Source: Yinghuangia soli
Lineage (GTDB): Bacteria; Actinomycetota; Actinomycetes; Streptomycetales; Streptomycetaceae
Direction: 5' to 3'
Assembly: GCF_021502675.1 (NCBI RefSeq)
Contig: NZ_JAKFHA010000003.1
Location: 280,103-344,102 of the forward strand
Length of the DNA: 64,000 nucleotides
Made by a program: the position numbers and the translations under genes
Shown here: one piece after another, positions 1-64,000 of the stretch
Numbering within the stretch: the first letter of the stretch is position 1
How the letters are laid out: the number at the start of each line of letters is the position of its first letter
The notes under the pieces: generated by a model
The model's database searches: none
What the model was told of the DNA's origin: nothing
Seen by the model: the letters and a program-made list of their open reading frames with translations, nothing else

Positions 1-1
1 G

Positions 2-133
2 GCCCCCCGCGGCCGGGCTCCGCGGCCGGTCCGCCAAGCGGGGATTGCGGCCAGGGACCGACGGGTGCAGGTCGCCACCACCGACGCAGTGCTCGCCGCC
101 CTGCTCGTCCACCGCGCCACGGCCCACCGGTAG
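2..133 (+). CDS. 3' end of an unidentified ORF entering from the left
   Basis: A frame open from the window edge runs 43 codons to a TAG. The last residues (VATTDAVLAALLVHRATAHR) look protein-like, but they are too few to name a family, and the frame could be chance in GC-rich DNA. The following 254 bases up to the ligase gene hold nothing I can name. Confidence 0.25.
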   Translation, partial: APRGRAPRPVRQAGIAARDRRVQVATTDAVLAALLVHRATAHR

Positions 134-387
134 ACCGATGGGAACGCCGGCCCGGCAGCGCCGCAATCCGCTCCCCTGGTCGTGATCCGCGGTTTCGCGA
201 TCCGCGCCATCCGACGGCGGCGCGGTGCACACACGGTCCGCCCCCGTTCAGGCGTCGTCCGGCCGCAACAGCACGAGCTGAGTGCCTGGCGAATGTTTTC
301 GCCGCCTCAGGGCAGCGTCGTGACGCCCGGACGCGTCGAAGCGGCCGGGACGGCACCATGCCGGGTGGAACAGCAAGGAGCGAACGC

Positions 388-1530
388 GTGCACGTCAGGA
401 TGGGCGTCGAGGAAGAATTCCATGTGATCGACGCGAGCAGCGGGCTCCTGGTACCGGAAGCCCCGGCGTTGTCGGCGGACTTGCCGGCCGAGACCTTCAC
501 CGGCGAGTTCCAGCTCTCCGTGATCGAATCGCGCAGCGGCGTGCACAGCACCCTCGGCGCGCTGCGCGAGGACCTCGCAGCCATCCGCGGCACGCTCGTC
601 GAGGCCGCGTCCGAGCACGGGCTCGCCGTGGTGGCGGCCGGCACAGTGCCGCTCGTCCGCGGCGATTCGCTGGGATTCGCCGCTGACGAGCGCTCCGCCA
701 AGATGGCCGACGAATACCAGGCGGTCGCCGAAGAACAACTCATCTGCGGCGCCCAGGTGCACATCGACATCCCGGACCGGGACACCGCGGTACGGGCGAT
801 GCCGGTGGTCTCGCCATGGCTTTCCGTGCTGCTCGCGCTGTCCGCGAGCTCCCCGTTCTGGCAGGGTGCCGACACCGGGTACGCCAGCTGGCGCACGATG
901 CTGTGGCAGCGCTGGCCCACCGCCGGCCCCGCCGGGGTGTACCGCTCGGCCGCCGAGTACGACGCGGCCGTCCGCGCGCTGGTGCGCACCAGGGTGATAT
1001 CCGACCCCGGCATGGTCTATTCCGACGTCCGCCCCTCCGACCATGTGAAGACGCTGGAACTGCGCATCTGCGACGCCTGCCCCGACATCGGCACGGTCGT
1101 CCTGATCGCAGGCCTGTTCCGGGCCCTGGTGGTCGACGCTTGCCGCGCGGTGGACAGCGGCGACCCGCCGGCTCCCGCGCCGGACGGATGGCTGCGCGCC
1201 GCTTCCTGGCGCGCCGCCCGCTCCGGCCTGGAGGGGGACCTCCTCGACCCGTCCACCGGTGCGCCCGCGCCGGCCGGGCAGGTGGTCCGCAGCCTGCTGG
1301 CCCGTCTGCGGCCCACGCTGGAGGCCTTCGGGGACTGGGAAGCGGTCACCGCGGCCGCCGAGGCGATGCTCACCGAAGGCAGCGTCGCGCGCCGCCTCCG
1401 GAACCGGGCCGCCGGGGCCTCGTGGCGCGAAGTCGCCCTGGCACTGGCCGACTCGACCCGCGGCGGTGCCTCCGCACCGGCCACGCGGGCTACCTCCTCG
1501 ACGTCGGAGGCGCGTCCATCTGCGGCATAA
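388..1530 (+). CDS. YbdK-type carboxylate-amine ligase (GCS2 family)
   Basis: This is a 380-residue protein of the glutamate-cysteine ligase 2 / YbdK family, cytosolic enzymes that form an amide bond between a carboxylate and an amine with ATP. Visible signatures are GVEEEFHVID at the N-terminus, a GEFQLSVIE strand near residue 40, a CGAQVHIDIP strand near residue 120 (GAHVHV-like in the family) and LELRICDACPDI in the second half. Length is normal. I start at GTG 388 because AAGGAG lies 7 bases upstream; an ATG at 358 in the same frame lacks a site. Actinobacteria carry several copies, and their true substrates are mostly unknown. The gene stands alone, with a minus-strand gene convergent to it. 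Confidence 0.85.
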   Translation: MHVRMGVEEEFHVIDASSGLLVPEAPALSADLPAETFTGEFQLSVIESRSGVHSTLGALREDLAAIRGTLVEAASEHGLAVVAAGTVPLVRGDSLGFAADERSAKMADEYQAVAEEQLICGAQVHIDIPDRDTAVRAMPVVSPWLSVLLALSASSPFWQGADTGYASWRTMLWQRWPTAGPAGVYRSAAEYDAAVRALVRTRVISDPGMVYSDVRPSDHVKTLELRICDACPDIGTVVLIAGLFRALVVDACRAVDSGDPPAPAPDGWLRAASWRAARSGLEGDLLDPSTGAPAPAGQVVRSLLARLRPTLEAFGDWEAVTAAAEAMLTEGSVARRLRNRAAGASWREVALALADSTRGGASAPATRATSSTSEARPSAA

Positions 1531-1614
1531 GCGGCGAGGGCAGGCCCGACGTGGCGGACGTCGAGGCGACCGCTGTACCAGGAGCCGATGGACCGGGTCC
1601 TCGACAGGAAGCGG

Positions 1615-2052
1615 TCAGTCCCAGGTGTGATCGGGGTGGCCATGGGTGCGCAGGCGCTGCTTCATCTCCGCCTCGTACAAATGCCGACGGCCGCCTACGA
1701 GTTCGTCACGCAGACGCTGCTCGGCTTCGGCGAACGGCCCGTAGTACGTGCGGTCGTACGCCTCGACGATCTGGAACGTCCAGTGCCCCGGGATGACGTT
1801 GCGGCCGGCGATCTCCCGGGCCAGAAGCTCCGCGGCATCCTCGTGCCCGGCCTGCCGCAGCAACTCCACGGCGTCGTGCAGGATCCGGTCCGCGCTGCCG
1901 GTGAGCTGATGAAACGTGTACAAGTGGCCCCGGGCGCGGGCGGTGTACTCCCAAGCCTCCGACACCCTGGCGAGTGCGGCGACGGTGGCGTCCGCCACCC
2001 CGTCGGGGCGCAGGTGCGAGTCCTCCGGAACGGGAAAGTCACGATCGGTCAC
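1615..2052 (-). CDS. conserved hypothetical protein
   Basis: A 145-residue soluble protein with no signal peptide or membrane segment. It is largely helical, with alternating acidic and basic residues; LHDAVELLRQAG and AEQRLRDELVGG look like amphipathic helices. I do not recognise a named domain. GTG 2052 is preferred because CAGGAG precedes it by 9 bases; a further in-frame GTG at 2118 would overlap the dehydrogenase remnant. It begins 5 bases after the stop of that remnant, so it may once have been the distal gene of an operon with it. Confidence 0.6.
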   Translation of the reverse strand: MTDRDFPVPEDSHLRPDGVADATVAALARVSEAWEYTARARGHLYTFHQLTGSADRILHDAVELLRQAGHEDAAELLAREIAGRNVIPGHWTFQIVEAYDRTYYGPFAEAEQRLRDELVGGRRHLYEAEMKQRLRTHGHPDHTWD

Positions 2053-2057
2053 CGCGA

Positions 2058-2390
2058 TCAACTCCTGACATCGCTCGTAGCGGCACACTGCGGGGCTCCG
2101 GTCGTCTCCCCGCGCCACGCCACCGGCAGCAGCCGTGCCGCGATCCCGCGGACGAACGGCTCGACGCCCACGCCGAGCAGGCGCTGCGCCCAGTCGATCG
2201 CGTAGGCGTCCGCCCCGATGTAGACGCGGGCCCGGTTCCGGGACACGCCGCGCAGGATGGCCCGCGCCGCTCCTTCAGTGGAGGTGAGCGCGACGCGCTC
2301 GCTCACCTCGGCCACGGCGTCGGCGTCGGCGTCGACGCGCGGCGAGGTCCGCAGCGCCCGCGCGAAGCCGGAGGCGACGCCGCCCGGCCG
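2058..2390 (-). pseudogene. C-terminal remnant of a short-chain dehydrogenase (SDR)
   Basis: The last ~110 codons of a minus-strand frame read like the tail of a classical SDR: a PGGV segment (the end of the HPGGV-type strand), an LTSTEGAARAILRGVSR helix and RARVYIGADAYAIDWAQR, the usual pattern before the SDR C-terminus. Nothing upstream encodes the Rossmann GxxxGxG motif or the YxxxK catalytic pair; the open frame continues but becomes arginine/proline-rich antisense sequence. I read this as a truncated gene. A frameshift further upstream is possible, but no N-terminal half was found in the other frames. Confidence 0.6.
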
Positions 2391-2563
2391 CTGAAGTCGC
2401 GCACGGTGCCCTCCAGCCGGTCGGATCGTCCCTTCTCGCCCGGGGGCTACCCGAATCCGGCGCACGGACACGGGCACGGCCCGCTCCGGCACCGGACGCG
2501 CACAGGGGCGCGTGGCCGCTCCCGGCCTGGGCAGCCGCCGTGCTTGGCGGGACGGAGTCCGGC

Positions 2564-3016
2564 CTATCGCAGCAGCGCGGGCCAGGAAATCGCCGCCAAG
2601 CACCGCAGCAGCGCACGCCCGGCGGCACTGCCGGACAGCCACACCGGGAACCGCTCTGCGCACCCCTCGGGCCCCTTCTCGCCCGACGCGGGGACGGCGT
2701 GGAGCATCGTCCCGGTGCCGGTCAAGACGAACAGGCCGCTCAGGTTCCGGCCCGGATTGTGCAGGCGCAGGTGTCCTCCGCCCTCGACGGCCGCCTTGGC
2801 GAGGTCGTGGAAGACGCGCAAACCGGTGGCGTCGCAATGCGTCACTCCGGCGAGGTCGATGTCGATGGCGTGGCGGTCGTCCGCCAGGCACCGCGCCAGC
2901 GAGCCCCGCAGCACGCTCTCGGAGCGCGCGTCGATCTCCCCGTGCAGCGCCACGCCGGCCTCGGTGTCGCGTCGGTGGACGATCAGATAGACGGGTTCGA
3001 ACGCACGGCCGGGCAA
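2564..3016 (-). CDS. STAS-domain anti-sigma factor antagonist
   Basis: A 150-residue SpoIIAA/RsbV-like protein. The STAS fold spans about residues 7-105 (VYLIVHRRDTEAGVALHGEID... then HAIDIDLAGVTHCDATGLRV). Such proteins bind RsbW-type kinases and release a sigma factor when unphosphorylated. The phosphosite segment is CDATGL, so only a threonine is available where many relatives have D-S-S/T-G. A tail of ~45 residues follows the domain. It is one of three STAS proteins in the window, which also encodes two SpoIIE phosphatases with fused RsbW-like domains. Partnership with them is inference. Confidence 0.75.
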   Translation of the reverse strand: MPGRAFEPVYLIVHRRDTEAGVALHGEIDARSESVLRGSLARCLADDRHAIDIDLAGVTHCDATGLRVFHDLAKAAVEGGGHLRLHNPGRNLSGLFVLTGTGTMLHAVPASGEKGPEGCAERFPVWLSGSAAGRALLRCLAAISWPALLR

Positions 3017-3148
3017 AAGGCCTCGCTTCCGATGTCGGGAGAGCAGCCTGGGGGGCCGGGCCCAGGGGGACCCGAGGGGGTGAAACGAGAGGCCCGGATC
3101 CAGGGCGCAGCGAAGGACGCGCTCGCGTCGCCCCGGGGGCCGTCTCGG

Positions 3149-3640
3149 CTATCCCTCGACGATGCGGCGGACGTTGTCCACGTCGCCGCACTTGGCCGCC
3201 AACTGCCGTGCACGCTCGCGCTCGAAGGCGGCGCCGAGTTCCCGCCGACGCTCGTCCGCAACGTTCTCGCGGGCTCCGTTGAGGATCGTGCGCTCCTCCT
3301 CGTCCGCATGGTGCGAGACCGCTTCGACGAGCTTCTCCAGCTTCTCGTCCCAGTCGTCCGAGCCGACCTCGTCGACCTCCAGCAGCGCCAAGAGCGCCTT
3401 GTTGCCTTCCTCGTGCTCCTCTTGGCCGTGCTCGACCTCCTCGTCGTCGATGTGCTTGTAGCGCTTGAGCGCCGGATACACCTCGGCTTCCTCGGCCAGG
3501 CCGTGCGCGATCAGCAGGTCCGCGAATTCGCGCAAAGCCCCCTCCCGGTCCGCCTCGACACTGCGCATACGGCGGAACAGCTGCTCCATGCGCCGGTGGT
3601 CTTCCAGAATCAGCGCGACGACGTCGCCTTCAGCGGCCAT
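3149..3640 (-). CDS. hemerythrin HHE domain protein
   Basis: A 163-residue hemerythrin-like cation-binding protein. Metal ligands are visible in order: EDHRRMEQLF (H), GLAEEAEVYP (E), HGQEEHEEGNK (H, E, H) and SHHADEEERTI (H, E). Family members bind a di-iron centre and are linked to oxygen, NO or oxidative-stress sensing. ATG 3640 is chosen because AAAGGAGAG precedes it; the open frame extends ten codons further without a site. It is divergent from the sigma-like gene at 3856. A second, interrupted hemerythrin gene lies at 16622-17134. Confidence 0.85.
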   Translation of the reverse strand: MAAEGDVVALILEDHRRMEQLFRRMRSVEADREGALREFADLLIAHGLAEEAEVYPALKRYKHIDDEEVEHGQEEHEEGNKALLALLEVDEVGSDDWDEKLEKLVEAVSHHADEEERTILNGARENVADERRRELGAAFERERARQLAAKCGDVDNVRRIVEG

Positions 3641-3812
3641 GACGGCTCTCCTTTCACGGAAACGGCACATCGGCGGCCCTGGGCCTGCCTGGGAGAGGCC
3701 CGGGGGCCGGTGCGCATGGGCACGCTGCCCTGAATCGTCCGGCCGAAGCGCAAGGTCACGAAGTCACCCGGTCGGGGCATCGCGGCCGACGGGCCGGGTA
3801 GCCGCTGCGCAT

Positions 3813-3837
3813 CCGCTGCCTGCCCGGCAGGCGGCGG
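3813..3837. promoter_or_regulatory. 12-bp inverted repeat in a divergent promoter region
   Basis: CCGCTGCCTGCC and GGCAGGCGGCGG flank a single C, so the arms pair over 12 positions with one T-G. It lies between the divergent hemerythrin gene (start 3640) and the sigma-like gene (start 3856), 19 bases before the latter. A dimeric repressor site or an mRNA leader hairpin both fit. Confidence 0.4.
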
Positions 3838-3855
3838 GATGCGAAAGGAACGACC

Positions 3856-4299
3856 GTGACGCACTCCCCCGTCCCCGCCCCCGCCCCCGCCCCCGCCCCC
3901 AGCCGCCCTTCCCGCCATGCGGCCCTCGGCCGCAGCGGAGCCGACCGGATCGCCCGCATCCGCTGGTTCGCCCGGGTCGCTCGGGGCGCGCTGGACCAGC
4001 ATCAGCTCGGCGTCCTCACCGAGCGGCTCCTCGCGCATCTGCGCACGCTGCATCCGATCAGCCCCTCGTACAGCCGCTTCCGCATGTGCATTGTCGAGCT
4101 CAACCAGCCCATGGCCGATGCCATCGCCGACGGGCTCACGCGCTCGCCGGGCCTCGGCACCGAAGTCGGCCGCCGCGCCGGACGCCGCGGGCTGCTGCGC
4201 GCGATCGACACGTACACGCCGAGCTGCGGTGAGGACTTCCGCCGGTACGCCGCGTCGGTCATCGCTGCCGAGATGTACCGGCTCACCGAACGCGGCTGA
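3856..4299 (+). CDS. sigma-70 region-2-like protein, lacking regions 3 and 4
   Basis: A 147-residue protein whose second half resembles region 2 of SigB/SigF-type sigma factors: RFRMCIVELNQPMADAIADG, then RGLLRAIDTYTPSCGEDF and RRYAASVIAAEMYRLTE. These follow the family pattern of a conserved helix, LxKAIDRYDPxRG.xF and YAxPTIxGEIKRHFR. It stops where region 3 would begin, so no region-4 -35 recognition domain exists. The N-terminus carries a PAPAPAPAPAP tract encoded by a CCCGCC-rich simple repeat (about 3869-3900). GTG 3856 is supported by AAAGGA 7 bases upstream. It may be a core-binding regulator or decayed sigma factor; ten GCACC repeats follow its stop. Confidence 0.5.
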   Translation: MTHSPVPAPAPAPAPSRPSRHAALGRSGADRIARIRWFARVARGALDQHQLGVLTERLLAHLRTLHPISPSYSRFRMCIVELNQPMADAIADGLTRSPGLGTEVGRRAGRRGLLRAIDTYTPSCGEDFRRYAASVIAAEMYRLTERG

Positions 4300-4315
4300 C
4301 CGCTCCGCCGGCGCC

Positions 4316-4365
4316 GCACCGCACCGCACCGCACCGCACCGCACCGCACCGCACCGCACCGCACC
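4316..4365. repeat. (GCACC)10 pentanucleotide tandem repeat
   Basis: Ten perfect copies of GCACC lie 17 bases after the stop of the sigma-like gene and 240 bases before the coiled-coil gene. Perfect 5-base arrays are prone to slippage, so copy number may vary between strains. It is non-coding as annotated. Confidence 0.95.
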
Positions 4366-4606
4366 GGCCAGGATTGCCCGAAATCCGCCGCGCCCCCACC
4401 GCCATCCACTCGGGTCTTCCAGGAGCGGTGGTCCACCGGTCCGGCAACTCCTCGGCCTCCCCACCGTGGCCGGGTACTTCCTGGACCGGCCCGGGTTCGC
4501 ACCTGCGCGAACCGCCGCACCACACCGCGGAGGCGTGAAGATCAACAGCTGGGGCAGCCGCCGGGTGACCGGAACAGATCACCGGGGGCTGGGAGGAGGC
4601 AGGCCC

Positions 4607-5656
4607 ATGGCCCGGCGTGACGCATCCGCCGCGGATCGGTTCCAAGCGGTGGCGGACGAGCTGTATGCGCTCTCTCCCGCGGACTTCACCGCCGCCCGCG
4701 ACACACACGCGGCGCAGCTGCGCCGAGACGGAGAGCGCGACCTGGCGGCGCGGGTGGCTGCGCTGCGGCGGCCGACCATGGCGGCATGGGCCGGCAATGT
4801 GCTGGTGCGGGCCCGGCCCGAGGAGGTGGCCGGGGTCTTGGAGCTGGGGGCGGCGCTGCGGGAGGCGCACCGGGACCTGGACGGCACGCGGCTGCGGGCG
4901 CTGTCCGCGCAGCAGCGTGCGTTGACGATGGCGCTGGCGCGGCAGGCGCGGGCGTTGACGGTGAAGGCGGGCCGGCCGTTGAGCGAGCAGGGCGTGCTGG
5001 AGGTCCGCGGCACCGTCCAGGCCGCCCTCGCCGATCCCGATGCCGCCCGGGCGTGGGCCGGAGGGTGCCTGGACCACCCCTTGACCCCGCCCGCGTTCCC
5101 TGCCGTCGCCGGCGCCGGGACCAGGCCCGCAGGTCCGGTGTGGGACCTGTCCGACGAACCGGCGAAGCGCCGTTCCGCAAAGCCCGCTCCGCGGGCCGCC
5201 GCCGACGACCTCGAGCGGGCGCGGGTACGCCGCGAGGCCCGGGCCCGGCGGGACGAGGCCGTTCGGGACGCCGAGACGGCCGCAGTGAACGCTGACCGGG
5301 CCCAAGCGGCCGTGGAGGCTGCCCGTGAGCAGGCCCACGCCGCGCAAGAGCGCCGGGAGGAGGCCCGCGGGCACGTCGCGGAGCTGCGCCGGGAGCTCGC
5401 CGACGCCGAACAGGCCGAACACGACGCCGCCGAAGACGAGCGCCGTACCCGCGACCGGGTCCGGGAGGCGGAGCGCGCGCTGCCCGGGGCCCGCCGCCGC
5501 GCCCGGGAGGCCGAACGACACGCCGCCCACCTCGCCCGCCAAGCCGCCGACGGCAACACCAAGGCTGCGCCTGCGTCTTCTCGGGGCTCGACCCGGGGCT
5601 CGGCTCGGGGTTCGACTCGGGGTTCGACTCGGGGTCGTTCTCGGGGCGGGCAGTGA
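4607..5656 (+). CDS. conserved actinobacterial coiled-coil protein, NHEJ neighbour
   Basis: A 349-residue protein. Residues 1-150 match a family I know from streptomycetes beside DNA-repair genes: DRFQAVADELYALSPADFTAARD, RRPTMAAWAGNVLVR, GAALREAHRDLDGTRLRALS; no biochemical role is known to me. From about residue 195 to 325 it is a long charged coiled coil (R/E/A rich). The last 20 residues are a RGSTRGSARG-type repeat encoded by near-identical 12-base units around 5580-5640. ATG 4607 follows GGAGGAGGC. It ends 16 bases before Ku and probably shares its transcript, which suggests a structural or DNA-bridging part in end joining; that role is inference. Confidence 0.7.
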   Translation: MARRDASAADRFQAVADELYALSPADFTAARDTHAAQLRRDGERDLAARVAALRRPTMAAWAGNVLVRARPEEVAGVLELGAALREAHRDLDGTRLRALSAQQRALTMALARQARALTVKAGRPLSEQGVLEVRGTVQAALADPDAARAWAGGCLDHPLTPPAFPAVAGAGTRPAGPVWDLSDEPAKRRSAKPAPRAAADDLERARVRREARARRDEAVRDAETAAVNADRAQAAVEAAREQAHAAQERREEARGHVAELRRELADAEQAEHDAAEDERRTRDRVREAERALPGARRRAREAERHAAHLARQAADGNTKAAPASSRGSTRGSARGSTRGSTRGRSRGGQ

Positions 5657-5672
5657 AGGGCGGTGAGCCGCG

Positions 5673-6722
5673 ATGCCGGCACGCGCGGTGTGGAGCGGAG
5701 TGGTATCCCTCGGGCTCGTGACACTGCCGGTGGGCATGTACAGCGCCACCGGCGAGCACACCACCCACTTCCACCAGCTCCAGCGCGGGACCTCCGACCG
5801 GGTCCGCATCCAGCGCGTCAACGAGCGCACCGGCAAGGAAGTCGACTACGACGACATCGTCAAGGGCTACGACCTCGGCGGCCGGTACGTCCTCGTCGAA
5901 CCCGCCGAACTCGACGCGATCGCACCGGGCAAATCCGAACTCCTCGACGTGAGCGGGTTCGTCGACGAGGACGACATCGCCCCGGTGTTCTACGACCGCA
6001 CCTACTACCTCGCACCCCGCGGCGCCCCCTACGCCAAGGTCTACACCCTGCTGCGCACCGCCATGCACGACGCCCGCAAGGCCGGCATCGCCACGTTCGT
6101 CATGCGCGGCAAGCAGTACCTGGTCGCGCTGCGGGCCGACGAGAAGGTCATTACCGCGGAGACCCTCCACTGGCCCGACGAGGTCCGCGACCCCGGCGAA
6201 CAGCTCGACCTTCCCCGCCGCGGCAAACCGCCCGCACCCGAACTGCGCGCCGCCCGGCAGCTCGTCGACGCCATGACCATCGACTGGAACCCCGCCGACT
6301 GGCGCGACACCTACGAGGCCAAGGTCCGCGCGCTGATCGACGCCAAAGCCGAAGACGGGGAGATCGCCGAGGCGGAGCCCGCGCCGAAGGCCACGGACGT
6401 CGTGGACATCATGGATGCCCTGCGCCGCAGCCTCGAGCGCGCAGGAACACCCCGCGACAGGGCCGGCCGCCCAGCCGCCCGCAGCGGGCGCAGCCCGGCC
6501 CCGCGGAGCAAAGCCGGCAGCACAGGCGACCGTACCGGCAAGTCGCGCCGGAAGGGCAAGGCCGTGACGGGCAAGCGCCCCACCAAGAAGGCGGCGACCG
6601 GCGCCGGGCTGAGCGAATTGTCCAAGCAGGAGCTGTACGACCGGGCGAGCCGCATGAAGATCACCGGCAGGTCGCAGATGAACCGCGGCGAACTCCTCGA
6701 CGCCGTCCGCGCCGCATCATGA
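5673..6722 (+). CDS. ku: Ku DNA end-binding protein (non-homologous end joining)
   Basis: A 349-residue bacterial Ku. It opens with AVWSGVVSLGLVTLPVGMYSA and continues with the ring-forming core (RIQRVNERTGKEVDYDDIVKGY, YYLAPRGAPYAKVYTLLRTAM, GKQYLVALRADEKVI) to about residue 255. Bacterial Ku is a homodimer that encircles double-strand ends and recruits LigD. After the core is a basic linker (RSGRSPAPRSKAG, KGKAVTGKRPTKKA), then a SAP-like helix pair at residues ~315-349 (ELSKQELYDRASRMKITGRS), an extension seen in some actinobacterial Ku proteins that adds DNA contacts. It sits between the coiled-coil gene and ligD on the same strand. Confidence 0.95.
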   Translation: MPARAVWSGVVSLGLVTLPVGMYSATGEHTTHFHQLQRGTSDRVRIQRVNERTGKEVDYDDIVKGYDLGGRYVLVEPAELDAIAPGKSELLDVSGFVDEDDIAPVFYDRTYYLAPRGAPYAKVYTLLRTAMHDARKAGIATFVMRGKQYLVALRADEKVITAETLHWPDEVRDPGEQLDLPRRGKPPAPELRAARQLVDAMTIDWNPADWRDTYEAKVRALIDAKAEDGEIAEAEPAPKATDVVDIMDALRRSLERAGTPRDRAGRPAARSGRSPAPRSKAGSTGDRTGKSRRKGKAVTGKRPTKKAATGAGLSELSKQELYDRASRMKITGRSQMNRGELLDAVRAAS

Positions 6723-6875
6723 CCGCCCGGCGAGCGGCCGTCCCGCGGGCGGATTGCGGGCGCGGCGCTACCCCGGACGGGTGTAGCCGCCGACGCCTGC
6801 ACGGTGCGGCTGCGCCGACCCGCAGGGGCCGCAGGTGACGCTGCATATCGAGGTCGTCCCCAGGAGGAGAAGCCG

Positions 6876-8720
6876 ATGCCCGTCACAGTGGTCGAGGGGC
6901 GGCGCCTGGTCCTGACCAACCTCGACAAGGTCCTCTACCCGGCGACCGGCACCCGCAAGGCCGAACTGCTGGACTACTACCGGCAGATCCACAGCGCCCT
7001 GCTCCCCCACCTGCGTGACCGGCCGGTCTCCTTCGTCCGCTACCCCGACGGGCCCGGCGGGCAGCAGTTCTTCGCCAAGCACCCTCCGCCCGGCACCCCC
7101 AGTTGGGTGCGGACCGCGACCGTGCCGTCCAAGACCCACGGCACCCGTACCCAAATCCTCGTCGAGGATCTCGCCACGCTGATGTGGGCCGCCAACCTCG
7201 CCGCCCTCGAACTCCACGTCCCCCAATGGCACGCCGAGCAGTACGCGACGGCCGACCGCATGGTCTGGGACCTGGACCCCGGCCCCGGAGCCGACATCCT
7301 AAGCTGCCGCGACGCCGCGTTCATGCTGCGCGAACGCCTCGCCGCGGACGGTCTGCAGGCATGGGCCAAGACCTCCGGATCGAAGGGCCTGCACCTGCTC
7401 GTCCCCCTCGCCGACACCCCCTCCGACCAGGTGTCCGCGTACGCCAAAGCGGTGGCCGCCGAACTCGAAGCCACGTACCCCGCGCTGCTGATCGCGTCGA
7501 TGGCCAAAGCCCGCCGCGCCGGAAAGGTCTTCCTGGACTGGTCGCAGAACGCCGCTGCCAAGACGACCGCCGCCCCCTACACCGTCCGGGCTCGCGAAGC
7601 CCCCACCGTCTCCACGCCCGTCGCCTGGGACGAACTCGCCGACGCGACCCGCACCGACGACCTCACCTTCGACATCACCCAGGTCCCGGACCGCATCACC
7701 GACCTGGGCGACCTCCTGGCTCCGCTCCTGAACCCGCGCCGCGCCCACTCGCTCCCCCAGCCCCCACCGCCCATGCGGCGGCCCTCCCACGCCCGCACCA
7801 CCGCGCCCACGCCCCGACCTGCACCCGCGGCCGGGCGGATCGTGCTGGAACCGCCGATCGAGGTGATGCGGCCCGGCAAGGCCGCCGCAGTGCCGGCCGA
7901 GGACGCCATGCCCGGCGGCACCCGGTACGAGCTCAAACTCGACGGATTCCGCGCCCTCGCCTTCGCCCGCGGCCCCGGCCGCACCATGCTGCAATCCCGC
8001 ACCGGCCGCGACCTCGCCCCCGGATTCCCCCTGCTCGCCGACGCCATCGCCCACCTGCCCGAAGGCGTAGTCCTCGACGGGGAGATCGTCGCCACCGTCG
8101 ACGGCGTGTTCGCCTTCGAGCAACTGCTGCGCACCCGCACCGCCCGCGAAGCCGATGACGTGGCCGTCTCCTACATCTGCTTCGACCTGCTCGCCCACCC
8201 CGAACACGGCGACCTCCGCCAACACCCTTTGGCGGAACGCCTCGAGCTCCTCACCGACGTCCTGACCGGGGCGGGGCCGCCCCTGGAACAGGTCATGGCC
8301 ACCCGCGATCGCGACGAAGCCCTCCACTGGCGTAACGCCCTCGCAGCAGCAGGCATCGAAGGGCTGGTGTGCAAGGGCATGGCCACCCTGTACCGGCCCA
8401 AGGCAGCCGCGCACCGCTGGCTCAAACACCGCCGGAGCGACAGCACCGACGCCCGCCTGCTCGGCTTCGCGGGCACCGCGCGGCGCCCCCGCACACTCCT
8501 GCTCGAACTCGCCGACGGCCGCACGATCGCGACCACCCCGCAACTGGACACCCGCCAAGCCAGGCAGATCGCCGACGCCTCCGCGGGCCGCCTCGGCACC
8601 CCGGTCCGCGACCCCGAGCACGGCCAGGTCTTCCCCCTGGCCGATCCGCTCGTCGTCGAGGTCGCCCTGAGCACCGGACGCCACGCCACCGCCCGCTTCT
8701 TGCGCCTGCGCGGCGACTGA
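6876..8720 (+). CDS. ligD: LigD, polymerase-ligase form (ATP-dependent NHEJ ligase)
   Basis: A 614-residue two-domain protein. The primase-like polymerase domain comes first (residues ~5-290): LTNLDKVLYPATGTRKAELL, FAKHPPPGTPSW and the catalytic DLDPG at ~132-136, with TSGSKGLHLLVPL. The ATP-dependent ligase domain follows from ~325, with nucleotidyl-lysine motif ELKLDGFR (Lys ~354), VLDGEIV and EGLVCKGMATLYRP. The 3'-phosphoesterase domain of mycobacterial LigD is absent, so end trimming must come from elsewhere. ATG 6876 is fixed by AGGAGGA 7 bases upstream. It fills and seals double-strand breaks with Ku. Confidence 0.93.
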   Translation: MPVTVVEGRRLVLTNLDKVLYPATGTRKAELLDYYRQIHSALLPHLRDRPVSFVRYPDGPGGQQFFAKHPPPGTPSWVRTATVPSKTHGTRTQILVEDLATLMWAANLAALELHVPQWHAEQYATADRMVWDLDPGPGADILSCRDAAFMLRERLAADGLQAWAKTSGSKGLHLLVPLADTPSDQVSAYAKAVAAELEATYPALLIASMAKARRAGKVFLDWSQNAAAKTTAAPYTVRAREAPTVSTPVAWDELADATRTDDLTFDITQVPDRITDLGDLLAPLLNPRRAHSLPQPPPPMRRPSHARTTAPTPRPAPAAGRIVLEPPIEVMRPGKAAAVPAEDAMPGGTRYELKLDGFRALAFARGPGRTMLQSRTGRDLAPGFPLLADAIAHLPEGVVLDGEIVATVDGVFAFEQLLRTRTAREADDVAVSYICFDLLAHPEHGDLRQHPLAERLELLTDVLTGAGPPLEQVMATRDRDEALHWRNALAAAGIEGLVCKGMATLYRPKAAAHRWLKHRRSDSTDARLLGFAGTARRPRTLLLELADGRTIATTPQLDTRQARQIADASAGRLGTPVRDPEHGQVFPLADPLVVEVALSTGRHATARFLRLRGD

Positions 8721-9041
8721 CCCGCCCGTCCCGGACCGCGCATCGAGGGAGACCGCGTTTCGCCGGATTGCCGCGGAGAGCCGCCCAGACAGGTTCTTCA
8801 TTGCCGAGAACGGCGGTCGACCACGCGTGCGAGACCGATCCGTACGAGCTGTACGAGCCGTACGAGCCGTACTGAATCGCCTCTGCCTGAAGCGGCGGCC
8901 ATCCGCCGATCAGCAAACCAGTGGATGTCCTGGCATACGCGCGGGCGCAGGCTCAGCCGCAGTCCTGCTCATGCGGCTGAGCCCGCGCCCGGCGCTGGAC
9001 CTCGCCCCGCAGCCCCGGCGTGGCCGGCTGCTGCTGCCGAG
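8721..9041. other. intergenic region with tandem repeat and hairpin
   Basis: This stretch lies between the ends of ligD (+) and the isoamylase-early-set gene (-). It contains a short direct repeat of TACGAGCCG-like 9-mers near 8838-8874 and the long hairpin at 8942-8991. I see no convincing gene. Confidence 0.7.
8942..8991. terminator. strong bidirectional hairpin terminator
   Basis: The arms CGGGCGC and GCGCCCG, then after one A/C mismatch GGCTCAGCCGCA and TGCGGCTGAGCC, pair over 19 positions around a 10-base loop. It lies between convergent genes and can end transcripts from both. No T tract follows, as is usual in actinobacteria. Confidence 0.75.
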
Positions 9042-9326
9042 TCACACGCGGGCGGGCTCGAGATAGCCGTTGTGTCCGTCGTGGCCGTCGGCGTCGGCCT
9101 CGTCGAACCAGTGGCCGCCGTGGGCGAGGTACCTGAAGTGCGTACGCCCCGCATCCGGCACCGCCACCGTGACCGCGCGGGTGCCGTCTTTCCGCACCTG
9201 GAGTTCGTGGGTGCCGGGTGTCCAGTCGTTGAAGTCGCCGACCACGCTGACCGCGGGGCAGGCGGGGTCGGGCGGCAGGATGAAGGTGACCTGGGTGGTG
9301 TCCTTGCGGCGGACGCGCTCCAACAC
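9042..9326 (-). CDS. isoamylase early set (CBM48/AMPK-glycogen-binding-like) protein
   Basis: A 94-residue protein that is almost entirely one immunoglobulin-like early-set domain: TTQVTFILPPDP, VSVVGDFNDWTPGTHEL (the hallmark GDFNxW), RTHFRYLAHGGHWFDEADAD and C-terminal GHNGYLEPARV. Such domains bind glycogen-like glucans and occur alone in actinobacteria, with unknown physiological role. GTG 9326 is chosen because GAGGAG lies 7 bases upstream; the open frame upstream has no family resemblance. A truncated second copy lies at 17964-18088. Confidence 0.85.
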   Translation of the reverse strand: MLERVRRKDTTQVTFILPPDPACPAVSVVGDFNDWTPGTHELQVRKDGTRAVTVAVPDAGRTHFRYLAHGGHWFDEADADGHDGHNGYLEPARV

Positions 9327-9443
9327 GGCGGGCTCCTCTGACTCGGCTCCGACTGGGCTCCGGCTCGGCCACCGCCGAACGGCGCGGCACCGGACTGCCC
9401 GCAATCGTGGAACTCCAGGCACCTGGGAAGCCGCACCGCACCG

Positions 9444-9590
9444 ATGCCGCGCGGGAGATTCACCCGCCCGGCCCTGCTCGAGGCCGCCAACGCCCAACGC
9501 AGGCAGATCGCGATCCAACACCGCGACTGCCCCGCCGGCGCGGACTGCCGCCCCCGCTGGGCTCCCGGAGACGCGCGCGTGGCGTGCTAG
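9444..9590 (+). CDS. possible small protein (48 residues)
   Basis: An ATG frame encodes MPRGRFTRPALLEAANAQRR... ending DARVAC, with two further cysteines in DCPAGADCRP. A weak GGGAAG lies about 17 bases upstream. It overlaps the end of the methyltransferase remnant by four bases. Composition looks protein-like but no family is recognised, so it may not be expressed. Confidence 0.25.
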   Translation: MPRGRFTRPALLEAANAQRRQIAIQHRDCPAGADCRPRWAPGDARVAC

Positions 9591-10110
9591 AGGCCGGTGC
9601 AATCGCCGGCGTCGGCACGGATGACGACCAACTGCTCTTCCCGGCAACCGGGTTCGATGATCCCGGCCTGCTCCAAGTAGGGTGCCCGCTCGGTGAGGAC
9701 AGGCCCGAAGGGCTCGGTGCGGCGCGCGACCTCGCGGGATCGGAGCCCCAGCGATGCGAGCAGGTCGAGCGTGTCCTGGACTCCGCACAGCGAGGAGTGG
9801 ACGATCAGCACGCTGCCGCCCGGCGCCAGGACTATCGGCAGCCCCCGGCACAGGCGGTCCAGCACGAGCCGGCCGTCCGTCCCGGCATCCCAGGAACGGG
9901 ACGGCCCGCGGCGCGGGCGATGTCCACGTCGGTGACGCGGCAGTCCGCATCGGAAACGTCGGCGGCCGCCAGAGCCACCGCTCCGGTCCCGGTGCCATCC
10001 AAGACGGTGCGTGCCCCGTGCAGATCCTCTTGCCGCAGATAGGCGTCCACAAGCAGCCAAGTGTCGGCCTGCGGCGGATACATCCCCGGAGTACGGAGCA
10101 ACAGTGTCAT
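9587..10110 (-). pseudogene. HemK2/MTQ2-like methyltransferase with internal deletion and frameshift
   Basis: From ATG 10110 the frame reads as the N-terminus of a SAM methyltransferase: MTLLLRTPGMYPPQADTWLL and motif I in VLDGTGTGAVALAAADV, then CRVTDVDIARAAG. A second frame of the same strand then gives the usual C-terminus: SWDAGTDGRLVLDRLCRG, LAPGGSVLIVHSSLCGVQDT, RTEPFGPVLTERAPYLEQAG and REEQLVVIRAD. The roughly 50-60 residues that should lie between, including the NPPY catalytic motif, are missing, and the frame changes near 9880-9900. The product cannot be an active enzyme. Confidence 0.75.
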
Positions 10111-10207
10111 GATCGGCGGCTGCCCACCCCGATCACGACAAACCCTATGGGCGGGCGTCGGAGAGCTCCTTGCCGCGGCACACGGACGCGCTTCGCGTGG
10201 TCCCTCG

Positions 10208-10225
10208 GTCCTGCCACGGCAGGAC
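10208..10225. terminator. short perfect hairpin after the HTH gene
   Basis: GTCCTGCC and GGCAGGAC flank two bases. The hairpin lies 22 bases beyond the stop of the minus-strand HTH gene and can serve as its terminator. Confidence 0.45.
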
Positions 10226-10247
10226 ACGCGAGCGGCTCGCGCATCTG

Positions 10248-10544
10248 TCAGTGGTCGGTTTGCTCGGGCAGGTCGAGGACGAGGGCGACGGTGCGGGGGC
10301 CGTCGGCGGCGCGGCGCATGTGGGTGCCCGGAGTCACGCGGTAGGTGTTGTGGCGGCCGGTGCGCTGCCGGGTGAGGTAGCCGGCTTCTTCCAGGTCGTC
10401 GAGGATCAGCTGGACGGCCCGAATGGAGAGCAGGCATGCGTCGGCGATGTCGCGGATCCGCGCCTGGGGGTTGCGGGCGACGTGGACAAGCACGCGGGCA
10501 TGACTGGTGAGGAACGTCCACTCACGCCCGCCACTTTCGGTCAT
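10248..10544 (-). CDS. winged-helix transcriptional regulator
   Basis: A 98-residue MarR/ArsR-like DNA-binding protein. A winged helix-turn-helix covers residues ~10-70: TSHARVLVHVARNPQARIRDIADACLLSIRAVQLILDDLEEAGYLTRQ, wing RTGRHNTYRV. No sensor domain is present; the tail TVALVLDLPEQTDH is short. It is divergent from the STAS gene at 10638 with ~90 bases between, so it might control that gene. The ligand is unknown. Confidence 0.8.
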   Translation of the reverse strand: MTESGGREWTFLTSHARVLVHVARNPQARIRDIADACLLSIRAVQLILDDLEEAGYLTRQRTGRHNTYRVTPGTHMRRAADGPRTVALVLDLPEQTDH

Positions 10545-10637
10545 GGCACCGATGCTACGCCGGACACATGCACCTCGATACGTGCAAAGTTCTTCGCTTA
10601 TAGGCGTTGACCTGCGGCACGGAGCGTTTCAGGGTGG

Positions 10638-11123
10638 ATGGAAGGGGGCTGCCGAAAACCCGAGCCCGACTGGGGGTGTGTCCCAGTGGCCAACAGATCC
10701 ATCACTCGAAAGCATCCCGCAACCGGCGCAGCCGCCGTACGCCGCCACGGATGTCTGCCGAGGCGCCATCGGCCCGTCGTCGATCTGAAAGCGGCTGTAC
10801 TGACGAGCCGGGACGGTCCGTGCGTCCGAGCGGTCGGGCAGGTGGACATGGACAGCGCGCCGGTGCTGCACACCGCCCTTGACCAGGCTCTGGACACCGG
10901 CTGTCGCCACTTGCACGTCGACCTGACCGGCGTGCGGTTCATCGACAGCTGCGGCCTGCACGTCCTGCTCGACGCGCGGCGCCGGCTCCTCCGGCAGGGC
11001 GGCGTGCTGACCGTGGCCCCCAGCACCCGCATGGTGGGCCTGCTGGAGATGACCCAGACCCGGCCCCTGTTCCCCTCCTCCGTGCCGCCCGGCCGCGCGG
11101 ACCCGACCGAGGAGGCGTCATGA
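10638..11123 (+). CDS. STAS-domain anti-anti-sigma factor
   Basis: A 161-residue frame whose last ~115 residues form a STAS domain: VRAVGQVDMDSAPVLHTALDQ, HLHVDLTGVRFIDSCGLHVLL and LRQGGVLTVAPSTRMVGLLEM. The phosphosite is D-S-C-G-L, with the serine that RsbW-type kinases modify. The first ~45 residues are arginine-rich and unlike the family, so translation may begin later; GTG 10686 is one in-frame option. The likely role is partner switching, with dephosphorylation by SpoIIE phosphatases such as those at 24392 and 35551 (inference). Confidence 0.72.
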   Translation: MEGGCRKPEPDWGCVPVANRSITRKHPATGAAAVRRHGCLPRRHRPVVDLKAAVLTSRDGPCVRAVGQVDMDSAPVLHTALDQALDTGCRHLHVDLTGVRFIDSCGLHVLLDARRRLLRQGGVLTVAPSTRMVGLLEMTQTRPLFPSSVPPGRADPTEEAS

Positions 11124-11249
11124 CCCCACCAACGGCACCCGCCCCCTCGCTCTGATGAGGCTCCTTGAAAGTCCCCAGGGTTGCTGACGCTCCTCAGTTG
11201 ATTGACCGGGCAACAATCAACCGGATGTCCGTTTGTTCGGAGTCCGTGC

Positions 11250-12032
11250 TCAGCCGTCGAGCAGTGCATGCTCCCAACGGTCTTCGCGCTGCTGTGTGTA
11301 CTCGGCGTCGCTTCGCCACGTCTCGCCGTGGCCTTCCGCCCACAGCGTCGCCCAGGGCTCCGTGCCCCGGGCTGCCTGGACGCGCAGGAACGCGTACATG
11401 GCCTCGCAGCGGCGGGCCAACAGGGGTGCCAGAGCACGTCGTTGCGCCTCGTCGAGCCCGTACGCGTCGGCGAAGACCCGCAGCCGGGCTGCGGAGTCGG
11501 CACGCTGCCACTGCGGGTTCGCCGACAGCGGGAGGAAGCCGTGCGCCGCATAGGCAACGTCCCACAGGCGGCTGCCGGGTGCGGCGGTGTCCCAGTCGAT
11601 GAAGGTCCACGCGTTTTCGCCGTCGACCACCAGGTTCCACGGCGCCAGGTCGTGGTGGGCGATGATGTCCGCGCCTTCCGCGGGCACCAGCACCTGCCAC
11701 TGCGCGTCGGGCGGCGGAGTGAAGCCCTGCACCGCGTCGTGGAATTCCCGGATGAGCCGAGCCACGCGCACCAGCCCCGCCTCGGACGCGAGCAGAGCGA
11801 ACCGGTCGGGCCACACGGTGTGTCCGGGGACGTAGGTGAGCACCTCGCGCCCCTGCTCGTCGATCCCCAGCGGGCGCGGCGCCGCCCGGAACCCGACGTC
11901 GTACAGGTGCGTCAGCAGGGCATGCACCGCCGGCGTCCACGGCCCCGCAGGCCGACGGACCGTGTCCCCGACGCGAACAACCCCGCCACTGACGTTCCCA
12001 CCCGGAAGCCGCTGCTCCTGACCATGATCCAT
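11250..12032 (-). CDS. aminoglycoside phosphotransferase-family (APH) kinase
   Basis: A ~260-residue protein of the choline/aminoglycoside kinase fold. The catalytic loop IAHHDLAPWNLVV carries the HxDxxxxN motif, and FIDWDTAAPGSRLWDVAY gives the metal-binding aspartate and the following helix. Upstream, VGFRAAPRPLGIDEQGREVLTYVPG matches the hinge between lobes. The N-lobe is short, and the start is uncertain: ATG 12032 has no clear ribosome site and the frame is open to 12143. Substrate is unknown; homologues phosphorylate small hydroxyl compounds or confer antibiotic resistance, which I cannot infer here. Confidence 0.75.
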   Translation of the reverse strand: MDHGQEQRLPGGNVSGGVVRVGDTVRRPAGPWTPAVHALLTHLYDVGFRAAPRPLGIDEQGREVLTYVPGHTVWPDRFALLASEAGLVRVARLIREFHDAVQGFTPPPDAQWQVLVPAEGADIIAHHDLAPWNLVVDGENAWTFIDWDTAAPGSRLWDVAYAAHGFLPLSANPQWQRADSAARLRVFADAYGLDEAQRRALAPLLARRCEAMYAFLRVQAARGTEPWATLWAEGHGETWRSDAEYTQQREDRWEHALLDG

Positions 12033-12148
12033 CACGCCAGTCTGCCGCCGAACCAGCCTCGAAATGTTGCCGGATTTCGCGGCCGTAGATGACTCCGGAC
12101 CTACGCAGCCGATCCGGTAGCCGAACCGGCTGGGGAACTTCATCGAGC

Positions 12149-12408
12149 ATGTCCGTCCCGTCCCTCAGCAACTTGTGGGGATTTTCAGATAGCGCCATCA
12201 GCCCCGCCGACGAGCTAGTTCGCATGCTGACCGGAGCCGCCTACCCGGTCCGGCCAGATCACCTCGCAGACGTCGCTACCTGCAACAACGCCCCACACAC
12301 GTGCTCACCGCGGTGGCCGCACTTCCCGCCGGGGTGGCCGTCGCCGGACCCGGCCAGGCCTGCTCCGCGGTCCTGGGCCGCCTCGCCCACACCCCACCCA
12401 GCCCCTGA
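12149..12408 (+). pseudogene. frameshifted DUF2795-like gene
   Basis: From ATG 12149 one frame gives SPADELVRMLTGAAYPVRPDHLADVATCNNA, the first half of a DUF2795-type domain. The second half continues in another frame from about 12300: VLTAVAALPAGVAVAGPGQA, SAVLGRLAHTPPSP, stop at 12408. This parallels LLALLTGLPDGVYLGPNQVS in the intact DUF2795 gene about 0.8 kb away on the other strand. A frame change near 12290-12300 separates the halves. Confidence 0.55.
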
Positions 12409-13247
12409 GCTGCGCCGCCCGGAGCGCCGGGCCGCCGACTTTCGGCCGCTGCTGCCCTGAGCCCGCGCCGGAAACGGAACCCGATGGACCACGCCCTCGT
12501 ACCCGACGCCGTACCGACTTGCCCCTGCTGCCGCGCCCCGGCATAGCCGGGCCCGGACCGCGTCGCGCTGCCCGCCGCCTCGGCAGCCCGCGCTACCAAG
12601 GGGACTCGGTGACATGGCACCACGCTGTCTGTCCGGCCGCTGCGGCACGCTGGAACGACCTCACCCCTCGACCTCAGCAGCACACCACGCAACACCCCCC
12701 TCAGACCCCGGACATGACGCAGTGACCGCTCCCGGGCCGAGCGCGTTCGACGCCGATGCCAGCCACCCTGCGCCGGCCACGAGCGGTCCCGAAACAGGCA
12801 CGCAGACCGCACTGACCGCAGCTCCGCCGACGTCACCCCGGGCCCTGGTCGCAGGTGAGACCACCAAGCAGGTTCTCGCCGAGCCGACCGGCCATCCGCA
12901 CTAGACCGGCCCCAGTCACCGTCAAAGCCGGTCGAGGCGCCTGCTGCCGGGCCGGCAGGAGCACGCCTGGCGTTCTGAACGACAGACTTCCCGGTCACAG
13001 CACCAGCGCTACCGAAGGCGTCGCCCGGTCGGCTGCGACGGCCCGGTCACCACAGAGGCTTGGAGACTCACAGTTCGCGTTCATCGCCTCCTGTTCCGAT
13101 CCGGGGGCGCGCTGGGACCGCAGGGGTGCCAAGAGCCGCAGCTCTTGCACCCCTGCGCTCTCACTCCAGGGCGGATGGCCACCGCGTCGCGGTGTGTTCC
13201 GGCACCCGATCGTGCAGCCGTGCGGCGCAGTTGGTCACCGGCCGTGG
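12409..13247. other. 839-bp region without a recognisable gene
   Basis: Frames here are short, arginine/proline-rich and match no family. One 20-codon frame at 12484 (MDHALVPDAVPTCPCCRAPA) has a CPCC pair but is too short to call. The only clear structure is the hairpin at 13119-13157. It may be eroded former coding DNA. Confidence 0.6.
13119..13157. terminator. 17-bp hairpin downstream of the DUF2795 gene
   Basis: CGCAGGGGTGCCAAGAGC and GCTCTTGCACCCCTGCG pair over 17 positions with one bulged C and a CGCA loop. It lies about 90 bases past the stop of the minus-strand DUF2795 gene, so a factor-independent terminator without T tract is the simplest reading. Confidence 0.6.
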
Positions 13248-13532
13248 TCAGGGCCCGAGTTCGCAAGCTCCGTGGGGGCCGAACAGTTCGCGGCTGACCT
13301 GGTTGGGGCCGAGGTAGACGCCGTCCGGCAAGCCGGTCAGAAGAGCGAGCAGGTCCGCGCGCGGCGTACAGCGGTGTGCGGCCAGGAGCAGTTCGGGCGC
13401 CCGGGCGGGCCACCGCACGTCGCGCAGAGCGCAGAGGACGGTCTCGCGGGTCAACGGGCCGTCGATGTGCTGCCCGCGCACGGCGCGGGGGTCTCGGGGA
13501 CCCGCCGGCGGCGGAGGGTTCACGGTGGTCAT
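13248..13532 (-). CDS. DUF2795 domain protein
   Basis: A 94-residue small protein. After a proline-rich N-terminus (MTTVNPPPPAGPRDPRAV) it has one DUF2795 domain: LTRETVLCALRDVRWPARAPELLLAA, ADLLALLTGLPDGVYLGPNQVSRELF. The family forms small helical domains in actinobacteria, often near stress genes; function is unknown. ATG 13532 has AGAGGTG upstream; the longer open frame to 13652 lacks support. A decayed relative lies at 12149. Confidence 0.72.
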   Translation of the reverse strand: MTTVNPPPPAGPRDPRAVRGQHIDGPLTRETVLCALRDVRWPARAPELLLAAHRCTPRADLLALLTGLPDGVYLGPNQVSRELFGPHGACELGP

Positions 13533-13904
13533 CGCAGCACCTCTGGTCTCGCTGCCCACTCGCGAACGGCATGCGGCGCCTGTTTGCGCAGCCTCGCGGT
13601 GGCCCGCGGTCGGTTCCTCGGCGGCGGTGCCGCCGTGCCCGAGTACAACCATCCCCTACCCGCCGAGCGGGATACGTCCCACCGAAGAGCTACTGCCCGC
13701 GAGTCGGCGTCCGGGACCGAGAAGCGGCCGGCCAAGCCTCGGTGCCGCGGACGGAGGGCTCGATGCCGGTGCGGAGCAGACCCGGAGCGGCGCGCGCAGC
13801 GCCAAACAGCACGTGCCACGCCAGGCGCAGAAATACGCGGTATGCGTGTTTTATGGCTCTGGGTCGGGAACCTGCGTCCTATTCGGCGGCAGAAGGGCAG
13901 ACGG

Positions 13905-14324
13905 GTGGCAAGGCGGATCCTTCCGATACTCGCGGCCTTCGGAGCCGCCGCGCTTGCGCTGGTCGGGGTGTGCGGCTGCTCGGACCTGTCGGAACTCCGG
14001 GACGGTGCTGCCGCTGCCGCGGCGCATTTCAGGCAGGCTGTGCAGGCTCAGGACTGGGCCGCGGCCTGCGAGGCGCTCGCGCCTGCCAGCCGCGACGAAC
14101 TCGAGCAGAACAACAAGGCCCCTTGTCCACAGGCCCTCGGCGGGCAGGAGCTGCCCGACGCGGGCCGGGCCCGGCACACCGACGTCCACGGGGAGGCCAT
14201 GGCCGTCTTCGCCCAGGACACCGTGTTCCTGGCGCACTTCCCCTCCGGGTGGAAGGTCACCGCCGCGGGCTGCCAACAGCAACCGGGCGACCGGCCGTAC
14301 CGGTGCGCACTCAAGGGACGGTGA
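13905..14324 (+). CDS. putative lipoprotein with C-terminal beta domain
   Basis: A 139-residue exported protein. An N-terminal signal (VARRILPILAAFGAAALALVG) leads to VCGCSD, a lipobox-like site with an unusual Cys at -2, so membrane anchoring is probable rather than certain. The mature part begins AAAAHFRQAVQAQDWAAACEAL, followed by EELPDAG-like and VFLAHFPSGWKVTAAGCQ segments, a pattern I know from conserved streptomycete proteins of unknown role. GTG 13905 has AAGGG 7 bases upstream; the frame is open to ATG 13842 and beyond. Its stop is 7 bases before the 27-residue membrane peptide gene, so they are probably co-transcribed. Confidence 0.68.
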   Translation: MARRILPILAAFGAAALALVGVCGCSDLSELRDGAAAAAAHFRQAVQAQDWAAACEALAPASRDELEQNNKAPCPQALGGQELPDAGRARHTDVHGEAMAVFAQDTVFLAHFPSGWKVTAAGCQQQPGDRPYRCALKGR

Positions 14325-14331
14325 TCCGGCC

Positions 14332-14415
14332 ATGCGGACGATGTTCACCCTGTGCTTGGCGGTCATCGCCGGCGGATTGGCCTACTTCATCGCGATTGGA
14401 CTGATGCAGCGATGA
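14332..14415 (+). CDS. 27-residue membrane peptide
   Basis: A very small gene encoding MRTMFTLCLAVIAGG then LAYFIAIGLMQR, which is one hydrophobic helix with short polar ends. It lies 7 bases after the lipoprotein gene, and its stop overlaps the ATG of the DUF6766 gene (ATGA), so translation is coupled. I recall the same small peptide next to DUF6766 genes in streptomycetes; function is unknown. Confidence 0.6.
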   Translation: MRTMFTLCLAVIAGGLAYFIAIGLMQR

Positions 14416-15142
14416 ACCGCCCCCTCGCCCCGCCTCCCACGAAGACCGCCACGGAGCGGCGCGCGTCACCGGGTTCCTGCGCGACAACGGGCTTGGGCTG
14501 GCGTTCCTGCTGGCATTCCTGGGCGCGTTGGTGGGGCAGGCGTTCGCCGGGCGCGCGGAGTTCAACTCCCAGCTCGCCGTCGACGGCCTCGCGCAGGTCG
14601 GATTCTGGCAGTACGTCTCCTCGTCCGACTTCGCGGTCGACGTCACCGAGAACTGGCAGTCGGAGTACCTGCAGTTCTTCCTGTACATCACCGCCACGGT
14701 CTGGCTGCTGCAACGCGGCTCCCCCGAGTCGAAGAAGATGGGGACCGCCGGCACCGAGGGCGACAAGGACCAGCGGGTCGGACCGCACGCCGGGCCCGAT
14801 TCCCCCTCCTGGGCCAGAGCCACGGGGTGGCGGCAGGGACTGTTCTCCCGCTCGCTGGGACTGGTCATGGGCGGCATCTTCGTGCTGTCGTGGCTCGCGC
14901 AGTCCATCACCGGCGTCGCCGCCTACAACGAGCAACGCCTCCGCGACCTGCAAGCCCCCGTCGACTGGTCGCAGTACGTGGTCTCCGCGGACTTCTGGGC
15001 CCGCACCCTGCAGAACTGGCAGTCCGAGTTCCTCGCCATCGCCTCCATGGCAGTCCTGTCGATCTACCTGCGCCAGCGCGGCTCCCCCGAATCCAAGCCC
15101 GTCGGCACCTCGCACACCGCCACCGGCATCGAAGGCGGCTGA
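14412..15142 (+). pseudogene. DUF6766-family membrane protein with N-terminal frameshift
   Basis: The ATG at 14412 overlaps the preceding stop, as expected for the start, but its frame gives only MNRPLAPPPTKTATERR before becoming nonsense. The DUF6766 protein continues in another frame from about 14465: GFLRDNGLGLAFLLAFLGAL (first membrane helix), VDVTENWQSEYLQFFLYITA, RGSPESKKMG, LGLVMGGIFVLSWLAQS, RTLQNWQSEFLAIASMAVLS and RGSPESKPVG. The doubled ENWQSE...RGSPESK layout is intact. No start codon in that frame precedes helix 1; the first candidates are TTG 14528 and GTG 14531, which would remove it. Either a one-base indel or a sequencing error. Confidence 0.65.
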
Positions 15143-15482
15143 ACCGGGCACCGCCTTGTGCGCCGCGCCGCGCCTCGCCACGCCCCCGCGCCACGCGGTA
15201 GGGCGCCCTGCCGGCTGCTGGTTTTCCGACACCCCTGCGGGCACCCGCAGTACCGTGACCGCTACACGCCACCCGATCATCGACCGACCAAAATCCGAAG
15301 GAACACGACCTAGCACTCGTGCGACACGCACGGGCCTGGGAGGGCATGAACACGCGTCCGGCGGCCGGAACTCGGCGCACGGGCGTCCCTTGCGGGAGGG
15401 CAGCGGACAGCGGATCCGACGATGCCCAAACCGGTGCCCCGGCACCGACGTTGCTCACATCATCCGCAAAGGACCCTCCAGC
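15143..15482. other. intergenic region before mtnB
   Basis: 340 bases with no coding frame of interest. A small palindrome, CTGCGGG CA CCCGCAG (15235-15250), could end the upstream transcript. I looked for a SAM-type riboswitch before this methionine-salvage gene and see none. The mtnB ribosome site AAAGGA is at 15468-15473. Confidence 0.6.
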
Positions 15483-16145
15483 ATGACCACTTCCGCCGCC
15501 GTACCCGCCGCCCCCGATTCCCCCGCGGTGACCGCCGCCGACCGTGCTGCGGCCGGTGCGGTGCTCGCGCGTGAGGCGGCGCGGTTTGCCGGACTCGGGT
15601 GGATGCGCGGTACGTCCGGCAACCTGTCGGTCGTCATATCCTCCGACCCGGTCCGCCTCGCGGTGACCGCGAGCGGCATCGACAAGGGCGAACTGGGCCC
15701 GGACGACGTGGTCGTGGTCGACGGCGCGGGCACCGTCGCCGCCGCCGACCAGGGCCCGGGCGCACCCCGCAAGCCGTCCGCCGAGGCGGCCCTGCACGCT
15801 CGCGTCGTCGCACTGAGCGGCGCACGCGCCGTCTTCCACGTGCACACGATCGAGGCGGTACGGGCGGGCGCGCGGTGGCCGGGCGGGATCGAGTTCTCCG
15901 ATCTGGAGATCCTGAAGGGCATCGGCCGCTCCGCGCACGACGAGAAGGTCGTCATCCCGGTCATCGCCAACAGCCAGGACATGGCCTGTCTTGGCGACCG
16001 CCTGGCGGCCGTGTTCGACGAGCGCGTCCCGGCCGTGGTCGTCGCGGAGCACGGGATGTACGTGTGGGGCGCCAACCCGATGCAGGCGCGGCATCACGTC
16101 GAGGTCGTGCAGTGGCTCCTGGAGTACAAGGTCGCCACGGGCTGA
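15483..16145 (+). CDS. mtnB: methylthioribulose-1-phosphate dehydratase
   Basis: A 220-residue class II aldolase/adducin-fold enzyme. It dehydrates methylthioribulose-1-phosphate in the methionine salvage pathway. Visible features are AREAARFAGLGWMRGTSGNLSVV (phosphate-binding GTSGN), VTASGIDKGELGPDDVVVVD, the zinc-binding VFHVHTIEAV, and VVVAEHGMYVWGANPMQARHHVEVV with the third histidine region. Length fits the family. ATG 15483 has AAAGGA 9 bases upstream. The usual partners (enolase-phosphatase, acireductone dioxygenase, MtnA) are not beside it here, so the rest of the pathway must lie elsewhere. Confidence 0.85.
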   Translation: MTTSAAVPAAPDSPAVTAADRAAAGAVLAREAARFAGLGWMRGTSGNLSVVISSDPVRLAVTASGIDKGELGPDDVVVVDGAGTVAAADQGPGAPRKPSAEAALHARVVALSGARAVFHVHTIEAVRAGARWPGGIEFSDLEILKGIGRSAHDEKVVIPVIANSQDMACLGDRLAAVFDERVPAVVVAEHGMYVWGANPMQARHHVEVVQWLLEYKVATG

Positions 16146-16231
16146 GGCGCCGCGATCCGGATGCCGACACCCTCGCTCGGACGTAGCCTGCCGAAAGGCA
16201 TGATCATGCGCATTCCGGCCTTCAGGATGAG

Positions 16232-16403
16232 ATGGGTCCCGCGGCAGGCACCTTCGATGTCCACACCGACAGGGCGGGCACTACGCTTCCGGCTCAAGGC
16301 CGCCAGCGGCCGGATCATCGCCGCCGGCGAAGCGTACGAGTCGAAGTCTGCGTGAATGAACGGCATCAAGTCGATCCAGACCGCGGAACTCACCGACGCC
16401 TGA
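16232..16403 (+). pseudogene. decayed DUF1508 (YegP-like) gene
   Basis: The sequence reads MGPAAGTFDVHTDRAGHY, then after a one-base loss in another frame RFRLKAASGRIIAAGEAYES, KSA-stop-MNGIKSIQTAELTDA. Compared with the intact copy at 21996-22178 (RFRLKAANGEIIAVGEGY, TKSACLQGIESVK), one C is missing near 16287 and the Cys codon after KSA has become TGA (16353-16355). Two independent lesions make this a pseudogene. Confidence 0.75.
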
Positions 16404-16621
16404 CCGGGGCCACGCCCGCATCGCGGCGGGCCTTCGAATAGCGGATCGAGGCGGCTCCCGTCCCACTACCGCCACAGCCTGGATCCGGACTCCCATGCCG
16501 GGTAATCGCGTCAGGCGCGGGCAGCGGCCTCATAAAGCGTCTCTGCACACTCCCCGGACGCCGTGCCACCGCAGGCCCCAGGCGGGGTCGGAACAATGAG
16601 AAGGGATCGCGAGGCAGCGTC

Positions 16622-17134
16622 ATGATGGCCGAACAGGACCTGATAGCCGAGCTCGTCGAGGAGCACCGCAGGATCGACAGCCTGTGCGGGCGGATCAAGG
16701 CGACGCCGTAGGGCGACCCCCGCCGCAAACACCTCGCCGACCAGATCGCCGCCGAACTGGCCGTCCACGCCCGAGCCGAAGCCCGGTTCCTGCGTCCCGC
16801 GGTCCGGCGGCGGATCCCCGAGGGGCAGGCTCTCGCCGCGCGCGAACTCGGTGGCCAGGACCGGATCGACCACCTGCTGCGGGATTTGGCCCGCCGAAGC
16901 CCCGACGATGCCCGGTTCGACGCACTGCTGTCCCAGCTGGTCGTCGACGCCCAGGACCATGTGACCGGCCAGGAGGCGCGGCTCTTCCCGAGCCTCGCCG
17001 ACGCTGCCGACACCGACGAGCTCCGCATCCTCGCGCGACGACTGCGCAGGTCCCGTCCGCGCGGACCCGCCGGCGGCCGCGTGGCCCGACCTGATCCCGA
17101 TCCCGCAGACCGACTCATGCGCCGCACCGACTGA
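16622..17134 (+). pseudogene. hemerythrin HHE gene with premature stop
   Basis: A 171-codon frame from ATG 16622 reads as a hemerythrin-like protein (IAELVEEHRRIDSLCGRI, LAVHARAEARFLRPAV, LGGQDRIDHLLRDLAR, VVDAQDHVTGQEARLFPSL) except for TAG at codon 30 (16709-16711), where relatives have a charged loop residue. The metal ligands H and E after the stop are intact, so the lesion looks recent. The intact paralogue is at 3149-3640. Reinitiation at ATG 16886 would lose half the metal site. Confidence 0.75.
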
Positions 17135-17499
17135 CGTAAGGCCGCCCCGCGTCCGATCGCCCCGCGGGTGCGGCCGCGGTTCGCAGTCAGGCGTGTGCAG
17201 CGCCATGCGAACCCCGGTGTTGGCGCCGATGCAGGGGACGATGCTCTCGGCGCTGCTGCCGAGACACCCTCCGTCGCCCTACGCAAAGCCAACGCCCCCG
17301 CCGACGGCTGAGGACGGGCGCCCCCCTGCACAAGGCGGCAGCGCGGTCCTCGGAGCCGAGGCCGGCCCAGCAGGTCCCGCACCCATGCACGCCTCTCCGA
17401 GAGTCACAGTGCGATCACGCCACGCGTTCACGGCGGCCAAGGGTGGTACTGGGCGGGAGCCGGGCGCCCGTCCCGGTGCGAGCAACCAAGGAGGAACCC
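17135..17499. other. intergenic region before the acyl-carrier-like gene
   Basis: 365 bases with no frame resembling a protein family and no marked repeat. The ribosome-binding AAGGAGG of the next gene is at 17488-17494. Confidence 0.5.
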
Positions 17500-17745
17500 G
17501 TGACCGCGTACGAGAACCGCGTCATCGCAGTCGTCGCCGACGAAACCGGCATCCCCGAGGCAGAGGTGAACGCCCGTTCGCGATTCGCCGACGACTTCGG
17601 CATGGACACCTTCGCGGTGGCCGGGCTGGCGCTGCGCGTGAGCGAGGAGTTCGAGGTTGCCTTCTCGCACGACGACATCGAAGCGTTCGACACTGTCGGG
17701 GACATGGTCGACGCGGTCAGGGAACTCGCCCCTCAGGCATCCTGA
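17500..17745 (+). CDS. acyl carrier protein-like protein with Thr at the attachment site
   Basis: An 81-residue four-helix carrier-protein fold: YENRVIAVVADETGIPEAEV, SRFADDFGMDTFAVAGLALR, SEEFEVAFSHDDIEAFDTVG, MVDAVRELAPQ. In true carriers the motif is G-x-D-S-L and the serine receives 4'-phosphopantetheine; here it is G-M-D-T-F, with ACC (Thr) at that place. Carrier function is therefore doubtful, and a regulatory or protein-binding role is possible. GTG 17500 has a strong AAGGAGG. No synthase, ketosynthase or adenylation genes are nearby. Confidence 0.75.
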   Translation: MTAYENRVIAVVADETGIPEAEVNARSRFADDFGMDTFAVAGLALRVSEEFEVAFSHDDIEAFDTVGDMVDAVRELAPQAS

Positions 17746-17963
17746 CCGCACCGCCGATTTCACTCCGAGTCGGCGCCGTCGAGCCCTGAGCCGGGACGCC
17801 TGCCTCAACGCCGGCGACCACCGTCACGCTGCCGTGCGCATCGTCGTCACCGCGGCGGCGGTGCGAACGGCAGTACGGGCGGACCGGCACGGACTGGCAG
17901 GCGCGAGGCCGCGGTCCTGCTCCTGCGACCGGGCCACGTCGACCTGCGCCGTCGGATGCCGTG

Positions 17964-18088
17964 TCAGGACCGGGGTTCGAGGTATCCGTTGTCTCCGTCG
18001 TGGCCGTCGTGGCCGTCGTGGCCGTCGTGGCCGTCGGCCTCGGCCTCGCCGAACCAGTGGCCGCCGTGGACGAGATCCCGGAAGCGTC
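17964..18088 (-). pseudogene. truncated second copy of the isoamylase early set gene
   Basis: Minus-strand reading gives FRDLVHGGHWFGEAEADG, then GHDGHDGHDGHDGDNGYLEPRS and a TGA at 17964-17966. It matches the C-terminus of the intact gene at 9042-9326 (FRYLAHGGHWFDEADADG, GHDGHNGYLEP), with the GHD unit expanded to four copies. Homology stops within the FR(Y/D)L strand at ~18088, exactly where IstB homology begins on the other strand, so an IS21-type insertion probably removed the rest. Confidence 0.75.
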
Positions 18089-18283
18089 CGCTCCCTGATC
18101 GTCACCAGTAACCGGGCTCCCAGCGACTGGTATCCCCTCTTCCCCAACCCCGTCATCGCCGAGTCACTGCTGGACCGGCTCATCAACACCAGCCACCAGG
18201 TCATCACGAACGGCCCCAGTTACCGACCGAACAAGCGCCCCAAGAACCCCGCCGACAAACCCACCAAGCCCACGATCAAGTAA
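18089..18283 (+). pseudogene. istB: C-terminal remnant of an IS21-family IstB ATPase
   Basis: About 64 codons read SLIVTSNRAPSDWYPLF, PNPVIAESLLDRLINTSH, QVITNGPSYRPNKRP and then a lysine/proline tail. This is the end of IstB helper proteins (ITSNRxxxEW..., DRLxxxxxxIxxxGxSYR). The AAA+ Walker motifs and the IstA transposase are absent. It is abutted on its left by the truncated isoamylase-set gene. A G+C-rich hairpin follows at 18295. Confidence 0.7.
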
Positions 18284-18294
18284 CAAGGGCCGCT

Positions 18295-18334
18295 CTCGGG
18301 GCCGGGGACAGAGCGTCACGACCCCGGCCCCGAG
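18295..18334. terminator. 13-bp perfect hairpin after the IstB remnant
   Basis: CTCGGGGCCGGGG and CCCCGGCCCCGAG pair perfectly around 14 bases. It lies between the plus-strand IstB tail and a convergent minus-strand gene (stop at 18384), so it can serve both. Confidence 0.65.
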
Positions 18335-18383
18335 GGGCCACCACCTCACGAGAGGCGGACGGACCGCGCAACCAGGCTCCGTG

Positions 18384-18860
18384 TCAGTCCAGGTTCCGGT
18401 TGACTCCGAACCGGCGACGCCACTCGGGGTCATTGCCGACCCTCGCGAGGAAAAGCCTGATGTCCTGAAGTTCCTCCTCCATGCCGTCGAACGCCGGGTC
18501 CGCCTGGTTGACGGGGTCGGCCAGCGGGCCGGAATAGCCCCATGATGCCGCCACCTGGGAACCCACCACGATGCTGAACCGGCAGGCGCCCGGCCGCTCA
18601 TGGGCGTCACGAACAAACCTGACGTCGTCGTCGACCCGCCAGCGCCGACTCCCCGCCTGGAACCACAAACCCGACGCGTCCGCATACACCGCACAGAACG
18701 ACGGATCGGTGCCGCCCGCACCGCTGCGCGCGTTCAGCGACACCCAGCCCACATTCCCGTCCGACTCCCCGGCAGGCCGTTCGGACAGCTCACCACTCTC
18801 GACCGAGAGTGCCCACCTTCCGGCAAAGACGTCCCAGTCCCGCAGAAAGACCGCTGTCAC
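18384..18860 (-). CDS. conserved hypothetical protein
   Basis: A 158-residue soluble protein with no recognised domain. It is rich in tryptophan and aromatics (LRDWDVFAGRWALSVESG, GLWFQAGSRRWRVDDDV, WGYSGPLADPVNQADPAFDG) and ends with an acidic helix, EEELQDIRLFLARVGNDPEW. GTG 18860 has AGGGGG upstream; the open frame starts 16 codons earlier. It neighbours the tRNA-like element, with ~220 bases between. Confidence 0.55.
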   Translation of the reverse strand: MTAVFLRDWDVFAGRWALSVESGELSERPAGESDGNVGWVSLNARSGAGGTDPSFCAVYADASGLWFQAGSRRWRVDDDVRFVRDAHERPGACRFSIVVGSQVAASWGYSGPLADPVNQADPAFDGMEEELQDIRLFLARVGNDPEWRRRFGVNRNLD

Positions 18861-19080
18861 GGCGCTACCCCCTGGCCCGGCAGGGCCCACAGTTGTCAGC
18901 CCCAGCACCCGCGTTGACCCCAGTCAACCTAACGCCAACACATGGGGACCTGGGGAATTACCTGAACTCAGGGGTGGGGAAATACGCGACCGTCGACAGT
19001 TTGCGAGTCCGGGTACTGGCGCGACTTTTGTGGCTTGGATCGGCGTCGTACGGGGTGCGCTGGACAAGCTCACAGGTCGG

Positions 19081-19206
19081 CTGCGGTACCGACGGGATTC
19101 GAACCCGCGGACAGATAGGGGCAGGTCCGCCCCGTCTCCGTCAGTCGCCGTGAGCGGGGCCTCGCCCACGTCGATTGCAATGGGCCGCTCTGCCACGGCA
19201 CCGCAG
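19081..19206 (-). ncRNA. tRNA-like element with non-canonical 67-nt centre
   Basis: Read on the minus strand, GGTGCCG (from 19202) and CGGTACC (19091-19085) form a 7-bp acceptor-like stem, which CTGC/GCAG extends to 11 bp. A D arm follows (GCAG, loop AGCGGCCCA, TTGC) with the G-G of a D loop, and a T arm GCGGG TTCGAAT CCCGT is canonical. Between D and T arms are 67 bases instead of ~22. They fold as a 12-position stem (TCGACGTGGGCG/CGCTCACGGCGA, one A-G mismatch, loop AGGCCC) and a second arm (GACGGA/TCTGTC enclosing GGGGC/GCCCC, loop GGACCT). No normal 7-base anticodon loop or encoded CCA is seen. It could be an aberrant tRNA, a tRNA-derived RNA or a degraded tRNA gene. Confidence 0.5.
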
Positions 19207-19692
19207 CCTGCGAGAATGCGCGCCATCCCGCTCCGGCTCACGGTAGAGGAGCGCCCTGTGCACAGCGAGCCTTTATCCAGAGCCGGCAACCGTTGCAGTG
19301 GGTCCACATAAGTGATGCTGTTGGCGATCTCGGCCGCCGTGTCACTCAGTGGCCCGGGGGCGTGGCCGTTTGGCGGACGGGGCGGGGGCATCCTGGGCGG
19401 GGCTGCGGTGGGGTGGCCGTGGACTTGCAGGTGCCGGCGTTCAGGTGAATGTGCTCAGCCGCGTACGCGTGGAACGCGCCTGCAGCCCAGAACTGATGAG
19501 CAGACGTTACTGACGCTCATGCATAGAGCCACGTGTGCCAGAGTCCGAGTTCCGGAGGCACCTCGGCACGAGTTCGGGAGTCGCCTCGGTCGTGCGGAGG
19601 TTGCTGTGCACGGGATTCAGAGGCACCTGGCGGGTTGACGTCTTGCGGGCCGGTCGATACTTGCGCGGGGATCAATGTGGGGAGCCTGCGCG
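19207..19692. other. intergenic region between the tRNA-like element and the transporter
   Basis: 486 bases with only weak, family-less frames on both strands. It is the only region the tRNA-like RNA could use as a promoter. I see no attachment-site duplication of the T-arm sequence within it. Confidence 0.5.
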
Positions 19693-20490
19693 GTGGACTG
19701 GTCAACGGTGGCGCTCGGGCTCGTGGCCGGGCTGCTGATCTCGGTGGCCACTGCGCCCGTAGGCGTGTCCGGGGCGGTGTTCCTGCTGCCGGTGCAGGTC
19801 AGCGTGCTGGGCGTGCCCAGTCCAGCGGTGACGCCGACGAACCTGCTCTACAACGTCGTCGCCGGCCCCGGGGCGCTGTGGCGCTACCGCAAGTCCGGGC
19901 AGCTCAGCGGTCCCCTGGCGCGCTTGTTGATCGCGGGCACGGTCCCCGGAGTGGTGGTCGGCGCCGTGATCCGGGTGTTCGCGGTCCCCGGGCCGCGCGT
20001 CTTCCGCCTGTTCGTCGCGGCGTTCCTGCTGCCGCTCGGCCTGTGGCTGTGCTGGCGCACCCTGCGCAGCCCCGCGCCTGCTCGCGGACCGGCTGGCCCG
20101 CCTTCGCCGCGCACCACGAGCAGGCTGGCGGTTGCCGTGGGTGTGGCCGGCGGCATCTACGGGATCGGCGGCGGCTCCCTGCTCGGCCCGATCCTGGTAG
20201 GCCGCGGCATGCCCGTCGCCCTCGTCGCCCCGGCGGCGCTGGCGGCGCTGGCGGCCACCTTTGTCACGTCCGTGGTCGGGGCGGCGACGTTCGCGCTGCT
20301 GTCTCTCGCGGCGAGCGGCGACGTCGCTCCGCACTGGTGGACCGGACTGGCCTGCGGGCTCGGCGGGCTGGCCGGCGGATACCTCGGCGCTGCCCTCCAT
20401 CCGCGCGTGCCCGAGACCGCCCTGCGGTACCTGCTGGGCTCAGTCGCCGCCGGTGTGGGCGTCCTCTACGCCGTCCAAGGTCTGCGCTGA
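19693..20490 (+). CDS. TauE/SafE-family membrane permease
   Basis: A 265-residue integral membrane protein with about eight hydrophobic helices. It opens WSTVALGLVAGLLISVATAP, continues PSPAVTPTNLLYNVVAGPGA (a conserved family loop), and repeats the fold as VGVAGGIYGIGGGSLLGPIL after a short cytosolic linker. TauE/SafE proteins export sulfite, sulfoacetate or related organosulfur anions. GTG 19693 is favoured by GGGGAG 7 bases upstream; ATG 19675 is an alternative. It stands alone, so the substrate cannot be inferred. Confidence 0.8.
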   Translation: MDWSTVALGLVAGLLISVATAPVGVSGAVFLLPVQVSVLGVPSPAVTPTNLLYNVVAGPGALWRYRKSGQLSGPLARLLIAGTVPGVVVGAVIRVFAVPGPRVFRLFVAAFLLPLGLWLCWRTLRSPAPARGPAGPPSPRTTSRLAVAVGVAGGIYGIGGGSLLGPILVGRGMPVALVAPAALAALAATFVTSVVGAATFALLSLAASGDVAPHWWTGLACGLGGLAGGYLGAALHPRVPETALRYLLGSVAAGVGVLYAVQGLR

Positions 20491-20921
20491 GATCAACAGC
20501 CGCGCGCGGCTGCCAAATCTCGTGTACACCCCACAGGAGGTCGTGCATGTTGTAGCAGCCGGACCGCACCTCCTCGCCCAGGTGGGCGCGCGCCAACTAC
20601 GCCAAGGGCGCGGCGGTTTCGGTCTCGGGCAGACCGGTGAGAGCGGCCGCGGCGGGGGCGGGGGCGGTTGTAATGGGGGATCAGACCCAAGCTGTGGAAG
20701 AAGGGCCTTCCCCCGCTTCACCCCGGCAATCTGCGTCACCGGAGGGTGTGCGTGACGTCGAACTGGCCTCCGGGCTCGAACTCCCCCTGAGCTGCTGGAA
20801 GTCCGCGAACGGCGTCCATTGGTCGTGGACGGCACGTAGCGGGACGCTGCCTCGGCGGACTCCGCGGTCTGCGCCACGGCAGTTCAACTCGTCACAACAC
20901 AAAAGGACTCGAACCGCCCCG
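20491..20921. other. 431-bp region without a supported gene
   Basis: Frames here are short and low in family resemblance. A plus-strand frame around 20671-20890 (GVRDVELASGLELPLSCWKS) reads fairly naturally but has no start-site support and no recognised domain. It may be a remnant. Confidence 0.5.
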
Positions 20922-21836
20922 CTACCCCCGGACCCCGCTCCCACCCGCCGGGCAGGGAGGCGCGTCGCCTTCGGATTCGGGGGCGAAGAAGTCGGCAAGT
21001 GCGGAGGCCAGGGCTTCGGGGGCTTGTTCGGCCACGTGGTGGCCGGAGTCGATGCCGTGTCCGCGGACGTCGTCCGCCCAGCGGCGCCACACCGCACGGG
21101 GGTCCCCGTGGAGGTCCTCCAGGTCGTCACGCAGGGACCACAGGACCAGGGTGGGGCAGGTGATGCGGGTTCCGGCGGCCCGGTCGGCTTCTTCGTGGCG
21201 GCGGTCCAGGGTCAGGCCGGCGCGGTAGTCCTCGAGCATCGCGCGCACCACGCGCGGATCGCGTACGGCTCGGCGCCACTCGTCGTGGTTCTCCCGGCCC
21301 ATGGTCTCGGGGTCGCCGCGGTATCAACTGTCGGGATCGGCGGTGATGACCCGCTCGGGGACGTCCGGCTGCGCGAAGAAGAACCAGTGCCACCACGCGG
21401 TGGCGAACTCGGGCGTGATCCGCGACAGATGCTCGGTGATCGGCAGGCAGTCCAGGAACGCCACCCGTGAGGCGGCCGCGGGATGGTCCAGCACCAGGCG
21501 CAGCGCCACAGCACCCCCGCGGTCGTGGCCGGCGACGGCGAACCGCGGGTGCCCCAGGCGCCGCATGACCGCGACCACATCCGCGGCGACCGCCCGCTTG
21601 CAGTACCCGGCGTGGTCCGCGGTGAACTCCGGGCCCGCGGAGCGTCCGTAGCCGCGCAGGTCCGGGCACACCACCGTGTGGCCGGCCGCCACGAGCAGCG
21701 GCGCCACCCGGTGCCAAGTCGCCGACGTGCGGGGGTGCCCGTGCAGCAGCACCACAGGCGGCCCCTCGCCGCCGAAGCGGACGAACACCGCCGCCTCGCC
21801 CACGTCGAGCCGCGTCTCCTCGAAGCCCTCGAACAC
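20922..21836 (-). pseudogene. haloacetate dehalogenase-like alpha/beta hydrolase with in-frame TGA
   Basis: A 305-codon frame reads as a fluoroacetate/haloacetate dehalogenase-type hydrolase: VVLLHGHPRTSATWHRVAP, DLRGYGRSAGP, nucleophile Asp in VAGHDRGGAVALRL, LDCLPITEHLSRITPEFA, WWHWFFFAQPDVPERVI, and late catalytic His in IDSGHHVAEQAPE. It is broken only at 21324-21326, where DPDS-stop-YRGDPE replaces an expected Trp (TGG to TGA). GTG 21836 has AGGAGG 5 bases upstream. A single substitution suggests recent inactivation or a sequencing error. Confidence 0.8.
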
Positions 21837-21995
21837 CCCGACCTCCTCGCCGACTGCAGGGCCATGTACCTGCCCGTGTGCAATGTGGGACTCACCGGCA
21901 GCCCCCGGTCGCCGGCATCGCCCCGCCGGCCCCGCGACAGGGGAGTGTCGACGCCGGACCTCCGGTCCAGGAAACGGCGCGACCACGAGGGCCGG

Positions 21996-22178
21996 TCAGT
22001 CGTCGGTTTCCACGACGGACGCGCCGGCCGCGTTGGCCTTCACCGACTCGATGCCCTGCAGACACGCGCTCTTGGTCGTGTACCCCTCGCCGACGGCGAT
22101 GATCTCGCCGTTCGCCGCCTTGAGCCGGAACCGGTGCTGACCGGAATGGTCCAGGTACACCTCGAACTTGGCCGACAT
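21996..22178 (-). CDS. DUF1508 (YegP-like) small protein
   Basis: A 60-residue protein made of one DUF1508 unit: SAKFEVYLDHSGQHRFRLKA, ANGEIIAVGEGYTTKSACLQ, GIESVKANAAGASVVETDD. YegP-type proteins are small beta-beta-alpha domains of unknown function, abundant in stress conditions in several bacteria. AAGGAG sits 6 bases before ATG 22178. A decayed copy is at 16232-16403. Confidence 0.88.
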   Translation of the reverse strand: MSAKFEVYLDHSGQHRFRLKAANGEIIAVGEGYTTKSACLQGIESVKANAAGASVVETDD

Positions 22179-22843
22179 GGCAACTCCTTCGCGACGACTG
22201 TCAGGGGACTGGGCCGTGCAGCCGACGCCCGAAGTCCGGCGCCGACCGCTGCCGACCGCCTGCCGACCCTGCCCCGTAACCGCCACGGCATGCCGCCGAT
22301 CCGCGGTCCAAAGCAACCACACGTGCGACGCGGCCGAACCGCGCGTGCCGCGCGGACTTGCGGCAGAGGTGCGGCCGCCACCGCGATGGCGCCCGTCCCG
22401 CACTGGCGCGCCCTGCCCGACGAGGGCGGCGGCCCCGGATACGGGCACGGTTGAACCCACCGCCGGGCAGTACACCGATGCCGAGGACGCCAACCGCGGC
22501 CTCCACGCCTCGCTGGTCCGCATCACCACTGCCTGACCCGCTGCTGCCCGCATCTTCGGTGCCGCCGCCAGATTGGGCATGAACGGCATGAAAACCGAAC
22601 ATCAGTGGTGCATGAGGCTGATCCGCTCACTGGCCACCCCCGCCCCTCCCCGCTCCCGGGCCGCCGCCCCGCCGCGGTCCCGGCTACGGGCCGCAGTGCA
22701 CAGGGCGATCTCCTTCGTGCGCCGAGGGGACTACGCGCCTTCGGTCTGACCCGTGCCAAGGATCAGACCCGGCCGGGGCGGACCGATCGCGCGGCGGGGT
22801 GCCCGACGCGGGCCCGGATGCCGTACGCGGGCGCGGGGCGTGG
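22179..22843. other. 665-bp region without a supported gene
   Basis: No frame here has both a ribosome site and family resemblance. A short plus-strand frame ending at 22536 (QYTDAEDANRGLHASLVRIT) looks protein-like and may be the tail of a lost gene. No strong repeats were seen. Confidence 0.5.
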
Positions 22844-23071
22844 TCAGGCCTGGAGTACGGAGTCGTCCTCGGTGCGGGCTCCCGAGAGCCGGAACCGGGC
22901 GGCGATCAGGGCGGCGTCGACGTCGGAGGTCCCGGTCGACACGCACAGCGTGTACGCCAAGTCCTCCTGGCGGCGGCGTACTTCCTCGGTGCCCTGCTCG
23001 GCGCCCAGCAGCGCCAGCGCCTCGTACTCGTCGACCATGGCCGTGAGAACGGCAGGGTGGGCCAGCAGCAT
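22844..23071 (-). CDS. DUF5133 protein
   Basis: A 75-residue streptomycete-type small protein: LLAHPAVLTAMVDEYEALAL, EEVRRRQEDLAYTLCVSTGT, SDVDAALIAARFRLSG. This layout, with the conserved AYTLCVSTGT, is that of DUF5133, a family restricted to Streptomyces relatives; function is unknown. GAGGAGG precedes ATG 23071. It supports the taxonomic placement. Confidence 0.8.
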   Translation of the reverse strand: MLLAHPAVLTAMVDEYEALALLGAEQGTEEVRRRQEDLAYTLCVSTGTSDVDAALIAARFRLSGARTEDDSVLQA

Positions 23072-23427
23072 CGCACGCCTCCTCGAATGACGGGGGCGCC
23101 CCGTCGTCAGGGCGCCGTGCGCCGGTACTGCTACCCGACCATCAGACGATCACACCGCCGAGTTCGCGCGCCGTGCCGGACCGAGCCGGACGCCGCCTCG
23201 ACGGCGCGGGGGCGGCCCATTGGCAGCAGTGGCCCTCGACTTCTCCGCGTAAAGCAGAACCGACGGATTCGTCGCAGAAGGCCATGCTCCCCTGCCGCGC
23301 CCGTCGGTGAACAGTCAGCGCATTCCCGTCGCATATGCGAAATCCACACCGTGCGACGGAAAAGTAGGTCATGGGCCGGGGTGGGACCAAACTTTTGGCC
23401 CCACCCCGATTCACGCCATCCCCGGTC
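23072..23427. other. intergenic region with terminator hairpin
   Basis: 356 bases between two minus-strand small genes. Its only clear element is the hairpin at 23377-23408; the frames present match nothing. Confidence 0.55.
23377..23408. terminator. 15-position hairpin after the hydrophobic peptide gene
   Basis: CGGGGTGGGACCAAA and TTTGGCCCCACCCCG pair at 14 of 15 positions around a CT loop. It lies 19 bases beyond the stop of the minus-strand peptide gene. Confidence 0.65.
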
Positions 23428-23598
23428 CTACCAGCGGTACCAGCGGCCCTTACGGCCCCCGTGGCCAGCCGGCCGGATGATGAAGCCGAGCAGCCAGACC
23501 GCCAGAACGATCACCGCGATCCACCACAGCGCCTTCAAAGCGAATCCGGCACCGAACAGAAGCAGGGCGAGCAACAGAACGACTATCAGGGGAACCAT
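23428..23598 (-). CDS. 56-residue hydrophobic membrane peptide
   Basis: A small gene encoding VPLIVVLLLALLLFGAGFAL, KALWWIAVIVLAVWLLGFII, then a basic tail RPAGHGGRKGRWYRW. This gives two membrane helices (or one kinked hairpin) with a cytosolic Arg/Trp end. The same type of peptide is widespread in streptomycetes as an unassigned hydrophobic protein. GGAGG lies 8 bases before ATG 23598, and a hairpin follows the stop. Function unknown. Confidence 0.8.
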   Translation of the reverse strand: MVPLIVVLLLALLLFGAGFALKALWWIAVIVLAVWLLGFIIRPAGHGGRKGRWYRW

Positions 23599-23664
23599 AG
23601 TTATCAACCTCCGAACCCGCGTCTGCCCGGCTGAAGCCCCTGCATTCCCGGGTTTTCCGAAATT

Positions 23665-23868
23665 TCAGACCCGCATAGCCTTGCTGTGCCGGTAGGCCTC
23701 GGTGAGCATCATCAGGACGCGCGGGTGAATGCCGACGGCTGCGGCCAAGCCGTCGTCCACCTTGGCGTCGCGCGCCTCGTAGGCGGCGGCGCCGGGTGCG
23801 GGGGCGGGTGCGGGTGCGGGTGCGGGTGCGCCGACGATCATCCTGCGCAGGCACTGCCGCGTAATCAT
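23665..23868 (-). CDS. possible small hypothetical protein with Ala-Pro repeat
   Basis: A 67-residue frame: MITRQCLRRMIVG, an APAPAPAPAPAPG tract coded by 6-base repeats near 23800-23830, then AKVDDGLAAAVGIHPRVLMM and LTEAYRHSKAMRV. GAGGAG lies about 9 bases before ATG 23868. No family is recognised. The C-terminal half is helical and plausible as protein. Confidence 0.4.
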   Translation of the reverse strand: MITRQCLRRMIVGAPAPAPAPAPAPGAAAYEARDAKVDDGLAAAVGIHPRVLMMLTEAYRHSKAMRV

Positions 23869-24391
23869 CGCGGTCGACTCCTCGGGAGGCTCACGCGACG
23901 CTTCCGGGGCGCCGCTCCTGGTCATTCGGATCGGGCTGGACGCCGACACTCCGGACGACGTCGTGGCGGCGGGCCGGTGCATCCGCAAGTTCCCGCACAC
24001 GGGCACCGGTTACCAGTTCTACCGAGCGGACTCGTTCCAGGCGTACGTCGACCTCGGCCGGTCAAGCGTCGCCACGGGCCTGCGCGCGCCCGACGTCCAA
24101 GCCGCCCTCGACGGGCTGCCCTGCGACGCCTCGCCGCGGCCGGGCACAGGGGGGACGGTGTAGGAGCGCAGCCGGTCGACCACTCCCCGGGTACGCACCC
24201 GTCCTCGGACCCACCCTGGACCACGTCGTGCACGCATTCGCCGTCGCGCGCCGGCCTGGCTCGCGGCACCGGGAGCGGGCGACACACCTCGGTGCAATGC
24301 GGCTCCTGGCCGTGCCTCAGCCACACGTGCTGTCGATTTGCGCCGCCAGGCCGAAAAGGCCGACAAAGCGCGGGGGTGTTAGAAAGAAGAG
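23869..24391. other. 523-bp region before the phosphatase gene
   Basis: A plus-strand frame ending at 24163 (IGLDADTPDDVVAAGRCIRK, GYQFYRADSFQAYVDLGRSS) has protein-like composition but only a GTG at 23963 without a ribosome site. It may be a remnant. The phosphatase leader near 24374 carries GGGTGTTA. Confidence 0.45.
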
Positions 24392-27256
24392 ATGGCAGGG
24401 CGTCTTGTCCGGTTCATGCGGTCGCGCGTCCACGGCCCTCGCACCTTGGCGGGGCAGATCTTCGTGCTCCAGGTCGTGGTCGTGGTCCTCCTTGTCGCGG
24501 CAGCGGTGACGGTGCTCCTGGTGCAGGCGCGTGACGACAGCGAGCGGGACGCGCGGCACCGCTCGCAGACCGCCGCCGAGACGTACGCCCACTCCCCCGG
24601 CCTGGTCGACGCCCTCGTCGGCCCCGACCCGACCGCGGTGCTCGAACCGTCGGCGCGGGCCGCGCAGCAGGCCTCGGGCGTCGACGCCCTCACGGTGCTC
24701 GATGCGGACGGGGTGCGGCTGACAGGACCGGACACGGCCCTGATCGGGATGCGCTACGAGGGCAACCTGGGGCCGTTTCTGGCCGCCGGGCAGTCGGTGA
24801 CCACGAAGTACCCCAGCAATCAGGGCGAACTGTTCGTCACGGTGGTGCCCGTCTACAGGCAGGCGGGCGAGCCGGTGGGCATTGTGGTCGCCGCGATCAC
24901 CGTGGAACGCGTCAACGACACCGTGGGGCGGCAGATCCCCTGGCTCGCCCTCGGCGCGGCCGCCGCGCTCACGCTGTCCGCGGGCGCCGCCGCGCTGGTG
25001 AGCCGGCGCCTGCGCCGGCAGACCCGCGGCCTCGGGCCGAGCGAAATCACCCGGATGTACGAGCACCACGACGCGGTCCTGCACGCGGCCCGTGAAGGCG
25101 TACTGATCCTGGACGCGGACCGCCGGGTGGTGCTCGCCAACGACGAGGCCCGGCGCCTCCTGGGCCTCCCCCCGGACACGGCCCCGGGCACCGCGACACG
25201 CACGGACACGGATGCGGACACGTCGGTGGGCGGGGCGGCGGCGCTGGGCCTGCCCGAAGGGCTGACCGGGCTGCTGGTGTCCGGGCGGGACGCCTCCGAC
25301 GAGGTCCACGCCGTCGGCGACCGCCTGCTGGCGGTCAACCAGCGGCCCACCGCCCCGTACGGGTCCGCCGGAAGTGTGGTCACCCTGCGCGACACCACCG
25401 AGCTGCGGGCCCTGGCGGGGCAGGCCCAGGCGGTCCGCGAGCGGCTGCGTCTGCTGTACGAGGCCGGGGTGCGGGTCGGCACCACCTTGGACGTGGCGCG
25501 TACGACCCAGGAGCTGGCGGAGCTGTGCGTGCCGCGGTTCGCCGACATCGTGACCGTCGACCTGGTCGAAGCGATGCTGGACGACGAACCCGGTACACCG
25601 AACGCCGCGGCGGGCCGGATGCGGCGGGTGACCTCGCACTGGACAGGCTGGGGCGCTGGGGTCCCGGCGCTGTACCCGACCGGGGAGGTCATCACGTTCG
25701 GCCCGGCCACACCGATGGCCGAGGCCCTGCGGGAAGGGCGCGGGGTGCTGCGGGCGGACCTGGGGACGGACAAGGCGTGGCAGGCACAGGCCCCCGACCG
25801 TACCGCGCGGCTGATCGACGCCGGGGTGCACTCGCTGGTCACCGTGCCGCTGCGGGCCCGCGGCCCGGTGCTGGGACTCGCGACCTTCTGGCGCGGCGCC
25901 GGGTCGCCCGCCTTCGACGGCGACGACGTGTCCTTCGCCGAGGAGGTCGCCGCGCGGGCAGCGGTCGCACTGGACAACGCCCGCCGCTACACCCGCGAAC
26001 ACACCACCGCAGTCACCCTGCAGCGCAGCCTGCTCCCCCAGACGCTCCCCGAACAGGACGCAGTCGACGCCGCGTTCCGCTACCTGCCCGCCCACGCCAC
26101 GACAGCGAGCACTGCGGCAAGCGAACCGCGCAGCCTCGCAGAGGCGACTGCGAGCGCAGGCGTAGGCGTGGGCGGCGACTGGTTCGACGTCATCGCGCTG
26201 CCGGGCACCCGGGTGGCACTGGTGGTCGGAGACGTGGTGGGGCACGGGTTGCACGCCGCGGCGACGATGGGACGGCTGCGGACCGCGGTACGCAACTTCT
26301 CCGCACTCGACCTGCCGCCGGACGAGGTGCTGGGGCACCTGGACGAACTCGTCGCCGGAATCGACCAGGACCGCGACGCCGACGGCGGCGCCGGCCCGGA
26401 AGAAGGGCGGATGACCGGCGCGACGTGCGCGTACGCGATCTACGATCCGGTCACCGGGCGGGTGGTCGCAGCCCGGGCCGGCCACCCGGGCCCTGCAGTC
26501 GTCGACGCCGAGGGGGCCGTGGACTTCCCGCCGGTGCCCGTCTCGCTGCCGTTGGGGTTGAACGAGGGACTGCCCATCGAGACAGCCGAGTTCGACCTGG
26601 CCGAGGGTTCGCGGCTGGTGCTGTTCACCGACGGTCTGATCGAGCGCCGCGACCGCGACCTGGACGCCGGACTGCACCTGCTGCGCGACGCGCTGACCGC
26701 CGCAGGCCCGACCGCGACACCGGAGCAGACCTGCGACGCGGTGATCGGGGCGCTGGCCGAAGAGCAGCCGAGCGACGACGTCGCGCTGCTGGTGGCGCGT
26801 ACGCACATCCTCGAGGAGTCCCAGGTGGCCGCGTGGGACGTACCGCCCGATCCGGAGGCGGTCGGCGCCGTACGCGCGGCGTGCGCCCGCCAGTTGGACG
26901 CCTGGGGTCTGGGGGAGATCGACTTCACCGCCGAGCTGATCCTCAGCGAACTGGTCACCAACGCGATCCGCTACGGCACCGCGCCGATCCGCGTCCGGCT
27001 GCTCCACGGACGCGCCTTGACATGCGAGGTCTCCGACGCGAGCAGCACCGCACCCCACCTGCGGCGCGCCGCCACCACCGACGAGGGCGGCCGCGGCCTG
27101 TTCCTCGTCGCCCGGTTCGCCACCCGCTGGGGCACGCGCTACACCGCCCGCGGCAAGGTCATCTGGGCCGAACTCCCCCTCCCCGGAGCCGGCAGCGCCC
27201 CGACCACGGACCTCGCGGACGCCCTGCTCGACCAATTCGACGACGCCGACTGGTGA
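24392..27256 (+). CDS. membrane-bound SpoIIE-type PP2C phosphatase with PAS, GAF and RsbW-like kinase domains
   Basis: A 954-residue sensor. TM helix 1 (IFVLQVVVVVLLVAAAVTVL) at ~23-43, an extracytoplasmic cache-like domain, TM helix 2 at ~193-214, PAS from ~230 (GVLILDADRRVVLANDEARR), GAF ~360-535, then the PP2C core ~545-805 with metal-site motifs GGDWFDVI, GDVVGHGLHAA, LFTDGLIERR and PSDDVALLVA. The end is an RsbW-like HATPase (ELILSELVTNAIRYG, DEGGRGLFLV). Such proteins dephosphorylate STAS antagonists and may rephosphorylate them. A spacer of ~20 extra residues precedes GGDWFDV compared with the paralogue at 35551. Possible targets are the STAS proteins in the window (inference). Confidence 0.9.
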   Translation: MAGRLVRFMRSRVHGPRTLAGQIFVLQVVVVVLLVAAAVTVLLVQARDDSERDARHRSQTAAETYAHSPGLVDALVGPDPTAVLEPSARAAQQASGVDALTVLDADGVRLTGPDTALIGMRYEGNLGPFLAAGQSVTTKYPSNQGELFVTVVPVYRQAGEPVGIVVAAITVERVNDTVGRQIPWLALGAAAALTLSAGAAALVSRRLRRQTRGLGPSEITRMYEHHDAVLHAAREGVLILDADRRVVLANDEARRLLGLPPDTAPGTATRTDTDADTSVGGAAALGLPEGLTGLLVSGRDASDEVHAVGDRLLAVNQRPTAPYGSAGSVVTLRDTTELRALAGQAQAVRERLRLLYEAGVRVGTTLDVARTTQELAELCVPRFADIVTVDLVEAMLDDEPGTPNAAAGRMRRVTSHWTGWGAGVPALYPTGEVITFGPATPMAEALREGRGVLRADLGTDKAWQAQAPDRTARLIDAGVHSLVTVPLRARGPVLGLATFWRGAGSPAFDGDDVSFAEEVAARAAVALDNARRYTREHTTAVTLQRSLLPQTLPEQDAVDAAFRYLPAHATTASTAASEPRSLAEATASAGVGVGGDWFDVIALPGTRVALVVGDVVGHGLHAAATMGRLRTAVRNFSALDLPPDEVLGHLDELVAGIDQDRDADGGAGPEEGRMTGATCAYAIYDPVTGRVVAARAGHPGPAVVDAEGAVDFPPVPVSLPLGLNEGLPIETAEFDLAEGSRLVLFTDGLIERRDRDLDAGLHLLRDALTAAGPTATPEQTCDAVIGALAEEQPSDDVALLVARTHILEESQVAAWDVPPDPEAVGAVRAACARQLDAWGLGEIDFTAELILSELVTNAIRYGTAPIRVRLLHGRALTCEVSDASSTAPHLRRAATTDEGGRGLFLVARFATRWGTRYTARGKVIWAELPLPGAGSAPTTDLADALLDQFDDADW

Positions 27257-27379
27257 CCTCGGCGGTCCAGGAACCAGGAACCAGGAACCACGCCGACCTG
27301 CAGCGCCAGCCCGGCCGCCAAGGCGGGGATTGCGCAGGACGCCTCGTCCGCACCACCCCCTGACAGCGGTCCGTCCGTT

Positions 27380-27545
27380 TCAGAACGCGAACTCGTCGAT
27401 CCCCAGGATCTTGGCTGGGGTCGTTGGAGGGTCCGGCAGCCCCCGCACCTCACCCAGGATCACGTCGCAGCACGCCCGCAGCGGCAGGCACTCGGCCAGC
27501 AGGATCCGGTACGGCCGCCGACAGCGCCCTCGGCCTTTGTCGGAG
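27380..27545 (-). pseudogene. ISL3-like transposase fragment
   Basis: A minus-strand stretch reads RRPYRILLAECLPLRACCDV, ILGEVRGLPDPPTTPAKILG, IDEFAF and then TGA. The (V/I)LGxD(E/D)FA(F/L) signature with preceding small domain resembles the start of the catalytic region of ISL3-family transposases. Neither end of an element nor the rest of the transposase is present. It sits in the 346-base gap between the phosphatase and DUF4132 genes, which otherwise has only a GGAACCA triplet repeat near 27272-27290. Confidence 0.45.
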
Positions 27546-27602
27546 AGCGTCGCTATCGTGCGCGTACTTGATCATGGATATTCGGCAAAGGGGCGGCGGC
27601 AC

Positions 27603-30600
27603 GTGGACAGTTCGGCAGGTCGGCACACCGCGGGAACCACGACTCGACACGCCGGGCACCCCGACGAGAACGCTTTCGCCTTCCCCGCCGCGTGGCTCGC
27701 GGTGCTGCACCCGCGCCGGGGCGGTGCTGCGGCACCCGTCCCCGACGTCGACACCGAGGCGCACGCCGTCGTCGCAGGCTGGGCGGCCCCGGAAGCCGCC
27801 CGCGCCGCCGCCACCCTCGCGCACGAACGCACCGACCCCGCCATGGCGGCCGCCGCAGCGCGATACCGGGACGGCGCCGCCGACCCCCTGGGCGCCGCTG
27901 TCTGGACACTCCTGGCCGGTCCGTACAGCGGCGAACTCGCCTCGTACGCCGACAGTTGGGTTGCCGCCCACGGGCTGGTGTTCGCCGCCGAGGCGATGAT
28001 GGCCCGCGTGTCGATCAGCGTCGGCTGGGACTACAACAGCCGAACGACATGGCTGGCTCCTGAACGGCGGCCCTTCGCCGAGCGTCTCGGCGTCGTTTCG
28101 CACCATGACCTTGGACTCCGGACGGTGGCCGCCCGCGTCCGCGCGCTGCTCAGCCAAGCCGACGACGCCACGCACCAGGCGGCGGTCACGGCACTGGCCG
28201 GGCTGCGTCACGACCCGGCGCGCCGCATCATGGCGAGCTACCTACTGCCGACGGAGACTGCCTGGACGGACGAGTGCCTCGCGGAGCCGGACGCGCCTGC
28301 CCACGAGGATGCGTTCCTGAGGCCTCTGCTCCTGGCTGCGCTGGGCACCGACGCCCACCTCGCCGCGGTCTCGTCCTTCGGCGTCCCGTACGACGCCGAC
28401 CGCAGGTTGGCGCTCATGGCGACGCTCGCAGACGGTGTCGGGCCCGCGTTCGCCCGCCTCGCGATCGCGGACTGGGCCGCACACCGGTGGGATGACCCCA
28501 AGTACCAGGACACGTTGTTCGACGTGCTGGGCCGCCTGCCGACCGACGAGGCCTTCGCCGCCCTCGTCGACGAGATGGGCAACCGGTACGCCCGGCCGCA
28601 TCTCGCCGCGGCCATGGACCGCTACCCTCGGCGTGCCCTGCGGCACCTCGCCCGCGCGTCGCGCACGCCCGGTCCCGGCGGCCCGGCCGCCTTGGCGATG
28701 CTCACCCGGCACATACGCCGCCACCCCGCAGTCGCCGCCGAGGTCCTGCCAGTCCTGGACGCCGACGAGGCGGCCGTCGTGGCCCCGCTGCCGGCGGCGA
28801 CCCGGCGCATCCCCGAGGCGTCGTCAGCAGACCTGCCCGACGTGCTCGCCTCCGCGCCCTGGACCCGGCCGCGGCCCTCCTCCCTCCCCGCCCCCGTAGC
28901 CCTGCCGACCGATCCGGGGACCTGGATGGCGTGGCTGCCCGGCGAGCAGGACGCGTTCGCGCAGACACCGTCCTGGCACGCGCGCCGGACGCTGTATTTC
29001 AAAGACCTGGTGGCCGCGTACCGAGCCGGGCACCTCTACGGCGGTGACATCTGGACAGCGTTCCTGCGCGGCCCCGCCGCCGAATACGCCGACGCGGTCG
29101 CCGCCTGGCGGCCCGTGGGCAGCGAGTGGGACGTCGAGAACGCCGCCCGCGTCCTCGCCGCCGTCTACGGCACGGACGCCGCGGGCCCGCTGACCCACCT
29201 CGCGCGCACCAGCCCCCTCGTCCACGGCCCCGCGCTCATGCCGTTCCTGAGCCTGGAGATCGCGCAGCTCATGGCCGACTGGCTGATGCGGCTCAAATCG
29301 GTTCGCCCGCTCGCGCGAGCGTGGTTCACCCGCCACCCGGACGCCGCCGCACGGCTCCTGATCCCCGTCGCCGTCGGCGCCCCCGGCAAGGACCGCGAAG
29401 CCGCCGGACACGCGCTCCTGTTCGTGGCCTCGGTGACCTCCGAAGTGTCGGCAGCCGACACACCAGGCCCGGCGGGCGCGGCCCGGGTCCGCGCGATTGC
29501 GGACGAGTTCGGGGCGGCGGCCCGCGCCGCGGTCGACGCGCTCCTCGACGCCGACCCCCTGGTCCGCGCCCTCCCCGCCAAGATCCCGGTAACCCCGGCC
29601 TGGGCCGATCCGGCCGCACTCCCGCAGCCGGTCCTGCGTAGCGGCGCGGCGCTTTCGGACCACGCGACCGGCACCCTGGTCACGATGCTCGCCCTCTCGG
29701 CCCCCGGCGCCCCGTACGCCGGGCTCGGCCCGGTACGCGACGCCTGCACCCCGGAGAGCCTCGCCGAGTTCGGTTGGGAGCTGCTCGAGGAATGGCGCTG
29801 CGCGGGCATGCCCGCCACCGGCAGCTGGGCCCTGCACGCACTGGCCTGGCTCGGCGACGACGGGACCGCGCTGCGCCTCGCCCCGCTGGTCCGCGCCTGG
29901 CCCGGCGAGAACGCGCACAAGTGGGCGGTCGACGGCCTCGACGTGCTGGCCGGGATCGGCACGGACCAGGCCCTCACCCTGCTCCTCGGCATCGCGCAGC
30001 GCGCCCGGTTCAAGGCGGTCAAGGCGCACGCCCGGGAGAAGACCGCCGAGGTGGCCGCGCGCCTGGGACTGACCAGCGGGCAACTCGCCGACCGCCTCGC
30101 CCCCACCTTCGGCCTCGACGCCGACGCCCGCACGGTCGCCGCCTACGGACCGCGGGCGTTCACGATCGGCTTCGACGACGAACTGCGGCCCTACGTGCTG
30201 GGCCCCGACGGACGCCGCCGTGCGTCGCTGCCCGCGCCCGGTGCCGGCGACGACGCCGAGGCGGCCGCGGAGAGCCGCGCCAGGTTCACGGCGTTGAAGA
30301 AGGACGTGCGCACGCTGGCCGCTGACACTGCGCGGCGGTTCGAGGAGGCGATGGTGGAGCGCCGCACATGGGATGCGGCGGAGTTCCGCTCCTACCTGGT
30401 GGAACACCCGCTCGTGGGCCGCGTGGTGCGGCGGCTGGTGTGGACCGCGGATGCCGGCGCGGGCGGGGTGGCGTTCCGGGTGACCGGGGATGGAACGTAT
30501 GTCGACGCGGAGGGCCGGACTGTCGCCGTGGGCGACGGGGCGACGGTGACGCTGCCGCACCCGCTGCTCCTGGGTACCTCCGTGCCTGTGTGGGCGGCGG

Positions 30601-31025
30601 TGTTCGCGGAGCAGGGGATCGTGCAGCCGTTCGCGCAACTCGACCGGCCGGTGTACGCCCTCGAGTCCCAGGAAGCCGCGAGCCACCGGCTCGCCCGCTT
30701 CGAGGGTGCTGCCGTGCCGACCGGCACCGTGCTCGGCCTGGTCGGGCGCGGCTGGAACCGCGGCCCCGCGCTGGACAACGGTGTGGAGCGGTGGATCTCG
30801 CGGCGCGTCGGGGAAAACCGGCACGTGGTCATCGCCCTGGAAGAGGGCATCTCGATCGGCGTGCCGGACACCGACCCGGTCCAGCCCCTGGGCGAAGTCT
30901 GGCTCGCCGAACGCCCCGGCGACTACATGCCCTTGGACGCGCACGAGCTCACGTTCGGCGGGCTGGACCCGGTACTTGCCAGCGAGGTCCTCGGGGATCT
31001 GACCGACCTCGTCGCGGTGCGGTGA
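27603..31025 (+). CDS. DUF4132 domain protein (giant)
   Basis: A 1,140-residue soluble protein. The C-terminal ~240 residues carry the DUF4132 pattern: LAADTARRFEEAMVERRTWD, FRSYLVEHPLVGRVVRRLVW, VFRVTGDGTYVD-type strand, LPHPLLLG, and IVQPFAQLDRPVYAL. The long N-terminal part is a run of alpha-helical pairs resembling HEAT repeats (for example LMATLADGVGPAFARLAIAD). DUF4132 proteins are often found with WGR/MolR-type proteins; their role is not established. GTG 27603 is preferred over earlier open frame because AAGGGG lies upstream and family-like sequence begins there. It is monocistronic as far as seen. Confidence 0.8.
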   Translation: MDSSAGRHTAGTTTRHAGHPDENAFAFPAAWLAVLHPRRGGAAAPVPDVDTEAHAVVAGWAAPEAARAAATLAHERTDPAMAAAAARYRDGAADPLGAAVWTLLAGPYSGELASYADSWVAAHGLVFAAEAMMARVSISVGWDYNSRTTWLAPERRPFAERLGVVSHHDLGLRTVAARVRALLSQADDATHQAAVTALAGLRHDPARRIMASYLLPTETAWTDECLAEPDAPAHEDAFLRPLLLAALGTDAHLAAVSSFGVPYDADRRLALMATLADGVGPAFARLAIADWAAHRWDDPKYQDTLFDVLGRLPTDEAFAALVDEMGNRYARPHLAAAMDRYPRRALRHLARASRTPGPGGPAALAMLTRHIRRHPAVAAEVLPVLDADEAAVVAPLPAATRRIPEASSADLPDVLASAPWTRPRPSSLPAPVALPTDPGTWMAWLPGEQDAFAQTPSWHARRTLYFKDLVAAYRAGHLYGGDIWTAFLRGPAAEYADAVAAWRPVGSEWDVENAARVLAAVYGTDAAGPLTHLARTSPLVHGPALMPFLSLEIAQLMADWLMRLKSVRPLARAWFTRHPDAAARLLIPVAVGAPGKDREAAGHALLFVASVTSEVSAADTPGPAGAARVRAIADEFGAAARAAVDALLDADPLVRALPAKIPVTPAWADPAALPQPVLRSGAALSDHATGTLVTMLALSAPGAPYAGLGPVRDACTPESLAEFGWELLEEWRCAGMPATGSWALHALAWLGDDGTALRLAPLVRAWPGENAHKWAVDGLDVLAGIGTDQALTLLLGIAQRARFKAVKAHAREKTAEVAARLGLTSGQLADRLAPTFGLDADARTVAAYGPRAFTIGFDDELRPYVLGPDGRRRASLPAPGAGDDAEAAAESRARFTALKKDVRTLAADTARRFEEAMVERRTWDAAEFRSYLVEHPLVGRVVRRLVWTADAGAGGVAFRVTGDGTYVDAEGRTVAVGDGATVTLPHPLLLGTSVPVWAAVFAEQGIVQPFAQLDRPVYALESQEAASHRLARFEGAAVPTGTVLGLVGRGWNRGPALDNGVERWISRRVGENRHVVIALEEGISIGVPDTDPVQPLGEVWLAERPGDYMPLDAHELTFGGLDPVLASEVLGDLTDLVAVR

Positions 31026-31320
31026 CGGGGCAGACTGCGGCGCCCTCGGGGACCTGGCTCGGGATAGACGAGCGCGGGGGCGGTGTCCGGTTCGGAGCCG
31101 GGATCGCAGCGGCTGCGGGCACGGGGCGTTCCGGGGCCGTGAAGGGGGCGGGAAGATCCGGACGGAGGTGCCGATACCCCGGTGAGCGTCGGAGCCGATG
31201 TCTTTCGGAATTCTGACGTTTGCTGCCTCAGGGCGGCCTGGCCTCCCGTCCGCGCTGCCGAGCGCCGATGCTGGGACCGAACGCCGGCCCTCGCATGCCG
31301 GGTCGTCCATGGAGGTCTTG

Positions 31321-31908
31321 ATGCGTCGTCTTCTGCTGTTCCTGCGCAAGCCGGTCGTCCTGGGGGTGGCGGCTGTGCTCGCTGTCGCCTTGGCGTTCGG
31401 GCTGTACTGGTTCCAGCCGTGGAAGCTGTGGGTCGACGAGACCGTCAACGAGGCGCGGCCCGGCCAGATAGCCGTGCCCGCGGCGCAGGAAGGTTCATCG
31501 AGCGCGCCGGCCCCTGCGGCTACGGGCTCGCCTGGTCCCGCGGCGGCCGCCGGGCCGGTCATATTGGCGACCGGCCGCTTCATCAGCCACGAGCACAGCA
31601 CCAAGGGCACTGTCGAGGTCCTGCAACTGGCGGACGGCACAAGGGTGCTGCGCCTGGAGGACCTCGACACGAGCAACGGCCCCGACCTCCACGTGTGGAT
31701 CACCGATGCGCCGGTCAAGGAGGGCAGTTCCGGGTGGCGTGTGTTCGACGACGGCGCCCATAAGGACCTCGGTCAGTTGAAGGGCAACAAGGGCGACCAG
31801 AACTACACGCTGCCCGCGGACGTCGACCTCGGCCGCCTGACCAGCGTCACCATCTGGTGCGACCGCTTCGACGTCTCCTTCGGTGCCGCACAGCTCAGTT
31901 CTGTCTGA
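31321..31908 (+). CDS. membrane-anchored DM13-domain protein
   Basis: A 195-residue protein: one N-terminal helix (VVLGVAAVLAVALAFGLYWF), an alanine/proline-rich linker (SSSAPAPAATGSPGPAAA), then a DM13 domain with GRFISHEHSTKGTVEVLQLA, LRLEDLDTSNGPDLHVWITD, GDQNYTLPADVDL and VTIWCDRFDVSFGAAQL. DM13 domains are thought to act in extracytoplasmic redox or electron transfer through a conserved cysteine, visible here in IWCDRF. ATG 31321 has GGAGG 4-5 bases upstream. Confidence 0.82.
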   Translation: MRRLLLFLRKPVVLGVAAVLAVALAFGLYWFQPWKLWVDETVNEARPGQIAVPAAQEGSSSAPAPAATGSPGPAAAAGPVILATGRFISHEHSTKGTVEVLQLADGTRVLRLEDLDTSNGPDLHVWITDAPVKEGSSGWRVFDDGAHKDLGQLKGNKGDQNYTLPADVDLGRLTSVTIWCDRFDVSFGAAQLSSV

Positions 31909-32011
31909 CGGGGCGCGGAGCCGGCGGTCGGGTAATCCGTTCGAGGGACCGCGGGTGATCTCTTGTGTCCCGGCGCCCCGGCCGGGGTCGCGCACGCCAC
32001 GATGGGGCGTC

Positions 32012-33505
32012 ATGGCAGATGCACACTGGCTGTTCGGCGATCAGCTCGGCCCGCACTTCCTCACCGCGGATGCCGGTGGTCCGCGGCCCGATGCCCCGGT
32101 CGTGATGATCGAGGCCCGTTCCGTCTTCCGTCGGCGGCGCTTCCACCGCGCGAAGGCCCACCTGATCCTGTCGGCGATGCGGCGGCGCGCGGCGGAGCTG
32201 GGCGACCGCGTGCGCTACGTCCGGGCCGAGACGTACCGGGACGGGCTGCAGGAGGCTCTGGGTACGGCGCGGGTCACGGTGCACCACCCGACGTCGCACG
32301 CCGCGTTGCGCCTCGTGCGGTCCCTCGACAACGTCACTGTGCTGCCGGCCAGGGGGTTCCTGGTGCCGCACGATGCCTTTCGTTCGTGGGCAGGCGACCG
32401 GGCGCGCCGCCAGTTGCGGCAGGAGGAGTTCTACCGCTGGGTCCGCCGCGAGCACGAGCTGTTGATGGAGGGCGCCGAGCCCGTCGGCGGGCGCTGGAAC
32501 TTCGACCATGACAACAGGGCCTCGCCGCCGCGCGGCGCGAGCTCGCTGGGCGTGCCGTCCCCGTACCGGCCGCACGAGGACTCGGTCGACGATGAGGTAC
32601 GCCACGACCTGGACGCTTGGGAGCGGGCCGGCGAGGTCTCGTTCGTGGGCCGCGACGGGCCCCGGCTGTTTCCCGCATCTCGACGGGAAGCGGTGGCGGC
32701 GCTGGAGCGGTTCGTCGCCCACCGGCTTTCGGCCTTCGGCACGTACGAGGATGCCGTGCTGTCCGCCGACCCTGTCATGAGCCACAGCCTCCTGTCGGCA
32801 CCGCTCAACCTGGGGCTGCTGGACCCGGCCGAGTGCGTCGCCGCGGCCGAGGCGGCGTGGCGCGCCGGTGCGGCTCCGCTCAACAGCGTCGAGGGCTTCG
32901 TGCGCCAGGTCGCGGGCTGGCGCGAGTACGTATGGCAGCTGTACTGGCATTTCGGCGTCGACTACCGGACGAACAATGCGCTCGGGCACACCGCCCCGCT
33001 GCCGCAGTGGTTCCTCGACGCGGACGCCGATGCTGTGGAGGCGAACTGCCTGGCCACAACGCTCGCCCAGGTCCGCGACACGGGATGGACCCACCACATC
33101 CCGCGCCTGATGATCCTCGGCAGCCATGCGCTGCAACGGGGCTGGGACCCGGCTGCAGTGACCGACTGGTTCCACCGGCTGTTCGTGGACGGCTACGACT
33201 GGGTGATGGTCCCCAACGTCGTCGGCATGTCCCAGTACGCCGACGGCGGACGCATGACCACGAAGCCCTATACGTCCGGCGGCGCCTACCTGCACCGCAT
33301 GAGCGACCTGTGCGGGTCGTGCGCGTTCCGCCCGACCGAACGCGTCGGCGCTCGCGCGTGCCCCTTCACCGGCGGGTACTGGGCGTTCCTGCACCGGCAC
33401 CGCGACCGGCTGGCGCACAACCCGCGCATGACCCGCGCGGTCGCGGGCCTCGACCGGCTGTCCGACCTGGAGGAGGTACTGGAGCAATGGCAGATCAAGG
33501 GCTGA
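32012..33505 (+). CDS. FeS-type cryptochrome/photolyase-related protein
   Basis: A 497-residue member of the deoxyribodipyrimidine photolyase-related (FeS-BCP) group, whose studied members repair (6-4) photoproducts with FAD and a 4Fe-4S cluster. Visible are the N-terminal WLFGDQLGPHF, ARSVFRRRRFHRAKAHLILS, FVRQVAGWREYVWQLYWHFG, WTHHIPRLMILGSHALQRGW, YDWVMVPNVVGMSQYADGG, and cysteines for the cluster in VEANCLA, DLCGSCAF and ARACPF. ATG 32012 is the family start. Its last 19 bases overlap the FAD oxidoreductase gene, so the two are translationally coupled. Confidence 0.9.
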   Translation: MADAHWLFGDQLGPHFLTADAGGPRPDAPVVMIEARSVFRRRRFHRAKAHLILSAMRRRAAELGDRVRYVRAETYRDGLQEALGTARVTVHHPTSHAALRLVRSLDNVTVLPARGFLVPHDAFRSWAGDRARRQLRQEEFYRWVRREHELLMEGAEPVGGRWNFDHDNRASPPRGASSLGVPSPYRPHEDSVDDEVRHDLDAWERAGEVSFVGRDGPRLFPASRREAVAALERFVAHRLSAFGTYEDAVLSADPVMSHSLLSAPLNLGLLDPAECVAAAEAAWRAGAAPLNSVEGFVRQVAGWREYVWQLYWHFGVDYRTNNALGHTAPLPQWFLDADADAVEANCLATTLAQVRDTGWTHHIPRLMILGSHALQRGWDPAAVTDWFHRLFVDGYDWVMVPNVVGMSQYADGGRMTTKPYTSGGAYLHRMSDLCGSCAFRPTERVGARACPFTGGYWAFLHRHRDRLAHNPRMTRAVAGLDRLSDLEEVLEQWQIKG

Positions 33506-34854
33506 CGCCCGAACCCGAGGACGCCGAAGACGCCGACAACGCCGACAACGCCGACAACGCCGAGGATGTCGCGGACGCCGCGAGCCGCAGGCAGCGCAAG
33601 GGCGCCGCGCCGACCGGCGCAGGACTCGACGTCATCGTGGTGGGAGCGGGACTCGCCGGCCTCGCCTGCGCCGCGGACCTGATCGCGGCCGGCCGGCGGG
33701 TGCGGGTGCTGGAGGCATCCGACGACGTCGGCGGGCGGATGCGCTCGGATCACCGCGACGGCTTCGTCCTGGACCGCGGATTCCAGGTCTTCAATACGTC
33801 GTATCCGCAGGTCAAGCGGCGCATCGATCGGAAGGCGCTGCGGCTGTGCGCGTTCCGGCCCGCGGTGCTCGTGCACGGCCCTCAGGGGACGACCCGCGTG
33901 GCCGACCCCACGCGCAGGCTGGCGGACGCGATCGGGAGCGTGCGCACCGGCGGCATCGGGCCGCGGGACATGGCCGCGCTGGCGGCGCTGTCGGGCTGGT
34001 GCGCGCTGGCACCGCCGCGGCTCACCAAGGCGGCGGGGGTGTATCGGCCGGACCGCAGCACCGGCGCGGCACTGAAGTCCCTGGGGTTCACCGACGAGTT
34101 CGTCGCACGCTTCTTCCGGCCGTTCCTGTCCGGCGTCTTCCTGGAGGACGGGCTGGCCACGTCGGCAGCGGTCTTCCGCATGGTGTGGCGCAGCATGGTG
34201 CGCGGATCGCTCTGCCTCCCGGCCGACGGGATCGGGGCGGTCCCCCGGCAGCTCGCCGCGGCCCTTCCCGCGGGAACCGTGGTCACCGATTCGCCCGTCG
34301 CCGCGCTGACCGGGGAGGGAGTCGTGCTGGCCGACGGGACCGATCTGGGCGCGTCGGCCGTGGTGGTCGCAGCCGGCCCGAGCGCGGCAAGCCGACTGCT
34401 GCCGGGGGCGGCGGTGCCGCCGTACCGGACGGTGACCACCTATCAGTACGCAGCGCCGACTTCGCCGCTGGCCGAGCCGACCCTGATGGTCGACACGCGC
34501 ATGCGCTTCCTCAACACCTGCGTGCTGACCGAGGTGGCCCGGACGTACGCACCGACCGGAACCCACCTTGTCCAGGCCTCGGTCCTCGGTACGGACCTGC
34601 CCGGACGCGAGGGCGAAGTCCGGGCCGCACTCGCCGATGCTTACGAGGCCGACTCCTCGGCCTGGGACCTCGTGGCGACGACCACGGTGGCCGACGCGCT
34701 CCCGGCGATGCCTCCCGGCCACCCGCTGACGAGGCCGTCCCGCATCTCCCCCGGGCGCTATGCCGCCGGCGACCACCTGACGACCGGCTCGGTGCAGGGG
34801 GCCTTGGCTTCCGGCGCCCGCGCGGCCCGCGAGGTACTGCGTGACCAAGCCTGA
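33487..34854 (+). CDS. FAD-dependent amine oxidase/protoporphyrinogen oxidase-like protein
   Basis: A 455-residue flavoprotein. A low-complexity acidic N-terminus (AEDADNADNADNAEDVADA, encoded by 9-base repeats) precedes the Rossmann FAD motif VIVVGAGLAGLACAADLIAA and VLEASDDVGGRMRSD at residues ~47-85. Later parts include FQVFNTSYPQVKRR, PFLSGVFLEDGLATSAAVFR, LCLPADGIGAVPRQLAAALP and the C-terminal FAD contact RYAAGDHLTTGSVQGALASG. Its substrate is unknown; coupling to the photolyase gene suggests a linked light- or pigment-related job (inference). Confidence 0.85.
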   Translation: MADQGLTPEPEDAEDADNADNADNAEDVADAASRRQRKGAAPTGAGLDVIVVGAGLAGLACAADLIAAGRRVRVLEASDDVGGRMRSDHRDGFVLDRGFQVFNTSYPQVKRRIDRKALRLCAFRPAVLVHGPQGTTRVADPTRRLADAIGSVRTGGIGPRDMAALAALSGWCALAPPRLTKAAGVYRPDRSTGAALKSLGFTDEFVARFFRPFLSGVFLEDGLATSAAVFRMVWRSMVRGSLCLPADGIGAVPRQLAAALPAGTVVTDSPVAALTGEGVVLADGTDLGASAVVVAAGPSAASRLLPGAAVPPYRTVTTYQYAAPTSPLAEPTLMVDTRMRFLNTCVLTEVARTYAPTGTHLVQASVLGTDLPGREGEVRAALADAYEADSSAWDLVATTTVADALPAMPPGHPLTRPSRISPGRYAAGDHLTTGSVQGALASGARAAREVLRDQA

Positions 34855-34974
34855 AAACGCCGTGGGCACCGCCCTGGCGAGCGGTGCCCGCGCGGCCCGG
34901 CGATCGGCGGATTCCGCCGGAGGACGGCGGCGTGCCGGGCGCCACCGGACGCGTGGTCCTGCAAGAGTCTCGTC

Positions 34975-35496
34975 ATGACCGGTACGCAGGACACTTCCGA
35001 TATGCCGACCAGGTCCGGCGAACGCGCGGACTTGCTGGCCTCGTTGGACAGGCATCGCGGGTTCCTCCGGGTGACCGCCGAGGGGCTCACCGACGAGCAG
35101 GCCGCCACGAGGAGCACGGTCAGCGCGCTCACCGTCGGCGGCCTGATCAAGCATGTGGCGTCCACCGAGCAGCGCTGGATGGCGTTCGCGGTCGGGGGCG
35201 CTGCCGCCATGGAGGCCGAACCGATCGACTGGGAAGGGCAGTTCGTACTGACCGAGGACGAAACGCTGGCCGGTGTGCTGGACGCGTACGCCCGGGTCGC
35301 GGCAGCCACCGACGCACTCGTGGGCACGCTCGACCTGGACGCCGCACACCCCCTGCCCGCCGCCCCGTGGTTCGAGCCCGGCGCCGTCTGGACGGTCCGG
35401 CGGGTGCTGCTGCACGTCATCGCGGAGACCGCGCAGCATGCGGGGCACGCCGACATCATCCGCGAGACGATCGACGGCCACCGCACCATGGGCTGA
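34975..35496 (+). CDS. DinB/DUF664 family protein
   Basis: A 173-residue four-helix DinB-like protein. Metal-binding histidines are visible in LIKHVASTEQRWM and LLHVIAETAQHAGHADIIRE, the H...HxxxH spacing of DinB/YfiT proteins, many of which act as thiol (mycothiol or bacillithiol) transferases. The middle carries TEDETLAGVLDAYARVAAAT. It converges on the phosphatase gene with 54 bases between stops. The mycothiol link is family knowledge, not shown here. Confidence 0.85.
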   Translation: MTGTQDTSDMPTRSGERADLLASLDRHRGFLRVTAEGLTDEQAATRSTVSALTVGGLIKHVASTEQRWMAFAVGGAAAMEAEPIDWEGQFVLTEDETLAGVLDAYARVAAATDALVGTLDLDAAHPLPAAPWFEPGAVWTVRRVLLHVIAETAQHAGHADIIRETIDGHRTMG

Positions 35497-35550
35497 CGCG
35501 GCATGGCCGACCGGCCCGTTCGCCGATGCGGCGCTCGCAGCCGCGCCCGC

Positions 35551-38352
35551 TCAGAGGTCCTCGTCCCACTGGGCGAGGAGCGCGTCGGGGTCGATGTCGT
35601 CGTGCCGGCGCTCGGGGTGGAGGGCCTGTTCGGCCCAGATGACCTTGCCGCGCGCGGTGTAGCGGGTCCCCCAGCGGTCCGCGAACTGCGCGACCAGGAA
35701 CAGGCCGCGGCCGCCTTCGTCGGTGGTCGCGGCGCGGCGCAGGTGCGGCGAGGTGCTGCTGCCGTCCGAGACTTCGCAGGTCAGGATGTCGTTGTGCAGC
35801 AGGCGCACCCGGATGGGCTGCGCGGCGTACCTGATGGCGTTGGTGATGAGTTCGCTGAGGATGAGCTCGGTGTCGAACGCGATCTCGTCCAGCCCCCAGG
35901 CTTGCAGGGTGGCCGTGCACGCCGTGCGGACGCGGGCCACCTCCTGCGGGTCCGAGGCGGCCTCCCAGGTGGCGACGTGGTCGGGCGGGAGGAGCCGGGG
36001 CCGGGCCACCAGGAGGGCGATGTCGTCGCTCGGGCGTTCGGGCAGCATCGCGTCCATGACCGCCGTGCAGGTCTGCTCCGGGGTGCGTCCGGCGCCCCCG
36101 GCGGCCAGCGCGGCGCGCAGCCGCTCGAATCCGGCGTCGATGTCGGAGCCGCGGTGTTCGACCAGGCCGTCGGTGAACAGCACGAGCTGCGACCCTTCGG
36201 GCAGGTCCAGTTCGGTGGCTTCGATGGGCTCGTTGCCGGCCAGGCCCAGCGGCGGGGAGCCGGGGATGTCGGGGAACACCACGGTTCCGTCGGGCTGCAC
36301 GATCGCGGGTCCGGGGTGGCCGGCGCGGGCCAGGGTGATCCTGCCGATCACGGAGTCGTAGATCGCGTACATGCACGTCGCGCCGGTGACCTGGGCGGCC
36401 GTGTCGTCCTTGTCCTGGTCCTGGTCGATGCGCGCGACCACGTCGTCCAGGTGGCCGATCAGTTCGTCGGGCGGCAGGTCGAGAGCGGAGAAGTTGTGGG
36501 CGGCGGTGCGCAGCCGTCCCATGGTGGCGGCGGCATGCAGGCCGTGGCCGACGACGTCGCCCACGATGAGCGCGACCCGGGCTCCGGGCAGCGGGATGAC
36601 GTCGAACCAGTCGCCGCCGACGCCGGCTTGGGCCGGCAGGTAGCGGTAGGCGACCTCGAGCGCGTCCTGGTCGGGCAGTCCGCGGGGCAGGAGGCTGCGC
36701 TGGAGGGTGACCGCGAGGGTGTGCTCGCGGGTGTAGCGGCGGGCATTGTCGACGGACAGCGCGGCGCGGGCGACGAGTTCCTCGGCGACCACGCGGTCCT
36801 CATCGTCGAACGGCTCGGCGTCCCGGCCGCGCCAGAAGGTCGCCAGTCCCAGCACGACGCCGCCGGCCTGGAGCGGCACGGTGACCACCGAGTGGAGTCC
36901 GGAGGCGGCGAGCCGCCGGGCATGCTCGGGGTCATGGCCGCGGCCGTCGGCGGCGGCCAGATCGGTGTGCACCACGGCGCGGCCGTCCTCGACGGCGGCG
37001 GCAACGGGCGTGCCGGGCGCCCTGTCGAACGGCTCGCCGACCGGTCGCAGGGGGTGGTCGTCCGGTGCGCCGTGCAGGGCGGTGCGGCGCAGGGCGGTGC
37101 CGGTCGGCTCCTCGCCCCGCAGCACGGGGTCCAGGAGTTCGACGGTGGCGATGTCGGCGAAGGCGGGTACGGCCACGCCGGCCAGTTCCTCGGCGGTGCG
37201 GCGGACGTCGAGCGTGGTGCCGACCCGGACTCCCGCGTCGTACAGCAGCCGGAGGCGTTCACGCGCGACTTCGGCGTGCCCGGCGAGCGCCCGCAGTTCG
37301 GTCGTGTCGCGGAGCGTCACCACGCTTCCTCCGGGGCCGCCGTACGGGGCGGTGGTCCGCTTGTTGACGGCCAGCAACCGGTCCCCGGCCGGGTGCACCT
37401 CGTCGTCGGCGACCCGGTCGGACGCCAGCAGCGCGGCGAGCGAGGGGTCCACGGGCAGGTCCTGTACGGCGCTCTGCTCGTTGTCGGGCGGCAGGTCGAG
37501 CAGGCGGCGCGCTTCGTCGTTGGCGAGCAGCAGGCGCCCGTCCGCGCCGATGATCAGCACGCCTTCGCGCACCGCGTGCAGGACGGCGTCGTGGTGCTCG
37601 TACATCCGCGTCATCTCGGCCGGCCCGAGGTCGTGCGTCTGGTGCTGCAGCCGCCGGCTCACCAGCGCGGTCCCGCCCGCGGCGAGGGCCAGCGCGGCAG
37701 CAGCGCCGCCCAGCATCAGGGGCAGCTGGCGGTCCACGTTGTCGCCGACGCGGTCGGTGGTGATCCCGGCGACGACGACGCCGACGAAGCGGCCGTCCGG
37801 GGCGAACACCGGCGTGCTGGACACGATGGACCTCCCGGCCGTGGCCGAGACCGTCGCGGTGACCGATTCGCCCTGCAGCAGCTGCTGCCGCAGGACCTCC
37901 GGCACCTCGAGGCGCACGCCGATCCGGCCGGGCTCGGTGTGCGCGACCCGGACGCCGTCCGCGTCGAACACCGCGACGTAGGCGACGCCGGTCCGCTCCA
38001 TGACCCGCAGCGCGGCAGGCTGCAGCACGGCGGTCGGATCGGGGCTCTCGAGTGCCGCCGCCACCCCGGGCGCCTGGGCAAACCCCTCGGTGACTCCGAG
38101 TGACTGGTGGCGTGCCTTGCTCTCGCTGTCGCGGTGCGCCTGCAGGACCAGCGCCGTCGCGGCTGCTGCGCTCAGCAGCAGCACGACCGCGACCTGCAAC
38201 CAGAACACCTGTCCGGCCAGGCTCCGCAGGCTCAGCAGCCCGCGCCTCGAAGCCGCAGGCTGCACCTCGGGCTTTTCGGACGCCTCGCGCGACCCGGCCC
38301 CGATCCTTCGCGGAAACGGCGAGCGCGTCGATCGTCGACGGCGCCATGCCAT
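35551..38352 (-). CDS. second membrane-bound SpoIIE-type phosphatase with PAS, GAF and RsbW-like domains
   Basis: A 933-residue paralogue of the protein at 24392, with the same order: basic N-terminus, TM helix (FWLQVAVVLLLSAAAATALV), sensor loop with VAYVAVFDADGVRVAHTEPG, TM helix 2, PAS (GVLIIGADGRLLLANDEARR), GAF, PP2C (GGDWFDVIPLPG, GDVVGHGLHAA, LFTDGLVEHR, PSDDIALLVA) and HATPase (ELILSELITNAIRYA, DEGGRGLFLV). ATG 38352 has GGGAG almost adjacent, so the start is moderately sure. It is divergent from the ECF/Asp23 operon across 257 bases, which hints at joint control of envelope stress. Confidence 0.88.
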   Translation of the reverse strand: MAWRRRRSTRSPFPRRIGAGSREASEKPEVQPAASRRGLLSLRSLAGQVFWLQVAVVLLLSAAAATALVLQAHRDSESKARHQSLGVTEGFAQAPGVAAALESPDPTAVLQPAALRVMERTGVAYVAVFDADGVRVAHTEPGRIGVRLEVPEVLRQQLLQGESVTATVSATAGRSIVSSTPVFAPDGRFVGVVVAGITTDRVGDNVDRQLPLMLGGAAAALALAAGGTALVSRRLQHQTHDLGPAEMTRMYEHHDAVLHAVREGVLIIGADGRLLLANDEARRLLDLPPDNEQSAVQDLPVDPSLAALLASDRVADDEVHPAGDRLLAVNKRTTAPYGGPGGSVVTLRDTTELRALAGHAEVARERLRLLYDAGVRVGTTLDVRRTAEELAGVAVPAFADIATVELLDPVLRGEEPTGTALRRTALHGAPDDHPLRPVGEPFDRAPGTPVAAAVEDGRAVVHTDLAAADGRGHDPEHARRLAASGLHSVVTVPLQAGGVVLGLATFWRGRDAEPFDDEDRVVAEELVARAALSVDNARRYTREHTLAVTLQRSLLPRGLPDQDALEVAYRYLPAQAGVGGDWFDVIPLPGARVALIVGDVVGHGLHAAATMGRLRTAAHNFSALDLPPDELIGHLDDVVARIDQDQDKDDTAAQVTGATCMYAIYDSVIGRITLARAGHPGPAIVQPDGTVVFPDIPGSPPLGLAGNEPIEATELDLPEGSQLVLFTDGLVEHRGSDIDAGFERLRAALAAGGAGRTPEQTCTAVMDAMLPERPSDDIALLVARPRLLPPDHVATWEAASDPQEVARVRTACTATLQAWGLDEIAFDTELILSELITNAIRYAAQPIRVRLLHNDILTCEVSDGSSTSPHLRRAATTDEGGRGLFLVAQFADRWGTRYTARGKVIWAEQALHPERRHDDIDPDALLAQWDEDL

Positions 38353-38609
38353 GCTCCCAGTTGTAACACCCTGACCATTCCGCGCCCAGTCGTGGAGTCG
38401 GCTTCCCGCCCCGCACACCTTTCCGGCGGCCCGCCCCCGCACGCCTTTCCGACGGCCCGCGCGTCCGGGAATCCGGCCGTCGATGCGCACCGCCACCACC
38501 GACCGAAATCCCCAGCGCCGTGTGACGGCCGGTGCCGCGGAGGTTCGCCGTGGGGCGGTTGGCGGTGCCCTAGGCTTGCCAGTCCACGGCCGCGGACATC
38601 GGAGTCAGG

Positions 38610-39233
38610 ATGCACGGTTACGCCCCTGACGCCCTACCGCCGGGCGGTGCCCCGGGAACGGACGGCCAGGCTGCGGACTCGGCGGCGGACTCGGCGACGC
38701 CGGAAGCGCTGCTGGTCACCCGTGCGGCCGAAGGGGACGATGCCGCGTTCGGCGTGCTGGTGCGCGGCCACGCGCCGCAACTGCTCGCGCTGGCGACCCG
38801 GCTGCTGGGCAGTGCCGTCGAGGCGGAGGACGCGGTCCAGGACGCGCTGGTGACCGCGTGGCGCAGGCTTCCCGAGTTCCGCCGCGAAGCGGCCTTCGGC
38901 ACCTGGCTGTTCCGCATCACCACCAATCGCTGCCTCAACCTGCTCCGGGCCCGTCCCGCGACCCGGCCCCTGGAGGCGGCTCCCGAACCGCGCATGGCCG
39001 ATCCGGCTCTGGACCCGCCGCGCGCGGCCGAGTCGGCGGCGTCCGGGCGGGCGCTGAACGAGGCTCTTGACGCGCTCACCGCCGATCAGAGGGCATGCTG
39101 GGTACTGCGGGAGCTGCACGGAATGTCGTACGAGGAGATCGCCGATGTCGTCGGCATCGCGGAACCGGCCGTCCGCGGCCGCCTGTTCCGTGCCCGCCGC
39201 AGCTTGATGGAGGCGATGCAGGCATGGCGCTAG
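38610..39233 (+). CDS. ECF-type RNA polymerase sigma factor
   Basis: A 207-residue sigma-70 family protein with regions 2 and 4 only. Region 2 spans ~45-115 (GDDAAFGVLVRGHAPQLLAL, EDAVQDALVTAWRRLPEFR, FGTWLFRITTNRCLNLLRAR); region 4 is at ~150-205 (ALDALTADQRACWVLRELHG, MSYEEIADVVGIAEPAVRGR). The first ~35 residues are an alanine/aspartate-rich extension. Its stop overlaps the next ATG, and that product has a zinc-finger anti-sigma N-terminus, so the pair is a likely sigma/anti-sigma unit heading the Asp23 operon. Confidence 0.9.
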   Translation: MHGYAPDALPPGGAPGTDGQAADSAADSATPEALLVTRAAEGDDAAFGVLVRGHAPQLLALATRLLGSAVEAEDAVQDALVTAWRRLPEFRREAAFGTWLFRITTNRCLNLLRARPATRPLEAAPEPRMADPALDPPRAAESAASGRALNEALDALTADQRACWVLRELHGMSYEEIADVVGIAEPAVRGRLFRARRSLMEAMQAWR

Positions 39234-39892
39234 AACCACCCCCGACGCCGGACGACGCCGACGACGAGGTTCTGCCGTGCGGGGCCTCGCTGGCCGGCAT
39301 CTGGGACGCCGGGCAGCCTCCCGTCGGGCACGGCGCCTGCCCGCACTGCCGCGCAGCGGCCGCCGACACGTCGGCGCTGCACGAGCTGGTCGCCGAAGCC
39401 GCTGCCCCCGGCGGGACCACCGACGCGGCCCGGCACGCGGACTTCGCCGCCCGCGTGATGGACGTCGTCCGTACCGAACTCCGTCCCGGCCCCTTGCTGC
39501 CGCTCGGCACCCCGGCGGCAGCTGTCGGGGGCGAATCCGGTGATCCCGAGGACGTCGACGAATGGATCACCGAGGCCGCCGCCGCTCGCGTGCTGCGTGC
39601 CGCTGCCGAACGCGAGCCCGGGGTGTGGGCGGGCAGTTGCCGGATCCGTGCGGCAAGCGCGCCCGCCCGCGCGCACCCGGGACAGCGCCTGCCGCGCGAA
39701 CCGCTGCGCGTGCGCATCGAGGTCGCGGTCGCTTCCGCACCCCGACTGACCGATACCGCCGAACAGGTGCGCCGGCGTGTCCTGGACGCCGCCGACCGCG
39801 AACTCGGCATCGACGTCGCCGCGGTGGACGTGGCGGTCGTGGAACTGCGCGACGAACCGCCGACCGCCTCGCCCCGGAGGGCCCCGCGATGA
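39224..39892 (+). CDS. zinc-finger anti-sigma-like / Asp23-family fusion protein
   Basis: A 222-residue protein overlapping the sigma gene by 10 bases. The N-terminus has LPCGASLAGIWDAGQPP followed by VGHGACPHCRAAAADTSALH, an H-x3-C-x2-C motif like zinc-binding anti-sigma domains. The C-terminal half (RVRIEVAVASAPRLTDTAEQVRRRV) resembles Asp23/Gls24 proteins. No membrane helix is present, unlike many ECF anti-sigma factors. It probably restrains the sigma factor and links it to the envelope-stress proteins downstream; this is inference from order and motif. Confidence 0.7.
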   Translation: MALEPPPTPDDADDEVLPCGASLAGIWDAGQPPVGHGACPHCRAAAADTSALHELVAEAAAPGGTTDAARHADFAARVMDVVRTELRPGPLLPLGTPAAAVGGESGDPEDVDEWITEAAAARVLRAAAEREPGVWAGSCRIRAASAPARAHPGQRLPREPLRVRIEVAVASAPRLTDTAEQVRRRVLDAADRELGIDVAAVDVAVVELRDEPPTASPRRAPR

Positions 39893-40302
39893 CCACGCGC
39901 TACATTCCGGCACCCGCAGCGCCGGGGCCGTCCCGCAGTCTCGCGCTGGCCGCCGCCGAAGCCGCGCGCCAAGTGCCGGGCGTCGCGTACCTCAGCCCGG
40001 GGATACGCGGTGTCGATGCGCGGCGGACGCAGCGCTTCCGCGACCCGGCTGCGGGCGTCACCGTCACCGCTCAGGCGACCGGTCGGCATGTGCGCATCCA
40101 CCTCGCCGTGTACGAGGGGCAGCGGGTGTCGGCCGTCGCCGGCGCGGTGCGCCGGGCGGTCGCGGATGCGCTGCGGGCTGCTCTGGCACCGTCGTCCCCG
40201 GGCTCGACGGTCGGCTCGCCGGCAGGCGCGGCGGACAACGCGCCGGTCGCGCCGGTGACGGTCGGCGTCGTGGTCACCGCGGTCCTGTCGGCGCCGCGCT
40301 GA
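39889..40302 (+). CDS. Asp23/Gls24-related envelope stress protein
   Basis: A 137-residue protein starting in the ATGA overlap with the previous stop. A hydrophilic Asp23-like core is seen in ALAAAEAARQVPGVAYLSPG, VTVTAQATGRHVRIHLAVYE and VAGAVRRAVADALRAA, followed by a loose tail. Asp23 proteins coat the inner face of the membrane through AmaP in Gram-positive bacteria. This copy is shorter and more divergent than those at 40439 and 41358. Confidence 0.65.
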   Translation: MTTRYIPAPAAPGPSRSLALAAAEAARQVPGVAYLSPGIRGVDARRTQRFRDPAAGVTVTAQATGRHVRIHLAVYEGQRVSAVAGAVRRAVADALRAALAPSSPGSTVGSPAGAADNAPVAPVTVGVVVTAVLSAPR

Positions 40303-40438
40303 CGTCCGTGCCGCTGGGCCGATCGGGGGAAGCTGCAAAGAAGTTCGCGATGGCGCGTGAGGATTCCGCGGCTGGTGTGTCCAAGAGGCATCGGAACACA
40401 CCGGATGGGCCGCCCGGCCCGCCATGAGGAGGACGAGT

Positions 40439-40960
40439 ATGAGCAGCGCCACGAAGACCGACTCCGCGACCTCGACCGGTGCCGCGCGCCGCACGCCGGG
40501 TGCCGGAGCCGCATACGACAGCGTCGCGCCTGCCGCGCAGACCGGACAGGAGGTCGCCGTACCGGCGTTCGCCGTCCCGGCCGACCGCGGCCGCACCTCC
40601 ATCGCCGACCCGGTCGTCGGCAAGATCGCCGGTATGGCCGCACGCGAGGTCGCCGGCGTGCACGCCTTCGGCGGCAGCCTGACCCGTGCGCTCGGCGTCG
40701 TCCGGGACCGCGTCCCGGGCGGGCGCCCCAGCGTCACCCGGGGCGTGAAGGTCGAGGTCGGCGAGAAGCAGACCGCGATCGACCTGGAGATCGTCGTCGA
40801 GTACGGCGTGGCCATCAGCGAACTGGCCTACGAGGTACGCGAGAACGTCATCTCCGCGGTCGAGCGCATGACCTCGCTCGAGGTCGTCGAGGTGAACATC
40901 GCGGTCACGGACATCCACATCCCCGGCGACGAGGACTCGTCGAGCACGCGCGTCGAGTAG
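40439..40960 (+). CDS. Asp23/Gls24 family envelope stress response protein
   Basis: A 173-residue protein, the clearest Asp23 member of the operon: TSIADPVVGKIAGMAAREVA, GVHAFGGSLTRALGVVRDRV, GVKVEVGEKQTAIDLEIVVE, YGVAISELAYEVRENVISAV, VEVNIAVTDIHIPGD. The N-terminal ~45 residues are a Ser/Thr/Ala-rich disordered lead. ATG 40439 follows GGAGGA 7 bases upstream, which excludes the earlier in-frame ATG at 40424. A 16-base tandem repeat follows the stop. Confidence 0.88.
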   Translation: MSSATKTDSATSTGAARRTPGAGAAYDSVAPAAQTGQEVAVPAFAVPADRGRTSIADPVVGKIAGMAAREVAGVHAFGGSLTRALGVVRDRVPGGRPSVTRGVKVEVGEKQTAIDLEIVVEYGVAISELAYEVRENVISAVERMTSLEVVEVNIAVTDIHIPGDEDSSSTRVE

Positions 40961-40998
40961 CCGCGCCGGGACGTGCCTGCAGTCCCGCAGGCCGCCCG

Positions 40999-41056
40999 CT
41001 CGACAGGTCAATAACTCGACAGGTCAATAGCTCGGCAGGTCAATAGCTCGGCAGGG
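40999..41056. repeat. 16-bp tandem direct repeat, 3.6 copies
   Basis: Units CTCGACAGGTCAATAA, CTCGACAGGTCAATAG, CTCGGCAGGTCAATAG and CTCGGCAGGG lie head to tail 38 bases after the Asp23 stop and 119 bases before the DUF2273-like gene. The 16-base spacing would place sites about one and a half helical turns apart. It may be a protein-binding array or an internal promoter region. Confidence 0.9.
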
Positions 41057-41175
41057 CGCCGTCGCGGCATGCGCGAGGGCGCCCGCCCGCTGCCTGTCCC
41101 TTCGGATCGCGCGGCATCCGCGCTCATCGACGCGAAGCGTGCCCCTGGCAGGCACGGGCAGGGAGTTGGAAGTTC

Positions 41176-41358
41176 ATGAGCACCCCCATCGTGGGCCTGC
41201 TGGCCGGCATGGTGCTGGGCCTGGCTGCCGCGCTCGGCGGCATCGGAACGCTGCTGCTGGTCGCGGCCGTGGGCGCGGTCGGCTTCCTGGCCGGGCGGTA
41301 CCTGGACGGCGACCTGGACCCGGGTGAGCTGTTCACTTCCCGCGGCCGGCGCCGTTGA
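41176..41358 (+). CDS. small two-helix membrane protein (DUF2273-like)
   Basis: A 60-residue protein: MSTPIVGLLAGMVLGLAAAL, GGIGTLLLVAAVGAVGFLAG, then RYLDGDLDPGELFTSRGRRR. Two membrane helices and a short acidic-then-basic tail match the DUF2273-type partner found in Asp23 operons. Its stop overlaps the next start (TGATG). It probably helps to anchor Asp23 proteins (inference). Confidence 0.72.
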   Translation: MSTPIVGLLAGMVLGLAAALGGIGTLLLVAAVGAVGFLAGRYLDGDLDPGELFTSRGRRR

Positions 41359-41732
41359 TGGCGGCGCTCGTTCCGGCCGGCTCCGCAGGCGCGCCGACGC
41401 CCGTCTCCGCCGCCCATCGGGGGTCGCTGCGGATCGCGGACCGGGTGGTCCGGAAGATCGCCGCCCGGGCCGCGGCCGAGGCGACCGGTGCGGCCGCCCC
41501 GGACACCGCGCTGCGTCGGCCCAAGGCCGGGGTGAAGGTCCGCGACGCACACGCCACCGTGCGCCTCGACCTCGATGTGCCCTACCCCGGACGGGTCGTG
41601 GACATCGCCGCGACGGTCCGGCAGCGGGTACGCGCCGACGTGGAGCGGCTGACCGGGCTGCCGGTGCTGCGGATCGACGTGGTGGCCGGCCGGCTGACCC
41701 GGATCGGGACGGGTGGGAGGCGGGTGCGGTGA
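41358..41732 (+). CDS. Asp23/Gls24 family protein
   Basis: A 124-residue Asp23-like protein: RGSLRIADRVVRKIAARAAA, GVKVRDAHATVRLDLDVPYP, RVVDIAATVRQRVRADVERL, TGLPVLRIDVVAGRL. It matches the core of the copy at 40439 without its leader. Its ATG overlaps the preceding stop, and its own stop overlaps the GTG of the DUF6286 gene, so the four distal genes are translated as a block. Confidence 0.83.
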   Translation: MAALVPAGSAGAPTPVSAAHRGSLRIADRVVRKIAARAAAEATGAAAPDTALRRPKAGVKVRDAHATVRLDLDVPYPGRVVDIAATVRQRVRADVERLTGLPVLRIDVVAGRLTRIGTGGRRVR

Positions 41733-42373
41733 GCGCGCCGGACGCGCCCTTCTCCGCGGCCATCGGCCTCGCGGATACACCTGTCGACACGCATGCCGAC
41801 ACGCATGCCGACGCGCTTGCCGCGGTGCCTTTCCCGGGGTACCGCAAGCCGCGGCGGGCGTGGTCGCCACGCGGGTTCACCGCCGCGATGACGGCTTCGG
41901 CCGTCGGTCTCGCCGCCGGGACCGTGGTGTTCGTCGGAGTCTCGGCCCGCCTCGAGCGCACCCCGGGGTGGGCCGACGCGACCCTGGACTGGCTGCAGAC
42001 CCACGCATGGGCCGAAGACCCCGTATGGATCGCCGGCTTCGCAGTAGCGGTCGCGGGCCTGTGGCTGATCGCGGTCGCCCTGACACCGGGGCGGCGGCAC
42101 CTGCTGCCGCTGGAGCCGGTCGGCACCGCGATGTCCGCGTACATGACCCGCCGCACCGCGGCGCAGCTGCTGCGGCACACGGCTCTGTCGTCCACCGGCG
42201 TCCTGGACGCCCGGGTGCGGGTCACCCGGCGGCGTGCCCTGCTGCACGTGGACTACCACTTCCGCGACGCCGACGAACTGTACGACGAGCTCGACGCGGC
42301 GCTCGAAGAGCGCATGGACACGCTGCTGCCGTCGCGGCCTTTGCGGGTCGACGTCTACCTCCGACCTGCCTGA
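41729..42373 (+). CDS. DUF6286 membrane protein
   Basis: A 214-residue protein with two TM helices (TASAVGLAAGTVVFVGVSA and VWIAGFAVAVAGLWLIAVAL) separated by an external loop, then a cytosolic domain: RRHLLPLEPVGTAMSAYMTR, VLDARVRVTRRRALLHVDYH, LDAALEERMDTLLPSRPLRV. This is the layout of DUF6286 proteins from Asp23 operons. The N-terminus has a DTHADTHADALA repeat coded by 12-base units. GTG 41729 overlaps the previous stop. Confidence 0.78.
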   Translation: MSAPDAPFSAAIGLADTPVDTHADTHADALAAVPFPGYRKPRRAWSPRGFTAAMTASAVGLAAGTVVFVGVSARLERTPGWADATLDWLQTHAWAEDPVWIAGFAVAVAGLWLIAVALTPGRRHLLPLEPVGTAMSAYMTRRTAAQLLRHTALSSTGVLDARVRVTRRRALLHVDYHFRDADELYDELDAALEERMDTLLPSRPLRVDVYLRPA

Positions 42374-42392
42374 GGGAGATGAGCCGAGCATC

Positions 42393-42965
42393 ATGCGACG
42401 CGTCCTGAACCGTGTCCTCCTCGCCCTCGTCGGTCTGCTCATGCTGGTGGGCGGCTCGGCCGCGGCAGCCCGTTCCCGCGGCGGGTTCCACGGCCGGCTC
42501 GGCGATGCGCTGGGCACCGCGCACAAGCCGCTGATCACCCCGAGCCAGACCGAGCGCCTCACCGAGCACGGCTGGTGGTGGTGGGTCGCGTTCGGGCTGC
42601 CGGGGGTCGTGCTGGCGGTGTGCGTGGGATGGTTCCTCGCGCAGTCCCGCCGACGCCTCGTGAAGGCGCTGCGCGTCGCCGACGCCGTCACCGTCGACGG
42701 GCATGCGTTGGCGCACGCCGTCGAGGACGACGTGCGGCGGATCCCCGACGTGATCTCGGCGCAGGCCCGGCTCGTGCGCCGACGGCACGGCCCGCAGCTG
42801 AAGCTCGCGGTGCGCGCCGAGGCCGGCGCGCACCCGTATGCCGTCCTCCGGGCGGTCCGCGACGAGGCCGTCGAGCACGGCCGCACCAGTGTCGGACTCG
42901 AACGCCTGCCTGTCGACGTCGAGTTCCGCACCGTCCGCGGCCTGCCGCGTCGACACCTCCACTAG
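42393..42965 (+). CDS. amaP: AmaP-like alkaline shock membrane anchor
   Basis: A 190-residue protein with TM helix 1 (LLALVGLLMLVGGSAAAARS), an extracytoplasmic loop, TM helix 2 (WWWVAFGLPGVVLAVCVGWF) and a C-terminal Asp23-like cytosolic domain (AHAVEDDVRRIPDVISAQAR, LKLAVRAEAGAHPYAVLRAV). AmaP tethers Asp23 to the membrane in staphylococci; the actinobacterial form is inferred to do the same. It lies 19 bases after DUF6286 and ends the operon. Confidence 0.8.
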   Translation: MRRVLNRVLLALVGLLMLVGGSAAAARSRGGFHGRLGDALGTAHKPLITPSQTERLTEHGWWWWVAFGLPGVVLAVCVGWFLAQSRRRLVKALRVADAVTVDGHALAHAVEDDVRRIPDVISAQARLVRRRHGPQLKLAVRAEAGAHPYAVLRAVRDEAVEHGRTSVGLERLPVDVEFRTVRGLPRRHLH

Positions 42966-43092
42966 CCTCCGCGGTCGGCAACCCCAGGCCGGCGACGGGT
43001 ACCGAAATCCACCGAACGGACGCGTGAGGTTCGCGCGCCGGAGGTGTCCAAGCACACACAAGTCCGGTCCCGCCACCCCGAGGAATCCCCCG

Positions 43093-43668
43093 ATGCCCGC
43101 GCGCCCCCGTCCCGAGACCACCCGCGACCACCGCCACCTGCCCGCTCCGGACCACCGGCCGTTCACGGCCTGCCGCGTCCACATGACCGCCCGGACGCTC
43201 GTCCTCGTTCCGGACGGCGACATCACCATCACCGCGGACCGCTGCCTGCGCGCGGCAGCGTCCGAGATCCGCACCGGAGTGGCACACGTGCAGCTCGACC
43301 TCACCCGCGTCCCCTGGATGGACGACTACGGCCCCCACTTCCTCGACCACTTGGCGCAGCGCTGCAGCGCCGTCGGAGCGACCCTGGAGATCAGCGGCCT
43401 CGGCGAAGGCCTCGAACCTCCCGCTGCTCCAAGGGAGTTCGCGGCCATCACGATGGTCCGGGACGACGCTGCCCGGGCACATCCTCACCGTCCACGGCCC
43501 GCATCGGCCTCCGCGCAGCCCCAGGGCGCGCCCCGGTCGGCCTCGGCAACTGCGGTGAGCAGTCCCGCCGGGTCATGCCTCCGACGAGTCATGGCTCCGC
43601 ATCCTTCGTCCTGCACGCATGCCGTCGTGTCCGCCGACCGGCCGGGGACAGCGTCGGTGCCGGCCTGA
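43093..43668 (+). CDS. STAS-domain protein without a usual phosphosite
   Basis: A 191-residue frame. Residues ~25-115 form a STAS domain: CRVHMTARTLVLVPDGDITI, VAHVQLDLTRVPWMDDYGPH, RCSAVGATLEISGLGEGL. Where RsbV-like proteins have D-S/T-G-L it has M-D-D-Y-G-P, so regulation by Ser/Thr phosphorylation is unlikely; the Asp pair could mimic a phosphorylated state. The last ~70 residues are low-complexity Ala/Ser/Pro/Arg sequence and may follow a late frameshift. It is 127 bases downstream of the AmaP gene. Confidence 0.62.
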   Translation: MPARPRPETTRDHRHLPAPDHRPFTACRVHMTARTLVLVPDGDITITADRCLRAAASEIRTGVAHVQLDLTRVPWMDDYGPHFLDHLAQRCSAVGATLEISGLGEGLEPPAAPREFAAITMVRDDAARAHPHRPRPASASAQPQGAPRSASATAVSSPAGSCLRRVMAPHPSSCTHAVVSADRPGTASVPA

Positions 43669-43951
43669 TCGAAAACCGGGCGCGGCTTCACAGGGTGAGG
43701 GCGGCAGACAGCCGCAGCCAAGCGCAACGAGGGCGGCCGGCGGCTCGCCGGCCCGTTGCCGGACCACCCCCGCCGGATCCCGGTCGGTGAAGGCGAGGGT
43801 CCCTGGCGCCCGGGACTGCGGGAGCGGAACCGTACCCGGTACGGGGCCGCGCGGGGACGCACCCCGAGTCGCGACCACCGGGGCGGACCCGGGGCGTCGA
43901 CGGGCGCGCCGGTCTTCCCGAGCGACGCGCGGGGCTGTGCCTGGGGGGAAC

Positions 43952-45271
43952 ATGATCGGGATGACGGGGCAGGCGGCGTCTCCGCCGAGCCGCCGAGGGG
44001 TGCTGCGCCTGGCCGCCGCGCTGACGGGCGGGGCGGTGCTCGGGGCGACCGGGTGCGGTACGGGCGGCAGCGCAGGCGTACCGCGCCGCGCGCCGCTGTG
44101 GACGTTCCGAGCCGAGGACAACGAGTGGATCCAGGGCCGTCCGGCCGTGGGGTCAGGGCAGTTGTACGTGACCACGGACGCGGACCGGAGACCCGGCGGT
44201 TCGGCGTACGGCATCGACGCGGCGACCGGCCAGGTCCGATGGCGCTTCCGGTGCGGGGGCGAGACTTGCGCACCGGCGCTGGTCGGTGACGTGGTGGTGT
44301 TCGGCTCGGGCAGCGAGAACAGCCGGGGCACCTGGTACGGCCTGGACGCGGCGACCGGGTCGGAGCGGTGGCGTGTGCCGGACCTGGGGAGCGACTGGAC
44401 CCTGCCGACAGTGGTGTCCGACGGCGTCGTCTACGTCAACTCGTCGCCGCGGCAGGGGTCAGGGATGTTGGTCGCGATACGGGCGTCCGACGGGCAGCGC
44501 CTGTGGTCGTTCCCGACGCCCTCGCCGTCGATGCTGGTGTCGGTGGCCGGTGAGGTGGTGCACGCGGTCGACCCGGACGGCAACGCCGTCGGCCTCGACA
44601 CCCGCACCGGCCGCCCGCGGTGGACCGGGCCGTTGAGGGCGTACAGGTTCGGGCCCGCCGTACCGGCAGGTGAGCTGGCGTACGTCCTCACCCAGGACGC
44701 CGACTGGAACCTGGGCGTGGCCGCCTACCACCCGAGCGACGGAACGGTCCGCTGGCAGACCGGCCCCGAATTGCGCGCCAACGCTCTCATCAGCGTGGCC
44801 GACGGCGCGGTGTACTACAGCACCGCGTCAGGCGGCGCCGGGTGCCTGGACGCCGCGACCGGCAGCCACCGCTGGTTCACCCCGCTGCCCAGGCCGGACG
44901 GCTCGAACTACATGATCACCCCGGTCGGCGACCACCTCTACGTGGCCTTCCCGCGCGGGAGTTCGGTGCTGCACGCACTGGACCGCGCCACCGGCGCACC
45001 CCGCTGGGAGACCAAGGTCTACAAGGCGAACCCGGACCGCTTGGAGCACGCCGGCACCGAGTGGGTGGCCGGCGGTCCGGACGGCAACCTCCTCGGCCGC
45101 GACCAGGACCGCTTCGTCGGCCGGGACCCGGCAACCGGCAGCATCCGCTGGACGGTAGGCGGCGTGCGGGTGCAGGGCGGTGCGGTGGTGACAGCCGGAA
45201 CCACCGCCTACCCCACCCACTTGGGCGAGTTGTACGCGGTCGACATCGGCCCCCTCCCGCCCGACGCCTGA
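43952..45271 (+). CDS. PQQ-binding-like beta-propeller lipoprotein
   Basis: A 439-residue exported protein. The signal has twin arginines (SRRGVLRLAAALTGGAVLGA) and a lipobox LGATGC, so Tat- or Sec-dependent export and lipid anchoring are expected. The mature part is a seven/eight-bladed propeller with repeated AxDGxxxW-type blade motifs: GIDAATGQVRWRF, GLDAATGSERWRV, AIRASDGQRLWSF, GLDTRTGRPRWTG, ALDRATGAPRWET, GRDPATGSIRWTV. Such domains may be scaffolds as well as PQQ enzymes; no dehydrogenase cofactor motif is evident. ATG 43952 follows GGGGGGAA. Confidence 0.85.
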   Translation: MIGMTGQAASPPSRRGVLRLAAALTGGAVLGATGCGTGGSAGVPRRAPLWTFRAEDNEWIQGRPAVGSGQLYVTTDADRRPGGSAYGIDAATGQVRWRFRCGGETCAPALVGDVVVFGSGSENSRGTWYGLDAATGSERWRVPDLGSDWTLPTVVSDGVVYVNSSPRQGSGMLVAIRASDGQRLWSFPTPSPSMLVSVAGEVVHAVDPDGNAVGLDTRTGRPRWTGPLRAYRFGPAVPAGELAYVLTQDADWNLGVAAYHPSDGTVRWQTGPELRANALISVADGAVYYSTASGGAGCLDAATGSHRWFTPLPRPDGSNYMITPVGDHLYVAFPRGSSVLHALDRATGAPRWETKVYKANPDRLEHAGTEWVAGGPDGNLLGRDQDRFVGRDPATGSIRWTVGGVRVQGGAVVTAGTTAYPTHLGELYAVDIGPLPPDA

Positions 45272-45392
45272 GCTGCCCGCCCGCGGCAGCCCTGGCGGGG
45301 CTGTCGCGACTCGCAAACCCGCTGACCGGCAAGGCAATGCCGACCGCGGACCGGCGCCGGCACCGCCGCCACCGCCCTCTCCGCCGCGCCCA

Positions 45393-45429
45393 CCTGCCAC
45401 GCGCGTTCCTGACGTCGGCACGTGGCAGG
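45393..45429. terminator. 9-bp hairpin between convergent genes
   Basis: CCTGCCACG and CGTGGCAGG pair perfectly around 19 bases. It lies between the ends of the propeller gene (+) and the VOC gene (-). Confidence 0.4.
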
Positions 45430-45456
45430 CGGACGAAGGCCGGCGGCACCTGCCGG

Positions 45457-45879
45457 TCAGCCCCCGTAGGGGACGGCCACGTCCAGGACCCAGGTCACTC
45501 CGAACCGGTCGGTGACCATGCCGTACAGCGGAGCCCACGCAGCAGGCCGGAGGGGCTGCCGCACGGTCGAACCGGGGGCCAGCTTCTCCCACAGGGCACT
45601 GATCTCGTCGGCGTCGGTGCCCCGCACGGAGACGAAGAACGGGTCGTGGCCCTGGCTCCAGGGCAGGTGGGAGGGCGCGTCGTAGGCCATCACATGGAAG
45701 CCGTTGTCGCCGGTGACCTCGCCCCACATCACCCAGTCGGCCTCGGTCTCGTCGGCGATGTTCCCGGCGTCCTTGTAGGTCACGGCGACGACGCGTCCGC
45801 CGAAGACGGACTGGTAGAAGTCCAGTGCCTCGCGCGCGACACCTCGGAAGTTGAGATGGGTGGTGGTCGTGACGGACAT
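45457..45879 (-). CDS. VOC superfamily protein (PhnB/YjdN-like)
   Basis: A 140-residue protein with paired beta-alpha-beta modules: THLNFRGVAREALDFYQSVF, GGRVVAVTYKDAGNIADETE, FFVSVRGTDADEISALWEKL, and C-terminal YGMVTDRFGVTWVLDV, the PhnB-like ending (GxxxDxFGVxWxL). Some relatives are 3-demethylubiquinone-like methyltransferase-fold or resistance proteins; function is unassigned. AAGGAG precedes ATG 45879. It is divergent from the WYL regulator at 46083, a pairing common in actinobacteria. Confidence 0.88.
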   Translation of the reverse strand: MSVTTTTHLNFRGVAREALDFYQSVFGGRVVAVTYKDAGNIADETEADWVMWGEVTGDNGFHVMAYDAPSHLPWSQGHDPFFVSVRGTDADEISALWEKLAPGSTVRQPLRPAAWAPLYGMVTDRFGVTWVLDVAVPYGG

Positions 45880-46082
45880 GGCTTGCTCCTTCGGTTCAGC
45901 TCGGCTTGGCCCGGCTCCGCTTGGCCCGGCTCGGCTCGGCGTGGCGAACGGGCGCCGCCTGCCTCCCGCGTCCGCAATTCGGCGGCCGCGGCCGGGGGTA
46001 TCGGCGCCCCGACTGGCTCACGACCCACAGTCGCAGCAGTAGCGGACAGCATCGGTCCGCTACCTCGGGCAGAATCCGAAGC

Positions 46083-47072
46083 ATGCGAAAGACGTCCTCG
46101 CGGTTGCTCACCTTGCTCTCGCTGCTCCAGACCCCGCGCGACTGGTCCGGGAGCGAGTTGGCCCAGCGCCTCGACGTCACCGCGCGCACCGTACGCCGCG
46201 ATGTCGACCGGCTGCGGGAACTCGGCTATCCCATCAGGGCGTTGAAAGGGCCTGCGGGCGGCTACCGGCTGGCTGCGGGCACGCACCTGCCGCCCCTGCT
46301 GTTCGACGACGCGCAGGCCATCGCCCTGACCGTCGCCTTGCAGACCGCAGCCTCCGAAGGCACCCCACTGGCCGACGACGCCGCGCGCACCCTGGCCACC
46401 CTTCGCCAGGTCCTGCCTCCGCGCCTGCGCCAACGCGTCGACCTCGTGCAGGCCACCGCGGTCCGGCCGTCGGACTCCGGCGCCCAGGCCCCGGTCGACG
46501 GCCAGACACTCGCGGACATCAGCCGTGCTGTCCGCGCCGGGGAGGAACTGCGCTTCGACTACGTCCAGGACCCAGGTGCCCTGACCGGGCAGCCCCGCCG
46601 GGTCGAGCCGCACCACCTGGTCATCTGGCACGGCCGCTGGTACCTCGTCGCCTGGGACCTCGACCGCGCGGACTGGCGGACGTTCCGCGCCGACCGGATC
46701 CGCCCCCGCACACCCGCCGGCCCCCGGTTCACCCCCCGTGCCCTCCCCGGAGGCGACGTCTCCGACTTCGTCACCGGCCGATTCCGCGGCACCGACGGCA
46801 CCACCACCGCATGGCCCTGCCGCGGCGAGGTCATCCTCCGCCGCCCGGCCGCCGAAGTCGCCGCATTCGCAGGCGACGCAGTCGTCGAACCCGTCGCCGC
46901 CGACCGCTGCCGACTCACCCTCGGATCCTGGTCCTGGACCGGACTCGCTGCCGCCATCGCCCGCTTCGACGCCGACATCGAAGCGGTCACCCCACCGGAA
47001 CTGGCCGCCGCCTTCGCCCGAATCGCCACCCGCTTCGCCACAGCAGCAGAAGGCGGCACCGGCCGCCCCTGA
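46083..47072 (+). CDS. HTH-WYL transcriptional regulator
   Basis: A 329-residue regulator: an HTH_11-type winged helix (RLLTLLSLLQTPRDWSGSEL, VTARTVRRDVDRLRELGYPI), then a WYL domain at ~145-215 (VEPHHLVIWHGRWYLVAWDL, DWRTFRADRIRPRTP) and the C-terminal WCX extension. WYL domains bind nucleic acid or other ligands and switch the regulator. The likely target is the divergent VOC gene through the ~200-base spacer, which contains a GGCTCGGCTTGGCCC-like imperfect repeat. ATG 46083 is the family start. Confidence 0.88.
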   Translation: MRKTSSRLLTLLSLLQTPRDWSGSELAQRLDVTARTVRRDVDRLRELGYPIRALKGPAGGYRLAAGTHLPPLLFDDAQAIALTVALQTAASEGTPLADDAARTLATLRQVLPPRLRQRVDLVQATAVRPSDSGAQAPVDGQTLADISRAVRAGEELRFDYVQDPGALTGQPRRVEPHHLVIWHGRWYLVAWDLDRADWRTFRADRIRPRTPAGPRFTPRALPGGDVSDFVTGRFRGTDGTTTAWPCRGEVILRRPAAEVAAFAGDAVVEPVAADRCRLTLGSWSWTGLAAAIARFDADIEAVTPPELAAAFARIATRFATAAEGGTGRP

Positions 47073-47151
47073 CCGGGCGCGCGGCGATGGACCAGCCGGC
47101 CATGGCAGGCGCGAGCATCACCATGCCGCCGGAATCACCGACCGCCGTACC

Positions 47152-47880
47152 CTAGCGGCGGGCGCGGCGGCGGGTGTGGGTCACCTTGACGGGGTCGATG
47201 TCCGGGTGTGACCAGCTGTGGGCCAGTTCGAGGCTCGGGGCGCGGCCGGCGGCGACGTGGCGCAGCGCGTACGACGCTGCGCGTTCGGTGTCGTGGGCGG
47301 CGATCGCCGTGTACAGCTCTTCGTGCTCGGCGCACTGCTCGCCGGGGTCGCGGTCGGCGGTCAGGCGGAACAGCCACTGCAGCCGGGCGTCCAGCGGTCG
47401 CATGAGAGAGGTGAGCAGCGGGCTGTCGGCGAGGTCGACGATGGCCGCGTGGAAGGCCGCGTTGGCGGCCGCGATCGCGGGGCGGTCGCCGCGCGCGGTG
47501 GCCGCGCGGGCGTCGTCGAGGCGTGCGCCGAGGCGCGCCAGTCCGGCGTCGTCGGCGCGTTCGGCGGCGAGCCGGGCGGCCAGCACTTCGAGGCTCTCGC
47601 GGACGTCGAAGAGGTCGCGTACGTCCGCCGGCGTGAACGGCGAGACCAGTGCGCCTCGTTGCGGGACGAGCACCACCAGCCCCTCGGCCTCGAGGCGGCG
47701 CAGCGCCTCGCGCAGGGGAATGCGCGACACCTCCATCTCGGCGGCCAGGTCGCGTTCCACGAGCCTTTGGCCGGGCTGGAGTTCCACGTCCACGATGCGC
47801 TGCCGCAGGATACGGTACGCGCGGTCGCGCAGCGACTCGCGCGCTGCCCCGGACGCGTCGTCCGCCCCGTCCGCCGCCAC
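47152..47880 (-). CDS. GntR/FadR-subfamily (FCD) regulator
   Basis: A 242-residue regulator. The winged HTH is at ~15-80 (DRAYRILRQRIVDVELQPGQ, VSRIPLREALRRLEAEGLVV), and an FCD all-helical sensor domain follows (LFDVRESLEVLAARLAAERA, NAAFHAAIVDLADSPLLTSL, EHEELYTAIAAHDTERAASY) with the metal/ligand histidines in NAAFHAA and EHEEL. GTG 47880 has GGTGAGG 8 bases upstream; the open frame to 48093 is unlike the family. It is divergent from the BMP transporter operon, and a palindrome between them is a plausible operator. Confidence 0.88.
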   Translation of the reverse strand: MAADGADDASGAARESLRDRAYRILRQRIVDVELQPGQRLVERDLAAEMEVSRIPLREALRRLEAEGLVVLVPQRGALVSPFTPADVRDLFDVRESLEVLAARLAAERADDAGLARLGARLDDARAATARGDRPAIAAANAAFHAAIVDLADSPLLTSLMRPLDARLQWLFRLTADRDPGEQCAEHEELYTAIAAHDTERAASYALRHVAAGRAPSLELAHSWSHPDIDPVKVTHTRRRARR

Positions 47881-48151
47881 TGGCACCGCCTCACCGCTCC
47901 GGGCGCGGCCGACCGCCGCACTGTCGCAACTCCACCCGAGCCCCCGTGGGTCCGGCGCCGACCACCTTATGCCGCGGACTCCGCAACCGGCGCGAGGCGC
48001 AGGCGAGGCACAGACGAGGGTCACATGCCCGCTGCGGCCCCCGGTGCCGCGGCCGCACCTGGCGGGCGACGCGTCTGCGCGCCACGCCATCACCGGCTTA
48101 CCTGCGCGAAACCCGCCCGGAACACAACGCCCGGAGACTGATGCCCCAATA

Positions 48152-48163
48152 GCGGTATACCAC
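48152..48163. promoter_or_regulatory. candidate GntR operator
   Basis: GCGGTATACCAC contains the perfect palindrome GGTATACC; with one mismatch the whole 12-mer is GTGGTATACCAC-like. It matches the T-x-GTATAC-x-A type recognised by FCD-class GntR regulators. It lies between the divergent GntR gene and the BMP gene, 48 bases before the latter. Confidence 0.6.
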
Positions 48164-48210
48164 TAACGCGACCGGCCGCATCCGGTCGTGACATCCCAGG
48201 AGTCGCCACC

Positions 48211-49263
48211 ATGAGCAACCTCCGCACGGACCGCCGCCGCAGAACCGCCGTACCTGCCGCCGCTTCGGCCGGCCTCGCCGTGGCACTGCTCGCCCTCACC
48301 GCGTGCGGCGGCAGCACCGACGGCACCGCACCGGCGGCCGGCGCCGGGCCCTCGGGCGCCCCCGGCGGCGCGAAGCTCAAGGTCGGCGTGATGTTCCCCG
48401 GCTCGATCTCGGACAACGGGTTCATGGAGTCCGCGTACCTCGGCCTCCAGCGGCTCAAGGCCACGCTCGGCGACCGCGTCGAGTTCGCGCACGTCGAGCA
48501 GGTCGCCAAGGCCGACTACCAGCAGGCCCTGGTCCGGTTCGCGCAGGACGCACAACTTGTCATCTCACTCGGCGGCCAGACCGACGCCGACGTACGCAAG
48601 GTCGCCCCGCAGTTCCCGAAGGTCAAGTTCGTCGAGATCGGCGGGCCCGCGGACGCCGCGCCGCTCGCCAATCTGGCGCTGTACGACCCGCAGCAGGCCG
48701 AGGCCGAGTTCCTGTCCGGCGTCGTCGCCGCGAGCCTGTCCAAGACCGGCACGGTCGGCTTCGTCGGCGGCGTCGAACTGCCCGCGATCGTCAACGCGGG
48801 CAAGTCGTTCGAAGCGGGCGCGAAGTACGCGCGGCCCGACGTCAAGGTCCTCAAGCCCGCGTACGTCGGCGACTTCAACGACGTCGCCAAGGCCAAGCAG
48901 GCCGCCGCCGCGGGGTACAGCGCGGGCGCCGACGTCCTGGGCCAGATCGTCAACCTCGGCAAGAAGGGCATGGCCCAGGCCGCGGCCGACGCCTCGGCCT
49001 CGTTCGTCGGCGGCCCCATCCCCAAGGACTGCGGCAGCGAACCGGGCGTGGTCGGCTACGTCAAGACCGACATCGGCGCCGAAGTCTCGTACGCAGTCGA
49101 ACAGGTCCTCGCCGGAACCTGGAAGGCCGAGCAGGTCAGGTTCGGGCTGACCGCCCCGCACACCGCGTCCGACTTCATCCTGTGCGACCCGAGCCCGGCT
49201 GCGGCCGCCAAACTCGCCGAGGCCAAGCAGGCCATCGCCGCGGGCACCGTCAAGGCCGGGTGA
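48211..49263 (+). CDS. BMP-family substrate-binding lipoprotein of an ABC importer
   Basis: A 350-residue PnrA/Med-type periplasmic-binding-fold lipoprotein. After basic residues, a hydrophobic signal ends LLALTACGG (lipobox). The mature protein shows KLKVGVMFPGSISDNGFMES, VSLGGQ-like switch region (LVISLGGQTDADVRKVAPQF), GVVAASLSKTGTVGFVGGVE and GADVLGQIVNLGKKGMAQAA. Family members bind nucleosides or related ligands; the ligand here is unknown. It overlaps the ATPase gene by 4 bases. Confidence 0.88.
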   Translation: MSNLRTDRRRRTAVPAAASAGLAVALLALTACGGSTDGTAPAAGAGPSGAPGGAKLKVGVMFPGSISDNGFMESAYLGLQRLKATLGDRVEFAHVEQVAKADYQQALVRFAQDAQLVISLGGQTDADVRKVAPQFPKVKFVEIGGPADAAPLANLALYDPQQAEAEFLSGVVAASLSKTGTVGFVGGVELPAIVNAGKSFEAGAKYARPDVKVLKPAYVGDFNDVAKAKQAAAAGYSAGADVLGQIVNLGKKGMAQAAADASASFVGGPIPKDCGSEPGVVGYVKTDIGAEVSYAVEQVLAGTWKAEQVRFGLTAPHTASDFILCDPSPAAAAKLAEAKQAIAAGTVKAG

Positions 49264-51029
49264 GCGCCGTGCCCAGCCTGACCTGGCGCGCGCCCCGCGC
49301 CCGCCCCGCCCCGGAGCCTTTCCGGGGCGGGGCTGCCCCGGACGAGGCGAGATCGTCCGGCGCGGACCGCGCAGACGCCACCGTCACCCTCGAACTCGAA
49401 GGCCTCACCAAGGCGTTCGGGGCCACCCCGGCCCTCGACGCGGCCTCCTTGCGAGTCCGCGCGGGCACCGTGCACTGCGTCCTCGGGGAGAACGGGGCAG
49501 GCAAATCGACGCTGTGCAACCTCGTGTTCGGCGCCCACTCCCCCGATGCGGGGACGATGCGGCTGTACGGCGAGCCGTACGCCCCGCAGCGTCCCGCCGA
49601 CGCACTCGCCGCCGGAGTCGCCATGGTGCATCAGCACTTCAGCCTGGTGCCCACCATGACCGTCGCGGAGAACCTGCTGCTCGGCACGGGCCTGCGCCTG
49701 CGCCCGCCGCGCCGCGAACTGCTCGGCGAACTGGACGCGGTGGCCGACACGTACGGCCTGAGCCTCGACCCCGACGCCCGCGTCGACGCGCTGCCCGTCG
49801 GCATCCGCCAACAGGTCGAGATCGTCAAGTGCCTGCTGCGCAAACCGCGTCTGCTTCTGCTGGACGAGCCGACCGGCGTGCTCGACCCCGCGCAGATCGA
49901 GTCGCTCATGGCCACCTGCCGCCGTATCGCCGAGGCCGGCCACGCAGTCGTACTGGTCACCCACAAGCTCGCCGAGGTCGCGCGGGCCGGCGACGAGGCG
50001 ACCGTGCTGCGCGGCGGCCGGGTGGTCGGCGGCGGTCCGCTGGCCGGCATCGCGCAGAGCGACCTCGTCGCGATGATGGTCGGGCGCCGGGTCGCGGAGC
50101 TCGACCCGCTGCTCGCCGCGGGACTCGGTCTTGAGGGTGCCAGGCCCGAAGGCGTCGGGCCCGAAGGCTCCGGGGCCGACGAAAGCGCCGTGGACGCCGC
50201 GCCCGACGGCGGCGGGCCGCCCGCGCCAGGCGCAACCGTCCCGGCGGCGGCCGCCGCAACATCGGCGGGCGCGCCGCGCGCTGCGGCCCTCGCCGTACGC
50301 GGCCTCACCGTCCGACGCCCTGACGGCACCACGGCCCTGGACGCGGTCTCGCTCACCGTCGCGCGCGGCGAAATCCTGGGTGTGGCGGGCGTCGAGGGCA
50401 ACGGCCAGTCCGAACTGGGCGCCGTGCTCGCCGGATCCCTGCGGGCCCGGTCCGGATCGGTCGAACTCGACGGGCACGACATCACCGCGGCGCCGCCCGC
50501 CCGGCGCACCCGCCTCGGCCTCGGCGTCGTCCCGGAAGACCGCCTGCACGAAGGCTGCATCGGCGAACTCTCGGTCGCCGAGAACCTCTTCCTTGCCCGA
50601 CTTGCCGACTTCCGGCGGTACGGCCTCCTCGACCGGCGCGCGCTGAACCGCGCAGCGGACGAGGTCGTCGCCGCCCACGCGATCCGCACCGAAGACAGCC
50701 GGGCCCCGATGCGCACGCTATCCGGCGGCAACCAGCAAAAGGTGGTGCTGGCCCGCGAGTTGGCCCTGGACCCGCTGGTCTGCCTGGTCGCCTCGCAGCC
50801 GACCCGCGGCCTGGACATCGGCGCGGTCGGCGCCGTGGTCACGCGGCTGCGCGACGCCGCGGCACGCGGCTGCGGCATCCTCCTGATCTCCAGCGAACTC
50901 TCCGAACTCCTGGCCGTCGCCGACCGCATCGTCGTCATGTACCGCGGCCGCGCGCTCGGCCCGGTACGCACCGGCGAACCCGGGGCCCGCGAGCGGCTCG
51001 GCCGCCTGATGACCGGAGCCGACGCATGA
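49260..51029 (+). CDS. ABC importer ATPase with two nucleotide-binding domains
   Basis: A 589-residue sugar/nucleoside-type (RbsA/YufO-like) tandem ATPase. NBD1 has Walker A GENGAGKST, MVHQHFSLVPTMTVAENLLL, and Walker B LLLLDEPTGVLDP. A ~60-residue Ala/Gly/Pro linker follows. NBD2 has the degenerate Walker A GVEGNGQSEL, signature LSGGNQQKVVLARELALDP and ASQPTRGLD, as usual for this subgroup. GTG 49260 lies in a GTGA overlap with the BMP stop; a GTG three codons on is an alternative. Confidence 0.9.
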   Translation: MSAVPSLTWRAPRARPAPEPFRGGAAPDEARSSGADRADATVTLELEGLTKAFGATPALDAASLRVRAGTVHCVLGENGAGKSTLCNLVFGAHSPDAGTMRLYGEPYAPQRPADALAAGVAMVHQHFSLVPTMTVAENLLLGTGLRLRPPRRELLGELDAVADTYGLSLDPDARVDALPVGIRQQVEIVKCLLRKPRLLLLDEPTGVLDPAQIESLMATCRRIAEAGHAVVLVTHKLAEVARAGDEATVLRGGRVVGGGPLAGIAQSDLVAMMVGRRVAELDPLLAAGLGLEGARPEGVGPEGSGADESAVDAAPDGGGPPAPGATVPAAAAATSAGAPRAAALAVRGLTVRRPDGTTALDAVSLTVARGEILGVAGVEGNGQSELGAVLAGSLRARSGSVELDGHDITAAPPARRTRLGLGVVPEDRLHEGCIGELSVAENLFLARLADFRRYGLLDRRALNRAADEVVAAHAIRTEDSRAPMRTLSGGNQQKVVLARELALDPLVCLVASQPTRGLDIGAVGAVVTRLRDAAARGCGILLISSELSELLAVADRIVVMYRGRALGPVRTGEPGARERLGRLMTGADA

Positions 51030-52201
51030 CCGCCCCGCCGCGGCCCGCCGCCGCCTCCGCGTCCGCCCCCGGACCCGGCGCCTCCCGACCCGACGCCGAC
51101 CGACCCGACACATCTCGACCCGGCACCGCCCGGTTCTCCCCCGCCCGGCTCGCCTGGCTGCGCAGCCCGGTCGTCCTCGGCGTCCCGGCTGCCGCGATCG
51201 CCGCCGGCGTCGCGGTGCTGCTGGTGATCGGCTCCGGCGCCACTCCCGCGGAGGCCGGACAGGCGCTCGCCGACGGCATGTTCGGCACCGACTACGCGAT
51301 CGGGGTGTCCTTCAACGGCGTCGCCGTCCTCATGCTCATCGCGGTCGGCTTCAGCGTCGCGCACCGCGTCGGACTGGTGAACGTCGGCGGCGAAGGCCAG
51401 TTGTGCCTGGGCGCGTTGGCCGGAACGGCGGTCGGCGTGAAGTTGGGCGACGGGCTGCCTCGGGCGCTCGGCACGCCGTTGGTCCTGGCCGCGGGGTTCG
51501 CGGCCGGCGCACTGTGGGCCGGGATCGCCGCATACCTCAAGGTGCGGCGCGGCACCAGCGAGGTCATCACCACACTGCTGCTCAACTTCGTCGGCATCGG
51601 CCTCGTCTCCCTCGCGGTCCACGAAGAGGCCCTGCTGCGGCAGCCGGTCACCTCCTCCGAGACGCTGCCGCAATCGGAGCCGGTCGCCTCGTCCGGGCGG
51701 CTGCCGCTCCTCGACGCGGCCACCTCGCCGGCCACGATCGCGATCGTGGTGGCCGTCGCCTCGGCGCTGGTGGTCGCGGTCGTCCTGCGGCACACCGCCA
51801 CGGGGCTGCGCCTGAAGGCCGCGGGCCGGTCGGCACCGGCTGCGCGCCGGGCCGGGCTCCCGGTCGGGCGGCTGGAAGGCGGGGCGCTGGCCGTCGCGGG
51901 CGGTTTCGCCGGGCTCGCGGGTGCGGTGCTGGTCGCGACCGCGCCGTACGTGCTCGACGAAGGCCTCTCATCCGGCTACGGATTCGCGGGCCTGGTGGTG
52001 GGCCTGCTGGCCCGCGGCTCGCTCACCGCCGTCGCGGCGGTCGCCCTGCTGCTGGGCTTCCTAGTGTCGGGCGGCATCAACCTGCAGATCGCCGCGGGGG
52101 TCCCCGCCTCGACCGTCCAGGTGGCGCAGAGCGTCCTGGTGGTGTGCATCGCCGGGGCCATGCGCTGGACCGCGGCCCGACCCGGCGGAGGCGCCCGATG
52201 A
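51026..52201 (+). CDS. ABC importer permease 1 (YufP-like)
   Basis: A 391-residue membrane protein of the BPD_transp_2 family. An unusually Pro/Asp/Ser-rich cytosolic leader (~45 residues) precedes ~9 helices: VVLGVPAAAIAAGVAVLLVI, FNGVAVLMLIAVGFSVAHRV, GLVNVGGEGQLCLGALAG (the conserved NVGxEGQ loop), STVQVAQSVLVVCIAGAMRW. Starts in the ATGA overlap with the ATPase gene. It forms the translocation pore with the next gene product. Confidence 0.88.
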   Translation: MTAPPRPAAASASAPGPGASRPDADRPDTSRPGTARFSPARLAWLRSPVVLGVPAAAIAAGVAVLLVIGSGATPAEAGQALADGMFGTDYAIGVSFNGVAVLMLIAVGFSVAHRVGLVNVGGEGQLCLGALAGTAVGVKLGDGLPRALGTPLVLAAGFAAGALWAGIAAYLKVRRGTSEVITTLLLNFVGIGLVSLAVHEEALLRQPVTSSETLPQSEPVASSGRLPLLDAATSPATIAIVVAVASALVVAVVLRHTATGLRLKAAGRSAPAARRAGLPVGRLEGGALAVAGGFAGLAGAVLVATAPYVLDEGLSSGYGFAGLVVGLLARGSLTAVAAVALLLGFLVSGGINLQIAAGVPASTVQVAQSVLVVCIAGAMRWTAARPGGGAR

Positions 52202-53118
52202 GTCCCGTATCCGACCTCCTGTCCGGCGGCGTGCACCTCGCGCTGCCGGTACTCCTCGCGGCAAGCGGCGAATTGATCAGCGAGCGCGCGGGCGTGCTCA
52301 ATCTCAGCCTCGAAGGCATGATGCTCACCGGGGCGTTCGCGTCGGTGGCCGGCGCGCTGCAGAGCGGCGACGCGACCGTCGGGGTGCTGTGCGGCGTCGC
52401 CGCGGCCGTGTTGTTCGCGGCCTTGCAGGCCGTCCTGAGCGTGACCCTGCGCGCCGACCAGGTCGTCGTCGGCATCGCCGCGAACGCGCTGGCGCTGGGC
52501 GCGACGACGTACGGCTCCCGCGTCATGCTGGGCGACGACCGCAACGCGACGGTGCCCTCCTTCGACGAGCTGCCCGTGCCCGGTTTGTCCGACATCCCGT
52601 ACGTCGGCCCCGCGCTGTTCGCGCACACGGCACTCGGGTACGCGGCCCTCGCGCTCGTCGCCGTCATCGGCCTCGCCGCCTCCCGCCGCACCGGCCTCGG
52701 CCTGGCCGTCGACGCCGCGGGCGAGGACGCGGAGACCGCGGACCGCTCGGGCCTGCCGGTCCGCGGCATCCGGTACGCCTGCGTGCTCCTGGCCGGCCTC
52801 ACCGCAGGCCTGGGCGGGGCGCAGCTCGCGCTGTCCGAAGTCCACGCCTTCACCGACAACATGACGGCCGGCATCGGCTACCTCGCCGTCGTGGCGGTGA
52901 TCGCGGGCCGCTGGCGGGCGCTGCCGACCGCACTTGCCTGCGTGTTCTTCGGGATCGCCCAGGCCCTGCAGTTCACCGCGCCGGCCCTGGGGGTCGACCT
53001 GCCGGTGGCGGTTCTGGTGATGTCGCCGTACGTCATCGCGCTGCTGGCCGTCAGCGGACTGGTCGGCCGCAGCCGCGCCCCTGCCTGCCTGACCGTCCCG
53101 TTCGCCCGCACCGGGTGA
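52198..53118 (+). CDS. ABC importer permease 2 (YufQ-like)
   Basis: A 306-residue membrane protein with ~8 helices. It opens with GVHLALPVLLAASGELISER and AGVLNLSLEGMMLTGAFASV, the NLSxEGxM loop typical of the second BPD_transp_2 permease; later GLAVDAAGEDAETADRSGLP and TAGIGYLAVVAVIAGRWRAL. ATG 52198 overlaps the preceding stop. It completes the BMP-type importer. Confidence 0.9.
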   Translation: MSPVSDLLSGGVHLALPVLLAASGELISERAGVLNLSLEGMMLTGAFASVAGALQSGDATVGVLCGVAAAVLFAALQAVLSVTLRADQVVVGIAANALALGATTYGSRVMLGDDRNATVPSFDELPVPGLSDIPYVGPALFAHTALGYAALALVAVIGLAASRRTGLGLAVDAAGEDAETADRSGLPVRGIRYACVLLAGLTAGLGGAQLALSEVHAFTDNMTAGIGYLAVVAVIAGRWRALPTALACVFFGIAQALQFTAPALGVDLPVAVLVMSPYVIALLAVSGLVGRSRAPACLTVPFARTG

Positions 53119-53197
53119 CCTCCCCCGCCTGCACGCTCCGCACCTCTCCCGCTGCTCGCCACCGCTACCCGCCTCCGACCCGCAAGGACGGTTGTTG

Positions 53198-54184
53198 ATG
53201 ACGCTTTTCCTGACCCGCACCGAAGTCCTCGACCTCATGGACATGGGCAGGATGATCGACGCGGTGTCCCGCGCACATGCGGACGCCGCGCAGGGCCGGG
53301 CGGTCAACCCCGGGCCGCACGGCATCGTGATGCCCGGCTCGGAGACCGTGTTCCTGCCCATGACCGCGGCCTCGGCCCCGCTGCGCGGCGCGGCGGTCAA
53401 ACTCCTCGCCGACATGCCGGCCAACCGGGCGCGCGGGCTCCCCGCGCAGCGCTCCACGGTGATGGTCGTCGACCCGGAGACCGGTGCCTGCGAGGCGGTC
53501 CTCGACGGACGCGCCCTCACGCTCTTCCGCACCGCCGCCGCGTCCGCGGTGGCGACCCGCCACCTCGCCCGCCCCGACAGCCGTGTGCTGGGGCTGATCG
53601 GCGCCGGCGCACTGGCGGCCACCCACGTCGAGGCACTGCGCGCGGTCCTCCCGCTCGCCGAGGTCCGGGTGTGGAGCCGCACCGCCGCGACCGCGGCGGC
53701 CTGCGCGGAGGGCATCACCGCGACAGGCCTGGAGGCACGCGTGGTGGACGATCCTCGGGACGCCGTCGAAGGCGTCGACGTCCTGTGCACCCTCACGCCG
53801 TCGCGCGAACCCCTCGTACGCGGCGCCTGGTTCCGCCCGGGCCTGCACGTCAACGCGGTCGGCGCACCGCCCCGCGCCGACCACCGCGAGATCGACACCG
53901 AGGGCGTACGCCGCGCCCGCGTCGTCGTCGACAACCGCGAGACCGCACGCCTGGACTCCGGCGATGTCATGATCCCGGTCGCCGAAGGCGCCATCGACCC
54001 CGCGCACTTCGCCGACGAACTCGGCGAGATCATCGTCGGCGCAAAGCCGGGCCGCGAGAAGCCGGACGAGATCACGCTCTTCAACTCCGTGGGCATCGGC
54101 CTCCAGGACTTGGCCGCCGCCCGCCTGGTCATCGACCGAGCCCGGCAACTGGGCATCGGTTTCGACATCGACCTGTCCCGCTGA
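53198..54184 (+). CDS. ornithine cyclodeaminase/mu-crystallin family enzyme
   Basis: A 328-residue NAD(P)-dependent protein. Characteristic segments are MIDAVSRAHADAAQGRAVNP, AAVKLLADMPANRARGLPAQ, LDGRALTLFRTAAASAVATR, the Rossmann LGLIGAGALAATHVEAL, VDVLCTLTPSREPLVRGAWF and EITLFNSVGIGLQDLAAARL. The family includes ornithine cyclodeaminase, alanine dehydrogenase, ketimine reductase and diaminopropionate-synthesis enzymes; which reaction applies is not decidable here. It follows the importer by 79 bases with AAGGACGG upstream of ATG 53198, suggesting that the imported compound, or its amine, is its substrate. Confidence 0.85.
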   Translation: MTLFLTRTEVLDLMDMGRMIDAVSRAHADAAQGRAVNPGPHGIVMPGSETVFLPMTAASAPLRGAAVKLLADMPANRARGLPAQRSTVMVVDPETGACEAVLDGRALTLFRTAAASAVATRHLARPDSRVLGLIGAGALAATHVEALRAVLPLAEVRVWSRTAATAAACAEGITATGLEARVVDDPRDAVEGVDVLCTLTPSREPLVRGAWFRPGLHVNAVGAPPRADHREIDTEGVRRARVVVDNRETARLDSGDVMIPVAEGAIDPAHFADELGEIIVGAKPGREKPDEITLFNSVGIGLQDLAAARLVIDRARQLGIGFDIDLSR

Positions 54185-54503
54185 CACGCTGCCGCCACGT
54201 CGGTGTGCGCGTCGCCGGTCCATACTGCGGCACCGGCGACGTGCACACCGAAGCAGCCGCGACTCGCCCCGTCAGCCCGTCGTCCGCTGCCCGTCGCTCG
54301 TCTCGCGGATGCCGCGCGATCCGACGTCGGCCGCGTCGGCCGCAACTCGACTGCGTCGCCAACGCGGCCGAGGCCCAGGCGGCAGTGGACCGCGCAGGAT
54401 CGCCCGCAGTCGAGCTTGTGCGCAGTCGAACCCGACGCGGTGCCGCGCCCACGATCGTGGTGCGTCCCCCAGACCCGGCGGTCGAGGGAGGAGCATGCTG
54501 GCC
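54185..54503. other. intergenic region after the cyclodeaminase-family gene
   Basis: 319 bases without a convincing frame or strong hairpin. The next gene's ribosome site GGGAGGAG is at 54486-54493. Confidence 0.5.
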
Positions 54504-54788
54504 ATGACGACCTCAGCGGACCCCGACAAGGTGCCTTCAGGTCCCGACGCCCACTACCTGACGCACACCGCCCGCAGCTACGGCTGGACCGTGACCGCGC
54601 ACCCCGACGCCACGGTGCGGCTGTCCCTGCCGGACCGCAGCATGCATCTGCGCTTCACGCCGGACGGCGCTTTCCGCCACGCGACCGCGACGGGCCCCGA
54701 CCACACCGACCACCGGCTGGACCTGCGCCAGGTCGTGGACGTACTGGAACGGCACGGCTCGGCGAAACCACCGGCGCCGCGCGCGTGA
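54504..54788 (+). CDS. small hypothetical protein
   Basis: A 94-residue soluble protein: DAHYLTHTARSYGWTVTAHP, VRLSLPDRSMHLRFTPDGAF, RLDLRQVVDVLERHGS. The alternation of helix and strands suggests a small alpha/beta fold, and similar proteins occur in streptomycetes, but no named family comes to mind. ATG 54504 suits the GGGAGGAG site ~10 bases upstream better than ATG 54495. It converges on the cupin gene. Confidence 0.55.
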   Translation: MTTSADPDKVPSGPDAHYLTHTARSYGWTVTAHPDATVRLSLPDRSMHLRFTPDGAFRHATATGPDHTDHRLDLRQVVDVLERHGSAKPPAPRA

Positions 54789-54804
54789 CGGCTGCCGGCC
54801 CAGG

Positions 54805-54827
54805 GCCGCGCCGGTGCACGGCGCGGC
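54805..54827. terminator. 9-bp hairpin between convergent genes
   Basis: GCCGCGCCG and CGGCGCGGC pair perfectly around GTGCA, with outer GACGGC/GCCGTC also complementary. It separates the hypothetical gene (+, stop 54788) from the cupin gene (-, stop 54837), so it can act in both directions. Confidence 0.65.
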
Positions 54828-54836
54828 GCACGGCCG

Positions 54837-55202
54837 TCAGCCCATCTGGGCCTTGACGTGGTCGACGACCGCCGCGAAGTCACCGGTCGGCGAGAACTCC
54901 ACGAACTCCGAGTCCTCAAGGGCTTCCGGAACGTGCCCGGGCTCCCAGTAGTACGCCTGACCCGCCTCGTAGATGTCGTCCCCCGACGGAGTGTGCATCT
55001 TCACCCGCCCCTTGATCAGGTACCCCCAGTGCGGGCATTGGCACGCGTCACCGGGAAGCCCTTGCATGGCCGGGCCCATGTGTGTGCCCTTCGGCAGCCG
55101 GATGAAGCCGACCGAGAGATCACCGCCGATAGGTTTCGTACGCACTTCGACGCCGTTGCCCTCGATCACCACAGGTACGTCGTTGCGAGTCGCGGCCGTC
55201 AT
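54837..55202 (-). CDS. single-domain cupin protein
   Basis: A 121-residue cupin: VRTKPIGGDLSVGFIRLPKG, CQCPHWGYLIKGRVKMHTPS, EAGQAYYWEPGHVPEALEDS, EFVEFSPTGDFAAVVDHVKA. Cupin motif 1 is C-P-H-W-G-Y with one histidine rather than the usual two, and motif 2 is PGHVPE, so a metal site is possible but atypical. Reaction unknown. GGAGGAGG precedes ATG 55202 by 10 bases. Confidence 0.8.
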   Translation of the reverse strand: MTAATRNDVPVVIEGNGVEVRTKPIGGDLSVGFIRLPKGTHMGPAMQGLPGDACQCPHWGYLIKGRVKMHTPSGDDIYEAGQAYYWEPGHVPEALEDSEFVEFSPTGDFAAVVDHVKAQMG

Positions 55203-55353
55203 GGCGTTGGTCCTCCTCCGGCCCTCGTGGAACCCCGCGTCTTCAAGCCTGGCACTCCCCGGACGCCGCGGCACGCGGTGGAGGGTCGCGCGGCCCTGCC
55301 GACTGCCGGACCGCCGCTCAGGGACGCGCCCCGGCCGCCGGCAACGGGTGGGT

Positions 55354-55629
55354 CTATCCGGCAGTTTCGGGGGCCTGGGTACCGAACCGCGCTCCCGCTG
55401 CGCGCGCAGTGCCACCTGCTCCGGCCAGGAGGTCCATGACCGGCTCGGGGGCCCGGCTCTGCGCGAGCAGGCCCGCGTCCGCGACCGGGCGCGGGGGCAG
55501 CAGCCGGACCGCGATGCTGCCGCACGTGCAGCGGGTGTACACGACTTCTCCCTGCGAAGTGCGGTGCCGCGACAGCTCCCGCTCCCATCGCCCGTCGGTC
55601 CGCCCGCACACACTGCAGGTCGACGCCAT
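55354..55629 (-). CDS. small zinc-ribbon protein
   Basis: A 91-residue protein with two CxxC pairs at the N-terminus (STCSVCGRTDGRWERELSRH, and YTRCTCGSIAVRLLPPRP), forming a probable zinc ribbon. The C-terminal half is low-complexity. It is divergent from the CGNR regulator with 72 bases between starts, and the palindromes there may let that regulator control it. GGAGGGG precedes ATG 55629. Confidence 0.65.
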   Translation of the reverse strand: MASTCSVCGRTDGRWERELSRHRTSQGEVVYTRCTCGSIAVRLLPPRPVADAGLLAQSRAPEPVMDLLAGAGGTARAAGARFGTQAPETAG

Positions 55630-55648
55630 GGCAGCCCCTCCGTCGATC

Positions 55649-55696
55649 GGTAATACTTCTAGCAGGGTCACTCCTTACCGATGAGACTATGTAAGG
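55649..55696. promoter_or_regulatory. nested inverted repeats in divergent promoter
   Basis: GGTAA (55649-55653) pairs with TTACC (55675-55679), and CCTTAC (55673-55678) pairs with GTAAGG (55691-55696). The shared central TTAC box gives three half-sites between the zinc-ribbon and CGNR genes. It is unusually AT-rich for the window and is a likely operator/promoter region. Confidence 0.5.
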
Positions 55697-55701
55697 GTTC
55701 A

Positions 55702-56268
55702 ATGGACGTCAACGGTTACCGCAGCGACGGTGTCGGCGCCTCCGTCGCCATGGTCAATTTCTGGACGGTCGACCATGCCGGCGCGGACGCCCCCGCACCC
55801 ACGGTCGAGCAGGTGCGCGAACTGCTCGCGCCGTTCTCCTTCCTGGTCCAGGACGCCCGCGCCGCGCACGTCCCGTTGCTCGCCGCCTGGGCCGCCGAAC
55901 TGCGCGGCGTCTTCGAGGCCGCCGACCTGGAAGAGGCCGTCGACCGCGGCAACGCCCTGCTCGCGCAGATCACCGTGAACCCCCGCCTGGTCGACCACGG
56001 CTACGGCCTGCACGTCCACTACGCCCCCTCGGGCGTGCCGTTCGTCGACCGTGCGCGCATCAACAGCGCCATGGGGATCGCGAACCTGCTCGCCGAATAC
56101 GGCATCGACCGCTCGGGGGTGTGCGCGGCCGACGCCTGCGAACGCGTCTACGCGGACACCTCCCGCAACGGCCGGCGCCGCTACTGCTCCGAGGCGTGTG
56201 CCAATCGCGCCAACGTGGCCGCCCACCGGGCCCGCAAACGCGCCGCCACCGGGTCTCAGGGCGACTGA
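55702..56268 (+). CDS. CGNR zinc-finger regulator
   Basis: A 188-residue member of the ABATE/CGNR family. It opens MDVNGYRSDGVGASVAMVNF, has a helical ligand-like domain (VEQVRELLAPFSFLVQDARA, HGYGLHVHYAPSGVPFVDRA), and ends in a zinc finger: CAADACERVYADTSRNGRRR, YCSEACANRANVAAHRARKR. The signature CGNR reads C-A-N-R here. Typical function is transcription control. ATG 55702 matches family starts and has AAGGG upstream; ATG 55681 is in frame but lies inside the palindromic region. Confidence 0.85.
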   Translation: MDVNGYRSDGVGASVAMVNFWTVDHAGADAPAPTVEQVRELLAPFSFLVQDARAAHVPLLAAWAAELRGVFEAADLEEAVDRGNALLAQITVNPRLVDHGYGLHVHYAPSGVPFVDRARINSAMGIANLLAEYGIDRSGVCAADACERVYADTSRNGRRRYCSEACANRANVAAHRARKRAATGSQGD

Positions 56269-56332
56269 GGGCCGAGGCGCGGGCACAGCATGATGATGGC
56301 GCGGTCCGCGGATCGGCCCTCCCGCCCGCGCG

Positions 56333-57028
56333 TCACTCGGCCCAGTCCGACCCCTCGATGACGTCCACGAAGTCGCCGCGCTCGAACCCCGGGACGAACC
56401 GGGCCAGCACGTCCGCCTTCACGTTGCCGAACGTCGTGGCCGGCCGGTCCTTGATGCCGTCCGTGAACGCCGCCAGGATGCGCCGCTTGAAGTCCGGGCG
56501 CGGGTGCGCCGCGACGACCGCCGCGCGCACGTCGTCCGGCAGGTCCGCGTAGCCGATGCCCAGCACGTCGAGTTCGACGCCCGCGGTCACGAGGGCGACT
56601 TCGGGGGCCATGCCGTACGGGATCTCCGGTGTGGTGTGCAGCGCGATGCCCTCCCACACCAGGCGGACCGAGTCCGCCGGGACGCCGTGCCCGCGGAGGA
56701 ATGCCGCGGCCGCCTCGGCACCGTCGAGCTCGAACCTGCGCGCGGTGGTGCGGTACGGGTCGACCAGGCCGAGGTCGTGGAACATCGCCCCGACGTAGAG
56801 CAGTTCAGGGTCGAACGCCAGTCCGCGCCGGGCCCCTTGCCACGCGCCGAACAGGTAGACGCGGCGCGAGTGGTGGAACAACAGTTCGCCCGCGACGTCG
56901 CGCACCAGTTCGGTGGTCTCCGCGGCGATCCGGCTGTCGGGCACCTTGATGCCGCCGATCTCCGAGGGTACGGGCGCAGTCGTGGATGCACCGGAGGTGG
57001 CGGAGGCGGTGGAGGACGAGTTGGACAT
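56333..57028 (-). CDS. HD-domain hydrolase (cyanamide hydratase-like)
   Basis: A 231-residue HD protein: a Ser/Thr/Ala-rich leader, then VPDSRIAAETTELVRDVAGE, LLFHHSRRVYLFGAW (first H), ELLYVGAMFHDLGLVDPYRT (HD pair), WEGIALHTTPEIPYGMAPEV (H) and ELDVLGIGYADLPDDVRAAV. The order resembles the DDI2/cyanamide hydratase-like group of HD hydrolases. Substrate is unknown. ATG 57028 has GGGAG upstream. It is divergent from the GlxA regulator across a repeat-filled spacer. Confidence 0.82.
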   Translation of the reverse strand: MSNSSSTASATSGASTTAPVPSEIGGIKVPDSRIAAETTELVRDVAGELLFHHSRRVYLFGAWQGARRGLAFDPELLYVGAMFHDLGLVDPYRTTARRFELDGAEAAAAFLRGHGVPADSVRLVWEGIALHTTPEIPYGMAPEVALVTAGVELDVLGIGYADLPDDVRAAVVAAHPRPDFKRRILAAFTDGIKDRPATTFGNVKADVLARFVPGFERGDFVDVIEGSDWAE

Positions 57029-57183
57029 GGCGGGCTCCCGAACTTCTGAAACGGACCGAACTCCCGGACGGGGCCGGGCGGCTCGGCTGAACGCCTTCAG
57101 CCTCCCGCCGGGCACCGGGCCGCGACCATGACCGTACGGCCATGAATCCCTCGGATTCGGCCATCGCGCCCTCCGCCGCATTC

Positions 57184-57361
57184 CCTCAGCCCCGTCGCTC
57201 TCAGCCCCTCCGCCCTCAGCCCCTCCGCCGCACTCCCCTCAGCCCCTCCGCCCTCAGCCCCTCCGCCGCACTCCCCTCAGCCCCTCAGCCCCTCAGCCCC
57301 TCAGCCCCTCCGCCCCGTCGCCCCTCCGCCCCGTCGCCCGTCGCCCGTCGCCCGTCGCCCG
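57184..57361. repeat. imperfect satellite array in a divergent promoter
   Basis: The stretch is built of TCAGCCCC, TCCGCCC and CTCCGCCGCACTCCCC units, including a ~45-base block repeated twice, then five CTCAGCCC-type copies, and ends in GTCGCCC repeats. It occupies most of the spacer between the HD gene and the GlxA regulator and stops 13 bases before the regulator's ATG. Confidence 0.9.
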
Positions 57362-57374
57362 TTAGCGTGACCGC

Positions 57375-58370
57375 ATGCCCGCGCCCGTCCGCCACATCGT
57401 CTTCCTCGCCTTCCCCGGCGTCCGCCAGCTCGACATCACCGGTCCGCTCGAAGTGTTCGCCACCGCCCGCGACCTCGGCGCCGCCTACTCCTGGACGGTG
57501 TGCTCGCCCGACGGAGCCGACGTCGCGACCCCGTCCGGACGCCTGGCCGTCGACGCCCCCGCCGACCCGACCGTCCTGCACGCCCGCGGCCCTGTCGACA
57601 CGATCATCGTCCCCGGCTCCGCGGACCTGCCCGAAGGACCGGACCCCGACGGACTGCTGCCCGCCCTGCACGCGCTGACCTCGGCCGCCGCCACGCCGCC
57701 GCGCCGCGTCGCGGCCGTCTGCACCGGCGCCTTCGCCCTCGCGTCCGCCGGGCTCCTCGACCACCGCCGCGCCACCACCCACTGGCGGCACGCCGCGACG
57801 CTCGCCCGGCGCCACCCCCTGATCGAGGTCGAGCCGGACGCGATCCACGTACGCGACGGGCACCTGCTGACGTCCGCCGGCGTGACGGCGGGCATCGACC
57901 TCGCCCTCGCCATGGTCGAGGCCGACGCCGGGGCCGACCTGGCCCGCGAAGTCGCCCGCGACCTGGTCGTGTTCATGCAGCGCCCCGGCGGCCAGTCGCA
58001 GTTCTCCTCGGCACTCCGCACCGCGCCCCCGCACCACGACCTGCTGCGCGGGGTCGTCGACGCCATCGCCGCCGACCCCGCCGAGGACCACCGCGCCCCC
58101 GCCCTGGCCGCACGCGCCGGGCTGAGCGTCCGCCACCTCACGCGCCTGTTCCACGACCAACTCGGCACGACCCCGGCCGGCTACGTCGAGGCCGCCCGTG
58201 TGGCGGCCGCGCAGGGCCTCCTCGCCTCCGGCGCCACCGTTACTGGCGCCGCCCAGCGCAGCGGCTTCGGCAGCGACGAGTCCCTGCGCCGCGCGTTCGC
58301 CCGCCGGTTGGGCGTAACCCCGTCGGCGTACCGAGCACGCTTCCGCACCACGGCGAGAGACATGTCGTGA
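57375..58370 (+). CDS. GlxA-family AraC regulator with DJ-1/PfpI domain
   Basis: A 331-residue regulator. The DJ-1-like amidotransferase fold is at ~5-185 (VFLAFPGVRQLDITGPLEVF, nucleophile-elbow AVCTGAFALASAGLLDHRRA, TSAGVTAGIDLALAMVEADA), and an AraC double HTH is at ~225-325 (LAARAGLSVRHLTRLFHDQL, AAQRSGFGSDESLRRAFARR, LGVTPSAYRARFR). Likely target is the divergent HD gene. No ribosome site is obvious because the repeat array runs close to ATG 57375. Confidence 0.9.
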   Translation: MPAPVRHIVFLAFPGVRQLDITGPLEVFATARDLGAAYSWTVCSPDGADVATPSGRLAVDAPADPTVLHARGPVDTIIVPGSADLPEGPDPDGLLPALHALTSAAATPPRRVAAVCTGAFALASAGLLDHRRATTHWRHAATLARRHPLIEVEPDAIHVRDGHLLTSAGVTAGIDLALAMVEADAGADLAREVARDLVVFMQRPGGQSQFSSALRTAPPHHDLLRGVVDAIAADPAEDHRAPALAARAGLSVRHLTRLFHDQLGTTPAGYVEAARVAAAQGLLASGATVTGAAQRSGFGSDESLRRAFARRLGVTPSAYRARFRTTARDMS

Positions 58371-58959
58371 GCTCCGGCCCCGGGTCGGTGAACTCGGCCG
58401 ACGTAGCTTGAGACGGTGCCCCGTACTCGCGAATGACGGGACGGCCCCCGCTCCCCCAGCCCAATCCGAAGTGGCGGCGCGGCCCTCAGATCGTCAGAGC
58501 GTTCACCGCGGGCCTCGGCGGTGAAGTGGGCGTGCTGACCACCAAGGTCGGCAGGCCCCAAATGCCGCATTGCCGAAGTTGCCGTCCGACGAGTGGCGTG
58601 TTCGGGGTCCCGGAGCCGGGGACCGCCTCGAGCGGCGACCTTGACTCCTACTGGGGCATCCACCACCCGCAAGCACCAACGCACTGCCCAGCACCCGACG
58701 TACAAGACGCCGCGCTCACCTCCTGATCGGGATGTTCGCCAAACCCGCTTCCCCGTCCTTCCGGTCTCGACGGGCGGGTGCCGGGATGTGCAAAGTACGC
58801 GCGCATTGGACTTGCGCTTTTTGGATGGCCTTTTGTTGCAACGTATCGCCGATTGATACGTTGCCGAAACCCGCGACATTCACGGGAGTTCAACGTCGAA
58901 CCCAGGAAAGCACCCGATTCGGGAGCGACGGAGGACCCCGTGAGGCCGCAGGTGCCGGC
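58371..58959. other. 589-bp region without a supported gene
   Basis: No frame here shows family resemblance with a start site. A less GC-rich patch around 58740-58900 reads like eroded or foreign DNA and leads into the ankyrin fragment. Confidence 0.5.
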
Positions 58960-59055
58960 GGTGTGCCTGCCTTGCGAGACGCCCTTGCCGCGGGCGCGGA
59001 TGTGAACGGCGACGGCAAACACGGCCGGACGACTCTGCTGGTCTCGGCCGTCGGT
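58960..59055 (+). pseudogene. single ankyrin-repeat remnant
   Basis: About 30 codons read PALRDALAAGADVNGDGKHG, RTTLLVSAVG, which matches one ankyrin unit (L-x-x-A-G-A-D-V-N-x-x-x-x-x-G-x-T-x-L). The frame before and after is not ankyrin-like, and no proper start is present, so it is a fragment of a lost repeat protein. Confidence 0.5.
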
Positions 59056-59129
59056 CCGCCTTGTCGCTCCGGCTCCGGTGGCGACGACCGCCGGAGCCGA
59101 CTCGTAGACACCGAGAAGATTGGTGAAGC

Positions 59130-59519
59130 GTGAGAACCACTGCACGAATGATTGCCACGTGTGTCGCCGCCCTGGCATTCACGGGAGCTTCGGCGACCGT
59201 CGCCCAGGCGCAGACATCCGCTACGGCGGCAAGTTGGCAGTGCAAAGGCACCCAGGTGTCGCTCTGCATCGAAAAGGTGGCCACGGACAAGGTCCGGGTG
59301 AACTTCGTCAACACGACGTACAGCACGGTCAAGGCGCGTTTCGGCCTGACCTGCGCCGGTCCGTCGGGTCAGTGGGTATACGACCTGAAGACGGACCTCG
59401 CACCGCGAGGCGGATACCTCTCCGGCACCATCACCTGCCCCGTCGGAATGCGGGACACCGCCGTCGGCTGGCAGATCACCAGCACCAGCACTTACTACTC
59501 GCCGAGAATCAGCATCTGA
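59130..59519 (+). CDS. small secreted protein of unknown function
   Basis: A 129-residue protein with a Sec signal: MRTTARMIATCVAALAFTGA, cleavage expected after AQA. The ~100-residue mature part is rich in Thr, Val and Ser with four cysteines (WQCKGTQVSLCIEKV, FGLTCAGPSGQWVYDL, GTITCPVGM), which could form two disulfides in a beta-sandwich. Start GTG 59130 has GAAGATTGGTGAAG upstream, a weak site. No family is recognised. Codon use is less GC-biased than neighbours. Confidence 0.6.
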   Translation: MRTTARMIATCVAALAFTGASATVAQAQTSATAASWQCKGTQVSLCIEKVATDKVRVNFVNTTYSTVKARFGLTCAGPSGQWVYDLKTDLAPRGGYLSGTITCPVGMRDTAVGWQITSTSTYYSPRISI

Positions 59520-60046
59520 CCTTCCTCACCAGATACGAGCTCCCGGTGACGAACCACCGCGCGTCGATCGTCGGCCGACCGCCGGCAACGGCTGCGCGCT
59601 CCGGCTTGTAGCAGCTCGGGACGGTGTGCCCGCCGTCCCGAGTCAAGCGGAACCCGCCGACCAAGCCCACACGGGGTCCAGCTATCGCAAGACCATCCGT
59701 TGGCCCGGCGCCCGGAGATCGAGAACCCCGTATAGCGGGGATCGACAGCCCCTGCATGCCGAAATGCTGTCGTAGGAACGCTGTTTGCGTAGACCCCTAC
59801 TACGCCTGGGATGCAACTGCCATCACTGCGCCAAGCTGCACGGCTGGGACGAACTCCCGGACGAATGGCGGCAGATCCATCGGATCCTTCCCTGGACACT
59901 CCCACCACCTGGATGTCCGACGCCATCGACGCCTGCCCCACCACGCTCCCCGGTTTGTCGGCCTCTCACGTCCCCTACGAGTCGATCAGCGCCGGAGGCG
60001 CCTGGGCCGCCGTCCTCTTGCGGGAAATCTCCGGGGCGGGTCGGCT
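59520..60046. other. 527-bp region without a supported gene
   Basis: A plus-strand frame from 59785 begins plausibly (LRLGCNCHHCAKLHGWDELP, DEWRQIHRILPW) with a CxCxxC group, then turns into low-complexity antisense of the hydrolase gene. It may be a truncated gene fragment. Confidence 0.45.
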
Positions 60047-61777
60047 TCAGGCCGGCGCGCCGGTTGCCGCGTCGGTTGCCGCGGCGGCGGTCGCCGCGGC
60101 GGAGCTGCTGCGGAGGACGCGGCGCAGGTAGGCGACGGTGAGTTCGGTGTAGGGGATGTGGTCGGCGCCTGCGAAGGCGTGGCCCGCCTCGGGGACGAGG
60201 ACGAGTTCGGCGGGGACGCCGTGCCGGATGCAGGCATCGGCGAGTTGCCGGCTGTGGGCGGCCGGGACGGGGGTGTCCTCGGTGCCGTGCACGAGCAGCA
60301 TGGGCGCGGTGTCGGGCCCGGCCTGGTGGAGGGGGCTGGCCTGGCGGGCGAGTCCGGGCCGGTCGGCGAGGAGGTCGCGGACGGGTTCGGCGAAGCCGTG
60401 CTCGAGCATCGCGGTCAGATCGGTGGGGCCGTACCAGCTCACGGCGGCATGGATGCGGCTGGTGCCGGTGGCCACGCCGAGATCGCCTTCGAGGTCGGGG
60501 CGGTGCCCGGTGGTGGCAAGGAGCGCGGCGAGGTGTCCGCCGGCGGACTCTCCCCAGGCGGCGACGCGGCCGGGGTCGATGCCGAGGCGGTCGGCGTGGT
60601 ACTTCAGCCAGCGGATCGCGCTCTTGGTGTCGTGCAGCTGGGCCGGCCAGGGCGCCTCGCCGCTGAGCCGGTACTGGATGGACGCGAACGCGATTCCGGC
60701 GGCCAGGAGTTCCTCGCGGATGCGCTCGGTGTCGATGGGCGTGGCAACGTGCTTGTTCGTGCCCCACATCCACGCGCCGCCGTGCAGCCAGGCGACGACC
60801 GGCACGGGTCCGTCGCGGCGCGGCACCTCCACGTCGATCATCAGCGGGCGGAAGCCGCGGATGCGGGCGACGAGCCCGTCGCGGAAGCGTACACGGTCCT
60901 CCAGCGTTTCGGCGCGCGGGAATTCGTGGTCGGCGAACCGCATGAGCTCGGCCTCGGCCGCGCTCATCGGCGGAACCGCGGTCGGGGTCGCGGCGAGGCG
61001 GTCGGCGAACCAGTCGGCGGTGGCGGCCACGACCGGGGTGGACTGGTCGCGGTCGGGGTCGAGGACGCCGAAGATGTGGTCCGCGCCGGCCAGTTCGGTG
61101 AACGTGAGGTCGGTGGCAGGGGTGGCGCGCAGGAGCGCGGCGGACGCGGCAGGGTCGATGAGGGTGTCCGCCGAGCCGGCGAGCGCGAGGATCGGGCGGT
61201 CGAAGGCGGCGAGGGCCGCGTCCAGGTCGAGGCGCTGGATCTCGTGCCACCAGGTGCGGGAGAAGGTGAAGGTGGTGAATCCCAGGTCCGCGGTGACGTG
61301 GTCGGCGTCCCCGGCGAACGCGGGGGCCAGGAACGCGAATGCGGGGCCGGGCTGCGCCGCGGGGCCGCAGGACCACCAGCCCAGGGCGGCGAGTCGGGGT
61401 TCGGCCCGGGCGAGGAGTGCGGCGATCATGCCGCCCTGGGAGAACCCGAGGCAGGCGACCCGCGTGTCGTCGATGTCCTCGCGTGCGCTCAGCCACCGGT
61501 AGGCGGCGTGGGCGTCGGCGAGTTCGCCGGTGACGGTCAGGTCGGTCTGGGGGCGGGTGCTCGCGCCGCAGCCGGCGAAGTCGATGCGCAGCGAGGCCAC
61601 GCCGCGGGCGGCGAGCGCGGCGGCGAGCCGGGAGAACATGCCGCCGACCTCGTCGCGGTGGCTGGCGGTGCCGTGCAGCAGGAGCACGGCCGGGAAGGGA
61701 CCGTTCCCGGGGGGTGTCGCCAGCGCGGCGGGGATGTCACCGGAATCGCCGGGGATGGTCAGGCTGCGGTCGTTCAT
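60047..61777 (-). CDS. tandem fusion of two alpha/beta hydrolases
   Basis: A 576-residue protein with two complete hydrolase cores. Core 1 (~1-265): FPAVLLLHGTASHRDEVGGM, LRIDFAGCGASTRP, nucleophile elbow CLGFSQGGMIAALL, acid region LALAGSADTLIDP and late AGADHIFGV. Core 2 (~300-560), of the esterase/lipase (BD-FAE/HSL-like) type: VVAWLHGGAWMWGTNKHVAT, elbow AAWGESAGGHLAALLATTGH, LLVHGTEDTPVPAAHS and VPEAGHAFAGADH. Both have a serine elbow and a late histidine, so both may be active. AAGGACG precedes ATG 61777. It lies 88 bases after the MFS gene on the same strand. Confidence 0.85.
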   Translation of the reverse strand: MNDRSLTIPGDSGDIPAALATPPGNGPFPAVLLLHGTASHRDEVGGMFSRLAAALAARGVASLRIDFAGCGASTRPQTDLTVTGELADAHAAYRWLSAREDIDDTRVACLGFSQGGMIAALLARAEPRLAALGWWSCGPAAQPGPAFAFLAPAFAGDADHVTADLGFTTFTFSRTWWHEIQRLDLDAALAAFDRPILALAGSADTLIDPAASAALLRATPATDLTFTELAGADHIFGVLDPDRDQSTPVVAATADWFADRLAATPTAVPPMSAAEAELMRFADHEFPRAETLEDRVRFRDGLVARIRGFRPLMIDVEVPRRDGPVPVVAWLHGGAWMWGTNKHVATPIDTERIREELLAAGIAFASIQYRLSGEAPWPAQLHDTKSAIRWLKYHADRLGIDPGRVAAWGESAGGHLAALLATTGHRPDLEGDLGVATGTSRIHAAVSWYGPTDLTAMLEHGFAEPVRDLLADRPGLARQASPLHQAGPDTAPMLLVHGTEDTPVPAAHSRQLADACIRHGVPAELVLVPEAGHAFAGADHIPYTELTVAYLRRVLRSSSAAATAAAATDAATGAPA

Positions 61778-61865
61778 GGTCGTCCTTCGCTGAGGGCGGT
61801 ACGGGCCCCGCGCGGCGGCCGTGCGCCGGGTCGCCGCGCGGGGCTGTCGAGGGGTGGGCGTGCGG

Positions 61866-63302
61866 TCAGGCTTCGGCGGTCTGCGGGCCGGGCGCGGCGC
61901 CGGAGTGCGCCTCGGCGGGGTGCGCGTCGGCAGGGGCGTGCGAGCGGGAGCGGGCGCGCGGGATCAGGAGCGTCAGCACCGCGGCCACGACCATGAACGC
62001 GGCCATGAGCGCGAACGCGTGGGTGAACGCGTCCTGGGTGGGCAGCGGCGGCGCGCCGGGCATCGAGACGGTGTCCCGGGCCAGTACCGACCCGCTGAGC
62101 GCGAAGCCGAGCGAGGATCCGAAGGAGAACATCACCGACACGATCCCGGGGAGGAACGCAGGGGTCTCCGCCGGCGAGAACAGCACGCCGAGCCCGGTCG
62201 CCGCTGTCATCGCCGCGCCGGCGAAGACGCAGGTCACCAGAGTTGCGAACACGAACGCGGGAACCGCGGAGTCCATGCACAGGGCGAGACCGACCAGCCC
62301 CGCGCCCGCCAGCGAGGTGGCGGTGACCAGGATCGGCCGCCACCCGACCCGGCGCGCGAGGTTGCCCATGGCCGGGGCGATGCACACGGTCAGGAAGGTG
62401 CCGGGCAGGACGGCCAGCGAGTAGTCGGTGGCGCTCAGTCCGAACCCTCCGACCGCCTCGGGAAGTTCTGCCCAGAACGGCATGAGCATGTTGGCGGCGC
62501 CCATGAACCCGGCCATGCCGAACAAGATGATGGCCGCCAGGCCCCACACACGGCGGCTGGCGAGCAGCCCGACCTGGACCATCGGGTGCGCCGAGACCCG
62601 CTCGACGACGACGAACGCAGCGATCAGGGCGGCTCCGACGGCCAGCAGCCCGAGCGTTCCGGCGTCCGTCCAGCCCCAGGTGCCGGACTGCGCGAGGCCT
62701 GTCGAGACCGCGACCACGCCGGCGCCGAGCGTGGCGATGCCCAGCCAGTCGGTGCGTTGGGACACCGCTTCCGAGCGGGGTACGAAGGCGGCCACGCACA
62801 CGACCGCGGCTGCGCCGACCGCCGCGGCGATCCAGAAGATCCCCCGGTACCCGACCGTGTCGGTGACCCGTCCGGCGATGAAGATGTCGATGCCGCTCAC
62901 CCCGCTGTTGAGCGCGTTCAGCCACCCCAGGTACAGCGGGTACTCCTCGGCCGGGACCTGGTCGCGCAGGATCAGGAACGACAGCGGCAGCGCGACCACC
63001 CCGGTGGCCTGCAGCCAGCGCCCCAGGTCGAACAGGACCAGGTTCCCCGACGTCGCCACCAGCACGCTGCCGGCGATCCCGAGCACCAGTACCGCCAGCA
63101 GCATCCGCCGCCGTCCGAACCGGTCGCTGACCGGGAGCGACGCGGCGGCCAGCCCGCCGAATGCGAAGAACAGCGCCTGGGACAGCGACATTTGCGATGC
63201 GGACGCCCCCAGATCAGGGCCGATCTTCGGCAGTGCCGGAGTGATCATCACCGCCGCCACCTGGAACGAGGAGATCGCCAGGAGCAGCGTCGCCAGCAGC
63301 AC
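61866..63302 (-). CDS. MFS transporter (DHA2-like)
   Basis: A 478-residue major facilitator protein with 12-14 helices: LLATLLLAISSFQVAAVMIT, LPKIGPDLGASASQMSLSQA, LPVSDRFGRRRMLLAVLVLG (motif A, D-R-x-G-R-R), GRWLQATGVVALPLSFLILR and IFIAGRVTDTVGYRGIFWIA. A polar tail follows the last helix. GTG 63302 is the only start in the open frame; CTG codons upstream would add a Pro/Arg-rich leader, so the N-terminus is uncertain. With the double hydrolase and divergent Lrp regulator it forms a likely export/hydrolysis unit. Confidence 0.85.
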   Translation of the reverse strand: MLLATLLLAISSFQVAAVMITPALPKIGPDLGASASQMSLSQALFFAFGGLAAASLPVSDRFGRRRMLLAVLVLGIAGSVLVATSGNLVLFDLGRWLQATGVVALPLSFLILRDQVPAEEYPLYLGWLNALNSGVSGIDIFIAGRVTDTVGYRGIFWIAAAVGAAAVVCVAAFVPRSEAVSQRTDWLGIATLGAGVVAVSTGLAQSGTWGWTDAGTLGLLAVGAALIAAFVVVERVSAHPMVQVGLLASRRVWGLAAIILFGMAGFMGAANMLMPFWAELPEAVGGFGLSATDYSLAVLPGTFLTVCIAPAMGNLARRVGWRPILVTATSLAGAGLVGLALCMDSAVPAFVFATLVTCVFAGAAMTAATGLGVLFSPAETPAFLPGIVSVMFSFGSSLGFALSGSVLARDTVSMPGAPPLPTQDAFTHAFALMAAFMVVAAVLTLLIPRARSRSHAPADAHPAEAHSGAAPGPQTAEA

Positions 63303-63471
63303 CCCGCGCGAGACCGGGCGAGAGGCCGGGCGGGCGGGTCTGGCGGTCGGGGAGGATCCGGGCTCTCCGCGGAGGCCGGTGGGGCACAGCAGGGCTTCAT
63401 CAGCCCTGATCGTGGCGCCCGATGCACCGGAACCCCTGATCTACCGGATACCGCCGCGTAGAGTGCCGCCC

Positions 63472-64000
63472 ATGCCTGATTCCGTCGCCGATCGCGCGCC
63501 CATGGACGAGTTGGACCTCGCCGTGGTCCAGGCCGTGGAGCGCGCGCCGCGCGGGTCCTGGGCCGTGATCGGCGCCGCCGTGGGCGCCGACCCGACCACC
63601 GCCGCCCGGCGCTGGGAACGCCTCGAGGCCGCCGGCGCGGCATGGGTGACCTGCTATCCGGTCCTGCTCACCTCGCTCGCCGTCGCGATCGTGGAGGTGG
63701 GCTGCGCCCCCGGGACGGCGCTGACCACCGCGCGCACCATCGCCCGCGACCCCCAGGCCGTCTTCGTCGACGTCGTCACGGGCACGACCGACGTCCTCGC
63801 CACCGTCGTCACCGATGGCATGGCCTCGATGTCCGCCTACGTCCTCGAACGCCTCGGCGCCATACCAGGCGTCACCGCCGTACACACCCACCCGGTCCTG
63901 ACCGTGCACTCCGAAGGCACCCACATCGGCCACGCCGCACTCGACAAGGCCGCCCTCGACCGCCTCCCCGTGCCCGACCACGGCCGCATCACCGGCGCCA
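63472..64000 (+). CDS. Lrp/AsnC-family regulator (cut by window end)
   Basis: At least 176 residues: an N-terminal HTH (MDELDLAVVQAVERAPRGSW, AAVGADPTTAARRWERLEAA) and a RAM-like ligand domain (VAIVEVGCAPGTALTTARTI, FVDVVTGTTDVLATVVTDGM, LERLGAIPGVTAVHTHPVLT). It seems to begin a second unit (KAALDRLPVPDHGRITGA), as in two-module actinobacterial Lrp proteins. It is divergent from the MFS gene with 169 bases between, and probably regulates it. Confidence 0.85.
   Translation, partial: MPDSVADRAPMDELDLAVVQAVERAPRGSWAVIGAAVGADPTTAARRWERLEAAGAAWVTCYPVLLTSLAVAIVEVGCAPGTALTTARTIARDPQAVFVDVVTGTTDVLATVVTDGMASMSAYVLERLGAIPGVTAVHTHPVLTVHSEGTHIGHAALDKAALDRLPVPDHGRITGA

Follow-up and report, generated by a model that had tools for sequence, protein, structure and literature searches.

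A putative tRNA-Ser mimic with complementary arm loops in Streptomyces-type bacteria

What kind of gene keeps the D and T arms of a tRNA and carries two long hairpins where an anticodon arm should be? Such a locus lies on the minus strand of a 64,000-nucleotide stretch of Yinghuangia soli DNA, the whole of which is called the window here. A preliminary description, made from the letters of the window, had taken it for neither a standard tRNA nor a simple pseudogene and had left it between a tRNA-mimic regulatory RNA and an aberrant tRNA of the allo-tRNA kind. The known tRNA-mimicking RNAs are, to our knowledge, few (YrlA, tmRNA and viral tRNA-like ends), and a literature search at the level of titles and abstract openings returned no description of this RNA.

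Fold and flanks of the locus

The predicted fold of the minus-strand locus had a minimum free energy of -66.6 kcal/mol (z -3.0), which was equalled by 1 of 200 shuffles. In a relaxed scan of 1.3 kb, the generic tRNA model RF00005 reached 29.9 bits on the element against a gathering score of 29, and was the only one of 4227 Rfam families to reach its gathering score; its alignment covered the D arm and the T arm and skipped the 62 nt between them. These results confirmed the fold at the place first described, where it had if anything been understated. No family was matched when the whole window was scanned at gathering scores, and ARAGORN, run for both tRNA and tmRNA, called 0 genes in the window. 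Genes of this kind are thus easily overlooked, as ARAGORN skips the element and the Rfam hit needs a relaxed scan. The window copy scored 148.1 bits with R1, a covariance model built from relatives, and its parts are the following:

19078-19210, minus strand: tRNA-Ser-like RNA core of 133 nt, from alignment A1 and covariance model R1
19196-19208, minus strand: extended acceptor stem of 13 bp, 5′ side, pairing with 19079-19091
19177-19193, minus strand: D arm, 3-bp stem and a loop with the conserved G-G; third pair changed from A-U to C-G and G-C
19145-19174, minus strand: hairpin 1, at the anticodon-arm place, 12 bp with loop AGGCCC (19157-19162); double changes in 10 of 12 pairs
19110-19142, minus strand: hairpin 2, at the variable-arm place, 6 bp, internal loop, 5 bp and loop GGACCT (19123-19128); double changes in helices 5 and 6
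19123-19162, minus strand: predicted kissing helix between loops 19157-19162 and 19123-19128, from helix 4 covariation and a loop permutation test
19092-19108, minus strand: T arm with loop TTCGAAT, near invariant in the alignment

D and T arms with elbow-forming loops were recognised by sequence and by pairing. In place of a 7-nt anticodon loop on a 5-bp stem there is a covarying 12-bp hairpin with a 6-nt loop, which in the window copy contains one A-G mismatch. The end stem consists of GGCTGCGGTGCCG paired with CGGTACCGCAGCC. The 7-bp acceptor with longer pairing proposed earlier was retained, with 13 bp instead of 11 bp and with 19078-19210 instead of 19081-19206 as the extent of the feature. 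Since pairing runs 6 bp past the 7-bp acceptor, with compensatory double changes in this extension, the RNA as drawn would have no free CCA-type end. The two terminal loops, described as complementary at 5 of 6 positions, gave the same count here (one mismatched pair), and all 6 positions pair in the sister-genome copy L004 and in the family consensus AGGUCC/GGACCU. A coding reading was also considered for a 155-aa ORF overlapping on the same strand; indels among the homologues argue against it.

Upstream of the core, four further features were placed:

19210-19231, minus strand: 5′ hairpin GCGGGA...TCTCGC, sharing 19210 with the RNA core
19240-19245, minus strand: -10-like hexamer TACCGT, with TANNNT at a fixed place among members
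19264-19269, minus strand: weak -35-like CTCGCT, with an 18-nt spacer to the -10-like hexamer
19271-19278, minus strand: A/T-rich box upstream of the putative promoter-like hexamers

Among 27 diverse members, hand-chosen from 43 loci, TANNNT stood at one fixed place in 24, compared with 177 of 18,723 background windows (0.9%). An unbroken run of 6 or more pairs formed the 5′ hairpin at its fixed place in 26 of 35 members; at randomly chosen places this was so in 8%. Pairwise identity among the 27 members was 0.22-0.24 at -300 to -120, 0.54 at -60 to 0 and 0.66-0.74 in the core, and fell to 0.22-0.25 again from +140. A scan of 18850-19400 for T-run terminators found 0, as did a sigma-70 promoter scan of the same interval with an E. 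coli-type consensus, which speaks against a simple promoter of that type; the promoter claim is drawn from the fixed TANNNT box. The element looks like a transcription unit, and transcription is suggested by this arrangement.

Covariation and distribution of the family

In an alignment of 33 homologues, one of which (L019) has a foreign 5′ part, 94.1% of the cells of the proposed pairs were paired, compared with 87.4% in shuffles and 36-53% with slid partners; double changes were found at 26 of the 50 pairs, against 13.0 in shuffles. The end stem (helix 1) was paired in 94.5% of cells and had double changes in 5 of 13 pairs, three of them outside the 7-bp acceptor; one pair of the extension was seen as C-G, U-G, G-C, U-A and A-U. 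In hairpin 2, helix 5 was paired in 88.1% of cells (double changes in 3 of 6 pairs) and helix 6 in 94.9% (3 of 5). Compensatory changes across relatives were thus present in both central stems, and the replacement of the anticodon arm by two extra hairpins, as first described, is backed by covariation in the 33 sequences.

The same alignment supported the contact between the loops, with helix 4 paired in 94.9% of cells and its pair 56-94 occurring in five standard types (unpaired in 5 of 33). A second alignment, A2, contained 77 sequences from chosen loci, two of them from phage, of which 74 had both loops of at least 6 nt and three with a shorter loop were dropped. A kiss score of at least 5 of 6, taken in the best register with G-U counted as half, was obtained for 70 of the 74. 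When the 30 distinct loop pairs (GTGCCC/GGGCAT and AGACTC/GGGTCT, for example) were re-dealt, the sum of 154.5 for each loop with its own partner compared with 142.0 +/- 2.35, and 0 of 5000 permutations reached it. As relatedness can inflate permutation tests, more weight is placed on double changes, which recur in the loops. A home-made score for hairpins plus kiss, compared with shuffles, is weak for single sequences (p 0.15 for the window copy and p = 1 for many phage candidates) and is not counted as proof. The suggestion that the loops could kiss is supported by covariation together with the permutation test, and the view that this is neither a standard tRNA nor a pseudogene was borne out by covariation in both arms and loops. 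The structure is under selection, with double changes in the kissing helix and the two long arms as well as in the D stem and the extension of the end stem. The kissing helix could also form between molecules.

The Y. soli genome contains one copy, and a copy 95-96% identical was present in the sister-species genome G001; no copy was found in the third genome of the genus. By DNA comparison, matches at E <= 0.001 were obtained in 48 of 394 Streptomycetaceae genomes; the weakest of them were short and doubtful. With R1, 226 of the 394 genomes matched at E <= 0.001, though the majority of matches scored no more than 56 bits, extended over about 90-100 nt and resembled ordinary tRNAs. At 68.8 bits or more, at least 36 matches were obtained in at least 34 of the 394 genomes, a lower bound given the stricter filters of this search; one of these matches (G187) had a replaced 5′ part. 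The covariance model from relatives thus describes a real family. Outside the family, R1 scored at most 66.8 bits in 394 genomes drawn from the whole class. Of 25 loci fetched for the top-scoring non-members 10 were tested, and each of these 10 had a tRNA-Ser gene at the match; with tRNA-Ser genes as its nearest-scoring non-members, the family appears akin to serine tRNA.

When the D-arm pattern was searched in GTDB contigs, 73 loci were obtained, of which 44 were members at 109 bits or more and the other 29 scored 66 bits or less. The 44 belonged to Streptomyces, Yinghuangia, Embleya, Kitasatospora and Actinacidiphila, some species occurring twice. Four plasmid records matched the element, all of them linear, and contigs longer than 5 Mb carried 11 copies, 9 of which lay within 0.75 Mb of a contig end. 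From these searches, the element belongs to a real, conserved RNA family of Streptomyces-type bacteria.

Mobility and phage RNAs of the same plan

Homology between many loci was restricted to about -117 to +200, and one genome carried two copies 100% identical over 324 bp. The ends of the element are inverted repeats like those at locus L077, in which an ISL3 transposase gene (PF01610) has a repeat on its 5′ side and, beyond the gene, an inverted copy; the L077 repeat matches the ends of L033, L049, L055 and L062. At least one such end repeat was found in 16 of 43 loci and both in 7, and the lineage carrying them has terminal inverted repeats of ISL3 type. ISL3 transposition leaves an 8-bp target duplication, and exact 8-bp duplications flanked four of the seven two-repeat loci (L033, L049, L055 and L056); they were absent at L060, L062 and L064. 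Around the window copy, no such duplication was seen and both ends are decayed:

19012-19033, minus strand: decayed downstream terminal inverted repeat of an ISL3-type miniature element, 4 mismatches in 22
19304-19325, minus strand: strongly decayed upstream terminal inverted repeat, approximate place, seen by alignment only and missed by repeat scans

By its terminal inverted repeats, like those of the ISL3-transposase locus, and its 8-bp duplications, the lineage with end repeats resembles ISL3-type miniature transposons, whereas three plain shorter elements with the same ends (L075, L076 and L078) lack the RNA. Part of the family thus appears to move as an ISL3-type miniature transposon. 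An outer motif near TGGCTYTGTTCACGAGAAC is common to these short elements and L077; it would be a target preferred for insertion or else part of an end repeat that is longer than drawn.

The RNA is also kept in 27 of the 43 loci in which no transposon end was detected. L048 and L052 are syntenic on both flanks (L052 has a 7-mismatch match to one transposon end), and at the L037 site L350 and L351 carry the element, which L349, with an upstream gene 91% identical, lacks. Some copies without transposon ends are thus kept vertically. At two resident sites the intergenic DNA was too variable to place the insertion ends.

Within 9 kb of the element, or less at contig ends, no conserved partner gene was found among the 43 loci. 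The largest cluster of neighbouring proteins, predicted with a home-made gene caller, covered 13 of 43 loci with scattered places and strands, and a cluster from nine loci resembles MFS transporters by eye. In the window itself, two adjacent plus-strand ORFs at 5700-8720 resemble Ku and LigD (end joining) by eye.

D-arm patterns searched in viral contigs led to phage RNAs of the same plan. L281 and L247 scored 73.8 and 70.5 bits with R1; L245 (58.6 bits) and L260 (49.6 bits) scored no better than ordinary tRNA-Ser. For L245, L260 and L283, the link to the family is drawn from the plan, namely two arms with complementary loops. Two clear arms were present in eight phage RNAs (L231, L245, L247, L260, L281, L283, L287 and L302). 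The loops match perfectly over 6 nt in three of the eight, with other letters and still complementary (GUACCU/AGGUAC in L245, GGUGCC/GGCACC in L260, CCAGUC/GACUGG in L283), and over 5 nt in L287; in L281 and L247 manual reading gave 5 of 6, with a longest run of 3, and no convincing match was seen in L231 and L302. A loop-swap test gave 0 of 20,000 for nine hand-picked loop pairs, some of which had been picked because they matched. A blastn search with the window element, L247, L260 and L245 found no relatives in isolated phages. The mobility, the promoter-like box and the same-plan phage RNAs lay beyond what a reader of the sequence by itself could see.

Several other observations were made in the viral screen. 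Its 54 hits included many type II tRNA-like genes with aberrant centres, and many further candidates with different centres stand outside the set claimed here. Complementary stretches in the two central parts were noted in L305 and L342 and, by eye, in L286 and L325. The viral contig L253 carries two tRNAs (7308-7396 and 8185-8278) with anticodon CCG (Arg) on a long-variable-arm body, serine-like by eye, which might misread Arg codons as Ser. L224 (4929-5047) and L269 (12486-12604) share a type II phage tRNA-like gene that, read by eye, has CGC as its apparent anticodon, encodes its CCA and has an oversized variable region, and that drew no ARAGORN call.

Proposed role and alternative explanations

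Taken as a whole, we consider it about an even chance (roughly 0.5) that the element is a self-contained mobile non-coding RNA gene whose product acts in trans as a non-decoding mimic of tRNA-Ser. Comparison supports, in this order, the promoter-like box, the 5′ hairpin and a tRNA-Ser-like cloverleaf with intact D and T arms; a 13-bp stem closes the ends of the cloverleaf, and the arms at its anticodon and variable places are extended, which lets their 6-nt loops pair with each other. The short transcript we infer would fold into a rigid body. The RNA cannot decode, and as drawn it probably could not be charged. Because the D and T arms are intact, the ends closed, the anticodon missing and a partner gene lacking, we read it as a trans-acting mimic of the substrate of a tRNA-handling protein; action in trans is suggested by the absence of a common neighbour with the home-made gene caller. 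By binding a protein that recognises either the tRNA elbow or the serine-type body, the RNA would titrate or steer that protein, candidate targets being SerRS, a tRNA-processing or -modifying enzyme and a tRNA-attacking effector. One lineage travels inside a miniature element that has ISL3-type ends and carries it as cargo; other copies reside on linear plasmids, on chromosomes near contig ends and, if the family is taken more loosely, in the genomes of phages. Sequence comparison supports the structure and the mobility, target and effect are inferred, and a regulatory role is plausible.

More tentatively, these RNAs may form a new class of kiss-locked mobile tRNA-Ser mimics that travel with phages, linear plasmids and a miniature transposon and serve as decoys or regulators of a tRNA-handling protein in the contest between host and mobile element, the loop pair being free to change while it stays complementary. 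A mobile, solitary and strongly conserved mimic with an apparently locked pair of anticodon and variable arms would be a new architecture, and such an RNA would lend itself directly to probing proteins that recognise the body of a tRNA independently of its anticodon.

It is conceivable, though rather unlikely, that the element instead works in cis at 3′ ends, as a terminator or insulator between gene ends or as a structure that serves the transposon. In 23 of 42 loci the closest genes called on either side point towards it, and at the site orthologous to L042 two relatives without the element (L381 and L383) carry plain hairpins with a T-loop-like tip (GGGTTCGTATCCC, GGGTTCGAACCC) in its place. 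However, a terminator has no need of a promoter-like box, a D/T elbow, a tRNA core or a kissing helix, the window copy has no T-run hairpin, and the RNA persists in the loci without a detected transposon end.

We regard it as improbable that a tRNA-like gene is kept here mainly because integrative elements use its 3′ half as an attachment site. Five genomes (L037, L039, L074, L350 and L351) share the left flank and the element and show three kinds of right flank, partly judged by eye, the element's 3′ end being the point at which L039 departs from L037 and L074, and copies of the 3′ part only exist (L050 and L070). Against this, the right flanks of L349 and L352, cited for genomes without the element, differ likewise, and a downstream search in stretches of up to 9 kb gave no second copy of the 3′ half, with one weak upstream match (L057); covariation in the long arms and the promoter-like box would also be left unexplained.

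The closest functional analogue is YrlA, a Y RNA that tethers Ro60/Rsr; according to PMC8394870 it is a non-decoding RNA with a tRNA-like module and paired ends, an idea shared by the element. Even so, within the limits of the RF02553 search YrlA does not fit the element, and identity with it is very unlikely: up to E 10, RF02553 matched the genome in eight places, and the element was not one of them (150 of 1177 first-look candidates were scored). The TROVE-domain (Ro60/Rsr) gene of the same genome (L080, 1442-3066) lies on another contig, C27, not adjacent to the element, with a YrlA match of its own immediately upstream that, at 32.5 bits, falls short of the cut-off of 69. In this Y-RNA-like stretch the T-arm-like part precedes the D-arm-like part, an arm order unlike that of the element.

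Like the element, the phi29 pRNA has two complementary loops and paired ends, and several phage copies lie near terminase-like genes by eye. A domesticated packaging RNA is nevertheless highly improbable, as conservation with packaging genes fails: among loci encoding relatives of two terminase-like proteins, a strong R1 match was obtained in 1 of 80 (the best 80 of 92) and in 1 of 75, in each case the query contig itself, some loci having little upstream DNA. Two other such loci matched weakly (21.2 and 19.5 bits, E 0.43 and 0.87). With strong matches confined to the query contigs, the phage copy is best seen as an accessory gene rather than a packaging module.

There is scarcely more to be said for an aberrant but decoding tRNA, whether intron-bearing or of the allo-tRNA kind, so that of the two possibilities first offered the tRNA-like one stands and the decoding allo-tRNA is not supported. 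The element shares with type II tRNA-Ser the D arm, the T arm and the G after the acceptor strand, whereas it lacks an anticodon arm and has 13-bp closed ends, a 5′ hairpin of its own and arms of 12 bp and 11 bp with complementary loops; no 7-nt anticodon loop is present, and the covarying end stem and long arms, which covary as hairpins, argue against decoding. Allo-tRNAs are related to serine tRNA and are defined by a 12-bp acceptor plus T branch and a decoding anticodon, whereas the element has 13 + 5 bp and no anticodon loop. In a review (PMC7609411), allo-tRNAs and other non-canonical tRNAs are described as active tRNAs, with unusual stems on a tRNA body as in the element, and the words kissing, Streptomyces and phage do not occur in its text. 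A tmRNA, with its tRNA-like domain and coded tag, was not recognised either, the ARAGORN tmRNA search having returned none. Finally, a decayed tRNA gene, with which the missing ARAGORN call would agree, can be dismissed in view of the compensatory changes seen in every helix (33 sequences) and in the loops (77 sequences).
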